From: Candidatus Gastranaerophilales bacterium
Lineage (GTDB): Bacteria > Cyanobacteriota > Vampirovibrionia > Gastranaerophilales > Gastranaerophilaceae
Assembly (NCBI GenBank): GCA_947589425.1
Contig: CANQAV010000005.1
Span: 1 to 64,000, forward strand
Length of the DNA: 64,000 bases
Reading direction: 5' to 3'
Below the pieces are notes generated by a model. The model was not told the DNA's origin, did not search any database, and saw only the letters and a program-made list of their open reading frames with translations. This document shows positions 1 through 64,000 of the stretch, piece by piece (within the stretch, counting starts at the first letter, position 1; every line of letters starts with the position of its first letter). The translations under genes were made by a program, and so were the position numbers.

Positions 1-69
1 TGGAGCTTACTTATACAGGCTCACAATCTTCGCCAAAGCTCAGATGTTCGCTTTGTAAAATCCAGCTCC
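1..69. repeat. Intergenic repeat copy (TACAGGCTCACAA family)
   Basis: The stretch holds TACAGGCTCACAA at 14-26 and TTCGCTTTGTA around 48-58. The same words recur in the spacer at 3.84-4.27 kb. GGAGCT (2-7) can pair with AGCTCC (64-69), so the copy may fold as one long stem-loop. It lies downstream of a gene outside the window. No coding sequence is seen here. Confidence 0.5.
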
Positions 70-84
70 CGCAACCAATTATTT

Positions 85-120
85 ATAAGGGTTTTGGCTT
101 TTTAGTCAGACCCTTATTTT
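85..120 (+). terminator. Probable intrinsic terminator of an upstream gene
   Basis: ATAAGGGT (85-92) pairs with ACCCTTAT (110-117) around a 17-nt loop, and a T-run follows. It would end transcription of a plus-strand gene left of the window. The stem is short and the loop long, so the call is moderate. Confidence 0.5.
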
Positions 121-190
121 TATGAATTTGTGTAATAGACTGTTTTTTAAGTATAAAAAAATCTATTAAAAAGCATAAAAGATTATTATA

Positions 191-532
191 ATGTCAAACG
201 AAAACGAGATATTAAATAAAATATTAAATGAATATACAATAACACAAGCTTTATCAAAAATCTTTTCAGGCGAATATGTTTCTACAAAAATGCGAAAAGA
301 AGCGATGAAAAAAGCTATTGATATTGTTGCTGATGAAGAAAAGGCGAAGAAATCAAGTGAAAAATTTCAAAATTTCTTTTGCGAAAAATTATTTAAAAAC
401 CTTGAAGGCACGCAATTAAAAAATGCAAAAAGCGCTTTTAGGGCATTATCAACTTTAATTATTGCATCGGTATTTGCAAAAAGAATAATAACCCCTTATA
501 TCGCTTGTAAAATGTCGGATGAAAAAAGTTGA
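191..532 (+). CDS. Small hypothetical protein with C-terminal hydrophobic segment
   Basis: This 113-aa protein has no family that I recognise. The first 80 residues are charged and likely helical, with many Lys and Glu. Residues about 85-107 (ALSTLIIASVFAKRIITPYI) are hydrophobic enough for one membrane-associated helix. There is no clear Shine-Dalgarno sequence before the ATG. A possible promoter lies upstream (TTGTGT at 128-133, TATAAA at 152-157, 18-nt spacing). It converges on bioB with only 2 nt between the stop codons, and no separate terminator is visible. Confidence 0.6.
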   Translation: MSNENEILNKILNEYTITQALSKIFSGEYVSTKMRKEAMKKAIDIVADEEKAKKSSEKFQNFFCEKLFKNLEGTQLKNAKSAFRALSTLIIASVFAKRIITPYIACKMSDEKS

Positions 533-534
533 TA

Positions 535-1458
535 TTAAGTAGCTATTTCTAAACCTGATTCTTTTAACATTATTTTATCTTTTTTAATTTCCTCACCTTT
601 AGTTGTCAGATAATCACCTGCAAGAAGTCCGTTAATTCCCGCTTTTAAACCTAGTTTTTGAGTTTCTTTTGATAGTCTTGTATTTCTTCCGCCTGCGTAT
701 CTTAAAATTGCCTTAGGCATTGCAATTCTAAATATGCAAATTGTTCTTAGGACTTCTTCTTGACTGATTTTATCGCCGTAATTTTCTAAAGCCGTTCCCT
801 TAATCGGATTTAAAATGTTTATTGGTACGGTTTTGGGGTTTAGTTCCGCTAAAGATAGAGCCATATCAACTCTATCAAATTTTGTTTCACCCATTCCCAA
901 TATTACACCGCAGCAAGCCTCAATACCGTTTCTTACAACAGATTTTACCGTTTTAATTCTATCTTCAAAATTATGTGTTGTACAAATTTTAGAGTGATAA
1001 TTTTTTGAGGTGTTGATATTGTGGTTAAATCTTTCAACTCCTGCTTCTTTAATTTTTTTAATCTGCTCTTCATCCAATATTCCTAAAGAAGCACAGCAGT
1101 GTATATCAGGTATTTTTGAAACCGCTTTAATCATCTCTAAAATTTTTTCAAAATCTTTCCCTTGTTCGCTTCTTCCCGAGGTCACTATACAAAATCTTGT
1201 TGCACCGTTTTCTTTAGCTTTTAGTGCTGCTTTATAGACTTCTTCAACCGATAATAAGGAATGGCAAATTATATCGGCATGGTTATATGAACTTTGAGAA
1301 CAGTATTTGCAATTTTGCGAGCATTTTCCTGTTCGAGCGCTAATTATGGAACAAACTTCAACTTCATTTTTGAAATTTTCTTTTGTAATTTTTTCAGCTT
1401 TTAAAATCAATTCTTCCAAATTTGAATCATATAATTTTAATAATTCTTCTCTATTCAT
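535..1458 (-). CDS. bioB: Biotin synthase (radical SAM)
   Basis: Biotin synthase inserts sulfur into dethiobiotin in the last step of biotin synthesis. The 307-aa product has the radical-SAM cysteines C46, C50 and C53 in CSQNCKYC. It also keeps the family's [2Fe-2S] ligand regions: TRFC, HCCASLG, EACCGVILGMGE and the Arg of RYAGGRN. The ATG at 1458 is preferred because GGGA sits about 8 nt upstream; an in-frame ATG at 1548 would add 30 residues that do not look like BioB. No other biotin gene is adjacent, so the bioinic precursor pathway is either elsewhere or replaced by uptake. Confidence 0.93.
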   Translation of the reverse strand: MNREELLKLYDSNLEELILKAEKITKENFKNEVEVCSIISARTGKCSQNCKYCSQSSYNHADIICHSLLSVEEVYKAALKAKENGATRFCIVTSGRSEQGKDFEKILEMIKAVSKIPDIHCCASLGILDEEQIKKIKEAGVERFNHNINTSKNYHSKICTTHNFEDRIKTVKSVVRNGIEACCGVILGMGETKFDRVDMALSLAELNPKTVPINILNPIKGTALENYGDKISQEEVLRTICIFRIAMPKAILRYAGGRNTRLSKETQKLGLKAGINGLLAGDYLTTKGEEIKKDKIMLKESGLEIAT

Positions 1459-1555
1459 TTTTATTCCCTTTTTTATTATTGCATTTAAATGCAATTGAAA
1501 TGTTATGCTATACCCTAACATATTACAAACATTAAACTTTTTCAACATTTGGCTA

Positions 1556-1583
1556 TTGACAAAGATTTTATTTGTTGAATAAT
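1556..1583 (+). promoter_or_regulatory. Sigma70-type promoter
   Basis: TTGACA (1556-1561), a 16-nt spacer and AATAAT (1578-1583) form a near-consensus promoter. Transcription would begin near 1590 and give a leader of about 180 nt before the ATG at 1771. The gap 1459-1770 holds this promoter and the pairing segments listed next, and no gene that I can see. Confidence 0.55.
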
Positions 1584-1647
1584 AAAACTATGATTAATTT
1601 AAATTTAGTTAAAGTACAAATTTGTTGCTGCTGTAAGTTCTTCTTAT

Positions 1648-1719
1648 GTTTAAGGGCTTAATTTCTTTTGCACAATAATTTTTACTTTATTTTGTAGTCC
1701 TTAAACATTTTGTTTAAGG
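1648..1719 (+). promoter_or_regulatory. Leader with mutually exclusive hairpins (attenuator-like)
   Basis: GTTTAAGG occurs at 1648-1655 and again at 1712-1719. CCTTAAAC lies between them at 1699-1706 and can pair with either copy. The 3' hairpin (8 bp, 5-nt loop) is followed by the U-rich CTGTTTTGT, as in a weak terminator. This arrangement allows an antiterminator/terminator switch ahead of the 1771 gene. No known riboswitch consensus is recognised. Confidence 0.4.
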
Positions 1720-1770
1720 CTGTTTTGTATGCCCTACCGTCATAACAGTAATTAAAAAAGGAATAAACAA

Positions 1771-3288
1771 ATGAAAATAAATTCGCAAACTATGCAAAGC
1801 CAAAATTTTAAAGCTATAAATTTAACACCTCTTTCTAATGCTCTTTATACTTTAAATAATAACGATATGCTCAATGCTTCTTTTGTTGATGTATTTGCAA
1901 TGGATACGCCAAGAACAATAGTAGAAACAAAAAACAGAGGTAAACAAGCGGGAATTGAAATGGGGTTTAGGGAATATACAGGCACTTTTATTGCCGAATT
2001 CAGTGCAACCGTTTTTGCAATTTTATCGACAAAATTATTTAATAAATTATATAAACCAAATATCAAAACAAACGCTTCAAGCTGGATTACAAACAACGGA
2101 CTTCAAACATTTAATGAAATTTTCTCTAAAACGGATAAAACTCCAAAAGGGTTTGTTGATAGCGTATTAAATTCAATAACGGGACTGGTTGGAAATGAGT
2201 ATAAAACATTTTCTTCAATTGATAAAGAAAAAACGGAAAAAATTGCTCAAACTCTTACGGGCTTAATCACAAATGATGTTGATAAATCAACAATAAAGAA
2301 AACTCTGTCAACTGTTCAAGATGATGTTATCAGGTTATTAGGCGCTGATAACAATATTATTGTAAAATCAGAGGGGCAGGAATTCGGCGCAAATTTAACT
2401 CATATCTTAAGAGATACGGTAGATGCAGGGAAAAATATATTTTTTAAAAAAGGTGCAAACGCAGATGAAATAATTAATAAATTGAAATTTTTAAATAACT
2501 CAAAAATCACTCTTGCAATACCTGCTTCAATGTTATTAGCTATCTCAAACCAATATATAAACAGGCGCTTAACAAAGAAAAGAACGGGAATTGATAATTT
2601 TGTCGGAGAAAACGGTTACGAAAAAAACGTTAAAGAAAAAAATAACAAAGGCAGGGAAAAGGGATTATTAGTTAAAAAAATGTTATCTGCAGGCGTATTT
2701 TTATTAATGTTATCTAAAGTTATGGGGCTTAAAAAACCAACCGACTTAATTAATAAGCTGGAATTCACGGGTCCCGCAACAGGCGGTAATGCCATTAAAA
2801 CAATTTACGGGACTTTGATTTTAGGAAGAATATTTGCTTCTAAAGATTCGACGGAATTAAGAGAAACAAATGTTAGAGATTATTTAGGATTTTTAAATTG
2901 GCTTGTTCTGGGTGGTTTTGTTGCAAAAGGCATAGGGCAAATATTAGACCCAAAACAAACAAACCTGTTTAATATTTCAAAACAAGGTAAAGGTGTAAAG
3001 CATTGGCTAAAAGACATTTCTTTAAAATCTCAAAAAGAAATAATAGCTCAAGGCGGAAATATAAAGAAAAATCTTAAAAATTTAAATATTGCTCAAATAT
3101 CAGGAATTGCATACTCTGCCATAATGCTTGGAGTATTGCTTCCAAAATTAAATATTTGGATGACAAAACACGCTAAAGAAAATAATAATAAAATTGCAAA
3201 ACCAATAAACACAAAAGTTTCACCTAATCCTTTTATGAGTAAAAATATTCCAGATGTTTATAGAATGTTTTTATCAAAACAAGCTTAA
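1771..3288 (+). CDS. Polytopic membrane protein, lineage-type, unknown function
   Basis: This 505-aa protein matches no family that I can name. Near the N-terminus it has QNFKA (about residues 11-15), resembling the N-x-FKG motif of other large proteins in this window. Hydrophobic segments suggest about six membrane passes: FIAEFSATVFAILSTKLF (near 72), ITLAIPASMLLAI (near 247), KMLSAGVFLLMLSKVM (near 309), TLILGRIF (near 350), LNWLVLGGFVAKGI (near 373) and ISGIAYSAIMLGVLLPK (near 450). The intervening regions are Lys/Asn-rich. AAAAAAGG lies about 8 nt before the ATG. Its size and style resemble the two membrane proteins at 50.7-53.9 kb. Confidence 0.75.
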   Translation: MKINSQTMQSQNFKAINLTPLSNALYTLNNNDMLNASFVDVFAMDTPRTIVETKNRGKQAGIEMGFREYTGTFIAEFSATVFAILSTKLFNKLYKPNIKTNASSWITNNGLQTFNEIFSKTDKTPKGFVDSVLNSITGLVGNEYKTFSSIDKEKTEKIAQTLTGLITNDVDKSTIKKTLSTVQDDVIRLLGADNNIIVKSEGQEFGANLTHILRDTVDAGKNIFFKKGANADEIINKLKFLNNSKITLAIPASMLLAISNQYINRRLTKKRTGIDNFVGENGYEKNVKEKNNKGREKGLLVKKMLSAGVFLLMLSKVMGLKKPTDLINKLEFTGPATGGNAIKTIYGTLILGRIFASKDSTELRETNVRDYLGFLNWLVLGGFVAKGIGQILDPKQTNLFNISKQGKGVKHWLKDISLKSQKEIIAQGGNIKKNLKNLNIAQISGIAYSAIMLGVLLPKLNIWMTKHAKENNNKIAKPINTKVSPNPFMSKNIPDVYRMFLSKQA

Positions 3289-3303
3289 CAGCTTATTTTA
3301 TGG

Positions 3304-3318
3304 TATAACATAACTATG
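3304..3318 (+). promoter_or_regulatory. -10 element set for a leaderless transcript
   Basis: TATAAC (3304-3309) is separated from the ATG of the DtxR-type gene (3316) by exactly 6 nt, so transcription should start at or next to the start codon. There is no room for a Shine-Dalgarno sequence. No good -35 is seen. Confidence 0.4.
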
Positions 3319-3831
3319 AAAGAAAACAATAAAAAATTAAGTGAAAGTTTAGAAAAATATTTGCTGGCTATTTTTGATATTTCAAAAAATAATTCAAATA
3401 TCATAGTTAAAGATGTTTCAAAGCGTTTAGGTTTTGGCGGGGCAACAACAGCCACGGCAATAAAAACTTTAGCTAAATTCGGGCTTATAAATTATGTACC
3501 TTATCAAAATATTACTCTGACTAAAGAGGGAATAGAATATATCCAATTAAAATTATATCGCCACAATACTATTTCAACTTTTTTAAACCAAGTTTTAGAA
3601 ATAGAAAAAGCTTCTGCTGATAAAAATGCAAGTGCTATTGAATATTCAATGACACAAGATGTTCTCACTAAATTTGTGCATTTTCTCGATTTTATGAAAC
3701 AATGTTCCTGTGCTGAGCCTAAATGGTTGAATAGCTGCAAACATAGCCTTAAAAATGGTCAAATCCCGAAGAAATGTACAGATTGTGTTTCGATTAAGGG
3801 CGGATGTAAAGGCTGTCATTCAATAACATAA
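3316..3831 (+). CDS. DtxR/MntR-family metal-dependent repressor
   Basis: This 171-aa protein has the DtxR layout. A winged helix-turn-helix covers residues about 8-75 (SESLEKYLLAIFDI, VKDVSKRLGFGGATTATAIKTL, ITLTKEGIEYI). A dimerisation/metal-binding region with H and E residues follows (RHNTISTFL, IEYSMTQDVLTKFVHFLDFM). The last 45 residues are unusual, with seven cysteines (CSC, SCK, KKCTDC, GGCKGC), a tail seen in some anaerobe members near iron transport genes. The metal is likely Fe(II) or Mn(II), but no transporter lies next to it here. Its transcript is probably leaderless. Confidence 0.8.
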   Translation: MKENNKKLSESLEKYLLAIFDISKNNSNIIVKDVSKRLGFGGATTATAIKTLAKFGLINYVPYQNITLTKEGIEYIQLKLYRHNTISTFLNQVLEIEKASADKNASAIEYSMTQDVLTKFVHFLDFMKQCSCAEPKWLNSCKHSLKNGQIPKKCTDCVSIKGGCKGCHSIT

Positions 3832-4033
3832 AATTTGAAATTAACGGTACCTGATTAATCGCAGCAAAGCATACAGGCTCAGCCACACTCCGCTTTGCTT
3901 TACAACAGGCTCAACTGCACTTCATTTCGCGTACAAGTTCACAAGGCTCGTACCTCGCCTGTTCGCTTTGTAGAGTTCAGGGTGATAGCGTTAAGTTAAA
4001 TGTGTAAATTCCCACACTTCACTACCCCATGTC

Positions 4034-4054
4034 ATGCTGAATTTATTTCAGCAT
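4034..4054. repeat. Dispersed palindrome, copy A
   Basis: ATGCTGAA (4034-4041) and TTCAGCAT (4047-4054) enclose the loop TTTAT. The core CTGAATTTATTTCAG is the reverse complement of the core of copy B 80 bp downstream. A GTCATGCTGA-type flank is common to dispersed palindromic repeats in many bacteria. Confidence 0.6.
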
Positions 4055-4121
4055 CTTACCAGGTCGCAATAAACTCAAGTAAGCCTTATAAACTTTCTTT
4101 TTAATACCCTCTACCCCTAAG

Positions 4122-4142
4122 ACCCTGAAATAAATTCAGGGT
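4122..4142. repeat. Dispersed palindrome, copy B (inverted)
   Basis: ACCCTGAA (4122-4129) and TTCAGGGT (4135-4142) enclose the loop ATAAA, and GACAGG follows. A further partial copy, CTTCAGGGTGACA, lies at 4175-4187. Copies A and B are inverted relative to each other and could form a larger hairpin. Confidence 0.6.
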
Positions 4143-4368
4143 GACAGGGGAGAGTGTAGTGTTGTTAATGCATACTTCAGGGTGACAATGCCCCCTGAAA
4201 CACCTCGGCTTCCTTACGGATACAGGCTCACAAGGTTTGTTCCTCGCCTGTACGCTCAAATTGTACGTTTAGTATGCGCAATTACTTAAAATGTCCAATT
4301 TGAAAATTAGCAAAAAATTAACACTAAGTTTCGAAAAAATAACAACAAATTTCAAAATTTTAATAACC

Positions 4369-4397
4369 TTGTCTTTTTTATTTACGATTATTATAAT
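4369..4397 (+). promoter_or_regulatory. Promoter of the HXXEE gene, leaderless geometry
   Basis: TTGTCT (4369-4374), 17 nt and TATAAT (4392-4397) form a strong promoter. The ATG at 4404 begins 7 nt after the -10 ends, which is where transcription should start, so the mRNA is probably leaderless. Confidence 0.6.
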
Positions 4398-4403
4398 TTT
4401 ATT

Positions 4404-5000
4404 ATGTTGAAATGGTTATATGATAATTGGATGAAAGCAACGCCGTTTTTGGCTTTATACGGTTTTATTTTTATCTTTTTATATGTAAAAGATTACAGCT
4501 ATCCTCTTTATCTTATATGGCTGCAAACCGTTGTGTATTGGTTTCATGAATTTGAAGAATATATTCTGCCGGGCGGGTTTTTAGAATATTTTAATCATAA
4601 TATGATGAAATCAAATGGCGGAGATTATCCTTTATCTAAAGCGGGGTCTTTTTGGATAAATATTCCTCTTATATATCTTTTAATGCCGTTATCTGCAATA
4701 CTTGCCCACTATTTTAGTTTAAAGTGGGGTTTATGGTGTGCTTATTTTTCTTGTTTGAATGCACTGGCGCATGTTGTAATGTTTTTAAAATTCAAAAGAA
4801 AATATAACCCCGGGCTTGTTGTAAGCGTTCTATTTAATATACCGATTGGAATTTATACTGTTTGGTATTTTATCTCAAACAATTTAGTTTCAGTAAAAAT
4901 CAACATAATAAGTATAATCATCGGTATTTTAGCTCAAGCTTCAATGATGATATACGGCTTTTGCTATTTAGTTCCTAAAATGAAAAAGGGGTTAAAATAA
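4404..5000 (+). CDS. HXXEE-domain membrane protein
   Basis: The 198-aa protein carries H48-E-F-E51-E52 at the end of a hydrophobic segment, the signature of the HXXEE family (function unknown). A second His lies in NALAHVVMF near residue 117. About six hydrophobic helices are visible (near 14-30, 34-47, 84-104, 106-123, 133-156 and 164-190), so it is an integral membrane protein. The His/Glu cluster could bind metal, which is an inference from the residues. The next gene starts 4 nt after the stop, so the two are likely co-transcribed. Confidence 0.75.
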   Translation: MLKWLYDNWMKATPFLALYGFIFIFLYVKDYSYPLYLIWLQTVVYWFHEFEEYILPGGFLEYFNHNMMKSNGGDYPLSKAGSFWINIPLIYLLMPLSAILAHYFSLKWGLWCAYFSCLNALAHVVMFLKFKRKYNPGLVVSVLFNIPIGIYTVWYFISNNLVSVKINIISIIIGILAQASMMIYGFCYLVPKMKKGLK

Positions 5001-5004
5001 ATTT

Positions 5005-5334
5005 ATGAAAAAAGTTAAAATTACGGTTTTAAAAACAACTTTTCAAGAGGATTTGGCTCGTGAATACGGAGTTGAAGGTTTATCAACCTGTCCCTTTCAT
5101 AAAGAGGGGCAAACTTATTTAGCAGATTACGCCAAACCCGAAGGTTTTTGTGATGAAGCCTGGAAAGCGATTTATCAATATGTTTTTGCGCTTGCCCACG
5201 GAGCAGATAAATCTACATTTTATTTTAACGATTGGATTAAAACTCCGGGTGTTGCGATTTGCTCTTGTAATGACGGTTTAAGACCCGTTATATTTAAACT
5301 TGAAGCAGAGGATATTGAAAGTAAAACTGTTTAA
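5005..5334 (+). CDS. TIGR04076 family protein
   Basis: This 109-aa protein follows the TIGR04076 pattern throughout: KVKITVLKTTFQEDLAREYG, then CPFHKEGQ, KPEGFCDEAW, and CSCNDGLRPVIFKLE at the C-terminus. Four conserved Cys suggest metal or redox chemistry, but the family has no established function that I know of. Length is normal for the family. It is the second gene of a two-gene unit with the HXXEE protein. It converges on the acetyltransferase gene with 3 nt between stop codons. Confidence 0.75.
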   Translation: MKKVKITVLKTTFQEDLAREYGVEGLSTCPFHKEGQTYLADYAKPEGFCDEAWKAIYQYVFALAHGADKSTFYFNDWIKTPGVAICSCNDGLRPVIFKLEAEDIESKTV

Positions 5335-5337
5335 TAA

Positions 5338-5883
5338 TTATTTTTTAAATTTCTCTTTATCAAGATATTTAATTACTCTTGCAGGGTTTCCGACAACAAC
5401 GGCGTTATCGGGTACATCTTTTGTAACTACAGCCCCTGCTCCAACAACAGCGTTTTCACCTATTGTAACACCGGGTAGAATTGTGACATTCACCCCAATC
5501 CATACGTTTTTCTTTATATGAACGGGTTTACAGGTAATAATATACCTATCATACATATCGTGGTTATTGGTTGCGATTGTGCAGTTTAGCGAAATCATTG
5601 TGTTATCTTCAATAGTTAACCCGCCTGCCGACATACATTGAAAACAGTTTAATATAACGACATTTTTACCTATTTTAACTTTATCGGCTAAGATAGTAAA
5701 AATCGGAGGATGAATAACGGTATTTTCACCCAGTGTATGGTTAAAAAGTTCATCAATAAGTTCAGCACATTTTGGGGTAGTCGGGTTTGTTTGGTTTATC
5801 CTGAAGCATAAATCAGAGCTTCTTTTAGCTTCTTCAATTCGCTCGGGCTCTTGATTTCTTACATCAATTCTAATTTCTTCCAT
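5338..5883 (-). CDS. Sugar O-acetyltransferase (left-handed beta-helix)
   Basis: The 181-aa protein is of the maltose/galactoside O-acetyltransferase type (LacA/Maa). It has hexapeptide repeats (VKIGKNVVI, GLTIEDNTMI, VHIKKNVWIGVNVTILPGVTIGENAVVGAGAVVTKDVPDNAVVVGNPARVIK) and the catalytic-region NNHD motif near residue 103. It should transfer acetyl from acetyl-CoA to a sugar hydroxyl; the substrate is not evident. The ATG at 5883 has GGTGAGG just upstream and is chosen over the 10-residue-longer reading from 5913. It stands alone between convergent and divergent neighbours. Confidence 0.88.
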   Translation of the reverse strand: MEEIRIDVRNQEPERIEEAKRSSDLCFRINQTNPTTPKCAELIDELFNHTLGENTVIHPPIFTILADKVKIGKNVVILNCFQCMSAGGLTIEDNTMISLNCTIATNNHDMYDRYIITCKPVHIKKNVWIGVNVTILPGVTIGENAVVGAGAVVTKDVPDNAVVVGNPARVIKYLDKEKFKK

Positions 5884-6026
5884 AATTACCTCACCAAGCA
5901 TATTATATAACAATTTGAATTAATTTGTGAAACATGTTTATTTTAACCCCGGATTTAATATTATTGCTTGATGCCATTTAAATCGCACTATGATATAATT
6001 CTAAAAAATAAAATAGAGGTATTAAA

Positions 6027-6578
6027 ATGAATTTACAAATTGTCATAGGAATTTTACTGTTACTGTTTATTATTTTGTTGATTTTAGCTTACAACAAAGC
6101 AATTGTTCTTCGTAACTTTGTCCGAGAAGCTTTTTCAACAATGGATGTATATTTAAAAAAACGCTGGGATTTAATACCAAATTTGCTTGAAATAACTAAA
6201 GTATATGCAGCGCACGAAAAAAGCGTTTTTGAAGAAATTACAAAACTTAGAAGTTTAAATTATGCTAATCTGGACAAAAATCAAAAAATCGACATCAATC
6301 AAAAATTAAATATCGGTATAACAAAACTAATTGCTTCCGTTGAAAATTATCCCCAGCTAAAGGCAAATGAAACTTATGCAAAACTTATGGATGAACTTTC
6401 TTTAATTGAAGATGATATTGCAAATTCAAGGAAGTATTTTAACGGCACGGTAAGAGAGCTAAACACATATACGGAGTTGTTTCCGACTAATATTGTTTGT
6501 GCATTGTTTGGAATAAAAAGCGAAAAAATGTTTGAAATTAATGATACCCAAAGAGAAAGCATAAAGGTTGAATTATAA
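6027..6578 (+). CDS. lemA: LemA family protein
   Basis: The 183-aa protein has one N-terminal membrane helix (residues about 5-24) and a helical LemA domain: LRNFVREAFSTMDVYLKKRWDLIPNLLEITKVYAAHEKSVFEEIT, with the family's RWDLIPNL motif. GAGGT lies 9 nt before the ATG and TATAAT lies at 5994-5999. The DUF2207 gene follows directly (stop at 6578, ATG at 6579), a frequent pairing. The role of LemA proteins is poorly defined; they are membrane-anchored with a soluble helical domain. Confidence 0.9.
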   Translation: MNLQIVIGILLLLFIILLILAYNKAIVLRNFVREAFSTMDVYLKKRWDLIPNLLEITKVYAAHEKSVFEEITKLRSLNYANLDKNQKIDINQKLNIGITKLIASVENYPQLKANETYAKLMDELSLIEDDIANSRKYFNGTVRELNTYTELFPTNIVCALFGIKSEKMFEINDTQRESIKVEL

Positions 6579-8357
6579 ATGAAAAAGATTGTTTTAATTC
6601 TCATCTTTTTATTTGGCATTATTTTATCAAACACTGCAAGAGCTGAAAATTTTACTATTGATAAATATTTTGTTGATATTAACGTTTTGGAAGACAAGAC
6701 TTTTGAAATTTCAGAACAAATAGATGCTGATTTCACAATTCTATCTCATGGACTTTATAGAAATATTCCGACAAGGAGCAGACTCTATAGACCCAATGGC
6801 ACTTATGATACGCAGTATGGAAGGGTTTATGATGTATCTGCATCTGATTTAAGCTCAAAATCTATTGAAAACAGTGATATCGTTTTAAAAATGGGTAATC
6901 CTGATAAAAAAATAACGGGAAAGAAAACCTATAACATTAAATATAAATATTATGCAGGTAATGATAATCTTAAAGATTCCGATGAATTTTATCATAATAT
7001 AATCGGGTCGCAGTGGAAAACAACAATTTCAAAAGTATATTTTACAATAACACTTCCAAAAGATTTCGATAGTTCAAAAATCAAATTTTATATGGGGCAA
7101 AATGAAGATGCAACCCATAACCCTAAAATTTTGAATTATAAAATTAAAAATAATCAGATTATCGGTTATACCAAAGCTGTATTAAATCCCTTTGAAGGTC
7201 TTACAATCCGCATTGAATTGCCGGATGGTTATTTTATTCAAAAAGCGGATTTTTCGCCTTATGCGATTGCAATTGCAATTGTTCTAACTATATTCCCGAT
7301 TTTGTTATGGGCGATTTTTGGCAAAGATGAACAGGTTATTCCCGTTGTAAATTTTAATGTTCCAAAAAATAAAAATAGCGCAGAAGTTGAAGTTGAATAT
7401 ATGGGAAGATCTACTTCAAAAGGTATTTTTTCCTTAATTTTTTACCTGGCAAATAAAGGTTATTTAAAAATTATAGATGATGGCGTCGGGTTTACAATAA
7501 TTAAAATTAAAAATTATGACGGTGTTAACTCATCCGAAAAAGCTATGATGAATGCTTTATTTCCAAATGAAAACGAGGATTCCGTTTCATCAAGAGAACT
7601 TGAAAAATCATCTGTTTTTTACGAACGCTTTGATGGAATTCAAAATAAATTAAACAAAAGAAAAAATTATTTATTTGAAAAAGAGTCTCTGAGTGCTGAT
7701 AAAATAGCAATAATACTGGTATCTATACTCGGATTAATTATTTTATCCATATACACGCTCGGCGGTTATACCTTTGATTTATTAATGAACGGTTTGGCGT
7801 TTTTCGTGCTTTTCCCTATAGTCGGAATTATTACTTCGGTTATCTTTATCCAAACAAAAGATAAAAAGTATATTTTTGCCGGATCTGTTATGGGGCTGGT
7901 ATCTTGCCTTGTACCTGCGTTAATTTTACTGGCTTTAAACTTTAATCTTAAAGTAGTATTATTTGAGTTTATTTGTATTGCTGTCAGCATTGTTTGCCTT
8001 ATGAATATGCCAAAAAGAAATTTAAAAGGAAGAATGTTTCTCGGGCAGATTTTAGGGCTTAAAAAATATTTAGAAGTTGTTGAAAAAAATAGGCTTATAG
8101 GAATTTTAAAAGAAAATCCCAATTATATCAGTGATATTTTACCTTATGCTTACGTATTAGATGTTGTTGATAATGTGCTTGATTGCGTGCAGGGATATCG
8201 TGAAGCTGCTCCGGACTGGTATAGCGGAAGCAGTTTTAACAGACATACCTTTAATAGTATTACAAGTTCCCTTGAGAACTCTGTTACTATTAATCGTTCT
8301 TCAAGCGGCGGCGGTCACTTTGGCGGCGGTGGCGGCGGTGGCGGCGGCTCCTGGTAA
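6579..8357 (+). CDS. DUF2207 membrane protein with Gly-rich tail
   Basis: The 592-aa protein begins with a signal peptide (MKKIVLILIFLFGIILSNTARA). An extracytoplasmic beta-rich domain follows (DKYFVDINVLEDKTFEISEQIDA, HGLYRNIPTR), then a membrane helix near 228-248, a cytoplasmic segment, and a helix group near 375-470. It ends in a flexible glycine tail closing with GGGGSW, typical of the family. It is translationally adjacent to lemA, and the two probably act together at the envelope. A strong terminator follows. Confidence 0.88.
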   Translation: MKKIVLILIFLFGIILSNTARAENFTIDKYFVDINVLEDKTFEISEQIDADFTILSHGLYRNIPTRSRLYRPNGTYDTQYGRVYDVSASDLSSKSIENSDIVLKMGNPDKKITGKKTYNIKYKYYAGNDNLKDSDEFYHNIIGSQWKTTISKVYFTITLPKDFDSSKIKFYMGQNEDATHNPKILNYKIKNNQIIGYTKAVLNPFEGLTIRIELPDGYFIQKADFSPYAIAIAIVLTIFPILLWAIFGKDEQVIPVVNFNVPKNKNSAEVEVEYMGRSTSKGIFSLIFYLANKGYLKIIDDGVGFTIIKIKNYDGVNSSEKAMMNALFPNENEDSVSSRELEKSSVFYERFDGIQNKLNKRKNYLFEKESLSADKIAIILVSILGLIILSIYTLGGYTFDLLMNGLAFFVLFPIVGIITSVIFIQTKDKKYIFAGSVMGLVSCLVPALILLALNFNLKVVLFEFICIAVSIVCLMNMPKRNLKGRMFLGQILGLKKYLEVVEKNRLIGILKENPNYISDILPYAYVLDVVDNVLDCVQGYREAAPDWYSGSSFNRHTFNSITSSLENSVTINRSSSGGGHFGGGGGGGGGSW

Positions 8358-8375
8358 ATAAAATATAATTACAAT

Positions 8376-8417
8376 AAAATATGCAGGACGGTTTTAAATT
8401 AATATCCTGCATATTTT
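8376..8417. terminator. Bidirectional intrinsic terminator
   Basis: A 13-bp stem AAAATATGCAGGA (8376-8388) / TCCTGCATATTTT (8405-8417) with a 16-nt loop sits between convergent genes. T-runs follow in both orientations, so it can serve both the DUF2207 gene and the cupin operon. Confidence 0.85.
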
Positions 8418-8440
8418 TAGAATATTTGAAATTTTAGAAT

Positions 8441-8953
8441 TTATTTTAACTTTGAATATTCCTCATCCTCTACTGCTTCAAGCCAAATATTCTCTTCTTC
8501 CACTCCTTCAACTTCAACCGCTATATGAGAAAACCAGCTGTCAGGTGCTGCCCCGTGCCAGTGTTTTACGTTTGCAGGGATATTTATAACGTCTCCGGGT
8601 TTCATAACAATCGGGTCTTTACCCCATTCCTGATAATATCCTCTTCCGCCTATTGCAATTAAAATTTGCCCCCCGCCTGATTTGGCTTTATGAATATGCC
8701 AATTGTTACGGCATTTAGGCTCAAACGTAACGTTAAACATTTTAACCTGACTTGTTGAAACGGGCGAAATATAACTTTGCCCTGTGAAATATTGTTTATA
8801 TGCATCATTTTTGCTCCCTATCGGAAACATTATTGTTTTTTGATATTCTTCCTTAGTCAGCATAGTCTTTTTCTCCTTTTTAAAAATTCCTGCAAATGTC
8901 GAATTTGTTGATATAAATAGAGTTAAAATTAAAAATAAAATTATCTTTTTCAT
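8441..8953 (-). CDS. Secreted cupin-domain protein
   Basis: The 170-aa protein has a signal peptide (MKKIILFLILTLFISTNSTFA) and one cupin barrel. The first cupin motif supplies metal ligands in NNWHIHKAKSGGGQIL, and the second in PGDVINIPANVKHWHGAAPDSWFSHIAVE. It is the third gene of a minus-strand operon and overlaps the upstream gene by 4 nt (ATGA). Cupins of this kind often accompany carboxymuconolactone-decarboxylase-like proteins, sometimes fused, which fits the gene order. The substrate is unknown. Confidence 0.85.
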   Translation of the reverse strand: MKKIILFLILTLFISTNSTFAGIFKKEKKTMLTKEEYQKTIMFPIGSKNDAYKQYFTGQSYISPVSTSQVKMFNVTFEPKCRNNWHIHKAKSGGGQILIAIGGRGYYQEWGKDPIVMKPGDVINIPANVKHWHGAAPDSWFSHIAVEVEGVEEENIWLEAVEDEEYSKLK

Positions 8954-9774
8954 TTTGCAACCTCTTGAAGAGCTTTTAAAGCTTCAAAAGCGTCGGGAAA
9001 ACCTATATATGGCATTATTTGAATTATAGCGGCAGCTATTGTTGAACTTGAATTTCCAAGCTTCAAATTGCCTTTTATATGGCTTTTTAGGGTATCGGTG
9101 TTTTTTGATGCGGTTAAAATTGCTATTGTTAAAAGTTCTCTTGTTTTAAGCTCTAACCCTTCTCTTGTATAAAAATCTCCGAAACATACTTCCGTTAAAA
9201 ATCTTGCCACATCATCCCCCATATTATCGGGCAGTTTTTTAAAAGTTTTTTTAATTTCATCACCATAAATCGGGTTTTGAATTTCAAAGCCTTTTTTAAA
9301 TCTGTCAACTTCAACTGTTGTTACGCTTGATTTTAATTCGCCTTCAAGCCCTCTTTCTTTTATGGCTTCATTGAAAACGGCTAATGCATTAAGCGTTTTC
9401 GGAAAACCGATAAAAGGAGCGCATTGATAAATCGCTTCTCTTATTTCAATCGGACTATTACCCGCATTTAGTGCGCCGTTTATATGAGCTTTTAATTGAG
9501 GAAGTGTTTGTAAGCAGGTAAGCGTTGTAACCGTTAGAAGTTCTCTTGTTTTAATATCTAAATTTCCGACTTCAAACACTTCACCAAAAATATATTTTTG
9601 TAAGATATCCATAAAATCTTTATCAGTGTTCGAATTATTTTCAAGGCTGATATTAAAAAGTGTTTGAAGATTTTTATTTGCAATATCATATCTTGTCATT
9701 TTTTCCTCCTTGGCAAATGCCCCTAAACTAATTGAAAGTATAATTAATAATAAGGTTATAAATGATTTTTTCAT
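8950..9774 (-). CDS. Carboxymuconolactone decarboxylase-like protein, two domains, exported
   Basis: The 274-aa protein has a signal peptide (MKKSFITLLLIILSISLGAFA) followed by two CMD/AhpD-like repeats. The first (about 55-140) contains LDIKTRELLTVTTLTCLQTLPQLKAHINGALNAG; the second (about 180-270) contains LELKTRELLTIAILTASKNTDTLKSHIKGNLKLG. The CxxC redox pair of AhpD is absent: only one Cys is near the expected place in repeat 1 and none in repeat 2. Peroxidase activity of AhpD type is therefore unlikely. AGGA precedes the ATG. Confidence 0.85.
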   Translation of the reverse strand: MKKSFITLLLIILSISLGAFAKEEKMTRYDIANKNLQTLFNISLENNSNTDKDFMDILQKYIFGEVFEVGNLDIKTRELLTVTTLTCLQTLPQLKAHINGALNAGNSPIEIREAIYQCAPFIGFPKTLNALAVFNEAIKERGLEGELKSSVTTVEVDRFKKGFEIQNPIYGDEIKKTFKKLPDNMGDDVARFLTEVCFGDFYTREGLELKTRELLTIAILTASKNTDTLKSHIKGNLKLGNSSSTIAAAIIQIMPYIGFPDAFEALKALQEVAK

Positions 9775-9799
9775 AAAAATTTCCTATAATTTAATTATT

Positions 9800-10447
9800 T
9801 TAAATACTTTTTACCATATTTTCCCCTGCTTCATAAGCTTTTTTTAAGTCAAGCGGGAATTGGTGCTCTTTTTGTTTTAATTTTTCATTTTTATCAAAAG
9901 TTTCCATAACATATTTATCATAATCGCTGAATTGGTATGTATCATAGGCAAAAATTCTAACAGGTTTTTCAAATACCGTTGTTATCATAAATTCCGTTTT
10001 ATTAAACAAATCAGGATACATTTGATTTGAAATGGTTTCAGATACATTCATTGTATATATCATTGCGGTTTTAAGCCTTTTTGGAGCAATGGAAGGGTAT
10101 CCTTCTTTATATTCAAAATAAGGAAATGTTAATCTTTCTATAAAACACCTTGTAACACCTGTTACATCCGAGCAATATATTGGGCTTGCTATAACAAGAC
10201 CGTCTGCAGCGGATATTTTATCTAATATCGGAGCTAAACCATCAAGATAAGCACATTTGCCATAACTTTTGCCGTTTTTTAATTTGCAGGCAAAGCAACT
10301 TCTGCATCCTTTAAAATCAACATCATAAAGGTGTATAATTTCAGCTCCGGCTTCCGCATTTTTAACTCCATCGGCAAAGCTCTCACACATTTTTGCCGTA
10401 TTAAAATTTTTCCTCGGGCTTCCGTTAACTATAATTATATTTTTCAT
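9800..10447 (-). CDS. Flavodoxin-fold NAD(P)H-dependent oxidoreductase
   Basis: The 215-aa protein belongs to the NADPH-dependent FMN reductase / iron-sulfur flavoprotein group. It opens with the FMN phosphate loop INGSPRKNFNTAK-like segment (residues 7-19), has SPIYCSDVTGVTRCFIERL around 94-113, and carries GCRSCFACK plus GKCAY near 47-64. The cysteine spacing resembles that of iron-sulfur flavoproteins, so a cluster is possible. It is the first gene of the minus-strand operon with the CMD and cupin proteins. Its promoter overlaps the inverted repeat shared with the tetR gene. Confidence 0.87.
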   Translation of the reverse strand: MKNIIIVNGSPRKNFNTAKMCESFADGVKNAEAGAEIIHLYDVDFKGCRSCFACKLKNGKSYGKCAYLDGLAPILDKISAADGLVIASPIYCSDVTGVTRCFIERLTFPYFEYKEGYPSIAPKRLKTAMIYTMNVSETISNQMYPDLFNKTEFMITTVFEKPVRIFAYDTYQFSDYDKYVMETFDKNEKLKQKEHQFPLDLKKAYEAGENMVKSI

Positions 10448-10477
10448 ATTTACTTTCCTTGTAATCTTTAGCTCTTT

Positions 10478-10527
10478 ATTGACACAAACGCTATCTAATA
10501 GTATATTAATTTTGACATTGTGTCAAT
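10478..10527. promoter_or_regulatory. Face-to-face divergent promoters inside a TetR-type inverted repeat
   Basis: ATTGACACAA (10478-10487) and TTGTGTCAAT (10518-10527) are perfect inverted arms 30 nt apart. Each arm contains a TTGACA -35. On the plus strand TTGACA (10479-10484) is 17 nt from TATATT (10502-10507) and drives tetR. On the minus strand TTGACA (10526-10521) is 17 nt from TACTAT (10503-10498) and drives the flavoprotein operon. A smaller palindrome TGACA-TTG-TGTCA lies at 10513-10525. A regulator bound here would cover both promoters. Confidence 0.75.
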
Positions 10528-10549
10528 AAGGAAATTTAAGGAACAAATT

Positions 10550-11167
10550 ATGCCAAAAGGCTCGATTGAACTTGTTAATTCAAGAAAAGAAGAAATTTTA
10601 AATGCAGCGGAAGAACTGTATAAATCAAAAAATTTTAAAGATATTACTTTAAATGATATAGCGCAACTCACTACATTTAAAAGAACATCAATTTATAACT
10701 ATTTTGAAACAAAAGAAGAAATCTTTTTGACTTTGAATAAAAGGCAATATGAAGCCTGGACGGCTGATTTAGACGGAATTATTCAAAATAACGAAACATT
10801 ATCAAAAGATGACATTGCAAAAAATATTGCTCTTTCTTTAGAAAAAAGAAAAGATATGCTTAAGCTTATGATGAATCATTTTGATATGGAAGCAAACAGC
10901 CGTCTTGAAATATTGGCAGATTTTAAAACCGCTTTCGGTAATTCCATCAAAACCCTTGATAGAATGCTTGAAAAATTCTGTCCTGATATAAATAAAAATA
11001 ACAGAACAAAATTTATCTATGCAATATACCCTTTTATATATGGGATTTATCCTTATACAACGGTATCCGATAAACAAAAAGAAGCAATGGAAAAGGCTGA
11101 TATCGGATTTATTTACCAAAGCGTTTATGAAATAACATATAATTGCGTGAAGCTAATTTTAAAATAA
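10550..11167 (+). CDS. TetR-family transcriptional regulator
   Basis: The 205-aa protein has a typical TetR N-terminal helix-turn-helix (residues about 10-56: RKEEILNAAEELYKSKNFKDITLNDIAQLTTFKRTSIYNYFETKEEIF) and a variable all-helical ligand domain. The ATG at 10550 is chosen because AAGGA lies 7 nt upstream; a GTG at 10520 would overlap the promoter. Divergent placement next to the flavoprotein, CMD and cupin genes, with one shared operator, suggests it represses both them and itself. The inducer is unknown but could be a redox-active or aromatic compound. Confidence 0.9.
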   Translation: MPKGSIELVNSRKEEILNAAEELYKSKNFKDITLNDIAQLTTFKRTSIYNYFETKEEIFLTLNKRQYEAWTADLDGIIQNNETLSKDDIAKNIALSLEKRKDMLKLMMNHFDMEANSRLEILADFKTAFGNSIKTLDRMLEKFCPDINKNNRTKFIYAIYPFIYGIYPYTTVSDKQKEAMEKADIGFIYQSVYEITYNCVKLILK

Positions 11168-11252
11168 TAGCGGTTAATTTGGATGCTTAAGATTATTTGG
11201 TGTTTTAAGTTCTTAAAAACCATTAATCATTGTGTGATATAATTTCATTATC

Positions 11253-12440
11253 ATGAAAAAGTTTTTACTGTTTTTTGGAATATTAATATATTTTAATTGC
11301 GCCTATGCGTCTAATTCCGTTAGTTTTATCTACATAAACGGGTCAAACAACAATAACGTTAAAATGAAAACATGGTATGAAAAAGGGGTTAAAAAATTAC
11401 ATCCTTATTTAAGAAAAAAGTTCTTGAATAATTCCGATATAATAAAATATTATAAAAACGAAGGCGGTTTAAATATAAAAGAAGAGCCGGTAATATTTTT
11501 CTGGGGATATGACAGCAAAAATGATTTAGCTTATGTTGAAAACAAACTTGAGCTTTCCAAAATGGTAAGTTCATCAGGAGCATATCTTGTAAGGAATTTG
11601 ATTACACAATTTTTGCACGATGCGATATGGGTGCAAAAAACTCATAATATGCTGCCCGTTATTGAAGATTTAAATGAAACGGTAAAGGCGCAAACAAAAG
11701 AAGGAAACAGTGTTCTTTTATACGGATATTCCGCAGGAACTTTTGTTACTTATCAATATTTATTCAATAAACTCAGATATGTAAATCTGCAAAATCTGTT
11801 TCAAACGCTTAATATGAACAGTGAATTTATGGAATTTGTAAAAGAAAATCCAAAAAAAGACACCTGCATTTCCGCTCTGTCATACAGTAAAGGCGGATTT
11901 GGAGCATTCACATCAAGAGGTCATCTTGTAATTACTCAAGATGAAGAAAAATTAAAACAATTATATTTAAACATAGATGATATCAGCGAAACATTCTGCG
12001 CCCCCGAAGGCAAAATTGCGGGAGCCGTTAATTTTGCAAGTCCTCTGCCGTTGTTTTATTCCGATATTTCAGACCCTAAATATGAGCTTACATACTATAA
12101 TAAACTTATGACAAAATATATTTTAGAGCACGGAATTGCCCTGATAACAATTAATTTCAAAGAAGATCCGCTCGGATTTCCTTCCAACAGAAATTTAACC
12201 ATATCAGAGTTTGAAAAAATACTTGATATGGAAATTGTAAATTCAAAAGGAATTATTTATGACAATTCTTCCGTTTGGAGCAAAAGACTTTTCCCGTTTG
12301 CACACACAGCATATTGGAGCGCAAAACGTTCTTTTTCAAATGCAATTGTAAAAAGCCTTGTGGAAGGATATAAATTCCAATATGATGAAAAATATCAAAA
12401 AAAGGTAATTAGGCAAAATCGCAGACAATCGGAATTGTAA
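11253..12440 (+). CDS. Secreted alpha/beta-hydrolase-like protein
   Basis: The 395-aa protein has a signal peptide (MKKFLLFFGILIYFNCAYA) and then a beta strand SVSFIYINGSNNNNVKM. A nucleophile-elbow sequence GYSAG with Ser160 (SVLLYGYSAGTFVTYQYL) is typical of lipases and esterases. A His candidate lies in LFPFAHTAYW near residue 350. No closer family is recognised, so the catalytic assignment is inferred from the motif only. TATAAT at 11238-11243 ends 9 nt before the ATG and no Shine-Dalgarno is present, which suggests a very short leader. Confidence 0.6.
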   Translation: MKKFLLFFGILIYFNCAYASNSVSFIYINGSNNNNVKMKTWYEKGVKKLHPYLRKKFLNNSDIIKYYKNEGGLNIKEEPVIFFWGYDSKNDLAYVENKLELSKMVSSSGAYLVRNLITQFLHDAIWVQKTHNMLPVIEDLNETVKAQTKEGNSVLLYGYSAGTFVTYQYLFNKLRYVNLQNLFQTLNMNSEFMEFVKENPKKDTCISALSYSKGGFGAFTSRGHLVITQDEEKLKQLYLNIDDISETFCAPEGKIAGAVNFASPLPLFYSDISDPKYELTYYNKLMTKYILEHGIALITINFKEDPLGFPSNRNLTISEFEKILDMEIVNSKGIIYDNSSVWSKRLFPFAHTAYWSAKRSFSNAIVKSLVEGYKFQYDEKYQKKVIRQNRRQSEL

Positions 12441-12548
12441 TATTAAAAAGGTAAATGTACAATCCTTGCGCCATGACGTTTTATATTTTTTAACGGATTA
12501 GTCAGAAATATATTGTTTATTTTTTGTAAATTTTGGTAAAATATCGGC

Positions 12549-12731
12549 ATGGATATATTTAAAAAATTGAAAAATAAAATATCTCGAAAGAAAAAAGATA
12601 TTGTTGAAAAATACAAAAAAAATTTTGAGCTTAAAGATTATAATTTAAGTCAAGATAAAAAAGGAATAAAAATCCGAGGAAAAAGCCCTTTTGTAATGTT
12701 TGATACAAGTTTTAAGGAGGCGGAATTATAA
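12549..12731 (+). CDS. Small basic hypothetical protein before rfbB
   Basis: The 60-aa product is rich in Lys (MDIFKKLKNKISRKKK...) and ends with FVMFDTSFKEAEL. I recognise no family. TAAAAT (12537-12542) ends 6 nt before the ATG, with TTGTTT 18 nt further up, so transcription probably starts at the ATG. The reading frame ends inside the strong AAGGAGG ribosome site region of rfbB and overlaps its inferred start codon (TTATAA), which implies translational coupling. It may serve mainly as a leader or be a remnant of a longer gene. Confidence 0.45.
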   Translation: MDIFKKLKNKISRKKKDIVEKYKKNFELKDYNLSQDKKGIKIRGKSPFVMFDTSFKEAEL

Positions 12732-13690
12732 AAATTCTTGTTACCGGAGGAGCCGGTTTTATAGGCAGTTGTTTTATAAAATATATGCTGTCAAAGTATG
12801 AAAATTATGAAATAGTTAATCTTGATAACTTGACATATTGCGCTAATCTGGCAAATTTATACGAGGTCAGCCAACATCCCAATTATAAATTTATAAAAGG
12901 CGATATTACGGATAAAAATATTTTGGCTGATATAATTCAAGATGTTGATGCGGTTATGAATTTTGCAGCAGAAACCCATGTGGATAATTCAATTTTAACC
13001 CCTGAGATTTTTGTGAAAACAAATGTCTTGGGAACTCAATGTCTTTTGGATATGGTTAGAAAATACGAAATAAAAAAATATATTCAAATTTCAACAGATG
13101 AAGTTTATGGCGAGCTTGGTGCTCAAGGCTGTTTTGAAGAAACAACCCCGATTAATCCTTCAAGTCCTTATTCCGCAACTAAAGCATCAGGCGATATCCT
13201 TGCTCTTTCGTATTTTAAAACATATAAGCTTCCTATAATAGTTACAAGGTGTTCCAATAATTACGGTCCAAACCAATTCGTCGAAAAATTGATACCCTTC
13301 TTTATTTCAAAATTATTAAAAAATGAAAAAATTCCTTTATACGGTGACGGAAAAAATGTAAGGGATTGGATATATGTATATGACCATTGCAGTGCACTGG
13401 ATTTGGTTTTACACAAAGGCAGAGTTGGGGAAATTTATAATATCGGCGCAAATTGCGAAAAAAGCAATGTTGAAATTGCGCAAATATTATTAAAAGCATT
13501 AGGTAAAGATGATTCTTATATTGAATACGTTAAAGACCGCCCGGGACACGACAGAAGATATGCCATCTCCAATAAAAAAATAAAAGCAGAGCTTGGCTGG
13601 AGGCCTCAAAAAAGCTTTGAAGAAGGTATCAAACAAACGATAGATTGGTATATAAATAATACTTCCCGAATAAAAGAGGTGCTCAAATAA
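12728..13690 (+). CDS. rfbB: dTDP-glucose 4,6-dehydratase without an ATG start
   Basis: This enzyme converts dTDP-glucose to dTDP-4-keto-6-deoxyglucose for deoxysugar (rhamnose-type) synthesis. The 320-aa frame has the NAD-binding GGAGFIG (residues about 7-13), the RmlB signature STDEVYGE, catalytic YSATK, and NNYGPNQ. The conserved N-terminus IKILVTGGAGFIG begins at ATA 12728, with an ideal AAGGAGG 7 nt upstream (12714-12720). No ATG, GTG or TTG is available before the motif, and the first in-frame ATG (12785) would delete the NAD loop. The gene therefore uses ATA (or ATT 12725), or has lost its start by a G-to-A change. Confidence 0.85.
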   Translation: MKILVTGGAGFIGSCFIKYMLSKYENYEIVNLDNLTYCANLANLYEVSQHPNYKFIKGDITDKNILADIIQDVDAVMNFAAETHVDNSILTPEIFVKTNVLGTQCLLDMVRKYEIKKYIQISTDEVYGELGAQGCFEETTPINPSSPYSATKASGDILALSYFKTYKLPIIVTRCSNNYGPNQFVEKLIPFFISKLLKNEKIPLYGDGKNVRDWIYVYDHCSALDLVLHKGRVGEIYNIGANCEKSNVEIAQILLKALGKDDSYIEYVKDRPGHDRRYAISNKKIKAELGWRPQKSFEEGIKQTIDWYINNTSRIKEVLK

Positions 13691-13691
13691 A

Positions 13692-13901
13692 AAAATTTTA
13701 ATTACGGGTGTAAACGGAATGTTTGGAAGTAATGCTTGTGTTACGTTTTCACAAAGGGGATATGAAGTTATAAATCCATATAAAAAACTTGAATATATAA
13801 CGCTTCAAAATAAAAATGATAAAAAAATTTTTAACATTTTTTATTCAACTAAACAGTGTATACAAATATATCGTAAAATCTATCATAATTGTTATGCTTA
13901 A
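13692..13901 (+). pseudogene. rfbD: Remnant of dTDP-4-dehydrorhamnose reductase-like gene
   Basis: Directly after rfbB the frame reads KILITGVNGMFGSN...RGYEVINPYK, the NAD(P)-binding start of an RmlD-type reductase. Similarity stops after about 35 residues; the remaining 30 look unrelated and the frame ends at 13901, against about 280 residues for the family. There is no ATG at the expected place either: the rfbB stop region reads AAATAA plus an A7 run where ATGA would be expected. The catalytic YxxxK is missing. It is a truncated, non-functional relic. Confidence 0.65.
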
Positions 13902-13932
13902 CCAAACAAAAATTTAAAAAGGCAAAATATCT

Positions 13933-15297
13933 ATGCGTTTTAAAATCTTAAAAATGTTAAAAAGATATAAAAATCATATAATTGCACTCATTATATGCTG
14001 TATAATCGCTGCTGTTTTAACTCATATATCATATCCGGGATTTTATTTCTCGGACAGTTATTCACGAATAGGCATTGCAAAATATATTGCCGATTATAAA
14101 TTTTCGGGTATGTATCACTTGGAAGATGTATATGTTCAACTTATGCCGACATTTATTATGTCTTTTTTCTATAAATATAATATCGACATAGGCTGGTATA
14201 CAACGTTGTGCGCCGCTTCATATTTTTTCATCACATATATTTTAATAAATTATTTAAATGCGCCATACAAATGGCTTCAATATTGTTTTTTCCTTATAAA
14301 CCCCGTGCTGCTTTTTTCATCCGTTTGGGATGTTCCGGACCTTATGGGCTCTGTCGGATTGGGATTAATTTTAATATTATTGACAAAAAACAAATTCTTT
14401 AAAATTGATTACCTTCTGCTTTTCATATCATCTGTTTTGATTTTTGGCTACAGAGTAAATGCGTATGTAATTCTGCCGTTAATATTTTTCTTGATTGTAA
14501 AAAACAAAAATACCATAAAAACTGAAAAACTGTTTCAATGTTCAATAATTTCAATTGCAATAATCCTGAATCTTTTGCTTCCCATAATCTACAAAATAGA
14601 AAAAATGCCTATAGCGGTAGGAGGATTTGTGTGGGAAACATTAAATGTTATAAAACAAATTCCCGGCGATTCTTCAAAATATAATAATTATCTTGATGAT
14701 GTTATTTCAAAAAAAGGAGCAACAGAAAGAGGATTATGGGCAATCGAAAAAGATGACAGCAGTCTAAACGAATTTTTCTGGGATTACAGGGATGATTTAA
14801 CCATATTCAACCTGCAAAAAGGCGACAACACAAAAAAGGCAATGCAAAAATTCTTTAACATTGTAAAAGAAAACCCGAAAACATATACAAAAGTTAAATT
14901 ATACTATATATGCCGCATTATGGGGATTTTCAAACCTCTTGAGGTTAAAGAAATTTATTACGACAGATGGAAAAGGATGTATAAATTCCATTTTAAAGAT
15001 TCCTACGAACGACGTGTAGCATACGATTTATTTATACGAGGGGCAAATTATAATTTAATAAGATTTCCATGGGTTTTATTTTTGCTCACATTGTTTTTAT
15101 TTGTTCTGCAAAAAAAACAGCCTGACAAAAAGCTTAGTATTTTTTATATATTTGCATTTCTTTATTATGCTTCTTTCTTTATAACAACACACTCGTTTGA
15201 AATACGTTACTTTTTCCCGAGCTACTATTTGTTGTGTATTATAAATGTTTCAATGTTTTTGGAATTATTTAAACAAAACTTGCTAAAGAGAGAATAA
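13933..15297 (+). CDS. Polytopic GT-C-like membrane protein
   Basis: The 454-aa protein has about ten hydrophobic helices. After the first helix comes a loop with FSDSYSR (around residue 42), in the place where GT-C glycosyltransferases (ArnT/PMT type) keep an acidic residue. A larger non-membrane segment lies at about 240-350 and further helices follow. The likely role is transfer of a sugar from a lipid-linked donor at the membrane, which is an inference from topology and from the neighbouring dTDP-sugar genes. It converges on the DUF2997 operon. Confidence 0.5.
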   Translation: MRFKILKMLKRYKNHIIALIICCIIAAVLTHISYPGFYFSDSYSRIGIAKYIADYKFSGMYHLEDVYVQLMPTFIMSFFYKYNIDIGWYTTLCAASYFFITYILINYLNAPYKWLQYCFFLINPVLLFSSVWDVPDLMGSVGLGLILILLTKNKFFKIDYLLLFISSVLIFGYRVNAYVILPLIFFLIVKNKNTIKTEKLFQCSIISIAIILNLLLPIIYKIEKMPIAVGGFVWETLNVIKQIPGDSSKYNNYLDDVISKKGATERGLWAIEKDDSSLNEFFWDYRDDLTIFNLQKGDNTKKAMQKFFNIVKENPKTYTKVKLYYICRIMGIFKPLEVKEIYYDRWKRMYKFHFKDSYERRVAYDLFIRGANYNLIRFPWVLFLLTLFLFVLQKKQPDKKLSIFYIFAFLYYASFFITTHSFEIRYFFPSYYLLCIINVSMFLELFKQNLLKRE

Positions 15298-15317
15298 AAA
15301 AACTTATTTTTACAATA

Positions 15318-15542
15318 TTATTTCCAGGTATTTTTCTGAGTATTGTAAGTATTTTCGTTATATACAACCTGTTCTTCCTGTTCGTAATATTCATTTGTAT
15401 AATCTTGAGAAAGAATTTTAACGTCAGCCAATAACTTAATCATATCAAGATAATCAAGACATTTTTTACCTTTTATTCCCAAAGTTTCCATATGGATTTC
15501 GCCGTTTGGTAAAAGTTTAATTTTTAACTGCTTTTTAGCCAT
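15318..15542 (-). CDS. DUF2997 family protein
   Basis: The 74-aa protein fits DUF2997 in its first 40 residues (KKQLKIKLLPNGEIHMETLGIKGKKCLDYLDMIKLL), with the family's conserved G-x-x-G-x-x-C-L segment. The tail (EYYEQEEQVVYNENTYNTQ) is polar and specific to this protein. It is the last gene of the five-gene operon and starts 4 nt after the Ycf35-like gene. In other genomes DUF2997 is commonly found beside DUF1257/Ycf35 and a Ycf46-type ATPase; its function is not known. Confidence 0.75.
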   Translation of the reverse strand: MAKKQLKIKLLPNGEIHMETLGIKGKKCLDYLDMIKLLADVKILSQDYTNEYYEQEEQVVYNENTYNTQKNTWK

Positions 15543-15546
15543 TACT

Positions 15547-16053
15547 TTACTCCAAATTAACCGTCAAAACTATTGTATTATCTTCATATACTTCTTCTTC
15601 ATCAATTGTAAGATTTTGATCTCTCAAACGCTCCTGAATTTTGTTATATGAAGCTTCCTGAGCGTTAGCATTATATTCCATACCTAAATTTTGAACAAGT
15701 TCATCGGAAGCATTAAGATTTTTATTATAAGATATTTCCAAGGTATATGGTTTATCTGCTTCGGGCTTTGCAAATTCCATATGAAAAGGTTTTAAGTTGC
15801 ATTCTATATAATTTTCATTTTTTAAAATATTTTCCGCACCGTGTTCGTACAGAGTTTTAATAAGAACGTCTTCGCTCATTATTTGGGTTTGATATGTTCT
15901 GTTGCACAAATTTTCAATCTGCTCATCATTTATGTGCATTTTAAAATTATTTTTTGTCCCGGTGGCCAAATGTGCGGATGTAGCAGCGAGTGCAATTGTT
16001 GCACCAATGTTATATAACAATAAAATAGGTAGTGCCATGATTGTAATTGACAT
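15547..16053 (-). CDS. Ycf35/DUF1257-like protein with N-terminal membrane segment
   Basis: The 168-aa protein has a hydrophobic N-terminus (MSITIMALPILLLYNIGATIALAATS), not normal for Ycf35. The C-terminal 35 residues resemble the end of DUF1257/Ycf35: SYNKIQERLRDQNLTIDEEEVYEDNTIVLTV. The middle is divergent. Position between Ycf46 and DUF2997 supports the assignment, since the three families travel together. A strong GGAGAGGA ribosome site lies 6-7 nt before the ATG. The assignment rests on the C-terminal pattern plus context; a profile search would be decisive. Confidence 0.5.
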   Translation of the reverse strand: MSITIMALPILLLYNIGATIALAATSAHLATGTKNNFKMHINDEQIENLCNRTYQTQIMSEDVLIKTLYEHGAENILKNENYIECNLKPFHMEFAKPEADKPYTLEISYNKNLNASDELVQNLGMEYNANAQEASYNKIQERLRDQNLTIDEEEVYEDNTIVLTVNLE

Positions 16054-16067
16054 TTTAGTCCTCTCCT

Positions 16068-17696
16068 CTATACATCAAATCTTCTTCCGCCTCTTGCCGA
16101 CGTAATATCGTCATCTTGTTCGCCTGTTTCCGAAGATAAAGAATAGTCTTGCGTACTTTCTTGTGATGAAGCACATACAGCCCTTATATTAGCCCAAGCA
16201 CGAATTGCCATAATCTGTTCTTTTTGAGTTTTGGACAAAGGAACGGTATTATTAATTGCCTTATAAAAATCGTTAATTTCAAGTGCACGATTTTCAAAAA
16301 ATGCATCACAAAGAGCAGAAATAACAACCTGTTCAATTTCTGAGCCTATAAAACCCTCTGTCATTCGGGCAAGATTTTCCGTAAGCTCCGGGGTAGGTTT
16401 AATATTTTGACAAACTTCTTCATCTTTCAAACGTTTTGTAAGATGAACACGGAAAATTTCTTTTCGTTCGGAAAATGTCGGCAAATCAACGAAAAATATT
16501 TCATCAAAACGTCCTTTCCTTAATAATTCAGGAGGAAGCTGATTTATATTGTTTGCCGTTGCAATAACAAATACGGGAGATGTTTTTTCCTGCATCCAAG
16601 TTAAAAATGTACCAAAAATTCTTGCTGATACGCCGCTGTCGTTACCTGAAGAAACGCCGTTCAAGCCTTTTTCAATCTCATCAACCCAAAGAATTGCAGG
16701 AGCAACTGCTTCAACCGTTGAAATTGCTTTTCTCATATTTTCTTCGGAACTTCCCACAAGTCCCGAGAAAATTTTGCCCAAATCAAGTCTTAACAAGGGC
16801 AATTTCCAAATTGTACTCATTGCTTTTGCGGTTAAACTTTTACCGCAGCCGGGTATACCTGTTACCAAAACACCTTTGGGGGCGGGAATACAATATTTTT
16901 TAGCTTTTTCCGACCATGAATTATTTCTTTTCAACAGCCATTTTTTAAGGTTGTCCAAACCGCCTATATCATCAATTCCAAGGTCTGTTTGCACATATTC
17001 AAGCATGCCTGTTTTTCTTATGACTTGCATTTTTTCTTCAAGGATTACATTTATGTCATCACTTGTAAGTTTTCCGTCATTTACCATTGCAAGCGCAAAG
17101 GCGTTTTCGGCCTCCTGCATTGTTAATCCTTGAGCGGCTTTGCACAATCTGTCTTTATCTTCTTCACTTAAGCTTGATGTATCTATTTTTGTATTTAAAG
17201 CCATCATTTTTTCCAGCTTTACTTTTATTTCTTCCATTTTGGGAAGAGGAAAATCATATATCACGATATCCTTTTGCAAAGTGTCAGGAATTGAAAGTTC
17301 GGGGGATATGAAAATAATATTTTTTCTTACCGTGCTGGTTTTTAAAACAGGTATTATATCCCTTAAAGAACGCACAATGTTTGAATCCGCAGGTCTGTGA
17401 CCGTTTCCGAAGAATACATGGAAATCATAAAGTATAAATACCGAATCTTTATCATAATTTTGAATAAATTCAATTAATTTATTGGGCGCATAAGTATTTG
17501 TTACTTCCTTACCGTTAAGCTTTAAACCCGCAGCCTGGGTCCAAATAAACATTTCTCTGGGAACTTTTATCTGGGAAACATCACTTACGATTTTTTTAAT
17601 AAATTTAGTAGCCCTTTCTTCTTCGTAAGTTGATATATAAATATATGGAAATCTTGCTTTTAAAAGGTTAGACATCTTTTTAGTGTTCGTCTGCAT
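16068..17696 (-). CDS. ycf46: Ycf46-type AAA+ ATPase
   Basis: The 542-aa protein opens with a Ycf46-type N-domain ([36 protein letters not shown]). A classic AAA module follows: Walker A GIPGCGKS with K286, Walker [13 protein letters not shown], sensor [23 protein letters not shown] with the arginine-finger region, and a C-terminal helical lid ([20 protein letters not shown]). Ycf46 is encoded in many plastids and Cyanobacteria and has been linked to inorganic-carbon responses there, but its biochemical role is unsettled. It sits 64 nt after the radical-SAM gene and 14 nt before the Ycf35-like gene. AAGGAT precedes the ATG. Confidence 0.88.
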
Positions 17697-17760
17697 AATT
17701 CTATCCTTTATCTGTTAACTTTAAAAATCTTAACATATTTTGTTTAAACATACAATAAAT

Positions 17761-18345
17761 TTAGTGAAAATAGGGCATACCGAGTTTTTGCGCAAAACTT
17801 TCAAAATCTCCCATTCCGTTTATGAAAAGCGTACCGTCTTTATTTATGTTAATTTCAATCTTGTTTTTATATTTTTTCAAAATTTTTGAATTGTATCTTT
17901 TTGACAAAAAATGATATCTTTGATTGGATGAGCCCACCCAAGGCCTTGAAAAATCTCTTTCCTCTTCCTTATATTCTCCGTCAATTAAAATATCAATATT
18001 TTGCAGAATATCAAAATATTTTTCTTTTAATTCTTCAATCTTATATCCGGTAAAGCACAAAACAGACAACCCGTTTTTATATGCTCCGAAAGCAAGTTCT
18101 TTTAAGGCATTTGGCTGCTCAAAGGGCTCTCCGCCCAAAAAGGTAACTCCTTCAATTTTAGGGGTATTCAAGATATCCTCTAAAATATCTTTTGTATCAT
18201 AAACCACACCCCCGTCAAAATCCCATGTTGCATGCGCCCAACAGCCTCTGCATCTTTTTTTGCATCCCTGAAACCAGATACAATACCTTAAAGACGGACC
18301 TTCCGCCTTTGTGTGTTTTAATATTTTGTGAATTTTTACCTGCAT
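17761..18345 (-). CDS. Radical-SAM activating-enzyme-like protein (NrdG/Fer4_12 type)
   Basis: The 194-aa protein has the radical-SAM site CKKRCRGC (C28, C32, C35), preceded by YCIWFQG and followed by WAHATWDFDGG, as in NrdG and pyruvate-formate-lyase activases. TFLGGEPFEQP is the SAM-binding GGEP motif. It contains only one cluster. Because no nrdD lies nearby and the gene is coupled to a HhH protein (TAATG overlap) and to Ycf46, it more likely modifies something in this operon than activates ribonucleotide reductase; that is inference. Confidence 0.82.
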   Translation of the reverse strand: MQVKIHKILKHTKAEGPSLRYCIWFQGCKKRCRGCWAHATWDFDGGVVYDTKDILEDILNTPKIEGVTFLGGEPFEQPNALKELAFGAYKNGLSVLCFTGYKIEELKEKYFDILQNIDILIDGEYKEEERDFSRPWVGSSNQRYHFLSKRYNSKILKKYKNKIEININKDGTLFINGMGDFESFAQKLGMPYFH

Positions 18346-19151
18346 TAAAAATCGATTATCCTTCCGTCGGATGAATTTATATCGGACGGTTTTTTATATT
18401 TTCCTGCATACAAAGCGCTGTATATGTTTTGACGAAAATGCGGTTTTAATTTCGTTATTTCAAAAAACTCGTCGATAGTTTTAAAACCGTTGTTTTTTGT
18501 GCGATATTGAATTGCTTTTTTAGCCATTATGATACTTATTCCGGGAAGTTTTGACAACTCTTCCGCTCGAGCCGTATTAATATCAATCATGGTTAAAGGG
18601 TCTTTGTCAACTATTACGACTTCTTCGTTTTGTTTGATATATGGATTTTCAGGCTTTTTTACCTGCTCGTTTGCCTTTGCGGGAAGAACTTCTTCAACAA
18701 TAAAATTTCTCTTCAATATCAGCGCAATATTATTATAAGTGGTATAGTTGTTAAATTTAGTACAGATGTAGTCAAATATTTGATTAAATAAATTATTTAC
18801 AAACCCCGCAACACATTGTTCCTGTTTATCCCAAAAAACGGTTAGCGACTTTCCGCTGTTTCCTTTATCCGTTAAAATCATAGCTTGTAAACCAACGTTA
18901 TATATCAACTTCACTCTGTCATTTTTCAATTGATAAATATTTTTTGCTTCAACAAGCCATTTTCTGCATTTGTTACAAGCTTTTTTCCTTCTTATTCTTG
19001 CGGCAATTTTGCTTGACAAACTTTCATCCCAAGGAAGTCCGTCATAGGTTTTGAAATTTCCGGGTCCTCTGCCTCGAACCGCAACCAATAAAATAAGTGC
19101 CATGGCACTGGTAATAATCCTTACTATTAGATTAAAATAAAAGAGAAACAT
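18345..19151 (-). CDS. Membrane-anchored helix-hairpin-helix protein
   Basis: The 268-aa protein has an N-terminal membrane helix (residues about 5-26), a CNKC pair (C59, C62), a middle domain of unknown type, and a C-terminal ComEA-like helix-hairpin-helix (about 190-255). The last part reads MIDINTARAEELSKLPGISIIMAKKAIQYRTKNNGFKTIDEFFEI. Such HhH domains usually bind DNA or mediate assembly. It is the first gene of the operon leading to the radical-SAM, Ycf46, Ycf35-like and DUF2997 genes, and its stop overlaps the next start. No strong ribosome site is visible, so the start is provisional. Confidence 0.75.
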   Translation of the reverse strand: MFLFYFNLIVRIITSAMALILLVAVRGRGPGNFKTYDGLPWDESLSSKIAARIRRKKACNKCRKWLVEAKNIYQLKNDRVKLIYNVGLQAMILTDKGNSGKSLTVFWDKQEQCVAGFVNNLFNQIFDYICTKFNNYTTYNNIALILKRNFIVEEVLPAKANEQVKKPENPYIKQNEEVVIVDKDPLTMIDINTARAEELSKLPGISIIMAKKAIQYRTKNNGFKTIDEFFEITKLKPHFRQNIYSALYAGKYKKPSDINSSDGRIIDF

Positions 19152-19291
19152 AGCTATTCAATCTTATCCTTGCAATATTTTATAACACTTTATTCTTTTA
19201 GTAAAATATATCTGTAAAATGCCCAAAAAATCAATAAATTAAATATAAAAATTTTATAAATTCATTATTTTTTACAAAACAAAACATTCAA

Positions 19292-20254
19292 TTATTTCTT
19301 AATTCTTTCTTTGATTAAAGTAAATTTTCGAACAATTAAAGGGCTTGTAAAGGTTAAAAGTGTTTTTCTTTTATATAGCTTGAAATAAATTTCTTCTATA
19401 TATGGTTTAAAAAAAGGAGTCTTAATAAGATATTCATACCAAATATCAATTTTCGGGCAATAATTGTTCCATGGCTTATTTTGCTCCTGCGCATAATGCA
19501 GTTGAATAGGGCTATTAAGTGCTTCTTCGATTTCATTTCTTTCTTTTTCGTCCAAATTATCCGCATATTTTTCAAAAGAAGTATAGTCACTTACACCTAT
19601 AAGCGCATTTATGGGCATTGGTTTAATTTTAGGATAGCAAACTATATTCATAACGTCCTGTTCGGGACAAAGCAGTTTATGTGCATTTTGATATGCATAT
19701 TCAACAAATTTTTCTTCAATATTATCTTCCCTCATTTTTTTAAGATTGAAAACCATAAACCCTGCGCCAAAACACAGCTTTTTCTTTTCTTCTTCGGTAT
19801 ATTCTTCTCTTTTTCTTTTATATTTTGGGGGGTTAGTCGGATTTTTAAAATTTATTCCTTTTGATGCCGAAAAATAATAGTTTTCTTCTTTCTCAAAATC
19901 ATTATAAACGGTTGAAATATCCCCTAAAAACACAACATCAACATCAGATACCATAATTTTATCCAAAGAAGGAAAAATTGAAGAAACGAGAAATTTGTAA
20001 AACATCTCTTTTGTAAAAATCCGATTAGCATAAGTAATTTTATGCAAATCATCAAATTTATTGCTCATATTTATAAATTCAAGACTTACGTTTAAAAAAG
20101 GCTCTGTTGTTTTAAAAAGGAGCTTTTTATTTTCTTCTTTGATATCGTTTTCTAAAATGTAAATCTTATAATCGTAATCTTTATTGGCATTATAGAGCAT
20201 TGAATATATCGCAACACTGCCGGGGATGGAATAATTGTTATCAAAACAAAACAT
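19292..20254 (-). CDS. GT8-family glycosyltransferase, phase-variable, OFF
   Basis: The frame from ATG 20254 gives 320 aa of a GT8 enzyme. It has FCFDNNYSIPGSVAIYSML at the start, the metal-binding DxD in VSDVDVVFLGD (about 100-110), and LHYAQEQNKPWNN near 255. Family members begin slightly upstream (xIPVMFCFDNNY), so 20254 is probably not the real start. Upstream in the same strand an ATG at 20343 opens MENVFKSYEN..., runs into a G8 tract (20288-20281) and stops at TAA directly after it. With nine G the frame would continue into NHRRTIPVMFCFDNNY and give about 350 aa. TTGTAA (20379-20374), 17 nt and TAAGAT (20356-20351) form a promoter placing the transcript start at the 20343 ATG. Confidence 0.8.
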   Translation of the reverse strand: MFCFDNNYSIPGSVAIYSMLYNANKDYDYKIYILENDIKEENKKLLFKTTEPFLNVSLEFINMSNKFDDLHKITYANRIFTKEMFYKFLVSSIFPSLDKIMVSDVDVVFLGDISTVYNDFEKEENYYFSASKGINFKNPTNPPKYKRKREEYTEEEKKKLCFGAGFMVFNLKKMREDNIEEKFVEYAYQNAHKLLCPEQDVMNIVCYPKIKPMPINALIGVSDYTSFEKYADNLDEKERNEIEEALNSPIQLHYAQEQNKPWNNYCPKIDIWYEYLIKTPFFKPYIEEIYFKLYKRKTLLTFTSPLIVRKFTLIKERIKK

Positions 20255-20280
20255 TACGGGAATTGTTCTTCTATGGTTTA

Positions 20281-20288
20281 CCCCCCCC
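20281..20288 (-). repeat. Poly-G8 tract at the 5' end of the GT8 gene
   Basis: Eight C on the plus strand (G on the coding strand) lie between the inferred start at 20343 and the GT8 body. G7 gives CCA TAG and G8 gives GGG TAA, both stops. G9 gives an open frame into the GT8 domain. It is a candidate slipped-strand switch. Confidence 0.75.
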
Positions 20289-20395
20289 TTGATTTTTGGG
20301 ATTTTAAAACCCGATTTTCGTATGATTTAAAAACATTTTCCATAGGTTTAATCTTACAATATTAACATTTTTTTTACAACAATTTTATGGAATAT

Positions 20396-21919
20396 TTAAC
20401 GCTTTTCAACGGTTTTAAGAGTGAAAGCCAAAGGTATAACAATGAAGCCGATGAAAGCCAAAATTTCAAAAACATCAACGTATGCCATAATTTTTGACTG
20501 TACAACCAAAGATTTATATAAATATGCATTTGCTTTAATGTTTGCGCTGTAGCCTCCCGAATAAAGAGAGAATGTGTGAATAAGGGAGTTAAATCTGTTT
20601 TGAAAAGCAAGAGAATAATTTGATAAATTTCTTACAAGATAAACCTGATGCGCCTGAGAAAATATTGCAACAAGACTGTTTACAATTGAAGCGGAAGTTG
20701 CCATACATACCGTTTTACATAAGTTATGAAGACTTGCCCCGTTTGACAGCTCAATTTTGGGAAGAGTACCCAAAACCAAAGATGAAACAGGTACAAATAC
20801 AAGAATAATCCCAACCCCCATCATAATATTAGGTATTGCAATATAGCCGAAAGAAACAAGAAGATTTATGTTTTTATAAAGTATGACGGAGCACCCCAAA
20901 AGGAAAAAGCCGAGAGTAATCAATTTTCTGTTATCAAAAATTTTCATCAGAGGATTAATTAATACAATCATTATAAAAGAAGATATAATTCGAGGCGCAA
21001 GCGCCATACCGCTTAACATTGCGGTATATCCCAAAACATTCTGCATGAATTGAGGTATTAAGACAATGCTTGAAAACACAATTACGTTAACACTTGCCGA
21101 AAGTATCGTCCCCATAACGAAATTGGTATCTTTAAATATTCTTAAGTTTACAATCGGATTTTTATATTCGAGCTCCCAAACAATGAAAAATACAAATGAA
21201 ATTACGGATATTGAGCTTAAAACGCATATCCAATCACTGTCAAACCAGCGGTACTGCTGACCTTTGTCTAAAACTATCTGCATTGTTAAAAGCCATATAA
21301 CAAGAGAGGTCATCCCCAAAAAATCAATACCTTCAATCTTTTTCCTTATATCAAGCTCGGAAATATTTGCATGCACCATAGCAACCGAAATAATTCCGAC
21401 GGGAATATTAATAAGATAAATCCACTGCCAATCGGCATTATCAACAATAAAACCGCCAAAAGTAGGACCTAATATTGCAAAAATCATAACAGCCATTCCA
21501 AAAAGGCTCATTGCAATACTTCTTTTTTCATAGGGGAAAGAAGATAATAAAACGGATTGTGCAATAGGTGTCATCGGTCCTCCGCCTATCCCTTGAATTA
21601 ATCTTCCCAAAACCATTAAATTAAGGCTGTGGGAAGTAGCACAAATTAAAGAGCCTATTGTAAAAATAGAGATAAAAACTTTGAGAAAAAGTTTGCGCCC
21701 CATTAAATTTTCAAGCCAGCCCGTCATCAGAATTAAACAAGCATTTGCAATCATATAAGAAGTTATAACCCAATTTGCCTCGTCAACGGTTGAGCCGAAA
21801 TACCCCGCAATATGGGGAATTGCAACGTTTGTTGCGGAAGTTGCAAGACAAGAAAATGATGCAGGTATCAAAATCGTGAGAGCAATAAGCCAAAGAGGTT
21901 TTTTAGATATGTTTTCCAT
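20396..21919 (-). CDS. emrB: MFS drug efflux permease, DHA2/EmrB type
   Basis: The 507-aa protein is a 14-helix major facilitator of the DHA2 family. Typical motifs are NVAIPHIAGYFGSTVDEANWVITSYMIANACLI in the first helices, GWLENLMGRKLFL (motif A), GRLIQGIGGGPMTP, and the motif C region LGPTFGGFIVDNADWQWIYLINIPVGI. It works as a tripartite pump with the EmrA-like adaptor and an outer-membrane TolC. The gene follows emrA directly (positions shared at 21919) in a marR-emrA-emrB operon. The substrate is likely a hydrophobic toxic compound or bile-type molecule, by analogy only. Confidence 0.92.
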   Translation of the reverse strand: MENISKKPLWLIALTILIPASFSCLATSATNVAIPHIAGYFGSTVDEANWVITSYMIANACLILMTGWLENLMGRKLFLKVFISIFTIGSLICATSHSLNLMVLGRLIQGIGGGPMTPIAQSVLLSSFPYEKRSIAMSLFGMAVMIFAILGPTFGGFIVDNADWQWIYLINIPVGIISVAMVHANISELDIRKKIEGIDFLGMTSLVIWLLTMQIVLDKGQQYRWFDSDWICVLSSISVISFVFFIVWELEYKNPIVNLRIFKDTNFVMGTILSASVNVIVFSSIVLIPQFMQNVLGYTAMLSGMALAPRIISSFIMIVLINPLMKIFDNRKLITLGFFLLGCSVILYKNINLLVSFGYIAIPNIMMGVGIILVFVPVSSLVLGTLPKIELSNGASLHNLCKTVCMATSASIVNSLVAIFSQAHQVYLVRNLSNYSLAFQNRFNSLIHTFSLYSGGYSANIKANAYLYKSLVVQSKIMAYVDVFEILAFIGFIVIPLAFTLKTVEKR

Positions 21920-22944
21920 TATCTTACCTTAACAGTCGGAACAACGGACATCCCCGGAACTATGTTATATTTTGAAATGTCATCCGTAAAAATAATTTTA
22001 ACGGGAACTCTCTGTACAATTTTTACATAACTGCCAACGGCATTCTCCGGCGGGAAAAGACTTGCCTTTGCACCTGTTGAGCGCTGTATACTCTCTACTT
22101 CGCCGCTAAATTTTTTAGAGCCGAAGGTATCTATTTTAATTTTTACCTTCTGACCTTTTTTCATGTTTGCAATCTGTGTTTCTTTAAAGTTTGCAACCAC
22201 CCAGACTTTTTCGGGAACAATTGAAAATAAAGGCTGGGCTTTTTGAACAAAATTGCCTTCTTCAACCGTTCTGTTTGTAATTAATCCGTCTTGAGGAGCA
22301 TAAATTTTAGTATAGGAAAGATTTAGTTTATCTTCTTCAACCTTTGATTTCATTTTTTTTGAAGATGCCGAAATCTCGTCATATTTTGCCTTTGAATTTT
22401 TATAGTTCATTTGCGCTTCGACAAATTTTGTCTTGCTTGCTTCAAAATCCTGTTTTGAAGAAATTTCTTTCCGATAAAGCTTTGAATATCTTTCATAATC
22501 ATTTTTTGCAAAATCAAGCTCTGATTTTGTTTTTAAAAGCTCGTTTTTGGCTTGCTGCAACCTTGCGGTGTTTTCTTCAAAATCCGCTTTTGACTGTTCA
22601 AATTTAACCCTGTAATCATTCGGGTCAATTTCTAAAAGCAAATCTCCTTTTTTAACTTCCATATTATCGTCAATTTTTAAGTTAACAACCTGTCCGCTTA
22701 CTCTCGGCGCAATTGATACAATATGCCCCTCAACAAAAGCATCATCCGTTGATTTGTAGAAATAGTTATGAATTGAATAAAATACGGCGCTTATTAAAAA
22801 TATTATAATTGTAATAATCGGAACAAACACCCTTTTCTTCTTTAATTCGGGGCGGGTGTCAGGTTTTATTTCATTAATTTTTTCTTCTTTTTTTGAGTCT
22901 TTATCTTTTGTAGTTTTATCTTTTTTGTTGTTATCTGCTTCCAT
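21919..22944 (-). CDS. emrA: EmrA/HlyD-family membrane fusion protein
   Basis: The 341-codon frame from ATG 22944 encodes a periplasmic adaptor. It has a Lys/Glu-rich cytoplasmic start, one membrane helix (VPIITIIIFLISAVFY, about 40-58), and STDDAFVEGHIVSIAPRVSGQV. A long coiled-coil hairpin with alternating Lys and Glu follows, then a lipoyl/beta-barrel part (APQDGLITNRTVEEGNFVQKAQPLFSIVP, WVVANFKETQIANMKKGQKVKIKID). AAGGA lies 6 nt before ATG 22944; an upstream ATG at 23034 would overlap marR and lacks support. It links EmrB to the outer membrane channel. Confidence 0.9.
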   Translation of the reverse strand: MEADNNKKDKTTKDKDSKKEEKINEIKPDTRPELKKKRVFVPIITIIIFLISAVFYSIHNYFYKSTDDAFVEGHIVSIAPRVSGQVVNLKIDDNMEVKKGDLLLEIDPNDYRVKFEQSKADFEENTARLQQAKNELLKTKSELDFAKNDYERYSKLYRKEISSKQDFEASKTKFVEAQMNYKNSKAKYDEISASSKKMKSKVEEDKLNLSYTKIYAPQDGLITNRTVEEGNFVQKAQPLFSIVPEKVWVVANFKETQIANMKKGQKVKIKIDTFGSKKFSGEVESIQRSTGAKASLFPPENAVGSYVKIVQRVPVKIIFTDDISKYNIVPGMSVVPTVKVR

Positions 22945-22954
22945 AATTTTTCCT

Positions 22955-23410
22955 TTATATTTGGAGATTTGTCTTGTCCGAGAGATTGAAATATATTTTA
23001 TCGAGGGTGTTAAGGCAAATTTCAAGTTCTTCATTTTTAATGTTTTTTGTGGCGGTTTTTCTTATTTTATCTGCGGTGAACTTCATTTTTGAATATAAGT
23101 TTAAGCCTTTTTGAGTTAATTTTAATTTATATATCTGCCTTCCGTTTGAATCAATCGTAATATCAATCAGTTCTTTTTCTTTTAAAATTTTAACAATTCG
23201 GCTGATATTTGCTCTGTCTTTCAAGGTGATTTCGGATAAGCGCCTTTGATAGATTTCACTGCTGTCTGCAATCAGCGATAAAATCGCATATTGTTCCGCC
23301 GTTACATCAAAACCTTCTTCGGCAAAAGTTTGATTTGAATATGCTCTCATTAATATTGCCGTGGTAGAAAGCCTTGCTCTTATTCTTTCTTTTAAAATAC
23401 TTCTTAACAT
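22955..23410 (-). CDS. MarR-family transcriptional regulator
   Basis: The 151-aa protein has a MarR winged helix domain: FDVTAEQYAILSLIADSSEIYQRRLSEITLKDRANISRIVKILKEKELIDITIDSNGRQIYKLKLTQKG. The family usually represses its own multidrug efflux operon until a toxic ligand binds. It is the first gene of the emrAB operon, 10 nt before emrA, and is divergent from the tolC-like gene. A near-perfect 22-bp palindrome lies 20 nt upstream of its start and is the likely operator for both directions. Confidence 0.92.
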   Translation of the reverse strand: MLRSILKERIRARLSTTAILMRAYSNQTFAEEGFDVTAEQYAILSLIADSSEIYQRRLSEITLKDRANISRIVKILKEKELIDITIDSNGRQIYKLKLTQKGLNLYSKMKFTADKIRKTATKNIKNEELEICLNTLDKIYFNLSDKTNLQI

Positions 23411-23429
23411 ATTGTTTTGTTTATGTGTT

Positions 23430-23451
23430 TGTGTTGTAATTATAACACAAG
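23430..23451. promoter_or_regulatory. Probable MarR operator between marR and tolC
   Basis: TTGTGTT (23430-23436) and AACACAA (23445-23451) are perfect inverted arms, and the 11-bp half sites differ at one position. The site lies in the 64-bp divergent spacer between marR (start 23410) and the TolC-like gene (start 23475), so one regulator could control the whole tripartite pump. Confidence 0.65.
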
Positions 23452-23474
23452 AAAAATTTTCGGAAACATTTATT

Positions 23475-24857
23475 ATGAAAAAATTTTTAATCGCACTAAT
23501 TGCCCTTATTTTAACAACAAATTTCGCATATTCAAAAGACGATATTAAATCTCTTGAGCATGAACAAAATAAAATTTCTTATCTTAATATTGATTATTGG
23601 GAAAATTACGGGGATGACCTTTTAATCGAACATTTAAAAAATTTGTTTGAACAGAACTATGACTTAAAAATCGCCCAAATAAAATTAAAAGAAAACGAAA
23701 AACTTGTGAGCCTTCAGTTTGCAAATGAACTGCCTCAATTAAGTTTCGACGGCTATATCACAAGGGATTTCCGCTCATCCGTTCAAAAATTCGGCTCAAT
23801 GTCAATACCGAGCTATGCTCAAAATAATTTTCAACTTCCCTTAAGCGCAAGCTATGAAATTGACATCTGGGGCAAAAACAGGCTTAAAACAAAAAGCGCA
23901 AAACAACTTTATGAAATTGAAAAACAAAATGAAAGAACCCGCTATATCTCTCTTACCTCTGATTTTACAAGCGATTACTTTAACCTTATAAAAACGGATG
24001 AACTTTTAAAAATTCAAGATGAATTAATTGAAATTCAAAAAGAAATTGTGGAAAAAATCGAATTTAAAAATCAAACGGGTTTATGCTCAATTAACGAAGT
24101 TTTAGCCGAAAAAAAACTTCTTACAACATTTTATGAAGAAAAAAACAATCTTGAAGATAAAAAAGAGGCTCTTGAAAACGCTCTAAAATCTTATCTTGCT
24201 TTAAGAGAAGGTCATATTGAAAGAAAAAATTTCAACGATATTGAAATAAATTTTGTTCCCGAAAAATTAAACACGGATATAATTGAAAAAAGACCCGATT
24301 TTATTGCAAGCGAACTAAACCTTAAAAAATCGGGCTATGATGTAAGAATTGCAAGAAAGGAACTTTTGCCGAATTTTATAATTTTCGGTCAAATAGGCTT
24401 AAATTCATATCATTTTTCGGATTTGTTCAAATCTTCAACACAGCTTGCAAATGCGGGAATAATTCCGACTTTTGACATTTTTTCGGGCGGGCGCAAAATG
24501 GCATTTTTAAAATTAAAAAAATATCAATATGATGAAGCCTTAAACCAATATCAGAAAACAATTGTTGAAGATATCAAGGAAGTTAACAATGCTGTCTGCG
24601 AAGTTAAAACCGCAAAGAAAAATTATCTTGAAGCAAATGAAAGATATGATATTCAAAACAGAATTTTCTCTCTCGTTAAAGATAAAAAAGAAATCGGGGC
24701 TTCTTCCGGTCTTGATGTTTTATATGCAAAACAAGGAAGTCTTTTCTCAAGAAAAGAAAGTGTTTCAAATACCGTTAACTATCTTATCTCTACAATAACC
24801 CTGTATAAATCAACGGGGGGACAAAACCTGTTTGAATTAAAAGAAGAGAACTTGTAA
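23475..24857 (+). CDS. tolC: TolC-like outer membrane efflux channel
   Basis: The 460-aa protein is an outer membrane factor of the RND/NodT-TolC type. It has a signal peptide (MKKFLIALIALILTTNFAYS), paired long helices with heptad character, the strand region LSASYEIDIWGKNRLKTKSAK, and FDIFSGGRKMAFLKLKKYQYDEALNQYQKTIVEDIKEVNNA near the C-terminus. The ATG at 23475 starts the signal peptide; the 38 residues upstream lie in the operator region. It is divergent from marR-emrA-emrB and supplies their exit duct. A G6 run at 24815-24820 is in frame and not obviously a switch. Confidence 0.9.
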   Translation: MKKFLIALIALILTTNFAYSKDDIKSLEHEQNKISYLNIDYWENYGDDLLIEHLKNLFEQNYDLKIAQIKLKENEKLVSLQFANELPQLSFDGYITRDFRSSVQKFGSMSIPSYAQNNFQLPLSASYEIDIWGKNRLKTKSAKQLYEIEKQNERTRYISLTSDFTSDYFNLIKTDELLKIQDELIEIQKEIVEKIEFKNQTGLCSINEVLAEKKLLTTFYEEKNNLEDKKEALENALKSYLALREGHIERKNFNDIEINFVPEKLNTDIIEKRPDFIASELNLKKSGYDVRIARKELLPNFIIFGQIGLNSYHFSDLFKSSTQLANAGIIPTFDIFSGGRKMAFLKLKKYQYDEALNQYQKTIVEDIKEVNNAVCEVKTAKKNYLEANERYDIQNRIFSLVKDKKEIGASSGLDVLYAKQGSLFSRKESVSNTVNYLISTITLYKSTGGQNLFELKEENL

Positions 24858-24917
24858 ACCTTAAAGCAAAAAAATTTTTTTATATGCATTGTAATTATAA
24901 AAATTTAGAGCCTCGCA

Positions 24918-27902
24918 ATGTATATAACTCCCATCTCGCACAAAAACCCATATTCAAAAAGAATAAAGCACCAAAACAACCCGATTTTCAAAGGAAAGCT
25001 TGAAGACGACTATTTTAAAAGCGCCCGTGAAGAAAGATATCAATTGGAGCTTAAATATTTATGCGATAAAAATTTTGACATTTCACAAAAAGATGAACAA
25101 ACAGGCTCTAATTATCTCCATGTTGCGCTGGAGAGCAATAACACCGCTTTAATAAATCAAGCGATATTGCTTTTGGGAAAGAAAGCAAAAGAAAATCCCG
25201 AAATTGCAATTGATATTCTCTCTCAAAAAAATAATGAAGGGAAAACCCCTAAAGATTATGCTCAAAAAGATGCATTGAGGCTCATTGAAAGAGTTTTGGG
25301 GAACAACTCTCCTAAAAATTCGCAAGAAACCATGGAAGAAAAACCAAAACTTAATGAGCTCCCCAAGGGGACTGTTATTCCAATTCCCGACCTTGATGAT
25401 TTTGATGAAGAAGATTTTGATGATGAAAAAAACACTAATACTACAGATTTTCCGAGGCTTAATGAAATAGCGGGACACAAAAAAGCAAGACAAATTTTAA
25501 TTGATGAAATAGTAACTCCTTTGAACAATTTTCAACCGGTAAGAAAAAACGGTTTCTTAATACATGATAAAGAAGGACACGGAAAAAGCTTTTTATTAAA
25601 TGCATTGGCAAAATCTCTCAACAGAAATATAGAGGATATAGAAACCATAAATGCATTAACGGATAAAATATCGGATAATGAAAAAACAAGAGCAAAAGAT
25701 TTTGATACAATATTTTCAAAAAATATAATCCGGGTTTCAACCCTTGAAGGACTAAGAACGGCAATTGAACTTGCGGAAGAAAACTATAAATTAAATAACA
25801 AACAAGCAGTAATTATAATAGATGAAATCAAGGCAATTTTGCCCGATATTACCGCTCCTTATTCCCAAAATGTCATAAATGCAGAACAATTAATTGAAAA
25901 CTCGGCTCAAAAAGGTTTTATACTTGTTGCAACAACAAGGGAAAAAGACTCAATCAAACCCGAATCAATCCGCTGGGGGCGCTTTGATATTCATATTGAA
26001 TTAAAATCACCCGACGAAGAAGAAAGAAAGGAGCTTTTGCTTAAATACCTCGAAGAAGCGGTTTGCCTCAATGAAAACGAAATAAGAAAAATCTCCGAAA
26101 TGACTTCGGGCTTTAGCTATATTAATATGGCAGAATTTATAAACAACCTTAATTACAATAAAACCAAAGGTTTTGAAAATATTGAAAAAGAAATCAAAAA
26201 ATATGCAAAATCCAAAAACATGGGGGAAATTAACAAAAACGGCACAACGGCATCCTATGACACTTCGGAATTCAGAAGAGAAAACAACAAAATAACATTT
26301 AGCGATGTTGCCGGCATGGACAAAATTAAAGAAAAACTAAACAGAGAACTTGTATATAAATTTAACCCAAACAGTCTTGAATGGTTTAAAAAATTCAACA
26401 GACCCCCGCTAAGACACGGCTTTTTATTCTACGGCCCGCCCGGATGCGGTAAAACATATCTTGCAAAAGCAATTGCGGGAGAGATGAATTTACCTTTATA
26501 TATTTTAAACTCTGCCTCATTTAAAAATAAATTCGTTGGTGAGAGCGAAAGAAAACTTAAAGCAATATTTGACCAATTGAGAAACAAATTCGAACAAACA
26601 GGCGAATACAGTGTTCTTTTTATTGATGAAGCAAACGACATCTTAGGCAAAAGAGATGAAATGTCCGGTTATGACATGGGAATTGTAAATCTCTTTTTGC
26701 AATATCTTAATGATGCACCTCAAAACGGCATTATTCCGATAGTTGCAACAAACTACAAAGATAAACTTGATGAAGCGGTATTAAGCAGATTAGGCACCGA
26801 AATAAAAATTCCTCTGCCCGATGAAGCTTTAAGATTTGCTCTTATTAATCATGAATTTAACAAGGTTAACGAACTAACGAAAGATATAAGCGAAGATGAA
26901 AGAAAATATCTGGCTCAAAGGCTTGGCGGATTTAGCTCAAGAGATATAGAAAACATCTTATCGGACACAATTGATTCACTCTCGCAATATCCTGACACGG
27001 CCCTTGATATAAATGATTTTATAAAAGAAGCAAGCAGATTTTCTCTTGAACACAGGCTCCCCGAAATTAACGAACAAAATACAACATCCGGCTATGACAC
27101 CGTCATAAAAAGAGAGAAAACCGACTATCCCAAAGATTTTAGCGATGTTGCAGGTATGGAAGAAATTAAGGAAAAATTTGAAACATACCTTATAAAAAGA
27201 CTTAATCCCGAAGTTGTTGAAAGGTTTAAAAAAGACGGAATAAATTGCCCCATACAATCGAACTTCTTGTTATACGGTCCGCCCGGAAGCGGTAAAACTT
27301 TTATTGCGGAAGCTTTATCCGGAGAAATGCACATACCTCTTTATAAAATAGATGCCTCAGACATTAAAAATAAATATGTCGGAGAAAGCGAAAAACAAAT
27401 TACAAAAATATTTAATCAATTAGAAGAAAAATACAGGGAAACAGGCGAATACAGCATTCTCTTTATTGATGAAGCGAATGCCCTTTTAAACAGAAGAGAA
27501 ACCGCAAGCAACTATGAGTCGGGGCTTGTTGATTTATTTTTACAGAAGATAAATAATTCTGCCCAAAGAGGAATAATCACACTAATTGCAACCAACTTTA
27601 AAGATAAGATAGACGGCGCAATCTTAAGCAGGCTTGGAGAACAAATTCAAGTTCCCGCTCCGGATAAGTCCTTAAGACTTCAATTAATTTCAAAACTGCT
27701 TGAAAAACGTCCCTCTGCAAAAAATATCACCAAAAAACAAAAAGAAGAATTGGCGGATATTATGGCAGATTTCTCTTCAAGAGATATAACTCAGGCTCTT
27801 AATGAAATCTTAAATAACCACTTATTATATACTGATAAACCCATAACTTTTAAAGAAATCGGGAAAGGGATTGATACCTTTAGAAAAGAACACGAAATAT
27901 AA
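24918..27902 (+). CDS. Triple AAA+ ATPase with ankyrin-like N-terminus
   Basis: The 994-aa protein starts with NNPIFKGKL (about 20-28), then ankyrin-like helices (TGSNYLHVALESNNTALINQAILLL, EGKTPKDYAQKDALRLI, about 55-125). Three AAA modules follow. Module 1 is divergent: Walker A EGHGKS with K223 and Walker B AVIIIDEIKAIL, but a poor sensor region. Module 2 (GPPGCGKT, K512; SVLFIDEAND) and module 3 (GPPGSGKT, K793; SILFIDEANA) are canonical and close to each other, each with NKFVGESE/NKYVGESE pore-loop regions and ATNxKDK..SRLG. Three AAA modules in tandem are uncommon in bacteria. It is the first gene of a three-gene unit; the next ATG is 2 nt after the stop. Confidence 0.85.
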   Translation: MYITPISHKNPYSKRIKHQNNPIFKGKLEDDYFKSAREERYQLELKYLCDKNFDISQKDEQTGSNYLHVALESNNTALINQAILLLGKKAKENPEIAIDILSQKNNEGKTPKDYAQKDALRLIERVLGNNSPKNSQETMEEKPKLNELPKGTVIPIPDLDDFDEEDFDDEKNTNTTDFPRLNEIAGHKKARQILIDEIVTPLNNFQPVRKNGFLIHDKEGHGKSFLLNALAKSLNRNIEDIETINALTDKISDNEKTRAKDFDTIFSKNIIRVSTLEGLRTAIELAEENYKLNNKQAVIIIDEIKAILPDITAPYSQNVINAEQLIENSAQKGFILVATTREKDSIKPESIRWGRFDIHIELKSPDEEERKELLLKYLEEAVCLNENEIRKISEMTSGFSYINMAEFINNLNYNKTKGFENIEKEIKKYAKSKNMGEINKNGTTASYDTSEFRRENNKITFSDVAGMDKIKEKLNRELVYKFNPNSLEWFKKFNRPPLRHGFLFYGPPGCGKTYLAKAIAGEMNLPLYILNSASFKNKFVGESERKLKAIFDQLRNKFEQTGEYSVLFIDEANDILGKRDEMSGYDMGIVNLFLQYLNDAPQNGIIPIVATNYKDKLDEAVLSRLGTEIKIPLPDEALRFALINHEFNKVNELTKDISEDERKYLAQRLGGFSSRDIENILSDTIDSLSQYPDTALDINDFIKEASRFSLEHRLPEINEQNTTSGYDTVIKREKTDYPKDFSDVAGMEEIKEKFETYLIKRLNPEVVERFKKDGINCPIQSNFLLYGPPGSGKTFIAEALSGEMHIPLYKIDASDIKNKYVGESEKQITKIFNQLEEKYRETGEYSILFIDEANALLNRRETASNYESGLVDLFLQKINNSAQRGIITLIATNFKDKIDGAILSRLGEQIQVPAPDKSLRLQLISKLLEKRPSAKNITKKQKEELADIMADFSSRDITQALNEILNNHLLYTDKPITFKEIGKGIDTFRKEHEI

Positions 27903-27904
27903 AA

Positions 27905-30877
27905 ATGAAAATAAGTCCGATACAAAATTTTAATATTAAAAGTTTTCTGCCCGAAAGACATGCCTCAAACCCCATATATTTTTCGGGTCAGGATAGTTTT
28001 GAAAGCAAAATCAAAAAAAATAAAAGCCTATTAATTAAAGAAATGCAGGAGGAAATAGAAACAAAAGGCAAACTCATAATGGATTGTCCCGAAAAATTCT
28101 TAATTTTTACAAAAACTCCCTCATTATGGAATGCCGGATATATAAGTTTGGCATGCGATATTGACCTTGAAGGGGCGCAAATATCTCCTATCGGAAGCAA
28201 ACAAAAACCTTTTACGGGAGTTTTTGACGGAGCCGGTCATACCGTTAAAAATTTTAAAATCATTCAAGCACAGAAAGAAAATTCCGCCAAAAATGCTGTA
28301 TATTATGTACTAAATGACACCAAAAAGAAACCCGCAGGCTTGTTCGGCTATATAAAAGACAGTGAAATCAGAAATTTAAACATAAAAAATGCCCATATTG
28401 AAAATCAAGTGCCCGCCGGCCCCTCGGGAGGAATATCAGCGCAAGCACAGCACAGCGTTATATCCAACTGTCTGTTTGACGGCGAAATTGACGGAAGCGG
28501 TGTAACAGGCGGGATAATAGGTATCAGTGAAGAAAACAACATTGAAAGGTGCGGGGTAACGGCAAAAAGTATAACGGTTAAAAAAGAAAAAGCATATATG
28601 GATTGGGCAGGTGTAGAAGGAACGGGCGGTATAACAGGAGCGGATTTAAACAGCAAAATGTCAGAGGTGTTCTGCGAAGGCGATATTACGGGAGTATATT
28701 CAACAGGCGGTCTTATTGGCCACAGCAAAGGAACAAAAATAGAATATGCAACCTATGAAGGTCATATAGAAAACGCTACCGGAGACAACGTAGGTGCGCT
28801 GATTGGTTTTATGATTCCGCTCAATTCAAACGGATATGTTCCCAAACAATTATCCAACATCTGGTGTTTATCTAATATAGATATAGGGGTAGGGGAAGAA
28901 GATAAAAAACTTCGTTTTTCCAAAACAAGAGTATGTACTTCTCTTGCGGATTTAGATACGTTTGATGCAGGCAAAAACAGTCCCTGCTGGGTTCAAAGCA
29001 AAAATTCAATTCCCCGCCTTAAATTTTATGTTTCAAAACTTACACCCGAAAAAATATTTTTTAAAGACTATATTTCAAAAAAAGACAATTACAAAAAAAG
29101 CTGGGAGTTTGAAAAACCGCTGAAAGAAGATTTGCCTTTGAAATCACAACAATATTTAGATACTCTTGCAGCAAAATCTCCCGAAGAATTAACGGTTGAA
29201 TTTTCCCGCTATGCCAACAAATTAAGATGCAACATAAATGAATCAATGACAATCTCAAAAGAGAATTCAATACTTGAATTCTATCTTTATAAAATCATAA
29301 AAAACCCGAAAATGAATTTAACCGATATATACATGAACAGCAGCATTACTTATGATATCGGTGCAAGCGCACTATTAATGCTGGCACGTCTGGGTAAAGC
29401 ATTTCTTTTTGAAGAAGCGCTTAACAGAGATGATGTAATAGAAGTTATTGAAAAGGTAAATGCCTTCGCCAAAAATTCAATTCTTAGCATGATGCTCAAC
29501 CTCAAAATGGATTCAAGCCTTTTTGTATTTTTAAACCACCCTAAAACACAAAATTATCTTCAAAGAGCAAAAAAAGAAAGTTATATACTCAATCCGAACA
29601 GCAATTATTCCGAACTTGCCAACATCATGCTCGAAGCTTGGAATGAAACGGGAAGGGTATCAAATTTTCCCGAAGATGAAAAAAATAAAACGACGCCTCC
29701 TAAATTGGAAGAAATCTTGCAATGGGATGCAAATTTTTGTGATTGCATGGGAAACAATGTCCCTCTTATAGCTTTTGAAATTGAAGGATTAAGTGAAGCT
29801 GATATTCTATCAATAATAATCGCATCAAACAAACTGGAAGCCGATATTAACCATGCCAATAATTCAGGTGAAACTCCTTTGTCAAAAGCTCTTGAGAAAA
29901 AAATGTATTGCACTGCCTGCTATATCATAGAAAACAGCCCCGACCTTTCACCTAAAGAACAAATTGATAAACTTCCTCCGGATATGCTGTTATACCTTGC
30001 ATCTCAAAATGACAATCGTGCAGATTCCTCAATAAAATGGTATCTTGCAAAATATAAAAACAATATAAATTATCAGGACGAAAACGGAAAAACCGCCTTA
30101 ATTAATGCCGCAGAAGCAAAAAATCAAGACAGCGTATTGTTTGATATTTTGCCCTGGGGAGCAAACCCCAACATTTGCGATTCGTTTTCTCAAACCCCGC
30201 TCCATAAAGCCTGTATAAATCAGGATGAGGCTATGATTTCGCTTCTTCTCAACGAACTTGCATATCCTTTTGTAAGGGATGATTTTTCAAATCTGCCTTA
30301 TGATTATTTAAATGATGAATTAAAAGAAAAATTTAAAAACAAGTTTGAAAGCTTGAAAAAAATATATGAAAATGAAGGACTGGGAGAAATCACCCTTCCC
30401 AAAACCCATTTCGGGCCGACAAAACTGACATCGTCCGACGTAAAACAGCTTTTTGAATCAAAAGCAACAGACAAAGAAAAAAAACAGGAACAGCTTGCAA
30501 ATTTATTATGCTTTGCAATTGAAGAAACAAATAAAGCAGCTATGCAAAGCCTTGAAGAAGACGGAGATAATCTCCTTTTAAGGGCAACAAATCGCTATTG
30601 CAATTCAAAAGACAGTTACGAAAAAATAATGCTCCTGCAAGCCATCAAGCCTTTTTTAAATAAAAAATCCCGTATTAATACTGCCGACGATTTCGGTCAA
30701 ACACCTATATTTAAAGCCTGCGCAAAAGGAAGTTTGCTTCTTATAAGTTTATTAGTCCAAAACGGCGCAAGCATCAACATAGAAGATGCAATAGAAAAAC
30801 GTCCTATTTCATACGTACCCCAAGACAAAAGAAAAACCGTTGAAGAATTCTTTGAGCAATATGTAAGAAATTCTTAA
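27905..30877 (+). CDS. GLUG-repeat and ankyrin-repeat protein
   Basis: The 990-aa protein carries NPIYFSG near residues 22-28. A beta-helix built of GLUG-type repeats spans about 75-330 (KPFTGVFDGAGHTVKNF, PAGLFGYIKDSEIRNLNI, GVTGGIIGISEENNIERC, STGGLIGHSKGTKIEYATYEG). A helical middle follows, then two ankyrin blocks near 640-830 (NHANNSGETPLSKALEKK, DENGKTALINAAEAK, DSFSQTPLHKACINQDEAMISLLL) and 935-975 (DDFGQTPIFKACAKGSLLLISLLVQNGA). No signal peptide is seen, although GLUG domains are usually extracellular. It is co-transcribed with the triple-AAA protein, which also has ankyrin-like helices. Function unknown. Confidence 0.75.
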   Translation: MKISPIQNFNIKSFLPERHASNPIYFSGQDSFESKIKKNKSLLIKEMQEEIETKGKLIMDCPEKFLIFTKTPSLWNAGYISLACDIDLEGAQISPIGSKQKPFTGVFDGAGHTVKNFKIIQAQKENSAKNAVYYVLNDTKKKPAGLFGYIKDSEIRNLNIKNAHIENQVPAGPSGGISAQAQHSVISNCLFDGEIDGSGVTGGIIGISEENNIERCGVTAKSITVKKEKAYMDWAGVEGTGGITGADLNSKMSEVFCEGDITGVYSTGGLIGHSKGTKIEYATYEGHIENATGDNVGALIGFMIPLNSNGYVPKQLSNIWCLSNIDIGVGEEDKKLRFSKTRVCTSLADLDTFDAGKNSPCWVQSKNSIPRLKFYVSKLTPEKIFFKDYISKKDNYKKSWEFEKPLKEDLPLKSQQYLDTLAAKSPEELTVEFSRYANKLRCNINESMTISKENSILEFYLYKIIKNPKMNLTDIYMNSSITYDIGASALLMLARLGKAFLFEEALNRDDVIEVIEKVNAFAKNSILSMMLNLKMDSSLFVFLNHPKTQNYLQRAKKESYILNPNSNYSELANIMLEAWNETGRVSNFPEDEKNKTTPPKLEEILQWDANFCDCMGNNVPLIAFEIEGLSEADILSIIIASNKLEADINHANNSGETPLSKALEKKMYCTACYIIENSPDLSPKEQIDKLPPDMLLYLASQNDNRADSSIKWYLAKYKNNINYQDENGKTALINAAEAKNQDSVLFDILPWGANPNICDSFSQTPLHKACINQDEAMISLLLNELAYPFVRDDFSNLPYDYLNDELKEKFKNKFESLKKIYENEGLGEITLPKTHFGPTKLTSSDVKQLFESKATDKEKKQEQLANLLCFAIEETNKAAMQSLEEDGDNLLLRATNRYCNSKDSYEKIMLLQAIKPFLNKKSRINTADDFGQTPIFKACAKGSLLLISLLVQNGASINIEDAIEKRPISYVPQDKRKTVEEFFEQYVRNS

Positions 30878-30892
30878 AACAAGGAGAAAATT

Positions 30893-31831
30893 ATGATAAC
30901 ACCCGTTGCAATTAATTTTAATTCAAAAACATATTCTGCTAAATTAAAACAAAATCAAAATATATCTTTCGGCTGGTGCGAAGCCCACATTTATGCCATG
31001 AACAGAATTGATATTAAGAAAGCCGAAAAAATCAAAGAATTCAGCTCGCTTTTTAATTGGCGAAGGGTAACACAAAAAACCGAAGCGGCAAAAATAATTA
31101 ATAGTGCATCTCAAGAGGCGGCGAAAATTATGGTGCAATATGCAAATTTAATGGGAACAACAGCCGAAGTTGCGCCTTCTTATGCATTTTCAAATGCAAA
31201 AGAAACGCAGGATGCAATTGATAAAAGCGAGTTTTTAAACGACCCGGTCATTCTTTTAAATATAATACATTCAATTTCCGATATGGATGCAAAACTTGAC
31301 AATGATAATCCGATAAGAAAAGAAAGAGCAAAAGGTGCGGCACAACTGTTTTCCGTTTCCATTATGCTTGATTTAATAAAAAAGAACAGAGAAAATCCAA
31401 AATATCAACATTTTCTTGCTCAAATAGATAAAATGACCAAAATTACAGAGGATACGCTTAAGGATATATATGGCGATGATGTGTTTGATAAAATCAGATA
31501 TTTTGCATCTTTGAACGAAAAACCGTCCGATGATGATAAGAAACGTTCTCTTGAATTTCTTGTGGAGATTGATAAAAAAGCATATTCTCTTGAATTTGAT
31601 GAGTCGTTTAATTGTGAATTAAATAAATTATTAAATGAATATTTAAAAACGGGGGATGAAGATATATTATCTCAAAAACCAAAACTTAAAACAAAATTAG
31701 CATATCCGGACCACGACCACAATCCCCTTGATACCGCTAAAACACATACGCATCAAACCCATACGCACAACATGGATACGCACGATTATATGCATATTTT
31801 AGGTATTCCCCACACTCACAACAACAATTAA
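30893..31831 (+). CDS. Helical hypothetical protein with His-rich tail
   Basis: The 312-aa protein has QNISFGW near residues 22-28, matching the N-terminal motif of its two upstream neighbours. The body is helical and charged. The last 45 residues hold many histidines in alternating HTH and DHDH patterns (DHDHNP, HTHQTHTHNMDTHDYMH, HTHNNN), which should bind Zn, Ni or Cu ions. AAGGAG lies 6-7 nt before the ATG. It ends the 24.9-31.8 kb unit. No family is recognised; metal storage, metal delivery or a sensor are possible from the tail alone. Confidence 0.65.
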   Translation: MITPVAINFNSKTYSAKLKQNQNISFGWCEAHIYAMNRIDIKKAEKIKEFSSLFNWRRVTQKTEAAKIINSASQEAAKIMVQYANLMGTTAEVAPSYAFSNAKETQDAIDKSEFLNDPVILLNIIHSISDMDAKLDNDNPIRKERAKGAAQLFSVSIMLDLIKKNRENPKYQHFLAQIDKMTKITEDTLKDIYGDDVFDKIRYFASLNEKPSDDDKKRSLEFLVEIDKKAYSLEFDESFNCELNKLLNEYLKTGDEDILSQKPKLKTKLAYPDHDHNPLDTAKTHTHQTHTHNMDTHDYMHILGIPHTHNNN

Positions 31832-31856
31832 CGATTTTGTTTCTTTGATATATAAT
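31828..31856 (+). promoter_or_regulatory. Promoter of the first poly-G paralog
   Basis: TTAACG (31828-31833), 17 nt and TATAAT (31851-31856) precede the gene at 31880, which also has AAGAGGAAATT as ribosome site. The second paralog has a TATAAT at 33117-33122 but no clear -35. Confidence 0.45.
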
Positions 31857-31879
31857 TAATTTATATACAAGAGGAAATT

Positions 31880-32815
31880 ATGGAAAAAAAGCTTATACTA
31901 ATCGGCTCGGGCGCATATTTTACGGATAGCTTTATTTATTTTGCAAAAAAAGGCTTTAAAGTAAAAGTTATAAAAACGGGTAAGACAACAAAGTGGTTTA
32001 TGTCCAATTATCAAATATATCAAGATTTAAACTTTGAAATTATTGATGCGGACTATGAAAACAAAGATTTTATAAAAAGCTTGGATATCAATAAAAACAC
32101 TATCGTAATCGGGGGCGGAGGCTACTTTGGAGATTTGGAAAACTATCCCGAAGGAAGAAAAAGTGCTCATAATGACCTTTGGGTTTTAAAAGAAATTGCG
32201 AATTATAATAAACAAAATAATTTGGGGGCTTTAACCGTAAGATATTTTAACGGGGATACGGGTTTCGGTACAAAAATGGAAGCGGAGCTTTTTGAAGAAA
32301 GCCTTAAAAATGTTGATTTATTGATTTTTGATAATGACAATTTAAGGGATTTTGTAATTTATAATGCTCCTTCCCTGAAAAATAAAAAATATATTTATGC
32401 ATGGTTTGAAACACCATTAAAACAATTCGTTTACCATAATGAAAACAAGGAATATAAAAAACAATTTATCTCGTTTGGAAGAAACATCTGTTCAACAGAA
32501 ATAAATTATCCTTCAAAAGCAATGTTTTATCCCTATCCATATAATAAATTTAAAGGAATTAAAAGAATAACAGAAAGATTTTACCACAAAAAAATTCAGC
32601 ACTTAAAAAGCATTTATTATATTGCGGGAATGTCAAATTATAAACAAATCCTCTCAGACAGAAAAGAAGTTTTTGAAAAGCTGTCAAAAATTACCTTTGG
32701 TTTATCGCATTTTTATGATATTTTTCAAAATTCCGTTGAAGAATTTTTGAAAAATAAAGAGTTTTATTTCTCTCTAACCGCTCAAAATTCATCTAATAAA
32801 GAGGGGGGGGGGTAG
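31880..32815 (+). CDS. Glycosyltransferase-like paralog 1, N-terminal part (phase OFF)
   Basis: The frame gives 311 aa starting with a Rossmann-like LILIGSGAYFTDSFIYFAKKGFKVKVIKTGK and containing GALTVRYFNGDTGFGTKMEAE and FDNDNLRDFV. It ends at ...SSNKEGGG followed by TAG, immediately after a G10 tract. The missing C-terminal part continues in another frame to 33095. Removing one G joins them into a 404-aa protein. The overall plan resembles a GT-B glycosyltransferase, but no specific family is recognised. It is 1.3 kb from a close paralog with the same break. Confidence 0.6.
   Translation: MEKKLILIGSGAYFTDSFIYFAKKGFKVKVIKTGKTTKWFMSNYQIYQDLNFEIIDADYENKDFIKSLDINKNTIVIGGGGYFGDLENYPEGRKSAHNDLWVLKEIANYNKQNNLGALTVRYFNGDTGFGTKMEAELFEESLKNVDLLIFDNDNLRDFVIYNAPSLKNKKYIYAWFETPLKQFVYHNENKEYKKQFISFGRNICSTEINYPSKAMFYPYPYNKFKGIKRITERFYHKKIQHLKSIYYIAGMSNYKQILSDRKEVFEKLSKITFGLSHFYDIFQNSVEEFLKNKEFYFSLTAQNSSNKEGGG
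32195..32355 (+). repeat. 161-bp block identical in both paralogs (copy 1)
   Basis: By eye this block matches 33458-33618 base for base, encoding NYNKQNNLGALTVRYFNG through NDNLRDFV, while sequence on both sides differs. It marks recent gene conversion or recombination between the tandem paralogs. Confidence 0.85.
32803..32812 (+). repeat. Poly-G10 tract in paralog 1
   Basis: Ten G follow AAAGA and lead to TAG. The downstream coding frame is reached with nine (or twelve) G: GAG GGG GGG GGT AGG AAT then reads EGGGRNLYYGFCNNPSKD. It is a candidate phase-variation tract, OFF in this assembly. Confidence 0.85.
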
Positions 32816-33095
32816 GAATTTATACTACGGATTTTGCAATAACCCCTCAAAAGATGTTTGCTATTTGATGTATGGAATTATTCCCCTTGTTCCCCATAAT
32901 ATCCACAGTATTTACAAAACTTTGGCGGATAAAAAAATGGCAATCGTAATTAAAGATAAGTCCGATTTTAAAAGATTGCTAAAGATGAGTGATGATGAAA
33001 TACAGGAATATAGGGATAATATTTATAATAATTCCGATTTATTTACCTTTGATAAAACAGGAGATATGTTAATCAAAGAGCTTGAAAAAAATTAA
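32814..33095 (+). CDS. Glycosyltransferase-like paralog 1, C-terminal part (out of frame)
   Basis: After the poly-G tract the other frame reads RNLYYGFCNNPSKDVCYLMYGIIPLVPHN and runs to a stop at 33095, ending NNSDLFTFDKTGDMLIKELEKN. It has the look of a GT-B C-terminal domain (GIIPLVP, then KDKSDFKRLLKMSDDEIQEYRDN). The first internal ATG is at 32862-32865 but has no ribosome site. The segment is strongly conserved with the matching part of paralog 2 (34084-34380), so it is under selection as protein. It should be translated only when the tract is in the ON length. Confidence 0.65.
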   Translation, partial: RNLYYGFCNNPSKDVCYLMYGIIPLVPHNIHSIYKTLADKKMAIVIKDKSDFKRLLKMSDDEIQEYRDNIYNNSDLFTFDKTGDMLIKELEKN

Positions 33096-33148
33096 ATACC
33101 CTTCCAATCTTTATTGTATAATTTTTTTGTACAACAAAAGGATGCAAA

Positions 33149-34129
33149 ATGAAAAAAAATCTTATACTAATCGGCTCGGGTTGTTGGTTTATTGACAGTT
33201 TTTCATATTTTATCGAAAAAGGTTTTAAAATGACTGTCATAAAAGTTGAAAAAACAGCATCTTTTTTTGCTCCAAATTACGAAATATTAAATGCTTTAGG
33301 TGCAAAGATTATTGAAGCTGAATATAACAGCGATTTTATTAAAAGTTTAAACATAAATCAAAATACAATTATAATTGGCGGCGGTTATTATTCCGGCGAT
33401 TCCCCCAATTTTAACGGAAGCTTTGTTTCTCATAATGAATTATGGCTTATGAAAAATATTGCGAATTATAATAAACAAAATAATTTGGGGGCTTTAACCG
33501 TAAGATATTTTAACGGGGATACGGGTTTCGGTACAAAAATGGAAGCGGAGCTTTTTGAAGAAAGCCTTAAAAATGTTGATTTATTGATTTTTGATAATGA
33601 CAATTTAAGGGATTTTGTTGTTACAAATGCTCCCAAATTAAAAGACAAAAAATATTTTTACGGCTGGATTGAAACCCCGTTAAAAAAATATGTAAATCAT
33701 AATTTAACAAAAAAATATTTTAGAGAATTTATCTCTTTCGGAAGAGTTATCTGTTCTGATAAAAATATGAAATATCCCGTAAAAACAGCGTTTTATCCCT
33801 ATCCGTATAATCAGTACAGGGGAATAAAAAGAATAATAAAAAGATTTTATCATAAAAAAATACGACATCTAAAAAGCGGTTACTACATTGCAGGATGCGC
33901 AAATTTGGCACAAATCCTTTCTGACAGAAAAGAGGCTTTTCAAAAACTGTCCGATTACGCCTTTGGTTTATCGCATTTTTATGATATTTTTCAGGGCTCA
34001 ATTGAAAAATTTACGAAAAACAAAGACTTTTATTTTTCACTTTTCGGACAAAATTCAACTATTAAAGAGGGGGGGGTAAGGGTATGTCTGCCTATTACGC
34101 CTTTTGCAATAACCCCTCAAAAGATGTAA
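33149..34129 (+). CDS. Glycosyltransferase-like paralog 2, N-terminal part (phase OFF)
   Basis: This is the tandem paralog of the 31880 gene, starting NLILIGSGCWFIDSFSYFIEKGFKMTVIK with AAAGGATG as ribosome site. The reading frame passes a G8 tract, goes out of phase and ends 18 codons later (VRVCLPITPFAITPQKM). In the correct frame the sequence continues as AYYAFCNNPSKDVTYLMNGIIPL. With nine G the product would be 410 aa. It shares a 161-bp identical block with paralog 1. Confidence 0.6.
   Translation: MKKNLILIGSGCWFIDSFSYFIEKGFKMTVIKVEKTASFFAPNYEILNALGAKIIEAEYNSDFIKSLNINQNTIIIGGGYYSGDSPNFNGSFVSHNELWLMKNIANYNKQNNLGALTVRYFNGDTGFGTKMEAELFEESLKNVDLLIFDNDNLRDFVVTNAPKLKDKKYFYGWIETPLKKYVNHNLTKKYFREFISFGRVICSDKNMKYPVKTAFYPYPYNQYRGIKRIIKRFYHKKIRHLKSGYYIAGCANLAQILSDRKEAFQKLSDYAFGLSHFYDIFQGSIEKFTKNKDFYFSLFGQNSTIKEGGVRVCLPITPFAITPQKM
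33458..33618 (+). repeat. 161-bp block identical in both paralogs (copy 2)
   Basis: This is the second copy of the identical block described at 32195-32355. A further nearly identical stretch covers the 3' ends (CTAAAGATGAGTGATGATGA... at about 32979 and 34239). Confidence 0.85.
34069..34076 (+). repeat. Poly-G8 tract in paralog 2
   Basis: Eight G follow AAAGA and lead to TAAGGG. Adding one G gives GAG GGG GGG GGT AAG GGT ATG, which joins the N-terminal frame to the conserved C-terminal domain. The ON length, nine, is the same as that deduced for paralog 1. Confidence 0.85.
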
Positions 34130-34380
34130 CATATTTGATGAACGGGATTATACCTTTAATTTCTCACAATTTACATAATGTATATAAAAGCATGACAGAT
34201 AAAAAAATGGCAATTTTAATTAAAGATAAGTCCGATTTTAGAAAATTACTAAAGATGAGTGATGATGAAATACAGGAATATAGGGATAATATTTATAATA
34301 ATTCGGATTTATTTACCTTTGACAGAACCGCTCAAAGAATAATTGAAGAATTTGAAATTTCAAAACGGTTAAACAAATAA
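34084..34380 (+). CDS. Glycosyltransferase-like paralog 2, C-terminal part (out of frame)
   Basis: The 98-aa frame opens at an ATG (SAYYAFCNNPSKD) just after the G8 tract and overlaps the end of the out-of-phase N-terminal frame. It matches the C-terminal part of paralog 1 closely: GIIPLISHNLHNVYKSM, MSDDEIQEYRDN, NNSDLFTFD. It could be translated alone from 34084, but without a ribosome site a functional protein is more likely only from the G9 joined frame. The last residues (ISKRLNK) are specific to this copy. Confidence 0.65.
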   Translation: MSAYYAFCNNPSKDVTYLMNGIIPLISHNLHNVYKSMTDKKMAILIKDKSDFRKLLKMSDDEIQEYRDNIYNNSDLFTFDRTAQRIIEEFEISKRLNK

Positions 34381-34395
34381 AAAGAAAGAAGAAGT

Positions 34396-35205
34396 ATGGA
34401 ATTTACACCTGAAATGATGAATATACTAATCAAAACAAGCCCTATTATATTCATCATAAGTATTATAGGGCTTATTGTATTTTTTATTGCATTAATCGTT
34501 TTTTTAATAAGAAAAAAACAAATTAAAGCTTGGGTTTGTATATTGCCGGTTATTTTTGTTATGGGAATATACCATTTTTATACACTATTAGTATTCAAAG
34601 AAGTATTGTTTGCAAAAGATGCGGATGCAATTGAAAAAGCAATAAAACTGCCTTTTAACCTATATAAACATGAATATATTTTAGAAATGGGAAGGTTTTA
34701 TGGGGGCGAACATGAATGTTATAAAAAACACGATGACATCCCAAACATTGATAAAGCAATTGAATATTATGAAAAAGCAATAAGAGGAAAATATGAAAAA
34801 TATCCTTTTTCATCATATGAACTTGCCGGGATGTATTTAGTTAAGGAGGACTATGCTAAAACTATTGAAATTATAGATGCTATGGAAAAAAAGCCTGGCT
34901 CTTTTAACTGCCACTATTTTAAAGCAGATGCTCTTATTATACAAGGAAAACATCAGGAAGCGCTTGATTATTTAAATAAATTTGATGATGAAAAATTAAT
35001 TCCATATAAAGCAATGCTCTATAGAACGCTCGGACAATATCAAAAATCGCAAAGCCTGCTTGCAAATTATCACCCTAACATCCATCCGTCTGCAATTAAA
35101 ACAGTTTTAAAAAAATTTGACGATATAAACAGTTATAAATATAGTATTAAGGCAACAAGAAAAGAAAAAATGAAAACAATAGGTATCTACGGTATATTCT
35201 TCTAA
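34396..35205 (+). CDS. TPR-repeat membrane protein
   Basis: The 269-aa protein has two adjacent N-terminal membrane helices (about 14-38 and 46-66). A cytoplasmic or periplasmic TPR-like array follows: AIEYYEKAIRGKYEKYPFSSYELAGMYLVKEDYAKTIEII, FNCHYFKADALIIQGKHQEALDYLNKF, MLYRTLGQYQKSQSLL. It starts 15 nt after the phase-variable paralog 2 with AAGAAG as ribosome site and is likely in the same transcript. A role as scaffold for glycan synthesis is suggested only by position. A strong terminator follows. Confidence 0.7.
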   Translation: MEFTPEMMNILIKTSPIIFIISIIGLIVFFIALIVFLIRKKQIKAWVCILPVIFVMGIYHFYTLLVFKEVLFAKDADAIEKAIKLPFNLYKHEYILEMGRFYGGEHECYKKHDDIPNIDKAIEYYEKAIRGKYEKYPFSSYELAGMYLVKEDYAKTIEIIDAMEKKPGSFNCHYFKADALIIQGKHQEALDYLNKFDDEKLIPYKAMLYRTLGQYQKSQSLLANYHPNIHPSAIKTVLKKFDDINSYKYSIKATRKEKMKTIGIYGIFF

Positions 35206-35245
35206 AATATTAAAAACGGGGCTTATACCCCGTTTTTAATATTTT
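35204..35245. terminator. Strong bidirectional terminator
   Basis: An 18-bp perfect stem (35204-35221 with 35228-35245; AAAAACGGGG against CCCCGTTTTT at its top) with a 6-nt loop lies between the convergent TPR gene and hydA. A/T tracts on both sides make it work in both directions. Confidence 0.93.
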
Positions 35246-35255
35246 AGAATTTAAA

Positions 35256-36998
35256 TTATACTTTTATCTTTTGAGATTTATTTGAATAAGTTGTATGAAG
35301 TAATTCATGTGCTTTATGCGAGCCCGGTTTTTCCAAAAATTCACTATAAAGCCTTATGATATCAGGGTTTTCATGACAATTTCTGATTTTAAGTTCTCTA
35401 TCTTCCTTGTATAACCCTTGAGCTCTGTTTTCTTTTGTTTTCAAGTCTTTACAAGCCGAAGGCTGTCCCCCGCCATTAATACATCCGCCGGGGCAAGCCA
35501 TTACTTCAAGCATTTGAAAATCAGCTTTGCCTTCTTTTACTTCTTTAATTGCACGTTCAGCTTCCGCTAAGGTTGAAACAACTCTTATTTTAACGGTTTG
35601 TCCGTTTATATCAACGGCAGCTTCTTTTGAACGTGAAGCTTTGTCTACCCCTCTTAAAGGCATAACATCAAGATTTTCAAGGTTTTTACCCGTTACAATA
35701 TTATATGCGGTTCTAAGTGCCGCCTCCGCAACACCGCCCGAAGCACCAAATATCGTACCGCCGCCCGAATATTGACCGAAGGGCGAATCTGCTTCCTGCT
35801 CATCAATATTGTTAAAATCAATACCTTGTTGTTTTATCATTTTAGCAAATTCGTAAGTTGTTAAAACGTAATCTGTTTCACCCTTAAGTTCATCTCTTTT
35901 GGCTTCATATTTTTTAGCGGTACAAGGCATAATTGATATAACTTTAATATTTTCTTTATTGAAGCCTTCATAGAATTTTGGCGCAATTTCTTTTGCAATC
36001 GGAGATAACATTCCCTGAGGAGATTTTGCGCTTGAAAGATGATTTAACATATCGGGATGATTTAATTCCATATATCTTACCCATGCCGGACAGCAAGAAG
36101 TAAATATGGGAAGGTTTTCACCCTTTGTTAATCTTTCGACAAATTCGCTTGCTTCTTCCATAATCGTAAGGTCGGCAGAGAAATTTGTATCAAAAATCAA
36201 ATCAAAACCGAGCTTACGGCAAGCCGAATATATCTTTTTAATAGTGTTTTCGCCCGAAGGAAGATTAAACATTTCCCCGAGTGCAACACGAACGGAAGGA
36301 GCAATTTGAACAATTGTTTTCACTTCTTTATCATTCAACAAATCGTAAACATTGTCGATATCTGATTTTATGGTTAAAGCGCCCGTAGGACAAACGCTTA
36401 CGCATTGACCGCAGTTAACACAGTTAACATCTTTAAGGGGCTTGCCTGCCATAGGCTGAACTTTTGTCAAAGAACCTCTTTCAGAAAAGCCCAGAACGCC
36501 TATTCCCTGAAACTCCGAACACGCTCTTACACACGCACCGCAGAGAATACATTTATTCATATCTCTTACGATTGAAGGGCTTGAAGCATCAATCGGCGAA
36601 AATTCTTCCTGTTTCATTTTTACATAAGGAATATCCGTAATTCCATATTCCATTGAATATTTTTGAAGTTCGCATGAGCCTGATTTTGAGCAGGTTGTAC
36701 ATTCTCTGTCATGATGAGCCAATAACAATTCAAGAATTGCTTTTCTGATTTTTCTTACTTTATTGTTATTTGTATAAATTTTTATTCCCGCTCTCGGGGG
36801 CATTGTACAAGAAGCTTGAATGCCTCTGCCTTCAACTTCGACAACGCACATTCTGCATGCTCCGAATTGAGTTAAATCAGGACGATAGCAAAATGTCGGT
36901 ATTTCAATTCCCGCTTTTTTTGCTACTTCCAATACCGTTTTTTCATCTGTAAATTCAACTTCGGTATCATTTATAAATAATGTTTTTTTGTCAGTCAT
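35256..36998 (-). CDS. hydA: [FeFe] hydrogenase catalytic subunit
   Basis: The 580-aa protein reduces protons to H2 at an H-cluster. In order it has an N-terminal [2Fe-2S] domain (FGACRMCVVE), the His-containing cluster region HHDRECTTCSKSGSC, two [4Fe-4S] motifs (CILCGACVRAC, CVNCGQCVSVC), and the three H-cluster signatures. These are L1 TSCCPAW (C302/C303), L2 MPCTAKKYE (C359) and L3 ACPGGCINGGGQP (C502, C506). All active-site cysteines are present. It is the last gene of hydC-hydB-hydA, the layout of soluble electron-bifurcating hydrogenases that couple NADH and reduced ferredoxin oxidation to H2 release. The hydEFG maturases are not in the window. Confidence 0.95.
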   Translation of the reverse strand: MTDKKTLFINDTEVEFTDEKTVLEVAKKAGIEIPTFCYRPDLTQFGACRMCVVEVEGRGIQASCTMPPRAGIKIYTNNNKVRKIRKAILELLLAHHDRECTTCSKSGSCELQKYSMEYGITDIPYVKMKQEEFSPIDASSPSIVRDMNKCILCGACVRACSEFQGIGVLGFSERGSLTKVQPMAGKPLKDVNCVNCGQCVSVCPTGALTIKSDIDNVYDLLNDKEVKTIVQIAPSVRVALGEMFNLPSGENTIKKIYSACRKLGFDLIFDTNFSADLTIMEEASEFVERLTKGENLPIFTSCCPAWVRYMELNHPDMLNHLSSAKSPQGMLSPIAKEIAPKFYEGFNKENIKVISIMPCTAKKYEAKRDELKGETDYVLTTYEFAKMIKQQGIDFNNIDEQEADSPFGQYSGGGTIFGASGGVAEAALRTAYNIVTGKNLENLDVMPLRGVDKASRSKEAAVDINGQTVKIRVVSTLAEAERAIKEVKEGKADFQMLEVMACPGGCINGGGQPSACKDLKTKENRAQGLYKEDRELKIRNCHENPDIIRLYSEFLEKPGSHKAHELLHTTYSNKSQKIKV

Positions 36999-37016
36999 TT
37001 TTATGAATTTCCTTAT

Positions 37017-38873
37017 CTATTCGACTACTATCGCTTTAAACGGACAATTTTCCTTGCAAGCACCGCATTTAATACATTTTGACGTATCAATTTTGTGTGC
37101 TTCTTTAACGTTTCCTGAAATTGCGCCTACGGGGCAGTTTCTTGCACATTTTGTACAGCCTTTGCAAAGCTCTTCTTTAATTCTGTATTTTTTAAGAGCC
37201 GTGCAAACACCGGCAGGACATTTTTTATCCTTAATGTGTGCGATATATTCATCTCTAAAATATTTAAGAGTTGATAAAACAGGGTTTGGAGCAGATTTTC
37301 CGAGACCGCATAAAGAGCCTTGTTTTACAACTTGAGCAAGCTCTTCAAGTCTGTCTAAATCTTCCATTTCGCCTTCGCCGCGAACGATTTTTTCTAATAT
37401 GGCGAGCATATTTTTTGTACCTTCACGGCAGGGAACGCATTTTCCGCAAGATTCATTCTTTGTAAAATTCATGAAAAATCTTGCAACTTCAACAATGCAG
37501 GTATCTTCATTCATTACAACAAGACCGCCCGAGCCTACCATGGCGCCAACTTTTGTTAACTGGTCGTAATCCATCGGCATATCAAGATGTTCTTGAGTTA
37601 AACATCCGCCCGAAGGTCCTCCTATTTGTACGGCTTTAAATTTCTTGCCGTTTCTGATACCGCCGCCCAAATCGAAAACGATTTGTCTTAAGGTTGTATT
37701 CATAGGTACTTCAATAAGTCCCGTGTTATTAACTTCGCCCGTCAGAGCGAAAGTTTTTGTACCTTTAGAAGTATCGGTACCCATTGAAGCAAACCATTTT
37801 GCACCGTTTAAGATAATTAAAGGAACGTTTGCAAATGTTTCAACGTTATTTAATAGTGTAGGACGTTTAAAAAGACCGCATTCAGCCATGTGTATGTTTT
37901 TGGGTCTTGGCATACCGCGTTCACCTTCAATTGAAGCAATCAGCGCAGATGATTCGCCGCATACAAAAGCGCCTGCCCCTTCTCTAATGTTGATTTTAAG
38001 GTTGAAGTTTGAGCCCATGATATTGTTTCCCAAAAAACCGCGAGCTTCCGCATCGGCAATTGCTTTTCTTAAACGTTTAATTGCAAGAGGATATTCTGCT
38101 CTAACGTATATATAAGCTTCATCCGCACCAACGGCAAATGCTGCTATTGCCATACCTTCAAGAAGTTTATGAGGGTCATCTTCCATAACAGACCTATCCA
38201 TAAAAGCGCCGGGGTCGCCTTCATCACCGTTACAGATAACGTAAGATTTTCCGCCTCTGTGCTGATAAACGCTTCTCCATTTTTTACCCGTGGCAAAACC
38301 ACCGCCGCCTCTGCCTCTTAAACCTGACTCTTCTATTTCTTTTATTACATATTCGGGGTCATTTATTTCCAAAACCTTGCTTAACGCACTGTATGCACCG
38401 ACGGAAAGCGCTTCATCAAGGCTTTCGGGGTTAATTATACCGCAATTTTTCATTGCAGTTCTTGTTTGTTTTGCATAGAAGTTCATTTCTTCGTTATTTA
38501 CAATCTTTTTATTTAAAGCAGGATCAACATATAACAAACGCTCAACCACCGTATCATTTAAAAGAGAGTCATATATTTCTTTGACATCTTCTTTTTTTAC
38601 ATGAACGTACGTTAATTTTTTATCAGGTATTACAACAAGACATCCCTGTTCGCAAAAACCGATACAGCCTGTCGGAATAACGCTCATTTTTACTTCATTT
38701 GTAAGAGCTTGAGCATCGGCACCGAGTTTTTTGAATTCTTCAATTAACTCAAGTGCTCCGTTTGCGACACAGCCCGTTGAAGCGCAGACATGAATTCTTC
38801 TTCCCTGTTTTTCAATAAGTTTTTGTGCTTTTTCTTTTTCTTCGTTAATGTTAATTTTTAATTCTGTACTCAT
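37017..38873 (-). CDS. hydB: Hydrogenase NuoF-like subunit
   Basis: The 618-aa protein has an N-terminal thioredoxin-like [2Fe-2S] part (HVCASTGCVANGA, TGCIGFCEQGCLV), then the NuoF core with NADH/FMN sites (GLRGRGGGGFATGKKW, CNGDEGDPGAFMDR). A [4Fe-4S] SLBB-end motif (ESCGKCVPCREGT) follows, and a C-terminal two-cluster ferredoxin (CKGCTKCARNCP, CIKCGACKENCP). This matches HydB of bifurcating hydrogenases and the site of NADH oxidation. It lies 3 nt after hydC and 18 nt before hydA. Confidence 0.95.
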   Translation of the reverse strand: MSTELKININEEKEKAQKLIEKQGRRIHVCASTGCVANGALELIEEFKKLGADAQALTNEVKMSVIPTGCIGFCEQGCLVVIPDKKLTYVHVKKEDVKEIYDSLLNDTVVERLLYVDPALNKKIVNNEEMNFYAKQTRTAMKNCGIINPESLDEALSVGAYSALSKVLEINDPEYVIKEIEESGLRGRGGGGFATGKKWRSVYQHRGGKSYVICNGDEGDPGAFMDRSVMEDDPHKLLEGMAIAAFAVGADEAYIYVRAEYPLAIKRLRKAIADAEARGFLGNNIMGSNFNLKINIREGAGAFVCGESSALIASIEGERGMPRPKNIHMAECGLFKRPTLLNNVETFANVPLIILNGAKWFASMGTDTSKGTKTFALTGEVNNTGLIEVPMNTTLRQIVFDLGGGIRNGKKFKAVQIGGPSGGCLTQEHLDMPMDYDQLTKVGAMVGSGGLVVMNEDTCIVEVARFFMNFTKNESCGKCVPCREGTKNMLAILEKIVRGEGEMEDLDRLEELAQVVKQGSLCGLGKSAPNPVLSTLKYFRDEYIAHIKDKKCPAGVCTALKKYRIKEELCKGCTKCARNCPVGAISGNVKEAHKIDTSKCIKCGACKENCPFKAIVVE

Positions 38874-38876
38874 ACT

Positions 38877-39368
38877 CTACTCATTTTCTTTTAATAATGT
38901 ATCAATAATAATTAAAACCGCATCAGGTGTCATTTTAGGATATACCTTTTCGTTAATAACAACAGCGGGAGCCAAAGAACACGCACCCAGACAACTTACC
39001 GTTTCAAGAGAAAACAGTCCGTTCGGGGTTGTCATTTTGCCGTTTTGCAAAGAAAGTTTCTTTCTGACAGCCTCTAATACAGGCATTGAGCCCCTAACAT
39101 GGCAGGCTGTACCGTCGCAAACTTTAATTTCATATTTTCCCTTAGGCTCTAAGCTGAATTGCGCATAAAAAGTTACAACACCATATACCGTAGCGGGGGA
39201 TAACCCTTCAATATTTTCTCCGATGTAGCTGATTGCTTCTTCGGGAAGATATCTGTAAATGGCTTGAACTTTTTGCAAAATCGTAATCAGATTTGTTTTG
39301 TTATAGTTGTATTCTTTTAAAATTTCGTCAATTTTTTTAAAATCGACAGAGGTTTTTAATTCCGTCAT
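38877..39368 (-). CDS. hydC: Hydrogenase NuoE-like subunit
   Basis: The 163-aa protein is a thioredoxin-fold [2Fe-2S] subunit of the NuoE/HydC family. The four ligands are in CDGTACHVRGS and CLGACSLAP. The N-terminal helical part (LITILQKVQAIYRYLPEEAISYIGE) and the AQFSLEPKGKYEIKVC core are typical. It is the first gene of the hydrogenase operon, 94 nt after rsfS; no strong promoter was recognised in that gap, so read-through from dnaX-ricT-rsfS is possible. Confidence 0.93.
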   Translation of the reverse strand: MTELKTSVDFKKIDEILKEYNYNKTNLITILQKVQAIYRYLPEEAISYIGENIEGLSPATVYGVVTFYAQFSLEPKGKYEIKVCDGTACHVRGSMPVLEAVRKKLSLQNGKMTTPNGLFSLETVSCLGACSLAPAVVINEKVYPKMTPDAVLIIIDTLLKENE

Positions 39369-39462
39369 TGCCTATCTTTCCCATAAAAATACATTCAGTT
39401 AACATTTTAATATAAACAAAATTATTTTCAAAATTTTTTATGCGAAATTAAAGCAACAAAAG

Positions 39463-39864
39463 CTATGCCTTGTCATACATTGCATATTCAAGGGAATTTT
39501 GCTCCCAGTACGGTCTGTCTATTAAAAGAGCATGCGACCAAAATTTTTCAATTTTATATGTTTCTCTCTGCTCACGTGCCATAATGTGAACAACAACATC
39601 CCCATAGTCCAACAAATTCCATTTATTTTGCTTTTCGGTTTCATCTCCCAGAGGAATTTTTTTAAAATAATCTTTAACTTTTTTTCTTAAAGTTTGGGTA
39701 AGCCCTCTTATATGAGGAGTTGAAGTACCTGTTGCAATGATAAAATAATCAGACAAAGAACATACCCTGCTCACGTTTAAAATGGTGATGTCAAGCGCTT
39801 TATTATCATCTAATATTCTTGCTATTGCGCATGCGAATTTTTCGCTTTCGATTGTATTTTCCAT
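39463..39864 (-). CDS. rsfS: Ribosomal silencing factor RsfS
   Basis: The 133-aa protein has the RsfS/Iojap fold signature: NVSRVCSLSDYFIIATGTSTPHIRGLTQTLRKKVKD, then WNLLDYGDVVVHIMAREQRETYKIEKFWSHA. RsfS binds ribosomal protein L14 and blocks subunit joining under starvation. It is the third gene after dnaX and ricT, 8 nt from ricT. Confidence 0.92.
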   Translation of the reverse strand: MENTIESEKFACAIARILDDNKALDITILNVSRVCSLSDYFIIATGTSTPHIRGLTQTLRKKVKDYFKKIPLGDETEKQNKWNLLDYGDVVVHIMAREQRETYKIEKFWSHALLIDRPYWEQNSLEYAMYDKA

Positions 39865-39872
39865 TGTTTTCC

Positions 39873-40793
39873 TTATATATTGCCTGTTGAAGAATTTCTG
39901 TCATCTTCAAGCATTTTAATATCCACGACTTCATCATCCTGATAGTTCATATTGTTGTCAATGTCTATATCAATATTGACTTCGCCGTCTATCATTTCAA
40001 TTTCCGATTTTTGATATTCCTTTAGTTTGCCGTCTTCTAATTTAACGTTAACTGCTTTTTTAAGGAAATTAACCATAAACACTTTTCCGACTCCGTCAGG
40101 TGTCATAACGCCGGAGCCTACGGGGGGAAGCGTTTTTGCGGCATCAAGATAATTTTTATATTCATAATTTAAGCAGCACAGAAGCCTTCCGCATGCTCCC
40201 GTAATTTTACAGGGAGTTATCGGAATTCCCTGATCTTTTGCAAGTTTAGTATTAACCTGTTCAAATTTTTTCAAAAAAGTACAGCAGCAATAATTTTGCC
40301 CGCAAACACCTTTTCCTTGAAGGATTGAAGTTTCGTCCCTCACACCTATGTGCCTTAAATCAATCCTTACTCTTTTAAATTCCTGAGTTAAATCTTTTAA
40401 AAGCTCTCTGAAATCAACTCTTTCCGGAGCGGTATAGTAAAATGTTATTTTTTTTCTGTCAAAAGTGTATCTTGCCTGTGTAAATTTCATGACAAGATTT
40501 CTTTTCATGGCTAAATCACGACATTTATAGAATGCTTCAACTTCAAGCTTTTTCTGTTCTTCATAAGCCCTAAGGTCATCTTCATTCATTATTCTGACAA
40601 GCGTTAGAGGCTCGGGCTGATGTTTTTCCCATGTTTTTTGTATTTGAGAATTAACAACAAATACACTGAACACCTCTTCCCCTTTTTCCGTTCTTACAAG
40701 AACAAGCTGACCATGCTTAATATTAGCATCGGGAGAAACTTTAAGAGGATGAAATTGATTTTTAATAACTCTTACAGCAAACTTCATAAACAT
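39873..40793 (-). CDS. ricT: PSP1-domain protein RicT (YaaT)
   Basis: The 306-aa protein carries the PSP1 domain with its cysteine-rich core: LRHIGVRDETSILQGKGVCGQNYCCCTFLKKFEQVNTKLAKDQG and CKITGACGRLLCCLNYEY. In Firmicutes RicT, with RicA and RicF, forms an Fe-S-containing complex that influences RNase Y and mRNA processing; whether partners exist here cannot be seen. The tail is acidic (DIDIDNNMNYQDDEVVDIKMLEDD). The gene order dnaX-ricT is commonly conserved. A start at ATG 40787 is an equally good alternative. Confidence 0.9.
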   Translation of the reverse strand: MFMKFAVRVIKNQFHPLKVSPDANIKHGQLVLVRTEKGEEVFSVFVVNSQIQKTWEKHQPEPLTLVRIMNEDDLRAYEEQKKLEVEAFYKCRDLAMKRNLVMKFTQARYTFDRKKITFYYTAPERVDFRELLKDLTQEFKRVRIDLRHIGVRDETSILQGKGVCGQNYCCCTFLKKFEQVNTKLAKDQGIPITPCKITGACGRLLCCLNYEYKNYLDAAKTLPPVGSGVMTPDGVGKVFMVNFLKKAVNVKLEDGKLKEYQKSEIEMIDGEVNIDIDIDNNMNYQDDEVVDIKMLEDDRNSSTGNI

Positions 40794-40833
40794 AATTATA
40801 GAAAAAAAATATTTTTAGGGCAAATTAAAGCCC

Positions 40834-42555
40834 TTATTCAATTATTCTGCCGTTAAATTCTTCAATCATCTCCTGAACTTTAGGGCTGTATTGTCTTTTT
40901 TCTTTGTTTTGAATATTCTGTTCTTCTTTTTGCTCTCTTTCAATGGGATTTTGAATATTCTGCGGGGGAACTTCGGGCGGTCTTTTCGGAGCCGGTTTAA
41001 ATTTAACTTCTATTGTGGGGGTTGATTGATTAATTTTTATAAATTCAACATCCCAGTCGGGATATGTCAACTTAATAGCTTCTTTAAGATGCTGTATTTT
41101 AGAATCGGACTTTGCCTGCAAAAGCACATTATCATATAAAAAGCCGAGTGTAATTTTTTTATCTTTTGCGCAAACAAGCTTTGCAACGCTTGAATAAAAT
41201 GCTTTTGCGGAAAGAGAGCCGATTTTTGAAATTACACCGCTCCAAACGGAAGCTTCATCAACCGTATCGGCAATTTGCGTTTTTGGCATATTTTCATCTT
41301 GATTTATCTTTGATACAGCTTCATTTTCAAGGGGTTTTTGTTCTTTTTCCTGAAGATTATTAATTTTCTCGGGTTTTTGAATTTTTTGTTCGGCATCTTT
41401 CGCACAAGGCGCTTCCATTTTAATATTTTGATTTGGTATTTTTATATTTTTTATATTATCAGCACTTATTGAAGCAATTGCACCCAATTCCATCCAAAGA
41501 TAAGGGTTTGTTGAGATTTTAATTTCTTTATAATATTCAATCATTGTATTTAAAATTGTCATGATTTTATTTTTGTCAAAATTAAATGCACGCACCCTTT
41601 GAATATCTTCGTCTATGAGGCAGGTTAATTTTTTAATGCTTTCATCATCTTTACCGTCAAGTACAAGAAGAATATTCCTTAAAAATTCAATAAAATTTTC
41701 CGCAAGATTTCTCGGCTCATTGCCTTTTGAATATATTTCATCAACCGCATTAATTGAAGCATTTATATCTTTTGAATATATGTTTTTTAATAAATTTAAT
41801 AAAACATCAAAATTAATTTTTCCGAGGAGCTCTTCAATTAAATCTTTTGTAATTTCTTCCTTAACCCCTAAAATACTTACCTGATCCAAAAGAGCAAGAG
41901 AATCTCTCAATCCGCCAGATACGTTTTTTGCAATTGCAAAAAGGGCATCATCGGTGATTTTAATATTTTCTAAATCCGATATCTCTCTTAAGCGCTTAAT
42001 TATATCTTCTGTTGTAATTCTTCTTAAATCAAATCTTTGACAGCGTGAAACGATTGTTTCCAAAACCTTGTGAGGTTCTGTTGTGGCAAGGATAAAAATA
42101 ACATTTTCGGGAGGCTCTTCAAATGTTTTTAAAAGCGCATTAAACGCATCATTAGAGAGCATGTGTACTTCATCTATTATAAAAATCTTATATTTACCGT
42201 TAATCGGGGCATAGCGTGTCTGCGATATCAATTCTTTTGCATCTTGAATACCCCTGTTGGATGCTGCATCAATTTCAATAACATCAAGCCCCGTTGCATT
42301 TGTAATATCAACACAGCTTGCGCACTTTTGGCAGGGTTCAAGGGTGGGCCCATGCTCGCAATTAAGAGATTTTGCAAAAATTCTTGCACAGGAAGTTTTC
42401 CCCGTGCCTCTCGGACCGCAGAAAAGATATGCATTTGCAATTCTGTTTAACTCGATTGCATTTGATAAAGCTTTGACAAGACTTTCCTGCCCTACAACAT
42501 CTTTAAATGATTGAGGACGGTATTTTCTAAATAACGGCAAATAATTTTCTTCCAT
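40834..42555 (-). CDS. dnaX: DNA polymerase III subunit gamma/tau
   Basis: The 573-aa clamp-loader ATPase has FRKYRPQSFKDVVGQE, Walker A GPRGTGKTS, the zinc module CEHGPTLEPCQKCASC, the Walker B/DExx IFIIDEVHML and the sensor ILATTEPHKVLETIVSRCQRF. The C-terminal third is low-complexity (Gln, Lys and Pro rich) as in tau tails. No programmed-frameshift A-run with stem was noticed, so only the long form is assumed. It starts the dnaX-ricT-rsfS unit. Confidence 0.95.
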   Translation of the reverse strand: MEENYLPLFRKYRPQSFKDVVGQESLVKALSNAIELNRIANAYLFCGPRGTGKTSCARIFAKSLNCEHGPTLEPCQKCASCVDITNATGLDVIEIDAASNRGIQDAKELISQTRYAPINGKYKIFIIDEVHMLSNDAFNALLKTFEEPPENVIFILATTEPHKVLETIVSRCQRFDLRRITTEDIIKRLREISDLENIKITDDALFAIAKNVSGGLRDSLALLDQVSILGVKEEITKDLIEELLGKINFDVLLNLLKNIYSKDINASINAVDEIYSKGNEPRNLAENFIEFLRNILLVLDGKDDESIKKLTCLIDEDIQRVRAFNFDKNKIMTILNTMIEYYKEIKISTNPYLWMELGAIASISADNIKNIKIPNQNIKMEAPCAKDAEQKIQKPEKINNLQEKEQKPLENEAVSKINQDENMPKTQIADTVDEASVWSGVISKIGSLSAKAFYSSVAKLVCAKDKKITLGFLYDNVLLQAKSDSKIQHLKEAIKLTYPDWDVEFIKINQSTPTIEVKFKPAPKRPPEVPPQNIQNPIEREQKEEQNIQNKEKRQYSPKVQEMIEEFNGRIIE

Positions 42556-42657
42556 AAAGATATTATAATACCAAAACGTTCAATGTGAAATTTGGCATTA
42601 TTTCGCTTTTAGGGAAGATTTTAAAGCCGATATATAATTTTTGCCATGCTTAATATA

Positions 42658-42846
42658 TTATGCTAATGCGGAAAAAGAGCCCCCGCCCGAAGTTGAAGCG
42701 GAATTACTTGCAACAGTGCCTGCTGTTTCTGCTTCTGCGTTAAATAACGGCTGAGGCTGAGCCTGTGCAATTGTTCCTGCTGTTTCAGCTTTTGCGTCTT
42801 TTGCCTGCGCTTGTTTTTGAGCTTCCAAATTTAAAGATACGTCCAT
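42658..42846 (-). CDS. Small peptide with AETAGT(I/V)A repeats
   Basis: The 62-aa peptide starts MDVSLNLEAQ, contains two copies of AETAGT(I/V)A (about 20-27 and 39-46) separated by a Gln/Pro linker, and ends in a Ser/Gly-rich SASTSGGGSFSALA. GGAAAGAG lies 5 nt before the ATG and TATAA-like sequences lie further up, so it is probably real. It has no signal peptide or Cys. It could be a precursor peptide or a small structural protein; neither can be shown. Confidence 0.5.
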   Translation of the reverse strand: MDVSLNLEAQKQAQAKDAKAETAGTIAQAQPQPLFNAEAETAGTVASNSASTSGGGSFSALA

Positions 42847-42986
42847 ATTTTCTCTTTCCGAAATATATAATCAATTCCTTTTTTATAATTCCTCAATTTT
42901 TGTTTTTTAAAACATAAAATTATAATTTATTAACATTTTTATCCCTCAATTATACGGTTTAATATTTACTTTAAGGGAAAAAACAT

Positions 42987-42992
42987 TAAAAT
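42987..42992 (+). promoter_or_regulatory. -10 element with leaderless geometry
   Basis: TAAAAT (42987-42992) ends 6 nt before the ATG at 42999, the same spacing as at 3316, 4404 and 12549. The -35 is not convincing. Confidence 0.35.
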
Positions 42993-42998
42993 TAGAAT

Positions 42999-43595
42999 AT
43001 GAAACATTTATTTATAATATTACTTTTTTTGCTGTCTTTTAATGTTAGAGCCGAAATGCTTGATGTTGACTATAATTTTATAGACACGGCTTTTGACGGC
43101 ATTAAACCCGTAACCGATAAAGAATTTAACGATACCATTAACAAATTAACTCCCCAGCCCGTTGAAAACACTTTCGGGGGAAGGCTTAAAGCATTTTTAT
43201 TCGGAAGAAAACTTGGCGTTGAAACGCCAAATATAAAAGAGCCTGATGAAGAAATTGATTTCGGAGGAGAAAAAAAAGCAATCGAAGAAATAAGAAACGG
43301 AATTTATTTCATAAAACTTATAGCTCCCATTGTTGCACAAGACGGTAAAATAATACCTGCCGGAAATTATAAAATTTTTGAAAAAAATATCTATAATCAA
43401 CCCATGCTCGTTTTTTATCAGGGCAGAGATGAATACGGAATGCTTCAATTAAAAAAATTTGAAGACAATTTGAAAGGTGAAAACGACCTTACCTATTCAA
43501 GAGTTGATATAGTTTCCGACGATTTAATAAGAATAGTTTATGCTACAATAGAAGACACCAAATGTGCAGTTGCTAAAGTATATTTGCAAAACTGA
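42999..43595 (+). CDS. Exported hypothetical protein
   Basis: The 198-aa protein has a signal peptide (MKHLFIILLFLLSFNVRA) followed by a soluble domain without recognised family. The region NGIYFIKLIAPIVAQDGKIIPAGNYKIFEKN...PMLVFYQGRDEYGMLQLKKFED looks like a small beta-rich domain. No lipobox is present, so a periplasmic or secreted product is likely. The transcript is probably leaderless. It precedes ssb by 44 nt, but ssb has its own TATAAT at about 43604. Confidence 0.6.
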   Translation: MKHLFIILLFLLSFNVRAEMLDVDYNFIDTAFDGIKPVTDKEFNDTINKLTPQPVENTFGGRLKAFLFGRKLGVETPNIKEPDEEIDFGGEKKAIEEIRNGIYFIKLIAPIVAQDGKIIPAGNYKIFEKNIYNQPMLVFYQGRDEYGMLQLKKFEDNLKGENDLTYSRVDIVSDDLIRIVYATIEDTKCAVAKVYLQN

Positions 43596-43639
43596 ATTTT
43601 GAATATATAATGTATGAAAAAGCAAAATAAAGGTGTGTT

Positions 43640-43978
43640 ATGAACAGTGCAATTTTAGTCGGCAGAGTAGGGCAAGACCCCGAAATAAAATATTTTGAAA
43701 GCGGAAAAAGCAAAACCACATTTTCAATTGCGGTTGACAGATGGAATCCGAAAACAAAATCAAGAGAAGCGGATTGGTTTAATATACAGCTTTGGGATAA
43801 AAAAGCGGAATCTGCTGCCGAATGGATTAAAAAAGGCGCTCTTGTTTCAATTGAGGGTAGAATTATAGTATCAAAATGGCAGGCGCCTGACGGCGAAATG
43901 GTTGAAAGATACTTAATTAACGCAACGGACTATGGTTTTGTCGGAAGCAAAAGGGATTCTCAAACCGCTGAGGCATAG
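43640..43978 (+). CDS. ssb: Single-stranded DNA-binding protein, short form
   Basis: The 112-aa protein has the SSB OB-fold: MNSAILVGRVGQDPEIKYFESGKSKTTFSIAVDRW...ADWFNIQLWDKKAESAAEWIKKGALVSIEGRI. It ends in KRDSQTAEA and lacks the Gly-rich linker and acidic DDDIPF-type tip through which replicative SSBs recruit partners. It may be a paralog or a lineage-specific minimal SSB of the cyanobacterial type. AAAGGTG lies 6 nt before the ATG. dtnK follows after 3 nt. Confidence 0.9.
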   Translation: MNSAILVGRVGQDPEIKYFESGKSKTTFSIAVDRWNPKTKSREADWFNIQLWDKKAESAAEWIKKGALVSIEGRIIVSKWQAPDGEMVERYLINATDYGFVGSKRDSQTAEA

Positions 43979-43981
43979 GAT

Positions 43982-45295
43982 ATGAGTATACTCAATTCAA
44001 CAATCATAGTAGCCGACGACCTGACAGGTGCCAATGATACGGCGCTTCAATATTTTAAAACAGGTCTTAGCGCAAAAATTGTGATTGATATTTATACAGA
44101 CTTCAATGATATTGAAGATGTTGATGTATGGGCAATTTCAACGGAAAGCAGAAATACAACAAAAGAAAAAGCCGTTGAAAGAGTTGTATTGGTATCTCAA
44201 AAATTAAAAGACTCTCTCGGCATTGAAAATTTTTATAAAAAAATAGATTCAACCCTAAGAGGTAATACCGGAGTTGAAATCGTATCAATGCTTGAAACAA
44301 CAGGGAAAGATATAGCCATTATTGCACCCGCATACATTGAAGAAGGAAGAACAACGGTAGGCTCATACCAGCTTTTAAACGGCATTATACTTGAGAGAAC
44401 TCAATGTGCGCTTGACCCCAAAGCGCCTATTTATGAATCATACATCCCCGATATATTAAAAAAAGATTTAAATACAAGACTCCATGACCTTATAGGTACA
44501 ATTGAACTAAGGACTGTTACAAAAGGGGCAGGCCCCATAGTTTTAAAAATAAATGAACTTGTACGGCAAGGTAAAAAACTTATTGTGGCAGATGCCATGT
44601 CAAATGTTGATTTAGAACAGATTGCGCTTGCCATAAACAAAAGCAGTTATGACATTCTTCCCTGCGGAAGTGCGGGTCTTGCAAACGCACTTAACAAAAT
44701 ATCTTTTGAAGAAAACACAAAAACAAAAATTGAACATGTTCCAAACCTTCCGAGGCTAATTGTTTCAGGCTCAGCAACACAATTAACTTATAATCAAATT
44801 AAAAAATTAAAAGAAGAAGGAAGGGATATCTTCTTTATTGATTTAACGGTAAAAGATATTATAGAAGGTTTTGAAGAAAAAATATACAAAGAAATAATTG
44901 AAATTTTATCTCAAAATAAAGATGTTGTTGTGCACTGTTCTTATATAGATAAAGAAATTACGGATGAAAATTCTTCAAACCAATTAATTGATGCGGGAAT
45001 TGCAAAAGATGAATTCCCTTCTAAAATAACCGACTTTTTAGCCGATTTGGTTTATGAAATCAATATGAACTCTAAATTCATTCTTATTATGATAGGGGGC
45101 GAAACTTCCTTTAAATGTGCAAGAAAAATTGATTCTAAATATCTTCAAATACTTGATGCAATACTACCTGCAATTCCTTTGTGCATGGATGCAAACGGGA
45201 AAATTATTGTTACAAAATCGGGAAACTTCGGAACTCCTTCCACTCTCCTTGAGATTTTAAATTATTTTAACAGGCTTAAAAATGAAAACATATAA
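43982..45295 (+). CDS. dtnK: Four-carbon acid sugar kinase (DtnK/OtnK family)
   Basis: The 437-aa protein belongs to the family formerly called DUF1537. The N-domain shows VADDLTGANDTALQYFKTG and KKIDSTLRGNTGVEI; the C-domain shows VSGSATQLTYNQI and GGETSFKCARKI with an ATP-binding glycine stretch near SGNFGTPSTLLEIL. Family members phosphorylate D-threonate, D-erythronate or related acids. It overlaps the pdxA-type gene by 14 nt; that pair is the known D-threonate/erythronate catabolic couple, in which the dehydrogenase acts on the 4-phosphate product. Confidence 0.88.
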   Translation: MSILNSTIIVADDLTGANDTALQYFKTGLSAKIVIDIYTDFNDIEDVDVWAISTESRNTTKEKAVERVVLVSQKLKDSLGIENFYKKIDSTLRGNTGVEIVSMLETTGKDIAIIAPAYIEEGRTTVGSYQLLNGIILERTQCALDPKAPIYESYIPDILKKDLNTRLHDLIGTIELRTVTKGAGPIVLKINELVRQGKKLIVADAMSNVDLEQIALAINKSSYDILPCGSAGLANALNKISFEENTKTKIEHVPNLPRLIVSGSATQLTYNQIKKLKEEGRDIFFIDLTVKDIIEGFEEKIYKEIIEILSQNKDVVVHCSYIDKEITDENSSNQLIDAGIAKDEFPSKITDFLADLVYEINMNSKFILIMIGGETSFKCARKIDSKYLQILDAILPAIPLCMDANGKIIVTKSGNFGTPSTLLEILNYFNRLKNENI

Positions 45296-46169
45296 AATCG
45301 CAATTACCACGGGAGATAAACTCGGAATAGGAAAAGAAATAACCAAAAAAGCGCTTGATATAATAAAGCCAAAAAAAGACGAGGTTTTAATAATCGGCGA
45401 AAAAATTGACGTTCCCTATGACATAATGGAAATTAAAGAAGAAAACAACGGAAAATTTTGCGCATCCGCTCTTGAATATGCGTGTTCTTTGGCTGATAAA
45501 GGTTTAATTAAAGGGCTTGTGACATCTCCCGTTTCAAAGCTTGAACTTCATAAAGCGGGCTATTTCTATAACGGGCAGACAGAGCTTATTGAACATTTTT
45601 TAAGCCCGAAAGAAAAAAGAGCCCAAATGATTTTTATTGCAAATGATTTAAAAGTTATGCTTTTGACCCGCCATTGCGCCCTAAAAGATGTTTCTTTGAA
45701 AAAAGAAGAAGTTATTTATCAAACCAAAATTTTAAACGATTTTTTGGTTGAAAAATATAATATCAAATCTCCAAAAATCGCCCTTTGCGCCTTTAATCCG
45801 CACTGCGGGGAAGGAGGAATTTTGGGGGATGAAGAAATTAAAATATTAAATCCTGCGGTTGAAAATTTAAAACAGCAAGGAATAAATATAACATACCCGA
45901 TAAGCGCAGATGCTCTTTTTGCACGTGTCGGAAAGGAATATTTATCAAAAGAAAAATTAAGCTATGACGCTATTTTATCATGTTATCATGATCAGGCGCT
46001 GACGGCAGTTAAAGCACTCTCATTTGACTGTGCAATCAATACAACAATAGGTTTAAAAATAATAAGAACTTCTCCTTCATCGGGCACTGCCTATGATATA
46101 GCAGGTAAAAATATTGCAAACCCGAACTCCATGAAAGAAGCAATTGAACTTGCGCTTAAATTATCTTAA
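45282..46169 (+). CDS. pdxA: PdxA-family 4-phosphate dehydrogenase
   Basis: The 295-aa protein is homologous to 4-hydroxythreonine-4-phosphate dehydrogenase. Conserved parts are ITTGDKLGIGKEI, GLVTSPVSKLELHKAGYFYNGQTELIEH, RHCALKDV, CAFNPHCGEGG and SCYHDQALTAVKAL; His residues in the last two are metal ligands in PdxA. It is somewhat shorter than E. coli PdxA (about 330 aa). Overlap with dtnK suggests the PdxA2-type role in acid-sugar catabolism; a role in vitamin B6 synthesis cannot be excluded. Confidence 0.88.
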   Translation: MKTYKIAITTGDKLGIGKEITKKALDIIKPKKDEVLIIGEKIDVPYDIMEIKEENNGKFCASALEYACSLADKGLIKGLVTSPVSKLELHKAGYFYNGQTELIEHFLSPKEKRAQMIFIANDLKVMLLTRHCALKDVSLKKEEVIYQTKILNDFLVEKYNIKSPKIALCAFNPHCGEGGILGDEEIKILNPAVENLKQQGINITYPISADALFARVGKEYLSKEKLSYDAILSCYHDQALTAVKALSFDCAINTTIGLKIIRTSPSSGTAYDIAGKNIANPNSMKEAIELALKLS

Positions 46170-46234
46170 AAAGTTTAATTTTTCTTTAAATTAAAAGCAA
46201 AAAAAATTTGTCACGGTTATAATAGTTTTATTCT

Positions 46235-47527
46235 ATGAAAAAGATTATATTAAGCTTCCTCATTTTAATTATTTTTTCCCTATCATGCTGCGCCATAACG
46301 GAAGATAGGAAAATTTCCCTTGAAGAAGCCCTAAAACAAGCGCTTAATACAAACCCTCAAATGAAAATGGCGGAGCTTAACACAAAAAGCGCAGAAAATA
46401 ATATAAAAATCGCAGCCAAATTTCAAAACCCTTCCGTAGGAACATATCAAAACATAGGCAAAGCGGCGCAATGGGAAGCACAGCAAATCGGCGGAGATTT
46501 AATTATTGAAATCTTAAAAAGAGGAAGAAGAAAAAATATTGCAAAATCAGATTATCTTACAGCACAAAACAATCAAAAATCCTATGAATATTATCTTTCT
46601 TTTGAAGTTAAAAAAGCCTATATTGATTTTCTTTTAAAAAAAGCAAATTTAAATCTTATTAAAGAACAGGCACAACTCTCGCATGAGCTTTTGGAATGCC
46701 TTTCAAAACAGGCGGATAAAGGGCAAATTCCAAAGACCGATGTCCTTCAATCAAAAATTGCGTACAATAAATCAATAATGTATTTAAATATCGCCAAAGG
46801 CGAAGTTATAAGCGCACAAAACAGATTTAATGCCGTTTTAAATTCAAGCGATATTAACTATGACACAAAGGAAAATACTCTTGATAACAACTATAAAGCC
46901 CTTCTTGCAATAAGCCCGAAGGAAGATAAAGCAACATTTGCGGAAGTTAAAAATTATGCGCTAAAGCACAGATATGACCTTTTGGCTTCAGAAAGCGAAG
47001 TGGAAAGCGCACAAAACAAACTAAAAGCGATAAAAGCACGGCTTATTCCCGATCTTGAATTATCGGGAGGTTATGCCTATCAAACCAAAGGAGTTTCCGA
47101 TAACGGACACTATCAACAAGGCGCATATGCGGGTGTAAGCCTTGTGAACATCCCTATACTATACCGCTATCAGCCCGAAATAAAAAATGCGCAGATTGAA
47201 ATTGAGAAAAAACAGCTTAAATATGAAGATACGAAAATCGACATCATAAGAAACGTAACGGATGCTTGGGAAAAATATACAATCGCAAAAAACAATCTTA
47301 ATTATTACGACAGTGAACTTCTGGAAGATTCCAAAGAGCTTCTTGATGCTTCGGTTGAAAATCTTGAAAAAAAAGAAATTGATATTACGGCTTTTCTTGT
47401 TTCAAAAAAATTGTATCTTGATTTAATCTTGGGTTATCATGAAGCGCTTGCAGAGTATTATATAAGCTATTTTGAGCTCTTAAAAGAAATAAATGCCGAA
47501 AGTTTGGATGATTTAGCTAGATTATAA
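46235..47527 (+). CDS. TolC-family outer membrane efflux protein
   Basis: The 430-aa protein has a signal peptide with a cysteine pair at its end (LSCCA), possibly a lipobox. Repeated TolC-type helices follow (SLEEALKQALNTNPQMKMAELNTKSAENNIKIA; YALKHRYDLLASESEVESAQNKLKAIKARLIPDLELSGGYAY). It differs from the 23475 channel and is likely the exit duct of an RND-type metal or drug pump encoded elsewhere. TATAAT (46218-46223) lies 11 nt before the ATG and no Shine-Dalgarno is seen. The 3' end overlaps convergent rsmG by 11 nt. Confidence 0.88.
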   Translation: MKKIILSFLILIIFSLSCCAITEDRKISLEEALKQALNTNPQMKMAELNTKSAENNIKIAAKFQNPSVGTYQNIGKAAQWEAQQIGGDLIIEILKRGRRKNIAKSDYLTAQNNQKSYEYYLSFEVKKAYIDFLLKKANLNLIKEQAQLSHELLECLSKQADKGQIPKTDVLQSKIAYNKSIMYLNIAKGEVISAQNRFNAVLNSSDINYDTKENTLDNNYKALLAISPKEDKATFAEVKNYALKHRYDLLASESEVESAQNKLKAIKARLIPDLELSGGYAYQTKGVSDNGHYQQGAYAGVSLVNIPILYRYQPEIKNAQIEIEKKQLKYEDTKIDIIRNVTDAWEKYTIAKNNLNYYDSELLEDSKELLDASVENLEKKEIDITAFLVSKKLYLDLILGYHEALAEYYISYFELLKEINAESLDDLARL

Positions 47528-48146
47528 CAAGATTTCTCTCGAAATTTTCTTTAAGAGGAAGATTATAAGGAATTATCCGAGGGGTTTTATCTTTATATTT
47601 TTGATTGAAAATTCTAAGCTCATCATCTATTGTTTTTGATTTATAAATTATAAATTTTGCCTCTTTTGAAAGATGCTTTTTAGATAATTCATATACATCA
47701 ATTATCTTTCCTACCGCCCGAGATACAGCCAAATCAGCATTCAAAGGATTAAGGTCTTCTACCCTTGAATAAAAGATTTCAAGGTTTTTAAGGTCTAAAA
47801 CTTCTTTAATTTCTTTTAAAAAATTAACTTTTTTAATACGGGAATCAACTGCCAATATTTTAATTTGAGGAAAACAAACCGCAAGAATAACAGAGGGAAA
47901 GCCCCCGCCCGTACCGATATCAAGCAGTTTTTTGCAGTTATAAAATTTATCCCACAACAAAAGCGAAAGAGAATCAAAAACATGTTTTTCAAAAAGCACT
48001 TTTTCATCGTTTTTGCTTGTGAGGTTTGTGTGAGAATTATATTCTAAAAAACAATCCTGCCACCTGTTCAATTTTTCAATTGTTTCAAAAGAGGGAGTAT
48101 AATTTAATTCTTTTTTTAATATTTCAAGTTTTTCTTTATCAATCAT
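47517..48146 (-). CDS. rsmG: 16S rRNA (guanine-527-N7)-methyltransferase
   Basis: The 209-aa protein has the RsmG/GidB pattern: NRWQDCFLEYNSHTNLTS, KHVFDSL, the SAM loop LLDIGTGGGFPSVILAV and VDSRIKKVNFLKE, then VSRAVGKI. It methylates G527 of 16S rRNA. The ATG at 48146 overlaps the stop of the upstream ATPase gene (ATGATTGA arrangement), so the two are translationally coupled; the TTG at 48167 is less likely. Confidence 0.93.
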   Translation of the reverse strand: MIDKEKLEILKKELNYTPSFETIEKLNRWQDCFLEYNSHTNLTSKNDEKVLFEKHVFDSLSLLLWDKFYNCKKLLDIGTGGGFPSVILAVCFPQIKILAVDSRIKKVNFLKEIKEVLDLKNLEIFYSRVEDLNPLNADLAVSRAVGKIIDVYELSKKHLSKEAKFIIYKSKTIDDELRIFNQKYKDKTPRIIPYNLPLKENFERNLVII

Positions 48147-50460
48147 ATTTTTTTGCAATTTTATCAAAAGTTAAATTATCAAGGCGAATTTTAATATCTT
48201 TAATTCTTGAATTTATTCTCTGAATATTTTCGTTGTTTGATGTACCCTCTAATACTTTTTTTGCGCTAAAAAACTGTTCAAGTGCACGCTCATCATCACC
48301 TTTGTCATAATAAAATTCACCTGTTTCAAAATATACAAGCGCCTCTTTGAATTTATCACAAAGCTTTCTTGCGGTATTTATCGCCTCTTTATAATACAAG
48401 TTTGAAATGTTGTTATTTGTTTTAAGATAAATTTTTGTCAATTCTTTTTGTGAAAAATACATATTCTCAAGGTCATAGTTTTCACTGTCATATTGCAGAG
48501 CCATTTTTAAAAATTCACTCGCTTTATCATATTCCTGATGTTCGGTATAAATCAATCCAAGGTTTGTTAAAGAAGCGCTGTAATATTTATTTTCAGTCTT
48601 TTGAGAGCTTATCGTATAATTTTTCTTATAATACTTAACGGCATTTTCCGTATCCTGATTTTCATCATATAAAACCGCAAGCTTATAATAACATTTTGCA
48701 CTCAATTCATTGTTTTTGCCCAATGTATAAGAAAGAGCTTTTTCATAATCCGAAATTGCTTTATTTTTATCGGAAGAAGCACCTTCTATTTCTCCGAGTT
48801 CCAAATAGGCTTTTGCTCTGTAATTAGGAGGATTTGACTCGTTGTTTGCAATTTTTGTAAAACTTTCTTTTGCAATGTCTATTTTAAACAAATTCTTATA
48901 TGTCATGGCAATTAAAAATTCAAGTTCGCACTTTCTTGAGTCTTTTGTTTTAAGAGCCAAATCAAGGGCTTGGGTATAATAATCTCTTGCAGCATCATAC
49001 TCAATCAGATATTCATGATTTTTAGCACAAAGGGTATACAATTCAATTTTAAATTCATTATCATAATCAGCCTTAATCGCTTTTTCGAGTTCTTCCAAAG
49101 CGGATTTGTAAGAATATTGGCTTGTTAATTCACGAGATTTATTTATAAGCGAAACTATGTATCTGGAATTTTTTTCTTTGCTCAGCTCTTTATTGTTTTG
49201 TTCTTCATTTTTTGGATGCTTTTCATCTGCCGTTTCCTTCAGCAAAAGTTGTTTTTTTTCTTTAATTTTGGTTAATTTTTCAGATAGCTTTGATTTTTGA
49301 AGCTGACTTTCATCCTGCCAATTCTGTAAATTTATACCCAAATATGACAGTTCGTTTTTATCTTTATTTTTTATTTTTAAGGCGGGTACGGATGCATAAA
49401 ATTTATCAAGTTCTTTTCTGATAGATTCTCTTGATAGTCTTAAAAGCCTGTCTTTCGGGCTTTTTGTAAGTTCGTTTTCGTATATTTTAATCAGGGTTTT
49501 ATAATAAGAATATTTTTCCCTGACTGAAAATGAAGATGTTATGTATTCCCGAAAATAGTCTTTAACATATACTTCGTCTTTAAAACGACTTAATAAAAAA
49601 TTTTTAACGAGATAGGAAATATAATCAACATTACCCAGTTTATACTCTTTAATAAAAAATGTTCCGACGGGATGAGAAAGACTACAGAGCATTCTAAAAA
49701 GACCCTGATGTATATTTGGAGTTAAAGATACGAATTTTGAAACCATAAACTCTTCCCAATCAGTATTTATAAGTTGATTTCTCCGCTCAAAATCCGCAGC
49801 CAAATCCTTTAGCTTGACGCCTGTTGTAAGACAGTATTTAATGCTCATTTTAAGATATAGTTCAAGCCCTCTTGTTATTTCGTAAAAATTCTCGCAGAAC
49901 TCTTCGTCATCTTCTTCACAGTATGTTTTTATAATGTTTTTAAAATTTTCTTTGTTTTCTTCCTGAATTTTTAAATTCTTAATTCTGAGATTTTTTGATT
50001 CAAAAGGATTTTTGTCGCTGTTTCGTGAGACGATAATTAATTTTACTTTTTCGTATCCCGCAAGGTGAGATAAAAAATCCGTAATTTCACGACTGTCCTC
50101 AACCTTTTCATAATTTTCAACCGCTATAATGCAATTATTATTAATTATTTTAAAATAATGACTTACTTTCTCTTTAAAATTATTTGATGCAAACTTTTTT
50201 AAAGCAATTTTTTGAGAAAGGGAAAAATCTCTTAAAGCATCATAAAAATTAAGCAAAAAATCATCTATTACCGAGTTTTCAAAACAAAAATGCCAAAACG
50301 CAAGGTTGTTATCTTCAAGCATGGGGATTACTTTATCTATTGCTTCGCTTTTGCCTGAGCCCTTCGGTCCGCTTACAAAAAGTAAATCATAAGAAGATGT
50401 GGCAAATTCTGTTATTTCGTTTATAATAAAATTATTAAATTGAAAAAAACCTTGTGTCAT
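48139..50460 (-). CDS. P-loop (STAND-like) ATPase with TPR repeats
   Basis: The 773-aa protein starts with an ORC/STAND-like ATPase: Walker A SGPKGSGKS (about 30-38), Walker B CIIAVENYEK (about 113-122) and sensor region KLIIVSRNSD. A helical part and a Lys/Glu coiled coil (LSEKLTKIKEKKQLLLKETADEK, about 385-410) follow. At least seven TPRs then span about 430-740 (DYYTQALDLALKT, YRAKAYLELGEIEG, CYYKLAVLYDENQDTENAVKYYKK, ASLTNLGLIYTEHQEYDKASEFLKMAL). The layout resembles bacterial NLR-like sensors and signalling ATPases, but no effector domain is present. It is coupled to rsmG. Confidence 0.75.
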   Translation of the reverse strand: MTQGFFQFNNFIINEITEFATSSYDLLFVSGPKGSGKSEAIDKVIPMLEDNNLAFWHFCFENSVIDDFLLNFYDALRDFSLSQKIALKKFASNNFKEKVSHYFKIINNNCIIAVENYEKVEDSREITDFLSHLAGYEKVKLIIVSRNSDKNPFESKNLRIKNLKIQEENKENFKNIIKTYCEEDDEEFCENFYEITRGLELYLKMSIKYCLTTGVKLKDLAADFERRNQLINTDWEEFMVSKFVSLTPNIHQGLFRMLCSLSHPVGTFFIKEYKLGNVDYISYLVKNFLLSRFKDEVYVKDYFREYITSSFSVREKYSYYKTLIKIYENELTKSPKDRLLRLSRESIRKELDKFYASVPALKIKNKDKNELSYLGINLQNWQDESQLQKSKLSEKLTKIKEKKQLLLKETADEKHPKNEEQNNKELSKEKNSRYIVSLINKSRELTSQYSYKSALEELEKAIKADYDNEFKIELYTLCAKNHEYLIEYDAARDYYTQALDLALKTKDSRKCELEFLIAMTYKNLFKIDIAKESFTKIANNESNPPNYRAKAYLELGEIEGASSDKNKAISDYEKALSYTLGKNNELSAKCYYKLAVLYDENQDTENAVKYYKKNYTISSQKTENKYYSASLTNLGLIYTEHQEYDKASEFLKMALQYDSENYDLENMYFSQKELTKIYLKTNNNISNLYYKEAINTARKLCDKFKEALVYFETGEFYYDKGDDERALEQFFSAKKVLEGTSNNENIQRINSRIKDIKIRLDNLTFDKIAKKYD

Positions 50461-50654
50461 AATACTATTTTACAAAAATTATAAAGGTATTTGCAACAGG
50501 GGATACTTCTTTTAATGTATTGCGTCAAAATCTTAATTAAAATGATTGGGTGTATATTTTACGTTATTAATATTTGTTAAGAAGGCGCGATAAAAAGGCA
50601 AAAAATAAAGTTCAGAATTATTTATATATTTGTGTTGGTTATTTTGGGGTTAAT

Positions 50655-51656
50655 ATGCAGCAAATAAAAAATCCAAATCCAGATAGCTTATCTCCGGTAG
50701 GTTATTATGTATCGGACAAAGAAAAAAAGGCAAAATTTTATAAGCATGAATCTCACATTTATAAACAAGGACCGCTTTCGGGAGTTAAGGCGGGAGTACA
50801 CAAATTAACCAACGACATTTTTACATATTTCCCCAAGGGTTTTTCGGGTTCTAAAAACAGCGATTTCTACGAATATTTATCTTTAGGCATGGTACCTTAT
50901 ATTATAGGCAGTGCAATGCTTATAGCCCTTAGATGTGCCGCAAACAAAAATTTCAACCAAGCTGACAGTGCTGCCGCAGGCGAAATAGCAAAAAGAGCGG
51001 GTGCGGGTGTTGTATTATACGGAATTGGAAAATGGCTCTCTCAAAAAGTTTCAAGAGCACTTGTTCACCATTCAACGGGTATACCTCTTGATATGCGCTA
51101 TATCAAAAAAGTCAATGAAGTTCCGGAGCCGGGACGTGAGAAAGGACTTGTACGTACACAATACCCCGGAGTATACGACAGTGTTGATTTCTACAGAAAA
51201 GACCTGCTTGCAAAAGACGGCGAGTTAAATTATCACAATGTATATCACCACTCCGATATTGCAGCCAAAAAAGCAGGCTACAAAAATAAATTAAATGCAT
51301 CAAATCAGACAATGAACCCCAAAATTAAAGAGCTGAAATCAAGAGAAACAGCCCTTGAAAACATAAGCAAATATGTCAGTGCATCTTTGGGAGTTGCTTT
51401 GGGCTTCCAAAAGGCATTCGGAAAAATCAAAATCAAAGAGCCAAAGAGCTATATTTATGCCCTGAAAAACGGATTTATCCAGCTTTGGCAGGGTACTAAC
51501 AGGAATTTAATTACAAAACACTACGGCAAAGCTTTAATTATAGGCTCTGTACTATCCGCACTTTTAACGTGGATAATTCCTTCAAAAGAATTTAAAAAAC
51601 ACGAAAACACACTCAAATCAACCGTTGATACTACAAAAGAATACGAGGTGGGCTAA
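50655..51656 (+). CDS. Membrane protein, lineage-type, unknown function
   Basis: The 333-aa protein starts at ATG 50655 (GGGGTTAAT ribosome-site-like); a TTG at 50574 is unlikely. Hydrophobic segments lie near LSLGMVPYIIGSAMLIALRCA (about 78-98), AGVVLYGIGKWLSQKV (about 118-134), YVSASLGVALGFQKAFG and ALIIGSVLSALLTWIIP near the end. Tyr- and Lys-rich loops lie between. No family is recognised. It is the first of four overlapping or closely spaced genes ending with two GH13-type enzymes, and its stop overlaps the next start (TAATG). Confidence 0.65.
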   Translation: MQQIKNPNPDSLSPVGYYVSDKEKKAKFYKHESHIYKQGPLSGVKAGVHKLTNDIFTYFPKGFSGSKNSDFYEYLSLGMVPYIIGSAMLIALRCAANKNFNQADSAAAGEIAKRAGAGVVLYGIGKWLSQKVSRALVHHSTGIPLDMRYIKKVNEVPEPGREKGLVRTQYPGVYDSVDFYRKDLLAKDGELNYHNVYHHSDIAAKKAGYKNKLNASNQTMNPKIKELKSRETALENISKYVSASLGVALGFQKAFGKIKIKEPKSYIYALKNGFIQLWQGTNRNLITKHYGKALIIGSVLSALLTWIIPSKEFKKHENTLKSTVDTTKEYEVG

Positions 51657-53944
51657 TGGTTTATATGAGTCCGTTTTTAAGCAATCAATTACAAAACAAA
51701 GGATACCAAAGCGCATCCTCAAAGAACAGTGTCAATGAACATGCCCGTCATGAAGCAATTTATCAAAACCTTACAAGACGTGCCAACGAAGTAAAGCCAA
51801 ATGAAGCAAAAGCCGTAGTTTTACAAGAAGACCCTTTTACAAGAGCAATATCGTGTATAAAAGATACGAAAAAGGACTGTGTTAACCTCAAAAACGTTAT
51901 AAAAACAGGAAAAATTTCCGACAACAATTTAGGAAGAATTAATGATATAGGCTTGAAAACGGGAGTTATGTTAATAGCAACCTTCCTGGCTTCTCATGCA
52001 AAAACAAAAACTCAAGCTTTAATGGAATTTATAGGCGGCTCAACTTTTGTTGCCGCAATGACCTTCTGGCCCAAAATTTTCATCAATCTTCCCGCAAGAT
52101 TAATTCACGGTTTCCCGATTGACCAAAAATATATAAGCGCACAGGGCGATAAAAAAGATTTCTTCCTTGATAATCAATTTATTGTTTGGGATGCAATGCC
52201 AAAAGACCAAATGAAAAAATATGCAAAAAAAGCAGGTATTGATTACGACAGTGAAAACGGCGAAGAAAAAATAAGACGCAAAATGCAAAAAACAGCCCTT
52301 CAAAACAGAACTCTCAATATGGCTGCAATAGGTTTTGCAACACCTTTAAGCGCTGCTTTGGTCGGCAATTTCGTTGAGCCCAAAGTAGAAAGCGCCGTAA
52401 TCAAACACGAAGCCAAAAAAGTTCAAAAAATATTTGAAGAAAAAGGAATTAAACAACATCTTAAAGATGTCCGCCCCGAAGTTAAAAATACGGGTGCAAT
52501 AAATGATTTATTCGCTTCATATTCGCAAAAAGGCGCTTTCAATAACGAATTCTTCAAAAAACTTGCTCAACTGCTTCAACTTGATGATATCACGGAAAGC
52601 CTTAAAGATTGCGATGATTTAAAACCCGTAAGAAAATTAAACAGTGCGGATTTAGCCGAAGAATTGAAAAAACTTTATAAATCAAAAGCAAAGGTTGCTG
52701 ATACCGATGAACTCTATGAAATTCTCTATAGTGCAGCCGCTCCCAAGGCAAAAAGCTTTTTGGTTAACCCCAGAGAACTTATGCCGTTTATACCTGATGA
52801 AAATATTGCATCAATAATTAAATCCGTAAAAAACAATCCGACATTGGAAAATTTAGAAAAAGAACTTGCCAAAAACGGTATTAAGAGCAAACATACAGAA
52901 AGTATTATTGCTCAAATTAAAACCGATAACGCAGGGTTTGTTGATACCGTAAAATCTTTAAATCAGAATGTAATTTCTGTTTTGAGAGCAAGAGCAAAAG
53001 CATATTTAAATACAATTAACCCGATAATAGGCTCAAAATCCGAATCAATATACACAAAAACTTTCAATGAAACAATGAAAGACTTCTTTAGCCGCTTCAT
53101 TCCTAAAAAGGGCGGTATGGCTAAATTAAAAAGCTTAAAAGAAGGTGATTTGAGTGCAAGTTATAATGCTCTTCAGGAATTTTTCAAATCTCTTGTTAAA
53201 GATACTCCGATTGATTCCGATGATTATATAAGCCTGATTGAAAGTTTAAAACCGAAAAGCGTTGATTTAAATGCAAATGCACTGATTTCTCAATTTGTAT
53301 CAGACCGAAATCTGGCAAATATTGCTGATATAAGCTCAATCCAAAACAATTCGGCAAAAGAAATCGTAAAATCCATCACAGGTTACAAAAACGAAAAAAC
53401 AGGAATATTCACTTTACTGAAAGACTTTATAAACAAAAAACAAGTTGACATGCAGTCAATTCAATCTAAAGCAATTATTTGCGCAAATGTTGAAGCAAGA
53501 TTAAAACAAGGCTTAATACAAATTGGCGGCAAACCTATAGGCGATATTGAAACAAAACTCATAAGAGATTTGATTTATGACGGAAATATTTCAAAAAGAA
53601 TGAACGCAGGTCAACTTGCGGATAAAGTTAACTATAAAGCAATACTTAATGCCGTTTTCAAACCTGAAGCATTTGAAACCGAAGAAAAAATCATGCCGGG
53701 AATTAAAAACTTAATAACCAAACTCAAAAATCTTGACGGCTCACAAGGCGAAAACTATTTAAGAACAACAAGTTTCAGCGAACTTGTTAAAAATTATGCA
53801 ACCAGAATATACAACAACAAATGCTGGATGAAAATTTTCGGAACAATGGCAATTATTTTGACTGCAGTGACTTTATTAATACAGCCCTTCTTCGGCAAAA
53901 TTGATAAAGAATATCCCGAAGAAAAGAAAGGAGGAAACAGATAA
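51656..53944 (+). CDS. Large membrane-associated protein, unknown function
   Basis: The 762-aa protein has hydrophobic segments near the N-terminus (LKTGVMLIATFLASH, about 101-115; FIGGSTFVAAMTFWPKIFINLPARL, about 124-148; TLNMAAIGFATPLSAALVGNFV, about 218-239). A long soluble helical region of about 480 residues follows, and one helix at the C-terminus (IFGTMAIILTAVTLLIQPFF). The element IHGFPIDQKYISAQ resembles a similarly placed element in the preceding gene (HSTGIPLDMRYIKK), hinting at a related fold. GAGGTG provides the ribosome site. Overlapping TAATG junctions on both sides imply a fixed operon. Confidence 0.65.
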   Translation: MVYMSPFLSNQLQNKGYQSASSKNSVNEHARHEAIYQNLTRRANEVKPNEAKAVVLQEDPFTRAISCIKDTKKDCVNLKNVIKTGKISDNNLGRINDIGLKTGVMLIATFLASHAKTKTQALMEFIGGSTFVAAMTFWPKIFINLPARLIHGFPIDQKYISAQGDKKDFFLDNQFIVWDAMPKDQMKKYAKKAGIDYDSENGEEKIRRKMQKTALQNRTLNMAAIGFATPLSAALVGNFVEPKVESAVIKHEAKKVQKIFEEKGIKQHLKDVRPEVKNTGAINDLFASYSQKGAFNNEFFKKLAQLLQLDDITESLKDCDDLKPVRKLNSADLAEELKKLYKSKAKVADTDELYEILYSAAAPKAKSFLVNPRELMPFIPDENIASIIKSVKNNPTLENLEKELAKNGIKSKHTESIIAQIKTDNAGFVDTVKSLNQNVISVLRARAKAYLNTINPIIGSKSESIYTKTFNETMKDFFSRFIPKKGGMAKLKSLKEGDLSASYNALQEFFKSLVKDTPIDSDDYISLIESLKPKSVDLNANALISQFVSDRNLANIADISSIQNNSAKEIVKSITGYKNEKTGIFTLLKDFINKKQVDMQSIQSKAIICANVEARLKQGLIQIGGKPIGDIETKLIRDLIYDGNISKRMNAGQLADKVNYKAILNAVFKPEAFETEEKIMPGIKNLITKLKNLDGSQGENYLRTTSFSELVKNYATRIYNNKCWMKIFGTMAIILTAVTLLIQPFFGKIDKEYPEEKKGGNR

Positions 53945-55845
53945 TGATGAATATTCAACCAATCAGTCCAATCCTTTCTCAAAGATTAAACATTCAAGCT
54001 CCAAAGCAGAGTTTGCCCACAGGTCAAATTGGAACAAATGTTCAAACATATCAATACAGTCCTCTTTTAGCTCAAACGATACTTGCGCAAAACAAACAAA
54101 TTCTGCCTCAAAAGGTAAACGCTCCAAATCCTGTTGAAAATACGGTTACGGAACAAAATGCATATAAAAACGATTTAAATTCACTTCTTACAACCAACAG
54201 AGCAAACATATTAGCCGTTATTCCAAGAATAATGAATGCTAAAGATACTGACGGAAATGAGCTGATACAAGGTGATGAAATATCGGGAAATCTTGTAAAT
54301 GCCGTTGACAGACTTCAAGATATTAAAGAGCTCGGAATCAATACTCTCCATGTTCTTCCTATTCATCCCACAGGAAAACAGCATGCCATGGGTACAGCCG
54401 GCTCATTATATGCGCCCGCTTTATTCGTTGAAAAAAATGGTGATTTAGCAATTGACCCGGAACTTGTAGACGAAAATCCCGCAAAAGAAGCAAGAGAAGA
54501 AATTGAAAAAATCTACAAACAAAAAACAGGTAAAGACCTGACCAAAATGGACAAACACGACCCTGATGTAAGATATGCTCAAACAAAATATTTCATAAAC
54601 AAATGCCACGAACAAAATATTCGTGTTATGCTTGACCTTCCTTCCTGTGCAAGCCTTGATTTCGCCCAGGCTCATCCCGAGATGATGGCAAAAGAGGCGG
54701 ACGGAAAAGAAAAAGTCCCCGGAGGCTGGCAGGACATAAGAATGTTTGAGCCGTTTGAGGACGAACAAAACAGAAAATTAAATAAACCGCTGTTAGATAT
54801 GCATAAAAAATATGTAGATGCTTGTATTGATCTTGGTTTTGACGGAATAAGAGCAGATGTGGGCAGAGCAAAACCCGTTGAATTTTGGCATGTAATAATC
54901 AACTATTCGCATGCAAAAGACCCCGAATTTGGCTGGCTTGCAGAAACATATACCCATGAAGATGCATCTCCTCAGCTCAATATGCCATACGACAGACCCA
55001 AAGAGCTTCTTCAAGTAGGTTTTGATTCATATTACGGACAGTACCATAACTATAGCGACTGGATGGACGCTAAGACTTTATATGATTACGTAAGAGAAAA
55101 TATTGACATGAACAACGAAATCGGTCAGCCAAAATCTCTTATCGGCTCTTTTGCAACCCATGATGACTCTTCTCCGATGTTATACGGCGGGGCTCCTTGG
55201 CTTATGTTTACTTCAATTCTTCAAAGTATGCTCCCTCAAGTAAATCCGTATCTTACGGACGGACTTCAAACGGGTGATTACTACACCTTCCCCTATGACC
55301 ATGCCATAGTTAAAAACACTCAGACCGATAACAACGAGTGCACAGTCCACACCGGAAGAATGGATATATTTAATAAATCAAGAAAACCGGGCGGTGATTT
55401 TCCCGAAATATCAAAAGTTATAAAACAAGCATTCGCCCTGAGAAACAATACCTATAACGAATTAAACGAAAACTCTCCCGTAAAATTGCAGATGAACAAT
55501 TCGCAAGACGTTATAACAAAAGGCTCGTTCATCATACTTCCGACCAATAATCCTGAAATTATAGCTTTTGCAAGGCACAAGGAAGGAAAAACGCTTTTAT
55601 TCATAGGTAACAGAAATGTTAATCAAACAGCGGGCGGAACAATTCAAATTCCGGGACTTAAACCGAATCAGCAATTTAAAAACTTAATGCCTAATTACGG
55701 CGAAGAATCAAAATTCCAAAACAACAAAAACGGCACAATTAATGTTGAATTAGGTGCATCAAGGGCATGTGTCTTTGAAATTGATGATGCCGACATTCAA
55801 ATACTCTCAAAACCCGAAAATGTAATGCAGCAAAAATACCTATAG
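53944..55845 (+). CDS. GH13 alpha-amylase-family enzyme
   Basis: The 633-aa protein has an Ala/Gln-rich N-terminus and then a GH13 barrel. INTLHVLPIHPTGKQHAMGTAGSLYAP is the early barrel region. Catalytic residues are in place: nucleophile D305 (GIRADVGRAKP), general acid E334 (WLAETYTHED), and transition-state D407 in the HD position (FATHDDSSP). A C-terminal beta domain (FIILPTNNPEIIAFARHKEGKTLLFIGNRNVN) completes it. The arrangement is closer to maltosyltransferase-like GH13 members than to plain amylase, but the subfamily needs a profile search. No signal peptide is seen, so it probably acts on intracellular glucan. Confidence 0.82.
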   Translation: MMNIQPISPILSQRLNIQAPKQSLPTGQIGTNVQTYQYSPLLAQTILAQNKQILPQKVNAPNPVENTVTEQNAYKNDLNSLLTTNRANILAVIPRIMNAKDTDGNELIQGDEISGNLVNAVDRLQDIKELGINTLHVLPIHPTGKQHAMGTAGSLYAPALFVEKNGDLAIDPELVDENPAKEAREEIEKIYKQKTGKDLTKMDKHDPDVRYAQTKYFINKCHEQNIRVMLDLPSCASLDFAQAHPEMMAKEADGKEKVPGGWQDIRMFEPFEDEQNRKLNKPLLDMHKKYVDACIDLGFDGIRADVGRAKPVEFWHVIINYSHAKDPEFGWLAETYTHEDASPQLNMPYDRPKELLQVGFDSYYGQYHNYSDWMDAKTLYDYVRENIDMNNEIGQPKSLIGSFATHDDSSPMLYGGAPWLMFTSILQSMLPQVNPYLTDGLQTGDYYTFPYDHAIVKNTQTDNNECTVHTGRMDIFNKSRKPGGDFPEISKVIKQAFALRNNTYNELNENSPVKLQMNNSQDVITKGSFIILPTNNPEIIAFARHKEGKTLLFIGNRNVNQTAGGTIQIPGLKPNQQFKNLMPNYGEESKFQNNKNGTINVELGASRACVFEIDDADIQILSKPENVMQQKYL

Positions 55846-55893
55846 TTATCGGATATAAAAAATCGGGAATTTTAATACAATAAAGGATAAGTT

Positions 55894-58800
55894 ATGGATT
55901 TATCAATAAATAAAATAAAAAAACAAGAACAAAAAAACGATTTAAATTTCAAAGGGATAAAAGGCGTATTTCTTCCCGACAACAGTCCTGTTTTAAGATT
56001 TAACCCTCCTCCTTTCAGAAAAGGCAAAGAAAGAGTTGTTCTTCAAATAGCAATGCCGGATTATGACAATGAAACAAACAGCTATCTTTTTCCGAAAGAA
56101 GATGATATTGAAGAAATTGATTTCATTGGAGACAAACCCATTGAACTGCGTGACAATAAAATGGCAAAATATGCAAATGCAATAGCATACAGATATAAAA
56201 TTACTTCAAATGACGGCAGTACAAGATACGCAACCGACGGTTTTAAATCCATAAAATCCGATGACGGCAAAGAACTAATGAACATAATTTATCTTGGAAA
56301 CGGCGGTTTCGGCATATCTCCGAAAGCAGGCACAATGCGCCATACTTTTGTAGACAGCGATGTTGCTCTTGATAAAGAAAATAAACCAAAACCCTACGAT
56401 AAAAATTTTGTAAGAAACCATTTTAATGTTTTGGGAGGCTCTACAAAAGGCTTATTATACCTTTTAACAAATACCGATGAATTAGATCCTTATACTTGGA
56501 TTTTATCAACTCCCGATATCGGCGTGGATAAAATATCTTCTCATAAATATTGGCCAAATAATCTTTACCAATGTAATGATATGGATGCTTTTAAAAAATT
56601 TAATTTTGAATTATTTAAAAGAGGAAAAGGTTATATTGCCGATGGCGCATTCACTTCTCAAGGGCTTGAATCGCCAATTGTACAGCATATCTTAAAATGG
56701 GGGCAGGATTCACCGTTTTACAACATGCTTAAAATAGACGGAAGAATTCAGCTCGGAATTTTGCCCGATAAAAACCCGAAGGGCAACAATCCCCTTGAAC
56801 ATATAGGTATAAAGGTTGTAAATCCGGTAACAAGTGAAGCATACAATAAAAAACTGCCGACATATATACAATTTTATGACGACAGACTTGCTTCACAAGC
56901 ACAATTGGAAAACCCCGATACGTTGATTGAAACCTATGACAATCCAAACCCGAAAGACCATTACGAAACCGTTTCTCATCAGGATTCCGTTATACCATAT
57001 TATTTTGAAATCGATCCGAGCGGCAAAAAGGCAAGTGTTTTCAAAGATGAAAATTACATGCTTTTAAAAGATATTCCGAACCTCGGAGATTTTCTGACAT
57101 TCCCCAATTTTACAATTACCGACAAAGAACACGCATCCGGCGCATCATTTTGGGACGGCAACAGAGACATTATCAAAATGAATTTATCAAATCCTGATAT
57201 AACAAAGGAAAATCAGGAAGGTTTACAAAATGCAAGAAACTATTTATTTGGTGTCGCTACCTTTTGGACGGAAGCAATTCAATCTTATCTGGTTTTAAAT
57301 ACAGCCTTATCAAGCGAAAAAGAAAAAAAAGAAATTGCAAAAAATAACGGCATAGACAGCGCAAAATATGATGAAATTAAAGAACTGATAGCGCAAAACA
57401 AGGTTAAGCTGCCTATTCTTGAAAATGCAAAACCGATTTCGCAATATATTAAAGAATTTCCTCTTCAATCAATTGAAACTCATCCTGCTTTGAGCGCAAT
57501 TTTTGCACAACCCCAATTTAACAAGGAACTGTTTGATTCAAAAACCTTATCAAAACTTGAAACAAGCATAAATGCAATTATCAAAAATTCAATCCCCGAA
57601 GAATATCAAGGCAATGAACAGTATAGGCTTTATGTCGAAAAACTGTATACAAATACAATTATTCGTCAAATTATAATTAATGCAATTGACCCCGGTCTTA
57701 TACAAAAAGACGGCTCGACCGATTTAGAGAAATTGAAAACAACGGGCATAAATTCTCTGACTCCTAAAGCTTATGATCCTGAAGAAGAAAGACACCTTGT
57801 TGTTTCTAAAATAAAGAAAAATATCAACAGTTTTGATGCACTGGCACTCCAAAACAAAATAAAAGACGAATTAATCGGCATCAATCTTGAAGATTTCAAA
57901 TTAGCGGAAAGTATAGTTCTTCAAGGTCAGGGAGGACTGGGCTGGAGATTTGATGCGGCAAAAGATATCGCAGATTTAGACTCCGTAAGAGACGGCACCA
58001 CAACGTTTGATTTTGTATGGAACGGGGACGAACTTCATCCGGGAGTACGCTCTTTTTGGGAAACATTTATAAATAACATTTATAAATACAATCCTTCGGC
58101 TTTTACAATAGCTGAAGTTACAAGTTTATCCGAATTTGCAAAATTCAAAGATATTGAAAGCGGAATGGCTTTTGACCCGAAATTAACAAAAAAATTTCAA
58201 TCAAAAAGCGAAGATGAACAAAATATCTGGGAAGAAGGTGTTGTATATGAGCTTGAGCGCACTTTCCACGAAAGAGTTCACTCAACCACCGGCTCAAACT
58301 ATGACAAATATTTCAATAATCTTTCCAATTTTATAGGTGTTGACCCCGAACACGGTTATGATATTAATGCTAAAGCAGGTGATGTAAAAGCACTAAAAGG
58401 TTTAATGGAAACTTTTATCAAATATGCAAATCCCCGTGAAGCAATATATACGCACATGTTCTTTGATAACCACGACAAACCCAGATTGCTTCACACCCTT
58501 CCTTTAGATATGAATTTATTCTTATTTGATGATGTTGCGGCAAAAGGAAGCAATGCCAAAAACTTCTCGGAAGCAAATCCTGTTTATAAACAAATGGCAT
58601 ACGATGTAACGGGAAGTGATGACTATGAAAATATGTCCTCTAAAGCAATTGCGGTTGCATATTTTATGAAAGGGGAAATTGAAAAAGCTTATGAAAATGA
58701 CCCCGAAACAAAAGAAAAACTCCTTAAGGCTCTTAGTGAATTAGCGCTCGGCAAGAAAAATTCCTCTTCGCCCATAAACTATAAAAGAGCTCAAGCATTC

Positions 58801-59850
58801 GGTTTTCTGCCTTTTGATGTGACACTTAAAGATGTTTTTGAAAGAGCCGGAGTCGGTGATTTTGAATATGAAAAAATTCTTTCTTCAATGAATAAATATG
58901 AAGAAAAACTTCAAAATCTTTGGCAGGTTATGAATGCTCTTGTCGGAACACCTACAATGTTTTTAGGCACGGAATTCGGTCAAACAGGATATGAAACCCC
59001 CTCTAAAAATGAATATGTAGGCAACCGTGAGCCCGTTAACCACGATTTAAGAAACAGCGAATACCATAAAGAAAGAGTTGACAAATTTTATGCAATCTCT
59101 TCAATGTATAAACAACAGGGTTTAAGCGCAAAAAGAGGCTCAACTCCGATATCGCTGAATACCTCTTATGTTGGCTCCCAACAAGAATTTGAACCTGAAG
59201 AAAACAAAGAACAATACACATATTTTAAAGAACAAATTGCACGCTTTACAAACGAAACCAAAACAAAGCCCGAGCTTCTGTTTGCTGTTTTAAAATCTCA
59301 TATGGATGATGACACATTTGATAAATTATTAAAAGACTCTTTAAAAATTAAAAACGAAAACAATAATTACGAAATATTTAAAACTATGCTCCCGTTATTG
59401 GAAAGGGAATTTACGGTTGATGACAGTACTCCTCTTAAAATGTGGCCAATTTTTAAATATGACGATAAAGGCTCCCGTGTAGTTGAACTTATAACAAATA
59501 ACGGCGTTAATACCTGCAAAAAAATCAAATATGACGGAGATAAAAGCTTTGTTAATATTGCGCCCGAAAACAAGAAAAAAATATATAAAGTAAGTTCTAT
59601 ACCCATAAAAGACAAAGAAGGCAATTGTCCTTTTGAAGATGGCACCGTATTAAGAAAAAAAGTATATGATAAGGCATTAGCTAAATATGTTGATGACGGC
59701 GAAAAATATGTTGTTAAAGAAGGTCGTATAGTAAACGCAAATAAAAATAGAAGTATTATAATAGAAGATACAACCGCAACCTTCTATGCGCCTAATGATG
59801 AAAAAGAAAACATGAGCTATATGGCATATCTATATAACGGTACTCACTAG
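55894..59850 (+). CDS. Very large GH13-like enzyme with split catalytic domain
   Basis: The 1318-aa protein starts with LNFKGIKGV (about 18-26) and an N-terminal beta domain, then a barrel interrupted by a long helical insertion. The GH13 residues are late but complete: nucleophile D687 (LGWRFDAAKDI), general acid E741 (TIAEVTSL) and NHD with D861 (FFDNHDKPRL). NALVGTPTMFLGTEFGQTGYE follows, as in branching and amylase-type enzymes. The C-terminal 200 residues are Lys-rich beta structure. It is 48 nt downstream of the other GH13 gene with AAAGGATAAG as ribosome site. It probably acts with that enzyme on storage alpha-glucan. The length is about double that of typical family members. Confidence 0.78.
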   Translation: MDLSINKIKKQEQKNDLNFKGIKGVFLPDNSPVLRFNPPPFRKGKERVVLQIAMPDYDNETNSYLFPKEDDIEEIDFIGDKPIELRDNKMAKYANAIAYRYKITSNDGSTRYATDGFKSIKSDDGKELMNIIYLGNGGFGISPKAGTMRHTFVDSDVALDKENKPKPYDKNFVRNHFNVLGGSTKGLLYLLTNTDELDPYTWILSTPDIGVDKISSHKYWPNNLYQCNDMDAFKKFNFELFKRGKGYIADGAFTSQGLESPIVQHILKWGQDSPFYNMLKIDGRIQLGILPDKNPKGNNPLEHIGIKVVNPVTSEAYNKKLPTYIQFYDDRLASQAQLENPDTLIETYDNPNPKDHYETVSHQDSVIPYYFEIDPSGKKASVFKDENYMLLKDIPNLGDFLTFPNFTITDKEHASGASFWDGNRDIIKMNLSNPDITKENQEGLQNARNYLFGVATFWTEAIQSYLVLNTALSSEKEKKEIAKNNGIDSAKYDEIKELIAQNKVKLPILENAKPISQYIKEFPLQSIETHPALSAIFAQPQFNKELFDSKTLSKLETSINAIIKNSIPEEYQGNEQYRLYVEKLYTNTIIRQIIINAIDPGLIQKDGSTDLEKLKTTGINSLTPKAYDPEEERHLVVSKIKKNINSFDALALQNKIKDELIGINLEDFKLAESIVLQGQGGLGWRFDAAKDIADLDSVRDGTTTFDFVWNGDELHPGVRSFWETFINNIYKYNPSAFTIAEVTSLSEFAKFKDIESGMAFDPKLTKKFQSKSEDEQNIWEEGVVYELERTFHERVHSTTGSNYDKYFNNLSNFIGVDPEHGYDINAKAGDVKALKGLMETFIKYANPREAIYTHMFFDNHDKPRLLHTLPLDMNLFLFDDVAAKGSNAKNFSEANPVYKQMAYDVTGSDDYENMSSKAIAVAYFMKGEIEKAYENDPETKEKLLKALSELALGKKNSSSPINYKRAQAFGFLPFDVTLKDVFERAGVGDFEYEKILSSMNKYEEKLQNLWQVMNALVGTPTMFLGTEFGQTGYETPSKNEYVGNREPVNHDLRNSEYHKERVDKFYAISSMYKQQGLSAKRGSTPISLNTSYVGSQQEFEPEENKEQYTYFKEQIARFTNETKTKPELLFAVLKSHMDDDTFDKLLKDSLKIKNENNNYEIFKTMLPLLEREFTVDDSTPLKMWPIFKYDDKGSRVVELITNNGVNTCKKIKYDGDKSFVNIAPENKKKIYKVSSIPIKDKEGNCPFEDGTVLRKKVYDKALAKYVDDGEKYVVKEGRIVNANKNRSIIIEDTTATFYAPNDEKENMSYMAYLYNGTH

Positions 59851-59851
59851 G

Positions 59852-61321
59852 CTATATTATCGCAACATTAAAATCATCCCTCAAAGCTTCAATAACATGA
59901 GGGTTAATAAGGGCATGGGAACAATCGGCAAGGGATATATCAACATCCGAATTTAACAGCGACAAAAGATAATTAAGCCCTAAAAGAGTACATTGAGAGA
60001 AAAATATTTTAATCTCGACTCCTTTTGATTTCAACTTTTTAAGCACTTCAACCAGAATATCTTCCTCAAGAGGATAGTTAATATTTAAAATTTTAACTCC
60101 GTTATGCTCTAAAAGACACTCATTTCCCTCAAGCCCGCCTATTACTATTACGATGGATTTTTCTTTAAAATCTTGTATGTAATTAAGGATTTCTTTTTTA
60201 TCATATTTAATATCCAAAGGTTTTTTGATTGTACTTTTTTGATATCCTGCGGTTTTAAGGGCAGTTTTTATAACGGGCAGAAAGTCATTTTCTTTAATAT
60301 CAAAAACCTTGGAAAAAGAAATTAATTTATTTGAAAAGATTTCACCTTTATAAAGGCTGTCTATTTTTTGAATGAAATTTTGAGTAATTAAAATAACTCC
60401 TTCAAAAACGGAAAAATCATATTCCGCGCTGTCGGCGCCATAATGTCCCCTTAAAAATTTATTATTTTTAAAATAAGGATAAAAATGCGCCATAATCAAA
60501 GGCCCGTTCGTATAAACATTAATATCCTCATGCGAAGGAAGATTTTCAAGGGTATTTAAAAGATGCTCCAATTCGTCTAAATCATCTCCCGAAACAAGGA
60601 TTGATTTACCTTTTAAAATTGATAAATTAATTGAAGCATCCTCTTTTGCGCCATATTTTTTTTCATATATCGAATTGAGTTTTTCATTTATTTGATTGGC
60701 GCAGGAGCAAAATTCCAAAATTCTTCTTTTTATTTTTTCCTGCCTTATGGAATATGCATTTGTAAGCGCATAAAATCTTACAATTTCAAAATCGTGTTCA
60801 TTATATTCGGGCTCTAATTTTTTAATTTTTACAAGAGAAATTGCGCACAATCTTGCAAAAATCGTTATGAGTTCAAAAAGACGCTGTTTTGTTTTATCAT
60901 AATTATTTGCTTTGTTTATAATATTTGTTTGAGCATAGTTAATTAACATTGAAATTGTAGTATTTTCATCAATCTCAAAACCCGTATTTATTATCTCGCA
61001 AGGCAGATTGTTATTATTACAATATGAAATATATTTCTCTTTTACTTCTTTTTTCAGATTGTAAAGCTCTTTTATAAAATTTAAATATCTTGTTTGGTTA
61101 AAGCTTGTATTAATTAAAAATATCGAAAGCCCCTCAATAATTAAATTCAGGGAAAAATCAGAAAAAAACGAAAATTCTTTAAGTTTAACAACATAAAATG
61201 ACGTTTCTCTTAAAAGCGCTAAAATTACCTGATACAGCGCATTAACACTCGGGTGTATCGTACATACGCCCGAAAACTGGCAGGAATTTTTTTCGGCTAT
61301 ATTTTTAAAATATTCTTGCAT
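59852..61321 (-). CDS. Hcp-derived protein lacking active-site ligands
   Basis: The 489-aa protein aligns by eye with hybrid cluster protein (hydroxylamine reductase). The matches are CQFSGVCTIHPSVNALYQVILALLRETSFY at the start, SILVSGDDLDELEHLL, DINVYTNGPLIMAHFYPYFKNNKFLRGHYG, VFEGVILITQNFIQKIDSLYKGEIFSNKLISF and a C-terminal IPRLL-like region. Yet the first two of four N-terminal Cys are gone (only C14 and C20 remain). The HGEMLPAH motif has lost His and Glu, TTNC has become TQNF, and GGCD has become GGLE. The hybrid Fe-S-O cluster cannot be built as in Hcp. It converges on the GH13 gene with 1 nt between stops. Confidence 0.65.
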   Translation of the reverse strand: MQEYFKNIAEKNSCQFSGVCTIHPSVNALYQVILALLRETSFYVVKLKEFSFFSDFSLNLIIEGLSIFLINTSFNQTRYLNFIKELYNLKKEVKEKYISYCNNNNLPCEIINTGFEIDENTTISMLINYAQTNIINKANNYDKTKQRLFELITIFARLCAISLVKIKKLEPEYNEHDFEIVRFYALTNAYSIRQEKIKRRILEFCSCANQINEKLNSIYEKKYGAKEDASINLSILKGKSILVSGDDLDELEHLLNTLENLPSHEDINVYTNGPLIMAHFYPYFKNNKFLRGHYGADSAEYDFSVFEGVILITQNFIQKIDSLYKGEIFSNKLISFSKVFDIKENDFLPVIKTALKTAGYQKSTIKKPLDIKYDKKEILNYIQDFKEKSIVIVIGGLEGNECLLEHNGVKILNINYPLEEDILVEVLKKLKSKGVEIKIFFSQCTLLGLNYLLSLLNSDVDISLADCSHALINPHVIEALRDDFNVAII

Positions 61322-61461
61322 ATTGTAAGTTTATTTGATTTAACAAAAAATTTAATTACCCCGAAAGACAATCTTTCCTCTACTACATATATAGGATTAA
61401 TTTGAAAAAAATCGAAAAAAGGTGCATAATGGTATTGTGAGTTAGGTTTTTATCAGGGGTT

Positions 61462-61746
61462 ATGTTGTTTAATAATTGTGCCAAAAATTATACAAAAGAA
61501 CTGTTCATGCCCGAAACAAACGGAATTATATCCGATTCCATTGTGCAAAACTGGACACGCCAGGCACTTGAGTGTTACAAATTAAATTCCGACTGCACAA
61601 AATGCCCCATTACAAAAGCCGGATATTCATTTAAATGTCAGATGATGCATATTGTCGAAATTCTCTTAAGAACACAGGGATTGCCCGATGAAAAGGCAAT
61701 TATGAATTCAAGAGAGCCTCAATTTGCCGACAACAACGTTGCCTAA
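61462..61746 (+). CDS. Small cysteine-containing hypothetical protein
   Basis: The 94-aa protein contains CYKLNSDCTKCPITKAGYSFKCQMMHIVEILLRTQGLPDE, with a possible four-Cys metal site. I recognise no family. CAGGGG lies just before the ATG; an in-frame ATG at 61507 (MPETNGIIS) is an alternative start. Its 3' end overlaps the convergent DprA-like gene by 4 nt. Confidence 0.6.
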   Translation: MLFNNCAKNYTKELFMPETNGIISDSIVQNWTRQALECYKLNSDCTKCPITKAGYSFKCQMMHIVEILLRTQGLPDEKAIMNSREPQFADNNVA

Positions 61747-62309
61747 TCAAGATAAAATACCGTTACGACTTTATGTGATTCTTCCGCAAATTCAACAGCT
61801 TTATGCAAAGTGTTGGATGAGTGGGATAAGAAACATATCAACTGCTGGCATTCTGAAATTATTTCACGGTTGCAAATACGGCTTGCATCCGCTAAAGTCA
61901 TCATTGCCCTATCGGGATGTTCAACAATATTTGGAACACCGATTAATTGGTCCTGAACATCAGAGGGCTGCTGACCTATTGTTTGAGGAAGAATAATTTT
62001 TAATTTTTCGGGATTTGCTTTAAGCGCACCTCTAATCGCTGCGGCATTTGTACCTGAAGAGCCTCCCGAAGTAATTATTGTATTTCCTTGCATAACAAGG
62101 CTTGTAGTAAGTGTTTCAATAATTTGCTGGTGGGTAATTGTTAAATTTCTGGAGCCGATAATAGCAATTCTTTTTGCGCTCTGTCTGATTGTTGCTAACT
62201 CTTGAGCTAATGCGTCAACATCATCACCTTCTTTGTGTTCAACTTTATCCATATCTTCCAAAGGGACCATAATCGAAGGTTGATTTTGCTTATCTAAGTT
62301 TTCTTCCAT
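61743..62309 (-). CDS. DprA/SLOG-like Rossmann nucleotide-binding protein
   Basis: The 188-aa protein has an acidic N-terminal tail and then a SLOG-type fold: RIAIIGSRNLTITHQQIIETLTTSLVMQGNTIITSGGSSGTNAAAIRGAL. The GSRN and GGSSGTNAAA loops match the nucleotide-binding loops of DprA and LOG-like proteins. C-terminal winged-helix parts of DprA are absent, so a DNA-processing role is not implied. It is divergent from the UvrD/PcrA helicase gene across a 100-bp spacer. Confidence 0.72.
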   Translation of the reverse strand: MEENLDKQNQPSIMVPLEDMDKVEHKEGDDVDALAQELATIRQSAKRIAIIGSRNLTITHQQIIETLTTSLVMQGNTIITSGGSSGTNAAAIRGALKANPEKLKIILPQTIGQQPSDVQDQLIGVPNIVEHPDRAMMTLADASRICNREIISECQQLICFLSHSSNTLHKAVEFAEESHKVVTVFYLD

Positions 62310-62358
62310 ATTTTTTTATTTTTTCCTTTAAAATTTTTGCTATATAATAATACCATAC

Positions 62359-62375
62359 TTTTCAAATTTTGAAAA
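62359..62375. promoter_or_regulatory. Perfect inverted repeat in a divergent spacer
   Basis: TTTTCAAA (62359-62366) and TTTGAAAA (62368-62375) flank one T, giving an 8-bp-arm palindrome between the SLOG-like gene and the helicase gene. It may be an operator for either direction. No promoter pair can be firmly placed around it. Confidence 0.35.
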
Positions 62376-62411
62376 CTATACTTGTCACATATTAGGGGAG
62401 TGTCTTAATTA

Positions 62412-64000
62412 ATGCCTCAAAATGGGGATTTTCTAGAAGGATTAAACGAACAACAGCTTGAAGCCGTAACCGAAAAAAACGGTGCAATTCTTGTATTAGC
62501 AGGGGCAGGCTCCGGCAAAACCAAAGTATTAACTTCAAGAATTGCAAACCTTGTATCGCAAAACACAAGTCCTAACGATATTTTAGCCGTAACTTTTACG
62601 AATAAAGCTTCAAAAGAAATGCAGGAAAGACTTTCTTTATATTTAGGCGAAAATATCGTAAAAAGAATGTGGGTCGGAACTTTTCACAATATCTGCGGAA
62701 AAATTTTAAGACGTGATTTGGAAAGCTATAAAACAAAAGACGGAAGAAAATGGGACAATAATTACGTAATATATGATGATACCGACACAAAAACAATAAT
62801 CAAAAATGCTCTTAAAAAATTTAATCTTGATGAAAAAATATATGACATAAAAGCAATTAAATCAACTATTTCAAACGCAAAAAATAAAATGCAGGATGCA
62901 TATTTGTTTGCATCATCCGCCCGTGACTACTATAGCCAAAAAGTAAGCGAAATATATTATGAATATGAACGCCAGCTCGCCCTTAATAATGCGATTGATT
63001 TTGATGATATGCTTATGCTGTGCGTAAATCTGCTCAAAGAAAATGAAGATGTAAGAAAAAAATATCAGCAAAGATTTCAGCATATTCTGGTAGACGAATT
63101 TCAGGATACAAATAAAGCCCAATACGATTTGATTAATATGCTCTATCCTCCAAAGGGCGAAAAAGAAAAAACAGGCTCTCTTATGGCGGTGGGAGATGTT
63201 GATCAATCAATCTATTCTTGGAGAGGAGCAGATTTTAAAATCATTTTAAATTTTCGCTCGGATTATAACGGCGCAAAATTAATCAAACTTGAAAAAAATT
63301 ACCGCTCAAGCGAAATCATATTGAATGCGGCAAATGAAGTAATCAAAAATAACGAAGAACGTATTGAAAAAAATCTATACTCCACAAAAGGAAAAGGCGA
63401 AAAAATTACTCTCTATGAAGCTAATGACGATTTTCAAGAAAGCAGATTTATTGCGGGAAAAATAGACTCCATAAAAAATCCGAAAAATGAAATTGCCGTA
63501 CTTTACCGCACCAACGCACAATCACGCTCTATTGAAGAAGCTTTGATGTCAAACTCAATTCCGTATAAAATTGTAGGCGCTTTAAAATTCTATGAAAGAA
63601 AAGAAATTAAAGACATTATTGCATATTTAAAATTAATTTATAACCATAATGATTCTCAAGCCTTAAAAAGAATAATTAATGAGCCAAAAAGAGGAATAGG
63701 GGATACTACGGTAAACAAACTGTTATCTATGGCGGATAAAGAAGAAACAAGCATTTTTGAAATATTAAAAACAATAGATTCAAATGAAGAATTTAACCAG
63801 AGAACTAAAGGGCTTTTGATTAATTTTTATACTTTAATTGATGAAATGACTTCATTTAAAGATGAATATTCCCTGTCGGAATATGTTTCCTATGTTATTG
63901 AAAAAAGCGGATATTCCGCTTCTTTAAAAGAAGACAACACTATCGAAAATCAATCAAGACTTGAAAACCTTCAAGAATTTGTAAATGTCGCAAAAGAATT
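62412..64000 (+). CDS. pcrA: UvrD/PcrA-type ATP-dependent DNA helicase (partial, runs off window)
   Basis: The first 529 codons are present and the 3' end is outside the window. Superfamily-1 motifs are clear: Q-motif LNEQQLEAVTE, Walker A LAGAGSGKTKVL, motif Ia AVTFTNKASKEM, motif II ILVDEFQDTN, motif III VGDVDQSIYSWRGAD and motif IV-type YRSSEIILNAANEVI. It unwinds DNA 3'-5' in nucleotide excision or replication repair. ATG 62412 has AGGGGAG about 13 nt upstream, which is longer than usual. Whether it is PcrA, UvrD or Rep cannot be settled from this part. Confidence 0.9.
   Translation, partial: MPQNGDFLEGLNEQQLEAVTEKNGAILVLAGAGSGKTKVLTSRIANLVSQNTSPNDILAVTFTNKASKEMQERLSLYLGENIVKRMWVGTFHNICGKILRRDLESYKTKDGRKWDNNYVIYDDTDTKTIIKNALKKFNLDEKIYDIKAIKSTISNAKNKMQDAYLFASSARDYYSQKVSEIYYEYERQLALNNAIDFDDMLMLCVNLLKENEDVRKKYQQRFQHILVDEFQDTNKAQYDLINMLYPPKGEKEKTGSLMAVGDVDQSIYSWRGADFKIILNFRSDYNGAKLIKLEKNYRSSEIILNAANEVIKNNEERIEKNLYSTKGKGEKITLYEANDDFQESRFIAGKIDSIKNPKNEIAVLYRTNAQSRSIEEALMSNSIPYKIVGALKFYERKEIKDIIAYLKLIYNHNDSQALKRIINEPKRGIGDTTVNKLLSMADKEETSIFEILKTIDSNEEFNQRTKGLLINFYTLIDEMTSFKDEYSLSEYVSYVIEKSGYSASLKEDNTIENQSRLENLQEFVNVAKE

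Follow-up and report, generated by a model that had tools for sequence, protein, structure and literature searches.

Poly-G phase variation is textbook knowledge for a few host-associated bacterial lineages. The accepted mechanism of such loci is slipped-strand mispairing at a G run; in Campylobacter, the targets of poly-G switching include surface glycans. Phasevarions, in which DNA methyltransferases are phase-variable, are known from Haemophilus, Neisseria and Helicobacter. In the Campylobacter phasome, as determined with PhasomeIt (PMC6321876), tracts of 9 G made up 53% and tracts of 10 G 26% of the total; 77% of the tracts were located within ORFs, and the number of genes ranged from 5 to 81 per strain. 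For Helicobacter canadensis, 29 tract genes were reported (PMC2823697), in eight of which a tract placed towards the 3' end altered the C-terminus and did not switch the gene OFF.

Here, three poly-G tracts of a Gastranaerophilales bacterium were analysed, which are situated in a 64-kb stretch of DNA (the window, i.e. the whole stretch at its full length). The tracts are very probably contingency loci that switch their genes ON and OFF at random, cell by cell, and that belong to a genome-wide set. The data comprise one consensus assembly and one genome per species. The system is of a known kind in a lineage with no earlier description found: the search for phase variation in Melainabacteria or Gastranaerophilales among open-licence papers gave no result.

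Similarly to the Campylobacter phasome, the tracts are mostly G8–G11 with a peak near G9, are mostly located inside ORFs and occur in a similar number per genome. In contrast to Campylobacter, MutS1 is present in the lineage, the tracts of the genome have a strong 5'-GA flank, and genomes of the family contain up to 179 tracts of at least eight G. The lineage itself is also different, as the PDB entries closest to its RpoB are 8syi, 8gzg and 8h3v, which we take to be cyanobacterial polymerases.

Results

Tracts of the window and their reading frames

The features of the window are presented in Table 1. The positions, lengths and strands of the tracts were exactly those given in a preliminary description of the window. 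Apart from these three, no G/C run of at least 7 bases was present in the window, the GC content of which is 33%. According to Markov models of order 1–3 of the window, 0.3–0.5 G/C runs of at least 8 bases are expected per 64 kb, and three were observed. Taken alone, the window is only mildly unusual in this respect, which does not hold for the genome.

Table 1. Poly-G tracts of the window and the genes that contain them.
Feature	Position	Strand	Remarks
Poly-G tract G8 (C8 on plus)	20281..20288	-	G9 joins 18+328 codons into 350 aa; G8 and G7 fail
GT8 glycosyltransferase gene, tract near 5' end, out of frame as assembled	19292..20343	-	Pfam match
Poly-G tract G10	32803..32812	+	G9 joins 307+93 codons into 404 aa
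First tandem paralog, orphan family, out of frame as assembled	31880..33095	+	Open frame 31880-32815
Poly-G tract G8, site homologous to 32803-32812	34069..34076	+	G9 joins 306+100 codons into 410 aa
Second tandem paralog, out of frame as assembled	33149..34380	+	Open frame 33149-34129; downstream frame ends 34380

When the tract lengths were altered in silico, nine G joined the two frames at all three tracts; as described earlier, the frames stayed separate both at the present length and after the closest change in the other direction. The assembled lengths resulted in truncated frames in all three genes. The downstream frames had been assigned to a conserved glycosyltransferase, which was confirmed for the gene at 19292-20343, whereas no family match was obtained for the pair at 31880-34380. 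The joined frame of the former gene matched Pfam Glyco_transf_8 (PF01501) over residues 30-294 with an E-value of 1.2e-31, and the score of 110.6 bits against the cut-off of 24.3 places it among the GT8 enzymes. The start codon of the GT8 gene is the ATG at 20343. An internal ATG at 20254 is in frame about ten codons beyond the tract and, therefore, the OFF state of this gene is maybe not a full null.

The tandem paralogs of the pair share 70% identity. The dN/dS values determined for the G9-joined frames were 0.27 before the tract (305 codons) and 0.18 after it (93 codons), indicating that both halves are under purifying selection. The pair had no match in Pfam, NCBIfam, PHROGs or the PDB sequences, no homologue among 238 other genomes of the bacterial family and no relative in a pattern-seeded scan of 84,980 species with one genome per species. 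Due to this absence of relatives elsewhere, the intact state of the pair is unseen. For the first paralog, the structure predicted for the part before the tract had a low pLDDT of 53 and only Rossmann-like fold matches, and the glycosyltransferase label of the pair is plausible but unproven.

In the genes of the pair, the tract is located three quarters along the sequence, which resembles the situation in H. canadensis, as do the 7 of 36 tracts of the genome that lie near 3' ends. In contrast to H. canadensis, the 3' part of the pair is a conserved region of 93-100 aa, so that switching would resemble the removal of a domain more than the exchange of one tail for another. In H. canadensis the variation was shown in reads, whereas the tracts described here come from a consensus assembly.

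The genome-wide set of tracts

The genome (1,873,483 bases or 1.87 Mb, 32 contigs, 99.8% complete) was searched for G/C runs of at least 8 bases, as the preliminary description had proposed, and 36 were found; the number of G7 runs genome-wide was 6. Run lengths were analysed in the surroundings of all 36 tracts, in pieces of at most 20 kb with a total of 331 kb. The counts of short runs decreased steeply, with 3071 of G3, 675 of G4, 118 of G5, 15 of G6 and 0 of G7, while the long runs comprised 13 of G8, 16 of G9, 5 of G10 and 2 of G11. The empty G7 class between the decaying background and the second peak is the clearest sign of a separate, maintained class of tracts. The tracts exceed the genome background by this bimodal length distribution and by the existence of genus mates without any such run.

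Well inside a joinable frame lay 17 of the 36 tracts, while 7 were near the 5' end and 7 near the 3' end of a gene and 5 had no clear gene; for tracts close to the end of a gene or read as poly-C, the frame classing was mechanical and some of these assignments are possibly wrong. Homopolymeric G/C tracts of at least 7–8 bases in a coding region or promoter are characteristic of poly-G contingency loci, and the genome has such tracts. Approximately 12 of the 36 tracts lie close to the 3' end of a gene or have no clear gene, which counts against a switch.

The inside-frame and 5'-end groups together contained 24 tract genes, 8 of which were ON and 16 OFF as assembled. This is near the one third of ON genes expected with a freely drifting length. 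The earlier statement that all three window genes are OFF is correct for the assembly and fits this ratio, but a coordinated state is not required, as random lengths suffice. The proposal of one shared ON length, G9, was not upheld outside the window: the ON length modulo 3 was 0, 2 and 1 in 10, 9 and 5 of the 24 genes, respectively, and all three phase classes occur. Since the phases vary genome-wide and two of the three window genes are paralogs, their agreement on G9 is attributed to chance.

Functions of the tract genes

The joined frames matched the glycosyltransferase families GT8, GT90, GT9 and GT2-like, together with a polysialyltransferase-like family. Other matches were to FkbM methyltransferase, SDRs (short-chain dehydrogenases), an AlgX-like acetyltransferase, an FrhB-like protein, a TPP enzyme, DUF4422 and polysaccharide deacetylase. 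Judged by these family matches, the tracts appear to be mostly in surface-glycan and other envelope genes. A location upstream of a prepilin-like gene was also observed. No phase-variable DNA methyltransferase was found among the examined tract genes of this genome.

Several tracts had a distinct arrangement. Two identical 1142-aa genes, presumably autotransporter-like by our reading of the sequence, form a tandem in which a G11 run immediately precedes the ATG of either gene (L015:8853-8863 and 12627-12637), and these runs may tune the start of translation. Two G8 tracts (L011:13817-13824 and 13951-13958) are located within a 134-bp direct repeat adjoining a gene that we likewise read as flagellin; a further tract, G9, precedes the start of the flagellin gene by 230 bp. 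A C8 on the coding strand (L014:6808-6815) is situated in the HAD-phosphatase part, with the DRDGV motif, of what is probably a fused nucleotidyltransferase/phosphatase of heptose synthesis.

Stop codons and tract lengths in homologous genes

The placement of stop codons was determined for 58 tract genes of six genomes, with control codons taken from the same genes. In 69% of the tract genes, one of the two OFF frames met a stop directly behind the tract, compared with 19% at the control codons, and the distances to the OFF-frame stops were both shorter than those of the control in 5000 of 5000 resamplings.

The lengths of homologous tracts were unequal: G10/G8 in the window pair, G8/G9 in the GT90 pair, and G10/G8 and G9/G8 in GT8 pairs. 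In the relative G132, two proteins with 92% identity had G9 and G10, respectively. These length differences were determined for paralogs; the single close cross-species tract pair compared had G9 in both species. In silico, a length change by a single unit toggled the frame of a conserved gene. No named relatives of the GT90 pair were found in a scan of genome contigs.

The FrhB-like gene has G10 in this genome, while its homologues at 29 loci of other genomes had no G run at this site, mostly having one or two glycines with mixed codons, e.g. GGC GGT. The FrhB-like genes of other species were intact, and that of one relative had its own G8 at a different place in the gene. Therefore, the tracts arose independently at different sites of homologous genes. 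Differing sites were observed also in the polysialyltransferase-like and FkbM groups.

Sequence flanking the tracts

After removal of duplicates, A preceded 28 of 29 tracts of the genome and GA 20 of 29, while GA was found before 6% of G4-G6 runs. The 5'-GA occurred in all three codon phases, also on tracts that the gene reads as poly-C, and it is therefore not a protein-level constraint. GA may mark the birth of tracts or may affect slippage. In G184 and G145, most tracts were preceded by C, which may derive from common ancestry of the prepilin genes, and in G132 the preceding base was mixed. After the tract, the T and A fit selection for stop codons. An extended downstream motif was considered as a site-specific element and rejected, as stop codons of the OFF frames account for most of it in this genome.

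Tracts in related genomes

Among 28 genomes of the genus, 13 had no G/C run of at least 8 bases, 10 had one to five and five had 15 to 39. The counts ranged from 0 to 179 in the wider family and were at most 15 in other families of the order. The G7 gap was repeated in relatives, with 121 runs of at least 8 and one of G7 in G145, and 179 and one, respectively, in G070. In the phylum at large, the counts of G9 or longer, taken irrespective of GC content, varied, and many of these genomes are larger.

The search for mismatch repair proteins resulted in MutS1 scores of 505 to 598 bits for the eight genus genomes tested, with a cut-off of 641.7; most members of the order exceeded 900 bits. None of the same eight genomes, tract-rich or tract-free, gave a match for MutL. 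The loss of mismatch repair as the driver of the tracts, as in mismatch-repair-deficient lineages of the Campylobacter/Helicobacter type, was rejected, as the tract-free members of the genus share the absence of MutL and the diverged MutS1. The tract-rich G070, G184 and G041 possess both MutS and MutL. The presence of MutS1 in the genus and its many tract-free members count against a switch.

Some other genera appear to use their tracts on a different target. At the sampled loci, tracts lay at most 100 codons before a prepilin N-terminal motif in 9 of 19 cases in G145, 6 of 8 in G041, 5 of 7 in G184, 6 of 6 in G028 and 2 of 7 in G070; the control was 7 of 235 random positions of the same loci. 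Two prepilin-like examples scored near the Pfam N_methyl cut-off. Prepilin-like genes (FTLAEVLITLGIIGVVAA) had many G9-G14 tracts in their leader or a short distance before it, at L128-L156 in G041, G184, G070 and G028 and at L088-L101 in G145. Such genomes, with up to 179 tracts, would have a large phase-variable prepilin-like repertoire.

Tracts of the relative G026 were found in two DNA methyltransferases, N6/N4 and C5 (L068:2199, L068:3981 and L068:9426). In this they are similar to phasevarions, and their location suggests a phasevarion-like regulator in this relative.

Discussion

For the probable contingency loci, we infer that slipped-strand mispairing at replication adds or removes a single G per tract in living cells. 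One length in three keeps both parts of a gene in frame, and the others would meet a stop just past the tract. The cells of a clone would then flip each gene ON and OFF independently and reversibly, and the population would show mixed surface structures. With the genome-wide tracts, their frames and gene families, the stops, the selection and the paralog lengths, the stochastic poly-G switch of surface glycans suggested in the preliminary description is strongly supported.

Among the other explanations, slippage of transcription or of the ribosome survived best, although it is improbable. The DNA length would be fixed, a minority of in-frame product would be made and the tract would be a dosage device. 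Long G runs could in general permit such slippage, and the quick stops after the tract fit it as well. However, close paralogs differ in the length of the DNA itself (G9/G10 at 92% identity, and the G8/G9 and G10/G8 pairs), and one third of the tract genes are already in frame.

It is still less probable that the genes are pseudogenes or assembly errors, with frames broken by decay or by homopolymer miscalls. Homopolymers are error-prone, and the assembly has 16 of the 24 genes out of frame, but the tract is the sole lesion in these genes and a changed length restores the long frame. Both halves of the window pair show the dN/dS of selected sequence, the 13 genus mates without such runs are assemblies too, and length miscalls would not produce tracts at sites that lack them in relatives. 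Chance is a negligible explanation of the G runs, although the Markov models allow a few tenths of a run per 64 kb: the counts do not decay monotonically from G3 to G11, as the G7 class is empty and the counts peak again at G8-G9, and the runs are concentrated in surface genes, have a strong flank bias and number zero in 13 genus mates.

If the tracts are contingency loci, their density, equal to or greater than that of the known systems, in an unrelated lineage suggests an independent origin of the strategy. Surface genes would then be misreported as broken in the consensus assemblies of these bacteria. The genus, in which five genomes are tract-rich and 13 have none, is a natural experiment, and the differing tract sites in homologous genes open the origin of contingency loci to direct tests.

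A broader proposal, tentative and rather unlikely at present, is that poly-G contingency is the main surface-diversifying device of the whole family, a group of non-photosynthetic relatives of Cyanobacteria, with a repertoire for each lineage (glycan genes in this genome, large prepilin-like sets in other genera) and with tracts born or kept in a lineage-specific context, which in this genome is the GA preceding the tract in any reading frame. If true, the lineage-specific GA context would point to an undescribed sequence-dependent process of tract formation or slippage.

Composite runs were also noted in two relatives. Eight or nine A's (or T's) with G8-G9 immediately behind them occurred mostly outside clear genes at L068-L087 in G026 and at L109-L113 in G024, and these composite tracts are perhaps a different class.

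Follow-up and report, generated by a model that had tools for sequence, protein, structure and literature searches.

Two tandem genes of an uncultured bacterium are each out of frame at a long run of guanines, which raises the question of whether such genes are decayed, misassembled, read through by slippage during expression, or switched by changes in tract length. The genes lie in a 64,000-nucleotide stretch of DNA (the window) on contig C5 of a 1.87-Mb genome (G000). A hydrogenase-like protein encoded there has its closest named relatives, at 85–88% identity, in Candidatus Gastranaerophilales MAGs (isolates Lapin-015 and Lapin-002). We conclude that both are very probably poly-G phase-variable (contingency) genes that were assembled in the OFF state; the evidence for this reading, and for its rivals, is given below.

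Two tandem genes out of frame at poly-G tracts

The sequence-only reading had held that paralog 1 is cut at a G10 tract, and the stop codon TAG (32813–32815) indeed abuts that tract (Table 1). The frame behind the tract is open, as also noted there, with 93 sense codons and a stop 3′ of the tract. When the tract is read one base shorter, as G9, the two parts join into a single 404-aa chain, which agrees with the earlier proposal; G9 is not the sole in-frame length, as G12 likewise restores the frame (405 aa). Translation for each length gives 310–329 aa for tracts of 7, 8, 10, and 11 and 404/405 aa for 9/12, so that one-base changes toggle the frame. Paralog 2 (33149–34380) lies in tandem with paralog 1 and is likewise out of frame, in this case at G8, and 9 G would yield 410 aa. 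The tracts of the two paralogs occupy a homologous site, and G10 and G8 are opposite displacements from G9.

The third long tract of the window is found in a GT8 glycosyltransferase gene, 18 codons after the ATG. From the frames of paralog 1, paralog 2, and the GT8 gene it follows that every long tract of the window, three in all, is one base off G9, the length at which its gene would be in frame. That all three are OFF counts against phase variation. The G8 word has 5 matches in the window, compared with a shuffle mean of 0.37, and none of 100 shuffles reaches 5.

The paralogs also share blocks of identical DNA, which are most simply, and probably, the result of gene conversion. The longest block listed, 161 bp of identity amid paralogs that are ~70% similar, points to gene conversion or recombination, processes that could exchange tracts as well.

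Table 1. Positions of the paralogs, their tracts and shared blocks, and of the other tract loci with a clear frame state. Loci outside the window are given as contig:position.
Feature	Position	Strand	Remark
GT8 glycosyltransferase gene	19292..20343	-	Frame broken by its own G8 (20281-20288); same kind of locus
Paralog 1, N-terminal frame (311 aa)	31880..32815	+	Stop TAG immediately 3′ of tract
161-bp block	32195..32355	+	100% identical to 33458-33618 of paralog 2; probable gene conversion
Paralog 1, G10 tract	32803..32812	+	OFF length
Paralog 1, orphaned C-terminal frame	32814..33095	+	93 codons + stop; dN/dS 0.18 vs. paralog 2
56-bp block	32979..33034	+	Inside orphaned segment; identical to 34249-34304 of paralog 2
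Paralog 2, N-terminal frame	33149..34129	+	~70% identical to paralog 1 until tract, then 16 wrong-frame codons
Paralog 2, G8 tract	34069..34076	+	OFF length; position homologous to paralog 1 tract
Paralog 2, orphaned C-terminal frame	34078..34380	+	
ON loci (about 8)	C1:97150, C1:193771, C6:41993, C6:73610, C7:12801, C17:23348, both C28 tracts		
OFF loci (about 8)	Three in window, C3:123322, C6:42999, C6:69666, C6:72566, C17:21209		C3:123322 least certain

Selection on the orphaned segment

When their segments 3′ of the tract are aligned (93 codons), the two paralogs differ at 61 bases, distributed as 17, 14, and 30 over codon positions 1, 2, and 3. With a pS of 0.54 and a pN of 0.15, the Nei–Gojobori dN/dS of the downstream segment is 0.18 (0.27 for the upstream part), a comparison between the two paralogs only, because no other relative of the pair was found in 286 genomes of the order or 386 of the phylum. 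When an equal number of changes was placed at random, the observed amino acid identity of the segment was reached in 0 of 5000 placements. The test was repeated with identical blocks of at least 24 nt taken out; synonymous sites are then saturated (pS 0.79; pN 0.24), again 0 of 5000 simulations preserve as many amino acids, and ~91% of the simulations acquire an in-frame stop. The sequence-only reading had claimed that the orphaned segment is still selected as protein and had named a high ratio of non-synonymous to synonymous changes downstream as evidence to the contrary; the ratio between the two paralogs is low, a mark of purifying selection, and the claim holds with the likely gene-converted blocks removed. 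Given that the tract is common to both copies at one site, either it probably predates the duplication or conversion copied it from one paralog to the other. A tract older than the duplication would mean that the segment has been under selection while lying behind the tract.

Predicted protein product

Searches of Pfam, PDB sequences, plasmids, phages, viral contigs, and genome contigs (the last by peptide patterns) gave no homologs of the pair, nor did those of 97 relatives, 286 genomes of the order, and 386 of the phylum. In Pfam, no family was matched by the joined protein (E up to 0.001) or by the N-terminal part of paralog 1 (E up to 1); with no Pfam glycosyltransferase match, the pair is placed in no GT family. 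Weak profile matches in two genomes (G010 and G165) were rejected as chance, with the host proteins reading as HisC/HAD-like and GGDEF-like.

An AlphaFold2 model of the protein, built on an alignment of three rows, has a poor overall pLDDT of 46.6, with moderate confidence for residues 1–170. The best structural matches of the N-domain in this model are GT4 enzymes (PglA, Z 12.0; 2jjm, 11.7), followed by GT-B-fold UDP-GlcNAc 2-epimerases (Z ~10) and short-chain dehydrogenases (at most 9.2). Foldseek by itself places generic Rossmann enzymes on top, with low TM-score. The modeled N-domain resembles PDB 8dqd, the PglA of Campylobacter concisus, with 147 residues superposed at an rmsd of 2.5, but at 12% identity; unlike PglA, the pair has no Pfam glycosyltransferase match. 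The C half is predicted with a pLDDT of 34, too low for a usable model. Structure prediction of the G9 protein as one chain, which had been suggested as a check, therefore gave moderate confidence for the N-domain and no confident model of the whole chain or of the C half. Of the ‘GT-B-like C-terminus conserved with paralog 2’ described in the sequence-only reading, the conservation stands, and the model suggests a likeness to GT-B for the N-domain only.

The surroundings of the locus show no visible glycan cluster around the pair; this, together with the lack of a Pfam match and the pLDDT of the C half, makes the enzyme class uncertain. The most likely product is a glycosyltransferase of the GT-B type, whose target would be a surface glycan. 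The tract precedes the last ~95 residues, so that the truncated form would lack part of the second domain and would probably be inactive.

Poly-G tracts across the genome

Runs of G in the window genome, counted at exact length, number 103 for G6, 6 for G7, 13 for G8, 16 for G9, 5 for G10, and 2 for G11. The run-length spectrum thus has a second mode, with 36 tracts of G8–G11 vs. only 6 of G7. By the long frames around them, 25 of the 36 tracts lie on the G strand of a gene and 5 on the C strand, and 6 are unclear; GA precedes 24 of them and T follows 26. Pfam matches around the tracts include five GT8 genes (one in the window), a GT9, a pair of GT90 genes (the second copy assigned via 89% identity to the first), a GT2, an FkbM methyltransferase, and AlgX/SGNH, as well as two SDRs, a TPP enzyme, a polysialyltransferase-like protein, DUF4422, a polysaccharide deacetylase, a Fer4/FrhB protein with polysaccharide pyruvyl transferase, and a weak sulfotransferase match. 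Glycosyltransferase and further glycan genes account for many of the tracts, a set of the kind in which contingency genes occur, and a surface role may be supposed for the pair itself.

Among loci with a clear joined frame, to which the ON/OFF count was restricted, about eight are ON and about eight OFF (Table 1). The tandem GT90 pair has one copy at G8 (OFF) and the other at G9 (ON), and elsewhere in the genome the in-frame tract genes have lengths of G8, G9, or G10. The two tract genes on contig C28 have counterparts in a congener (G011), with 88–98% identity and the tract position kept; the polysialyltransferase-like gene is computed to be in a different frame state in each of the two species.

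Two other arrangements were observed. Two G11 tracts (C5:78852 and C5:82626) are situated immediately 5′ of the ATG of two proteins that do not differ for 1121 aa or more, begin with what resembles a signal peptide, and lack a Pfam match; tracts in this position may influence how translation starts or how the promoter is spaced. Two G9 tracts, one close to either end (C6:77907 and C6:79089), are present in the sulfotransferase-like gene, known by its weak Pfam match.

Proposed switch and alternative explanations

Under phase variation, slipped-strand mispairing in replication would lead to the gain or loss of one G. Tract lengths divisible by three (G9, G12) would give the full protein, of ~404 aa for paralog 1 and ~410 aa for paralog 2, and the remaining lengths would lead to a stop at or shortly past the tract, with the last ~95 residues missing. 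Switching of the putative glycosyltransferase would in turn vary the cell surface. We infer that such a switch would be reversible, with a slippage rate that would sustain a mixture of tract lengths; the lengths compared here, those of the paralogs (G10/G8) and of other loci, come from one assembly.

Some full-length protein could also be made from unchanged DNA, if the G tract caused programmed ribosomal frameshifting or slippage in transcription. Runs of 8–10 G are slippery, and both halves are conserved, but the paralogs, at G10 and G8, need opposite shifts, so that the direction of the shift is not kept between them; moreover, the mix of in-frame lengths seen in the other tract genes of the genome is not what a fixed slip signal would lead one to expect. 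We regard this explanation as very unlikely, and some slippage in addition to phase variation as possible. An error of the assembly or consensus, with a true majority of G9, is less probable again: consensus sequences often err in the length of homopolymers and the assembly consists of 32 contigs, but length miscalls alone cannot yield both 36 tracts and the gap at G7, and tracts of this type in C. jejuni are well resolved by Illumina reads (PMC3025981). A majority of G9 would, besides, alter the state called and not the kind of locus.

Decay of both copies after frameshift mutations has the lowest probability of the explanations weighed, and we consider it highly improbable. The broken frame of both copies and the lack of a relative in congeners might be expected of pseudogenes; against this, the dN/dS of the orphaned segment is low, neither copy has a further disabling change, and both breaks are located at the tract, in different directions. 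With two sequences compared, a recent loss in both copies is possible. Phase variation at the poly-G tracts accounts best for the pair.

Tracts and mismatch repair in relatives

In the genus of the window genome (g1; 28 genomes, G000–G027), 13 of the 28 species have no G8 run, and five (G000, G010, G011, G016, and G027) have 17 to 85 matches of the G8 word each. All 28 genomes encode a MutS1-like gene, scoring under the curated cut-off in every case; a broken mutS in the window genome was ruled out, as the ORF is intact (772 aa). MutL (TIGR00585, family cut-off) was detected in 0 of the 28 genomes, and is above the cut-off in 79 of 116 relatives, among them nearly every member of the order and class and most of the family's other genera. 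The absence of MutL from the genus favors the phase variation reading; that it is also absent from tract-free congeners counts against that reading, and since congeners that lack MutL are often free of tracts, its loss was ruled out as the sole cause of the tracts. Loss of MutL may permit instability and by itself would be no predictor of tracts.

In another genus of the family (g64; genome G176, C1 1-267995 and C2 1-120000), many tracts of G9–G11 are located ~8 codons past an ATG. These ATGs have a Shine-Dalgarno-like sequence, and a prepilin motif (SFTLAEVLITLVIIG) occurs ~15 codons past the tract, in another frame; most of these tracts are out of frame, and few are in frame. The G-run spectrum in these regions comprises 4 G6, 1 G7, 0 G8, 11 G9, 9 G10, and 3 G11. 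By the appearance of these sequences, the g64 tracts look like a phase-variable prepilin battery. Counts of G9 across the order were dropped as a measure of phasome size, given that exact G9 alone was searched and that many g64 tracts are placed within prepilin leaders or away from any long frame.

Comparison with known systems and significance

In Neisseria, phase-variable glycosyltransferases have a poly-G tract within the gene that toggles a surface glycan, and both the families and the products are known. The point of resemblance is the poly-G tract in a putative glycosyltransferase gene; unlike those of Neisseria, the pair described here has no sequence family match, and its paralogs are in tandem with signs of gene conversion. 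The poly-G loci of C. jejuni have tracts of G8–G13 within genes, mostly surface-glycan genes, with in-frame lengths that are often 9 or 10; its AT-rich genome of 1.6 Mb has roughly two dozen of them (PMC3025981). The loci described here are like these contingency loci in the range of tract lengths, the in-frame lengths of G9/G10, and the glycan targets; they differ in the host, an uncultured member of the Gastranaerophilales (Cyanobacteriota), and in an unrelated orphan gene family, and switching is here deduced from sequence. Among the titles and abstracts of the open-access literature, we recognised none on contingency loci, phase variation, or homopolymer switching in Gastranaerophilales/Melainabacteria. 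The kind of system is thus well known; the lineage, the repertoire, and the orphan gene family look new as far as we have seen.

The tract set suggests that a non-photosynthetic gut relative of cyanobacteria has a surface-variation system of a type known mainly from pathogens. More broadly, it is likely that Gastranaerophilales run multi-locus poly-G phasomes, exemplified by the 36 tracts of the window genome, many in glycan genes, and by the apparent g64 prepilin battery (G9–G11, ~8 codons past the start); this coincides with MutL loss in the genus of the window. As a warning for annotation, a gene split at poly-G in such a genome is probably a switch locus rather than a pseudogene. A recent review asked why many-locus phase-variable genomes seem confined to pathogens, and whether this reflects database bias (2025; PMC11868660). 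If the present reading is true, this cyanobacterial lineage, which is uncultured, non-photosynthetic, and apparently commensal, would with its large phasome put that restriction to pathogens directly to the test.

Follow-up and report, generated by a model that had tools for sequence, protein, structure and literature searches.

Poly-G tracts interrupt a tandem pair of probable phase-variable genes in a Gastranaerophilales bacterium

Introduction

Two adjacent paralogous genes in a Candidatus Gastranaerophilales genome each carry a run of guanines part-way along, and in each the second part of the gene is out of frame with the first. Are these genes dying, wrongly assembled or reversibly switched? 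The question reaches beyond a single locus. A 2025 review asks, without settling the matter, why genomes with many phase-variable loci seem to be confined to pathogens, and suggests database bias as one reason (PMC11868660). That question becomes testable by comparison in a non-pathogenic gut lineage with about 36 poly-G tracts, most of whose sister species are without them. The lineage is far from Campylobacter and Neisseria, and its tracts fall chiefly in genes for surface glycans. Tract genes of this type may also be miscalled as pseudogenes when the genomes are annotated automatically. Phase variation and Gastranaerophilales are linked by no paper in the literature searched, outside which most subscription papers fall; for Melainabacteria a single paper, a flagellin survey, makes the link. 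Here we analyse the pair within a stretch of 64,000 nucleotides (the window) and across the 1.87-Mb, 32-contig, 99.78% complete genome to which it belongs.

Two tandem paralogues are out of frame at the same codon

The tandem genes begin at 31880 (paralogue 1) and 33149 (paralogue 2), and their heads, the parts before the tracts, are 70% identical in protein (Table 1). As assembled, paralogue 2 is an open reading frame of 326 residues (33149-34129) with the C-terminal end ...IKEGGVRVCLPITPFAITPQKM. An earlier note, made from the letters of this DNA, held that a G8 tract cuts the gene and that G9 restores a protein of 410 residues. With the tract counted, the frames translated and the lengths computed, that claim is exact: the product is 309 aa at G7, 326 at G8, 410 at G9, 310 at G10 and 327 at G11. 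The tract lies within the reading frame, and one-base changes on either side of G9 toggle the product between full-length and truncated forms. The note was also right to call the out-of-phase stretch after the tract a nonsense reading of coding nucleotides. This nonsense tail has 17 residues, and the real tail, beginning KGMSAYYAFCNNPSKDV..., is open for 100 codons (34078-34377) up to its stop.

Paralogue 1 departs from the full-length frame in the other direction, with G10 at the codon where paralogue 2 has G8. It yields 311 aa as assembled, and G9 would yield 404 aa. The description of one copy as a base long and the other as a base short therefore stands, as does the idea of a shared ON state when it is expressed in tract length, as head and tail join in both paralogues only at G9 (modulo 3), with the other lengths among G7-G11 giving 309-329 aa. 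The full-length products themselves differ, at 404 versus 410 aa. Both paralogues are in the OFF state in the assembly.

Table 1. Positions of the tandem paralogues, their poly-G tracts and associated features in the window
Feature	Position	Strand	Basis
Third tract of the window, G8, in a family-8 glycosyltransferase (GT8) gene, 18 codons past a start, out of frame	20281..20288	-	Sequence and Pfam
Head of paralogue 1, 307 aa, sharing 70% identity with paralogue 2	31880..32800	+	ORF and protein comparison
161-nt block, paralogue 1 copy, identical to 33458-33618	32195..32355	+	Gene-conversion-like
Paralogue 1 tract: G10, out of frame and followed at once by a stop; G9 would give full length	32803..32812	+	Sequence; computed product lengths
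Paralogue 1 tail, 93 codons and stop, out of frame with head, under purifying selection	32814..33095	+	ORF and substitution analysis
56-nt block, paralogue 1 copy, downstream of tract, identical to 34249-34304	32979..33034	+	Sequence identity
Paralogue 2 head, 306 aa, modelled Rossmann-like N-terminal domain and start of second half	33149..34066	+	Upstream of tract; N-terminal fold from structure model
161-nt block, paralogue 2 copy, identical to 32195-32355	33458..33618	+	Gene-conversion-like
Paralogue 2 tract: G8, out of frame; G9 would give full length	34069..34076	+	Sequence; computed product lengths
Nonsense tail read now from the head frame, VRVCLPITPFAITPQKM then stop	34077..34129	+	Translation
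Paralogue 2 tail, 100 codons and stop, frame one base off head, under purifying selection	34078..34380	+	ORF and substitution analysis
56-nt block, paralogue 2 copy, downstream of tract, identical to 32979-33034	34249..34304	+	Sequence identity

Outside two identical blocks of 161 and 56 nt, dS between the paralogues exceeds 1; identity over such lengths inside so diverged a sequence looks like gene conversion from one copy to the other, recent in the case of the 161-nt block. Because the two poly-G tracts are homologous, and lie in 70%-identical tandem paralogues that appear to have swapped DNA, they are not independent events. This bears on the further claim of the earlier note, that opposite-sign errors argue against random gene death. 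Since the copies share the tract through descent and gene conversion, opposite signs alone make a weak argument. The conclusion that gene death is unlikely is nevertheless upheld by selection on the tails, the lack of any other lesion and the dozens of comparable tracts that glycan genes contain.

Upstream of each of the two genes, a TATAAT-like box can be made out by eye. A promoter scan returned sites no more numerous than expected by chance, and an Rfam search of the 64-kb window gave no match. The neighbourhood of the pair, beside a hydrogenase operon, is not common to relatives. For the neighbouring hydrogenase gene, the named near relatives are mostly Candidatus Gastranaerophilales, and protein identity reaches 85-88% in metagenome-assembled genomes (MAGs) named Lapin, presumably from rabbit gut.

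Both tails are constrained in the fused frame

We compared the heads and the tails of the two paralogues separately, with and without the identical blocks. The heads gave a dN/dS of 0.27 (0.23 without the identical block) and the tails one of 0.16 (0.15 without it). In the fused frame, pS between the tails was 0.53 and pN was 0.12 (pN/pS of 0.23), and the balance of synonymous and non-synonymous change departed from neutrality (Fisher P ~2e-8). The two other frames gave pN/pS values of 1.1 and 1.4 and contained 5 to 17 stops. Constraint on the tails is thus confined to the fused frame, so that translation of the tails, out of reach of the heads as assembled, must have served a function through most of the period after duplication. 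No further frameshift or stop was found in either paralogue over about 800 codons. These patterns indicate that selection has kept the pair functional despite its OFF state, and make gene death unlikely.

Poly-G tracts are in excess across the genome

The genome contains 36 runs of G8 or longer (13 of G8, 16 of G9, 5 of G10 and 2 of G11, that is, 23 of G9 or longer), and 6 runs of exactly G7. When a fourth-order Markov model was extrapolated from shorter runs within the window, some 4 runs were expected to have at least eight G and some 0.7 to have at least nine, figures that rose to as many as about 14 and about 3 at lower orders. The repeat tracts are longer than composition predicts. A/T runs in the window reach a maximum of 8 bases despite a content of 67% A+T, and intact ORFs there accommodate 74 of them with 7-8 bases, which argues, for A/T runs only, against a general homopolymer error in the assembly.

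Tracts occur near gene starts, in mid-gene, near gene ends and in intergenic DNA, and of the mid-gene tracts about half are in frame. Those inside genes are mostly in glycosyltransferase genes and other glycan-modifying genes. Pfam searches of the tract ORFs identified GT8 (five, one of them in the window at 20281), GT90 (two), GT2 and GT9 enzymes, the GT90 count resting on a tandem pair of which one member was scanned and the other is 89% identical to it. Further matches were to polysialyltransferase-like, DUF4422, FkbM methyltransferase, AlgX-like and polysaccharide deacetylase families, to a polysaccharide pyruvyl transferase fused to an FrhB-type domain, to two short-chain dehydrogenases (SDR) and to a TPP enzyme.

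The GT90 genes form a second tandem pair (L017:2258-3219 and 4430-5362) with a mid-gene tract, G8 being out of frame and G9 in frame; this pair is absent from relatives. Elsewhere (L009:14852-14862 and 18626-18636), G11 stands just before the start codon of two copies of a secreted-looking protein with identical 5' regions, one of 1142 aa and one of at least 454 aa that runs off the stretch. These G11 tracts could possibly act as a switch of translation initiation or transcription.

The product is a candidate GT-B glycosyltransferase

Searches of Pfam, NCBIfam and PDB sequences with the paralogue protein gave no match. Nor did relatives of the protein appear in a contig scan, 58 related genomes, 382 genomes of the class, 386 genomes of the phylum, plasmids or the PDB; weak matches in two genomes (G335 and G232) were rejected, as the ORFs look unrelated by sequence. 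With no sequence family and no relative in up to 386 class or phylum genomes, the pair seems to represent a narrow accessory family.

A structure model built from the two paralogues was credible for the first 170 residues only (pLDDT 44-90, falling below 50 after residue 174). The modelled N-terminal 180 residues best matched GT-B folds, namely the GT4 structure 2jjm (Z 11.8), PglA (8dqd, 11.3) and NeuC (10.5). In a single-sequence model, FtsZ and other Rossmann-like folds ranked best, the GT-B ranking was not repeated, and nothing was added on the C-terminal half. A weak profile match (E 0.005) fell on one ORF, which, from its sequence, we take to be WaaA-like. Unlike the GT-B glycosyltransferases that it resembles at its N terminus, the paralogue has no Pfam or PDB sequence match, and its C-terminal domain lies outside the credible model. 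On the strength of the N-terminal model and the company of glycan genes, we think it likely that the product is a divergent GT-B glycosyltransferase of surface-glycan synthesis, with an activity that is so far predicted.

Slippage and its alternatives

Paralogue 2 is very probably a phase-variable (contingency) gene for a surface-glycan enzyme, with slipped-strand switching at its poly-G tract. Slippage of the in-frame tract during replication would change its length among G8, G9 and G10. At G9, the full-length 410-aa protein would be made (ON), at G8 or G10 truncated forms would be made (OFF), and the tandem paralogue 1 would switch likewise. In GT-B enzymes, the C-terminal part binds the sugar donor, and it is this part that the OFF state would drop. 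Switching in living populations is what we infer from these sequence features.

The same assembly could have arisen if the genes had recently died, each copy inactivated when its mutable G tract slipped by one base, and were now decaying. Both are out of frame as assembled, and a family absent from up to 386 class or phylum genomes searched looks dispensable. Decay of this kind sits poorly, however, with tails that are conserved in the fused frame, with the absence of a second lesion and with an excess of tracts in glycan genes, about half of the mid-gene tracts being in frame. A very recent loss would look identical in sequence, but the tract would make that loss reversible, and we consider gene death very improbable. 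We give equally little credence to an error of assembly or sequencing, in which all cells have G9 and the tracts were miscounted. Homopolymers are the usual site of such errors, and our control covers A/T runs only; even so, 74 of these runs, 7-8 bases long, leave the ORFs of the window that contain them intact, G9 tracts at other loci keep the reading frame, and the two tracts are off in opposite directions. Were such an error present, G9 here would still be a hypermutable site.

Conservation of the tails in both copies would also be expected if ribosomal frameshifting or RNA-polymerase slippage yielded some full-length protein, making the OFF state leaky or leaving the tract length fixed, and long G runs are known to permit transcript slippage. 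Against this, opposite shifts would be needed at the same site in the two copies, tract length differs between the paralogues, and tracts elsewhere lie at gene starts, at gene ends and between genes; the chance that this accounts for the pair is slight. It is scarcely credible that the gene is instead split, with the tail translated separately from an ATG just behind the tract of paralogue 2 and the G run serving as a ribosome-binding site. That ATG is in the tail frame (KGM...), but paralogue 1 has no start codon there, its first tail methionine coming about 20 residues in, and the tail by itself makes up little of what is a two-domain protein.

Comparison with known phase-variable systems

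The mechanism proposed for the pair is that of textbook SSR phase variation; within the literature searched, this lineage is a new setting for it. In Campylobacter jejuni, which is without functional mismatch repair, an indel bias holds tracts at G9-G10 (PMC8355987). The present tracts share with the C. jejuni poly-G loci (LOS, capsule and flagellar glycan genes) an intragenic position, lengths mostly of 8-11 with a mode near G9, a single ON frame, a place in glycan-modifying genes and numbers in the tens per genome, and MutL was not detected in the source genome. They differ in phylum, Gastranaerophilales being non-photosynthetic relatives of Cyanobacteriota, in the presence of MutS with FYE and Walker motifs, in a paralogue protein without a known family and in the strong GA/AA bias that precedes tracts of the source genome. 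A Helicobacter canadensis report judges coding regions with homopolymeric tracts to be potentially phase variable, a likeness to the present genes, and its title names C-terminal sequence switching (PMC2823697). The present pair, by contrast, looks like an ON/OFF switch and not an exchange of C-termini, because only one of the three frames gives a long product.

Tracts and mismatch repair in related genomes

Tracts of G9 or longer are missing from the majority of the 27 congeneric species searched. Four of the 28 genus members, the source genome included, have 15-27 of them, and counts in several further genera of the family run from 10 to 91. One congener (G011) has orthologues of two tract genes, a deacetylase and a polysialyltransferase-like gene, with 90% DNA identity and the tract at the same position. 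The deacetylase tract is G9 and in frame in both genomes. The source genome has the polysialyltransferase-like gene in frame, whereas G011 has it off by one base, its tail still intact; there an extra A beside the run changes the frame, the G count being equal in both species. This comparison supports the view that tracts may be kept across species while the phase of the gene changes. A search for orthologues of the GT8 gene of the window, with its tract, gave only distant GT8 matches (28-35% identity). G011 also has three tandem genes with G9 at one codon, which we take from their sequence to be FkbM-type.

MutS is present in the source genome, with a GNFYE mismatch motif and a Walker A motif, and in all relatives searched, with a weaker match in a few of other families and a lower-scoring form in the source genus. 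Loss of MutS was therefore rejected as the cause of the tracts. MutL was not detected in the source genome or in the 22 congeners searched, where only short matches of less than 25 bits appeared; that in the source genome falls in an ORF reading as a histidine kinase. Relatives of other families had MutL in 13 of 13 cases. Absence of MutL would ease slippage, but as a permissive condition and not as the cause, because tracts are scarce or absent in the majority of the congeners that lack it. As a sufficient cause, MutL loss was rejected: 23 of 23 genus members examined are without MutL, but few carry many tracts.

The tracts of the source genome share a 5' context. An A precedes 35 of the 36 (GA in 24, AA in 9), against a background of 29% for runs of G4-6, and a T follows 26 of 36. 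GA precedes 10 of 21 tracts in G011 and 11 of 27 in another congener (G016), and 0 of 91 in G030, which belongs to a different genus of the family. The A bias is lineage-specific, and its origin is unexplained. It is conceivable, and we regard it as rather unlikely, that the tracts are more than selected chance runs and that, in this genus lacking MutL, some process peculiar to the lineage starts or sustains G tracts at GA/AA sites.

The 91 tracts of G9 or longer in G030 are of another sort. Most of those read (L101-L113) lie in a dispersed repeat, cccgacta-Gn-cgttaggtt, often near contig ends, and several copies of it are upstream of prepilin-like ORFs (FTLAEVLITLGIIGVVA). This repeat is a different kind of poly-G element.
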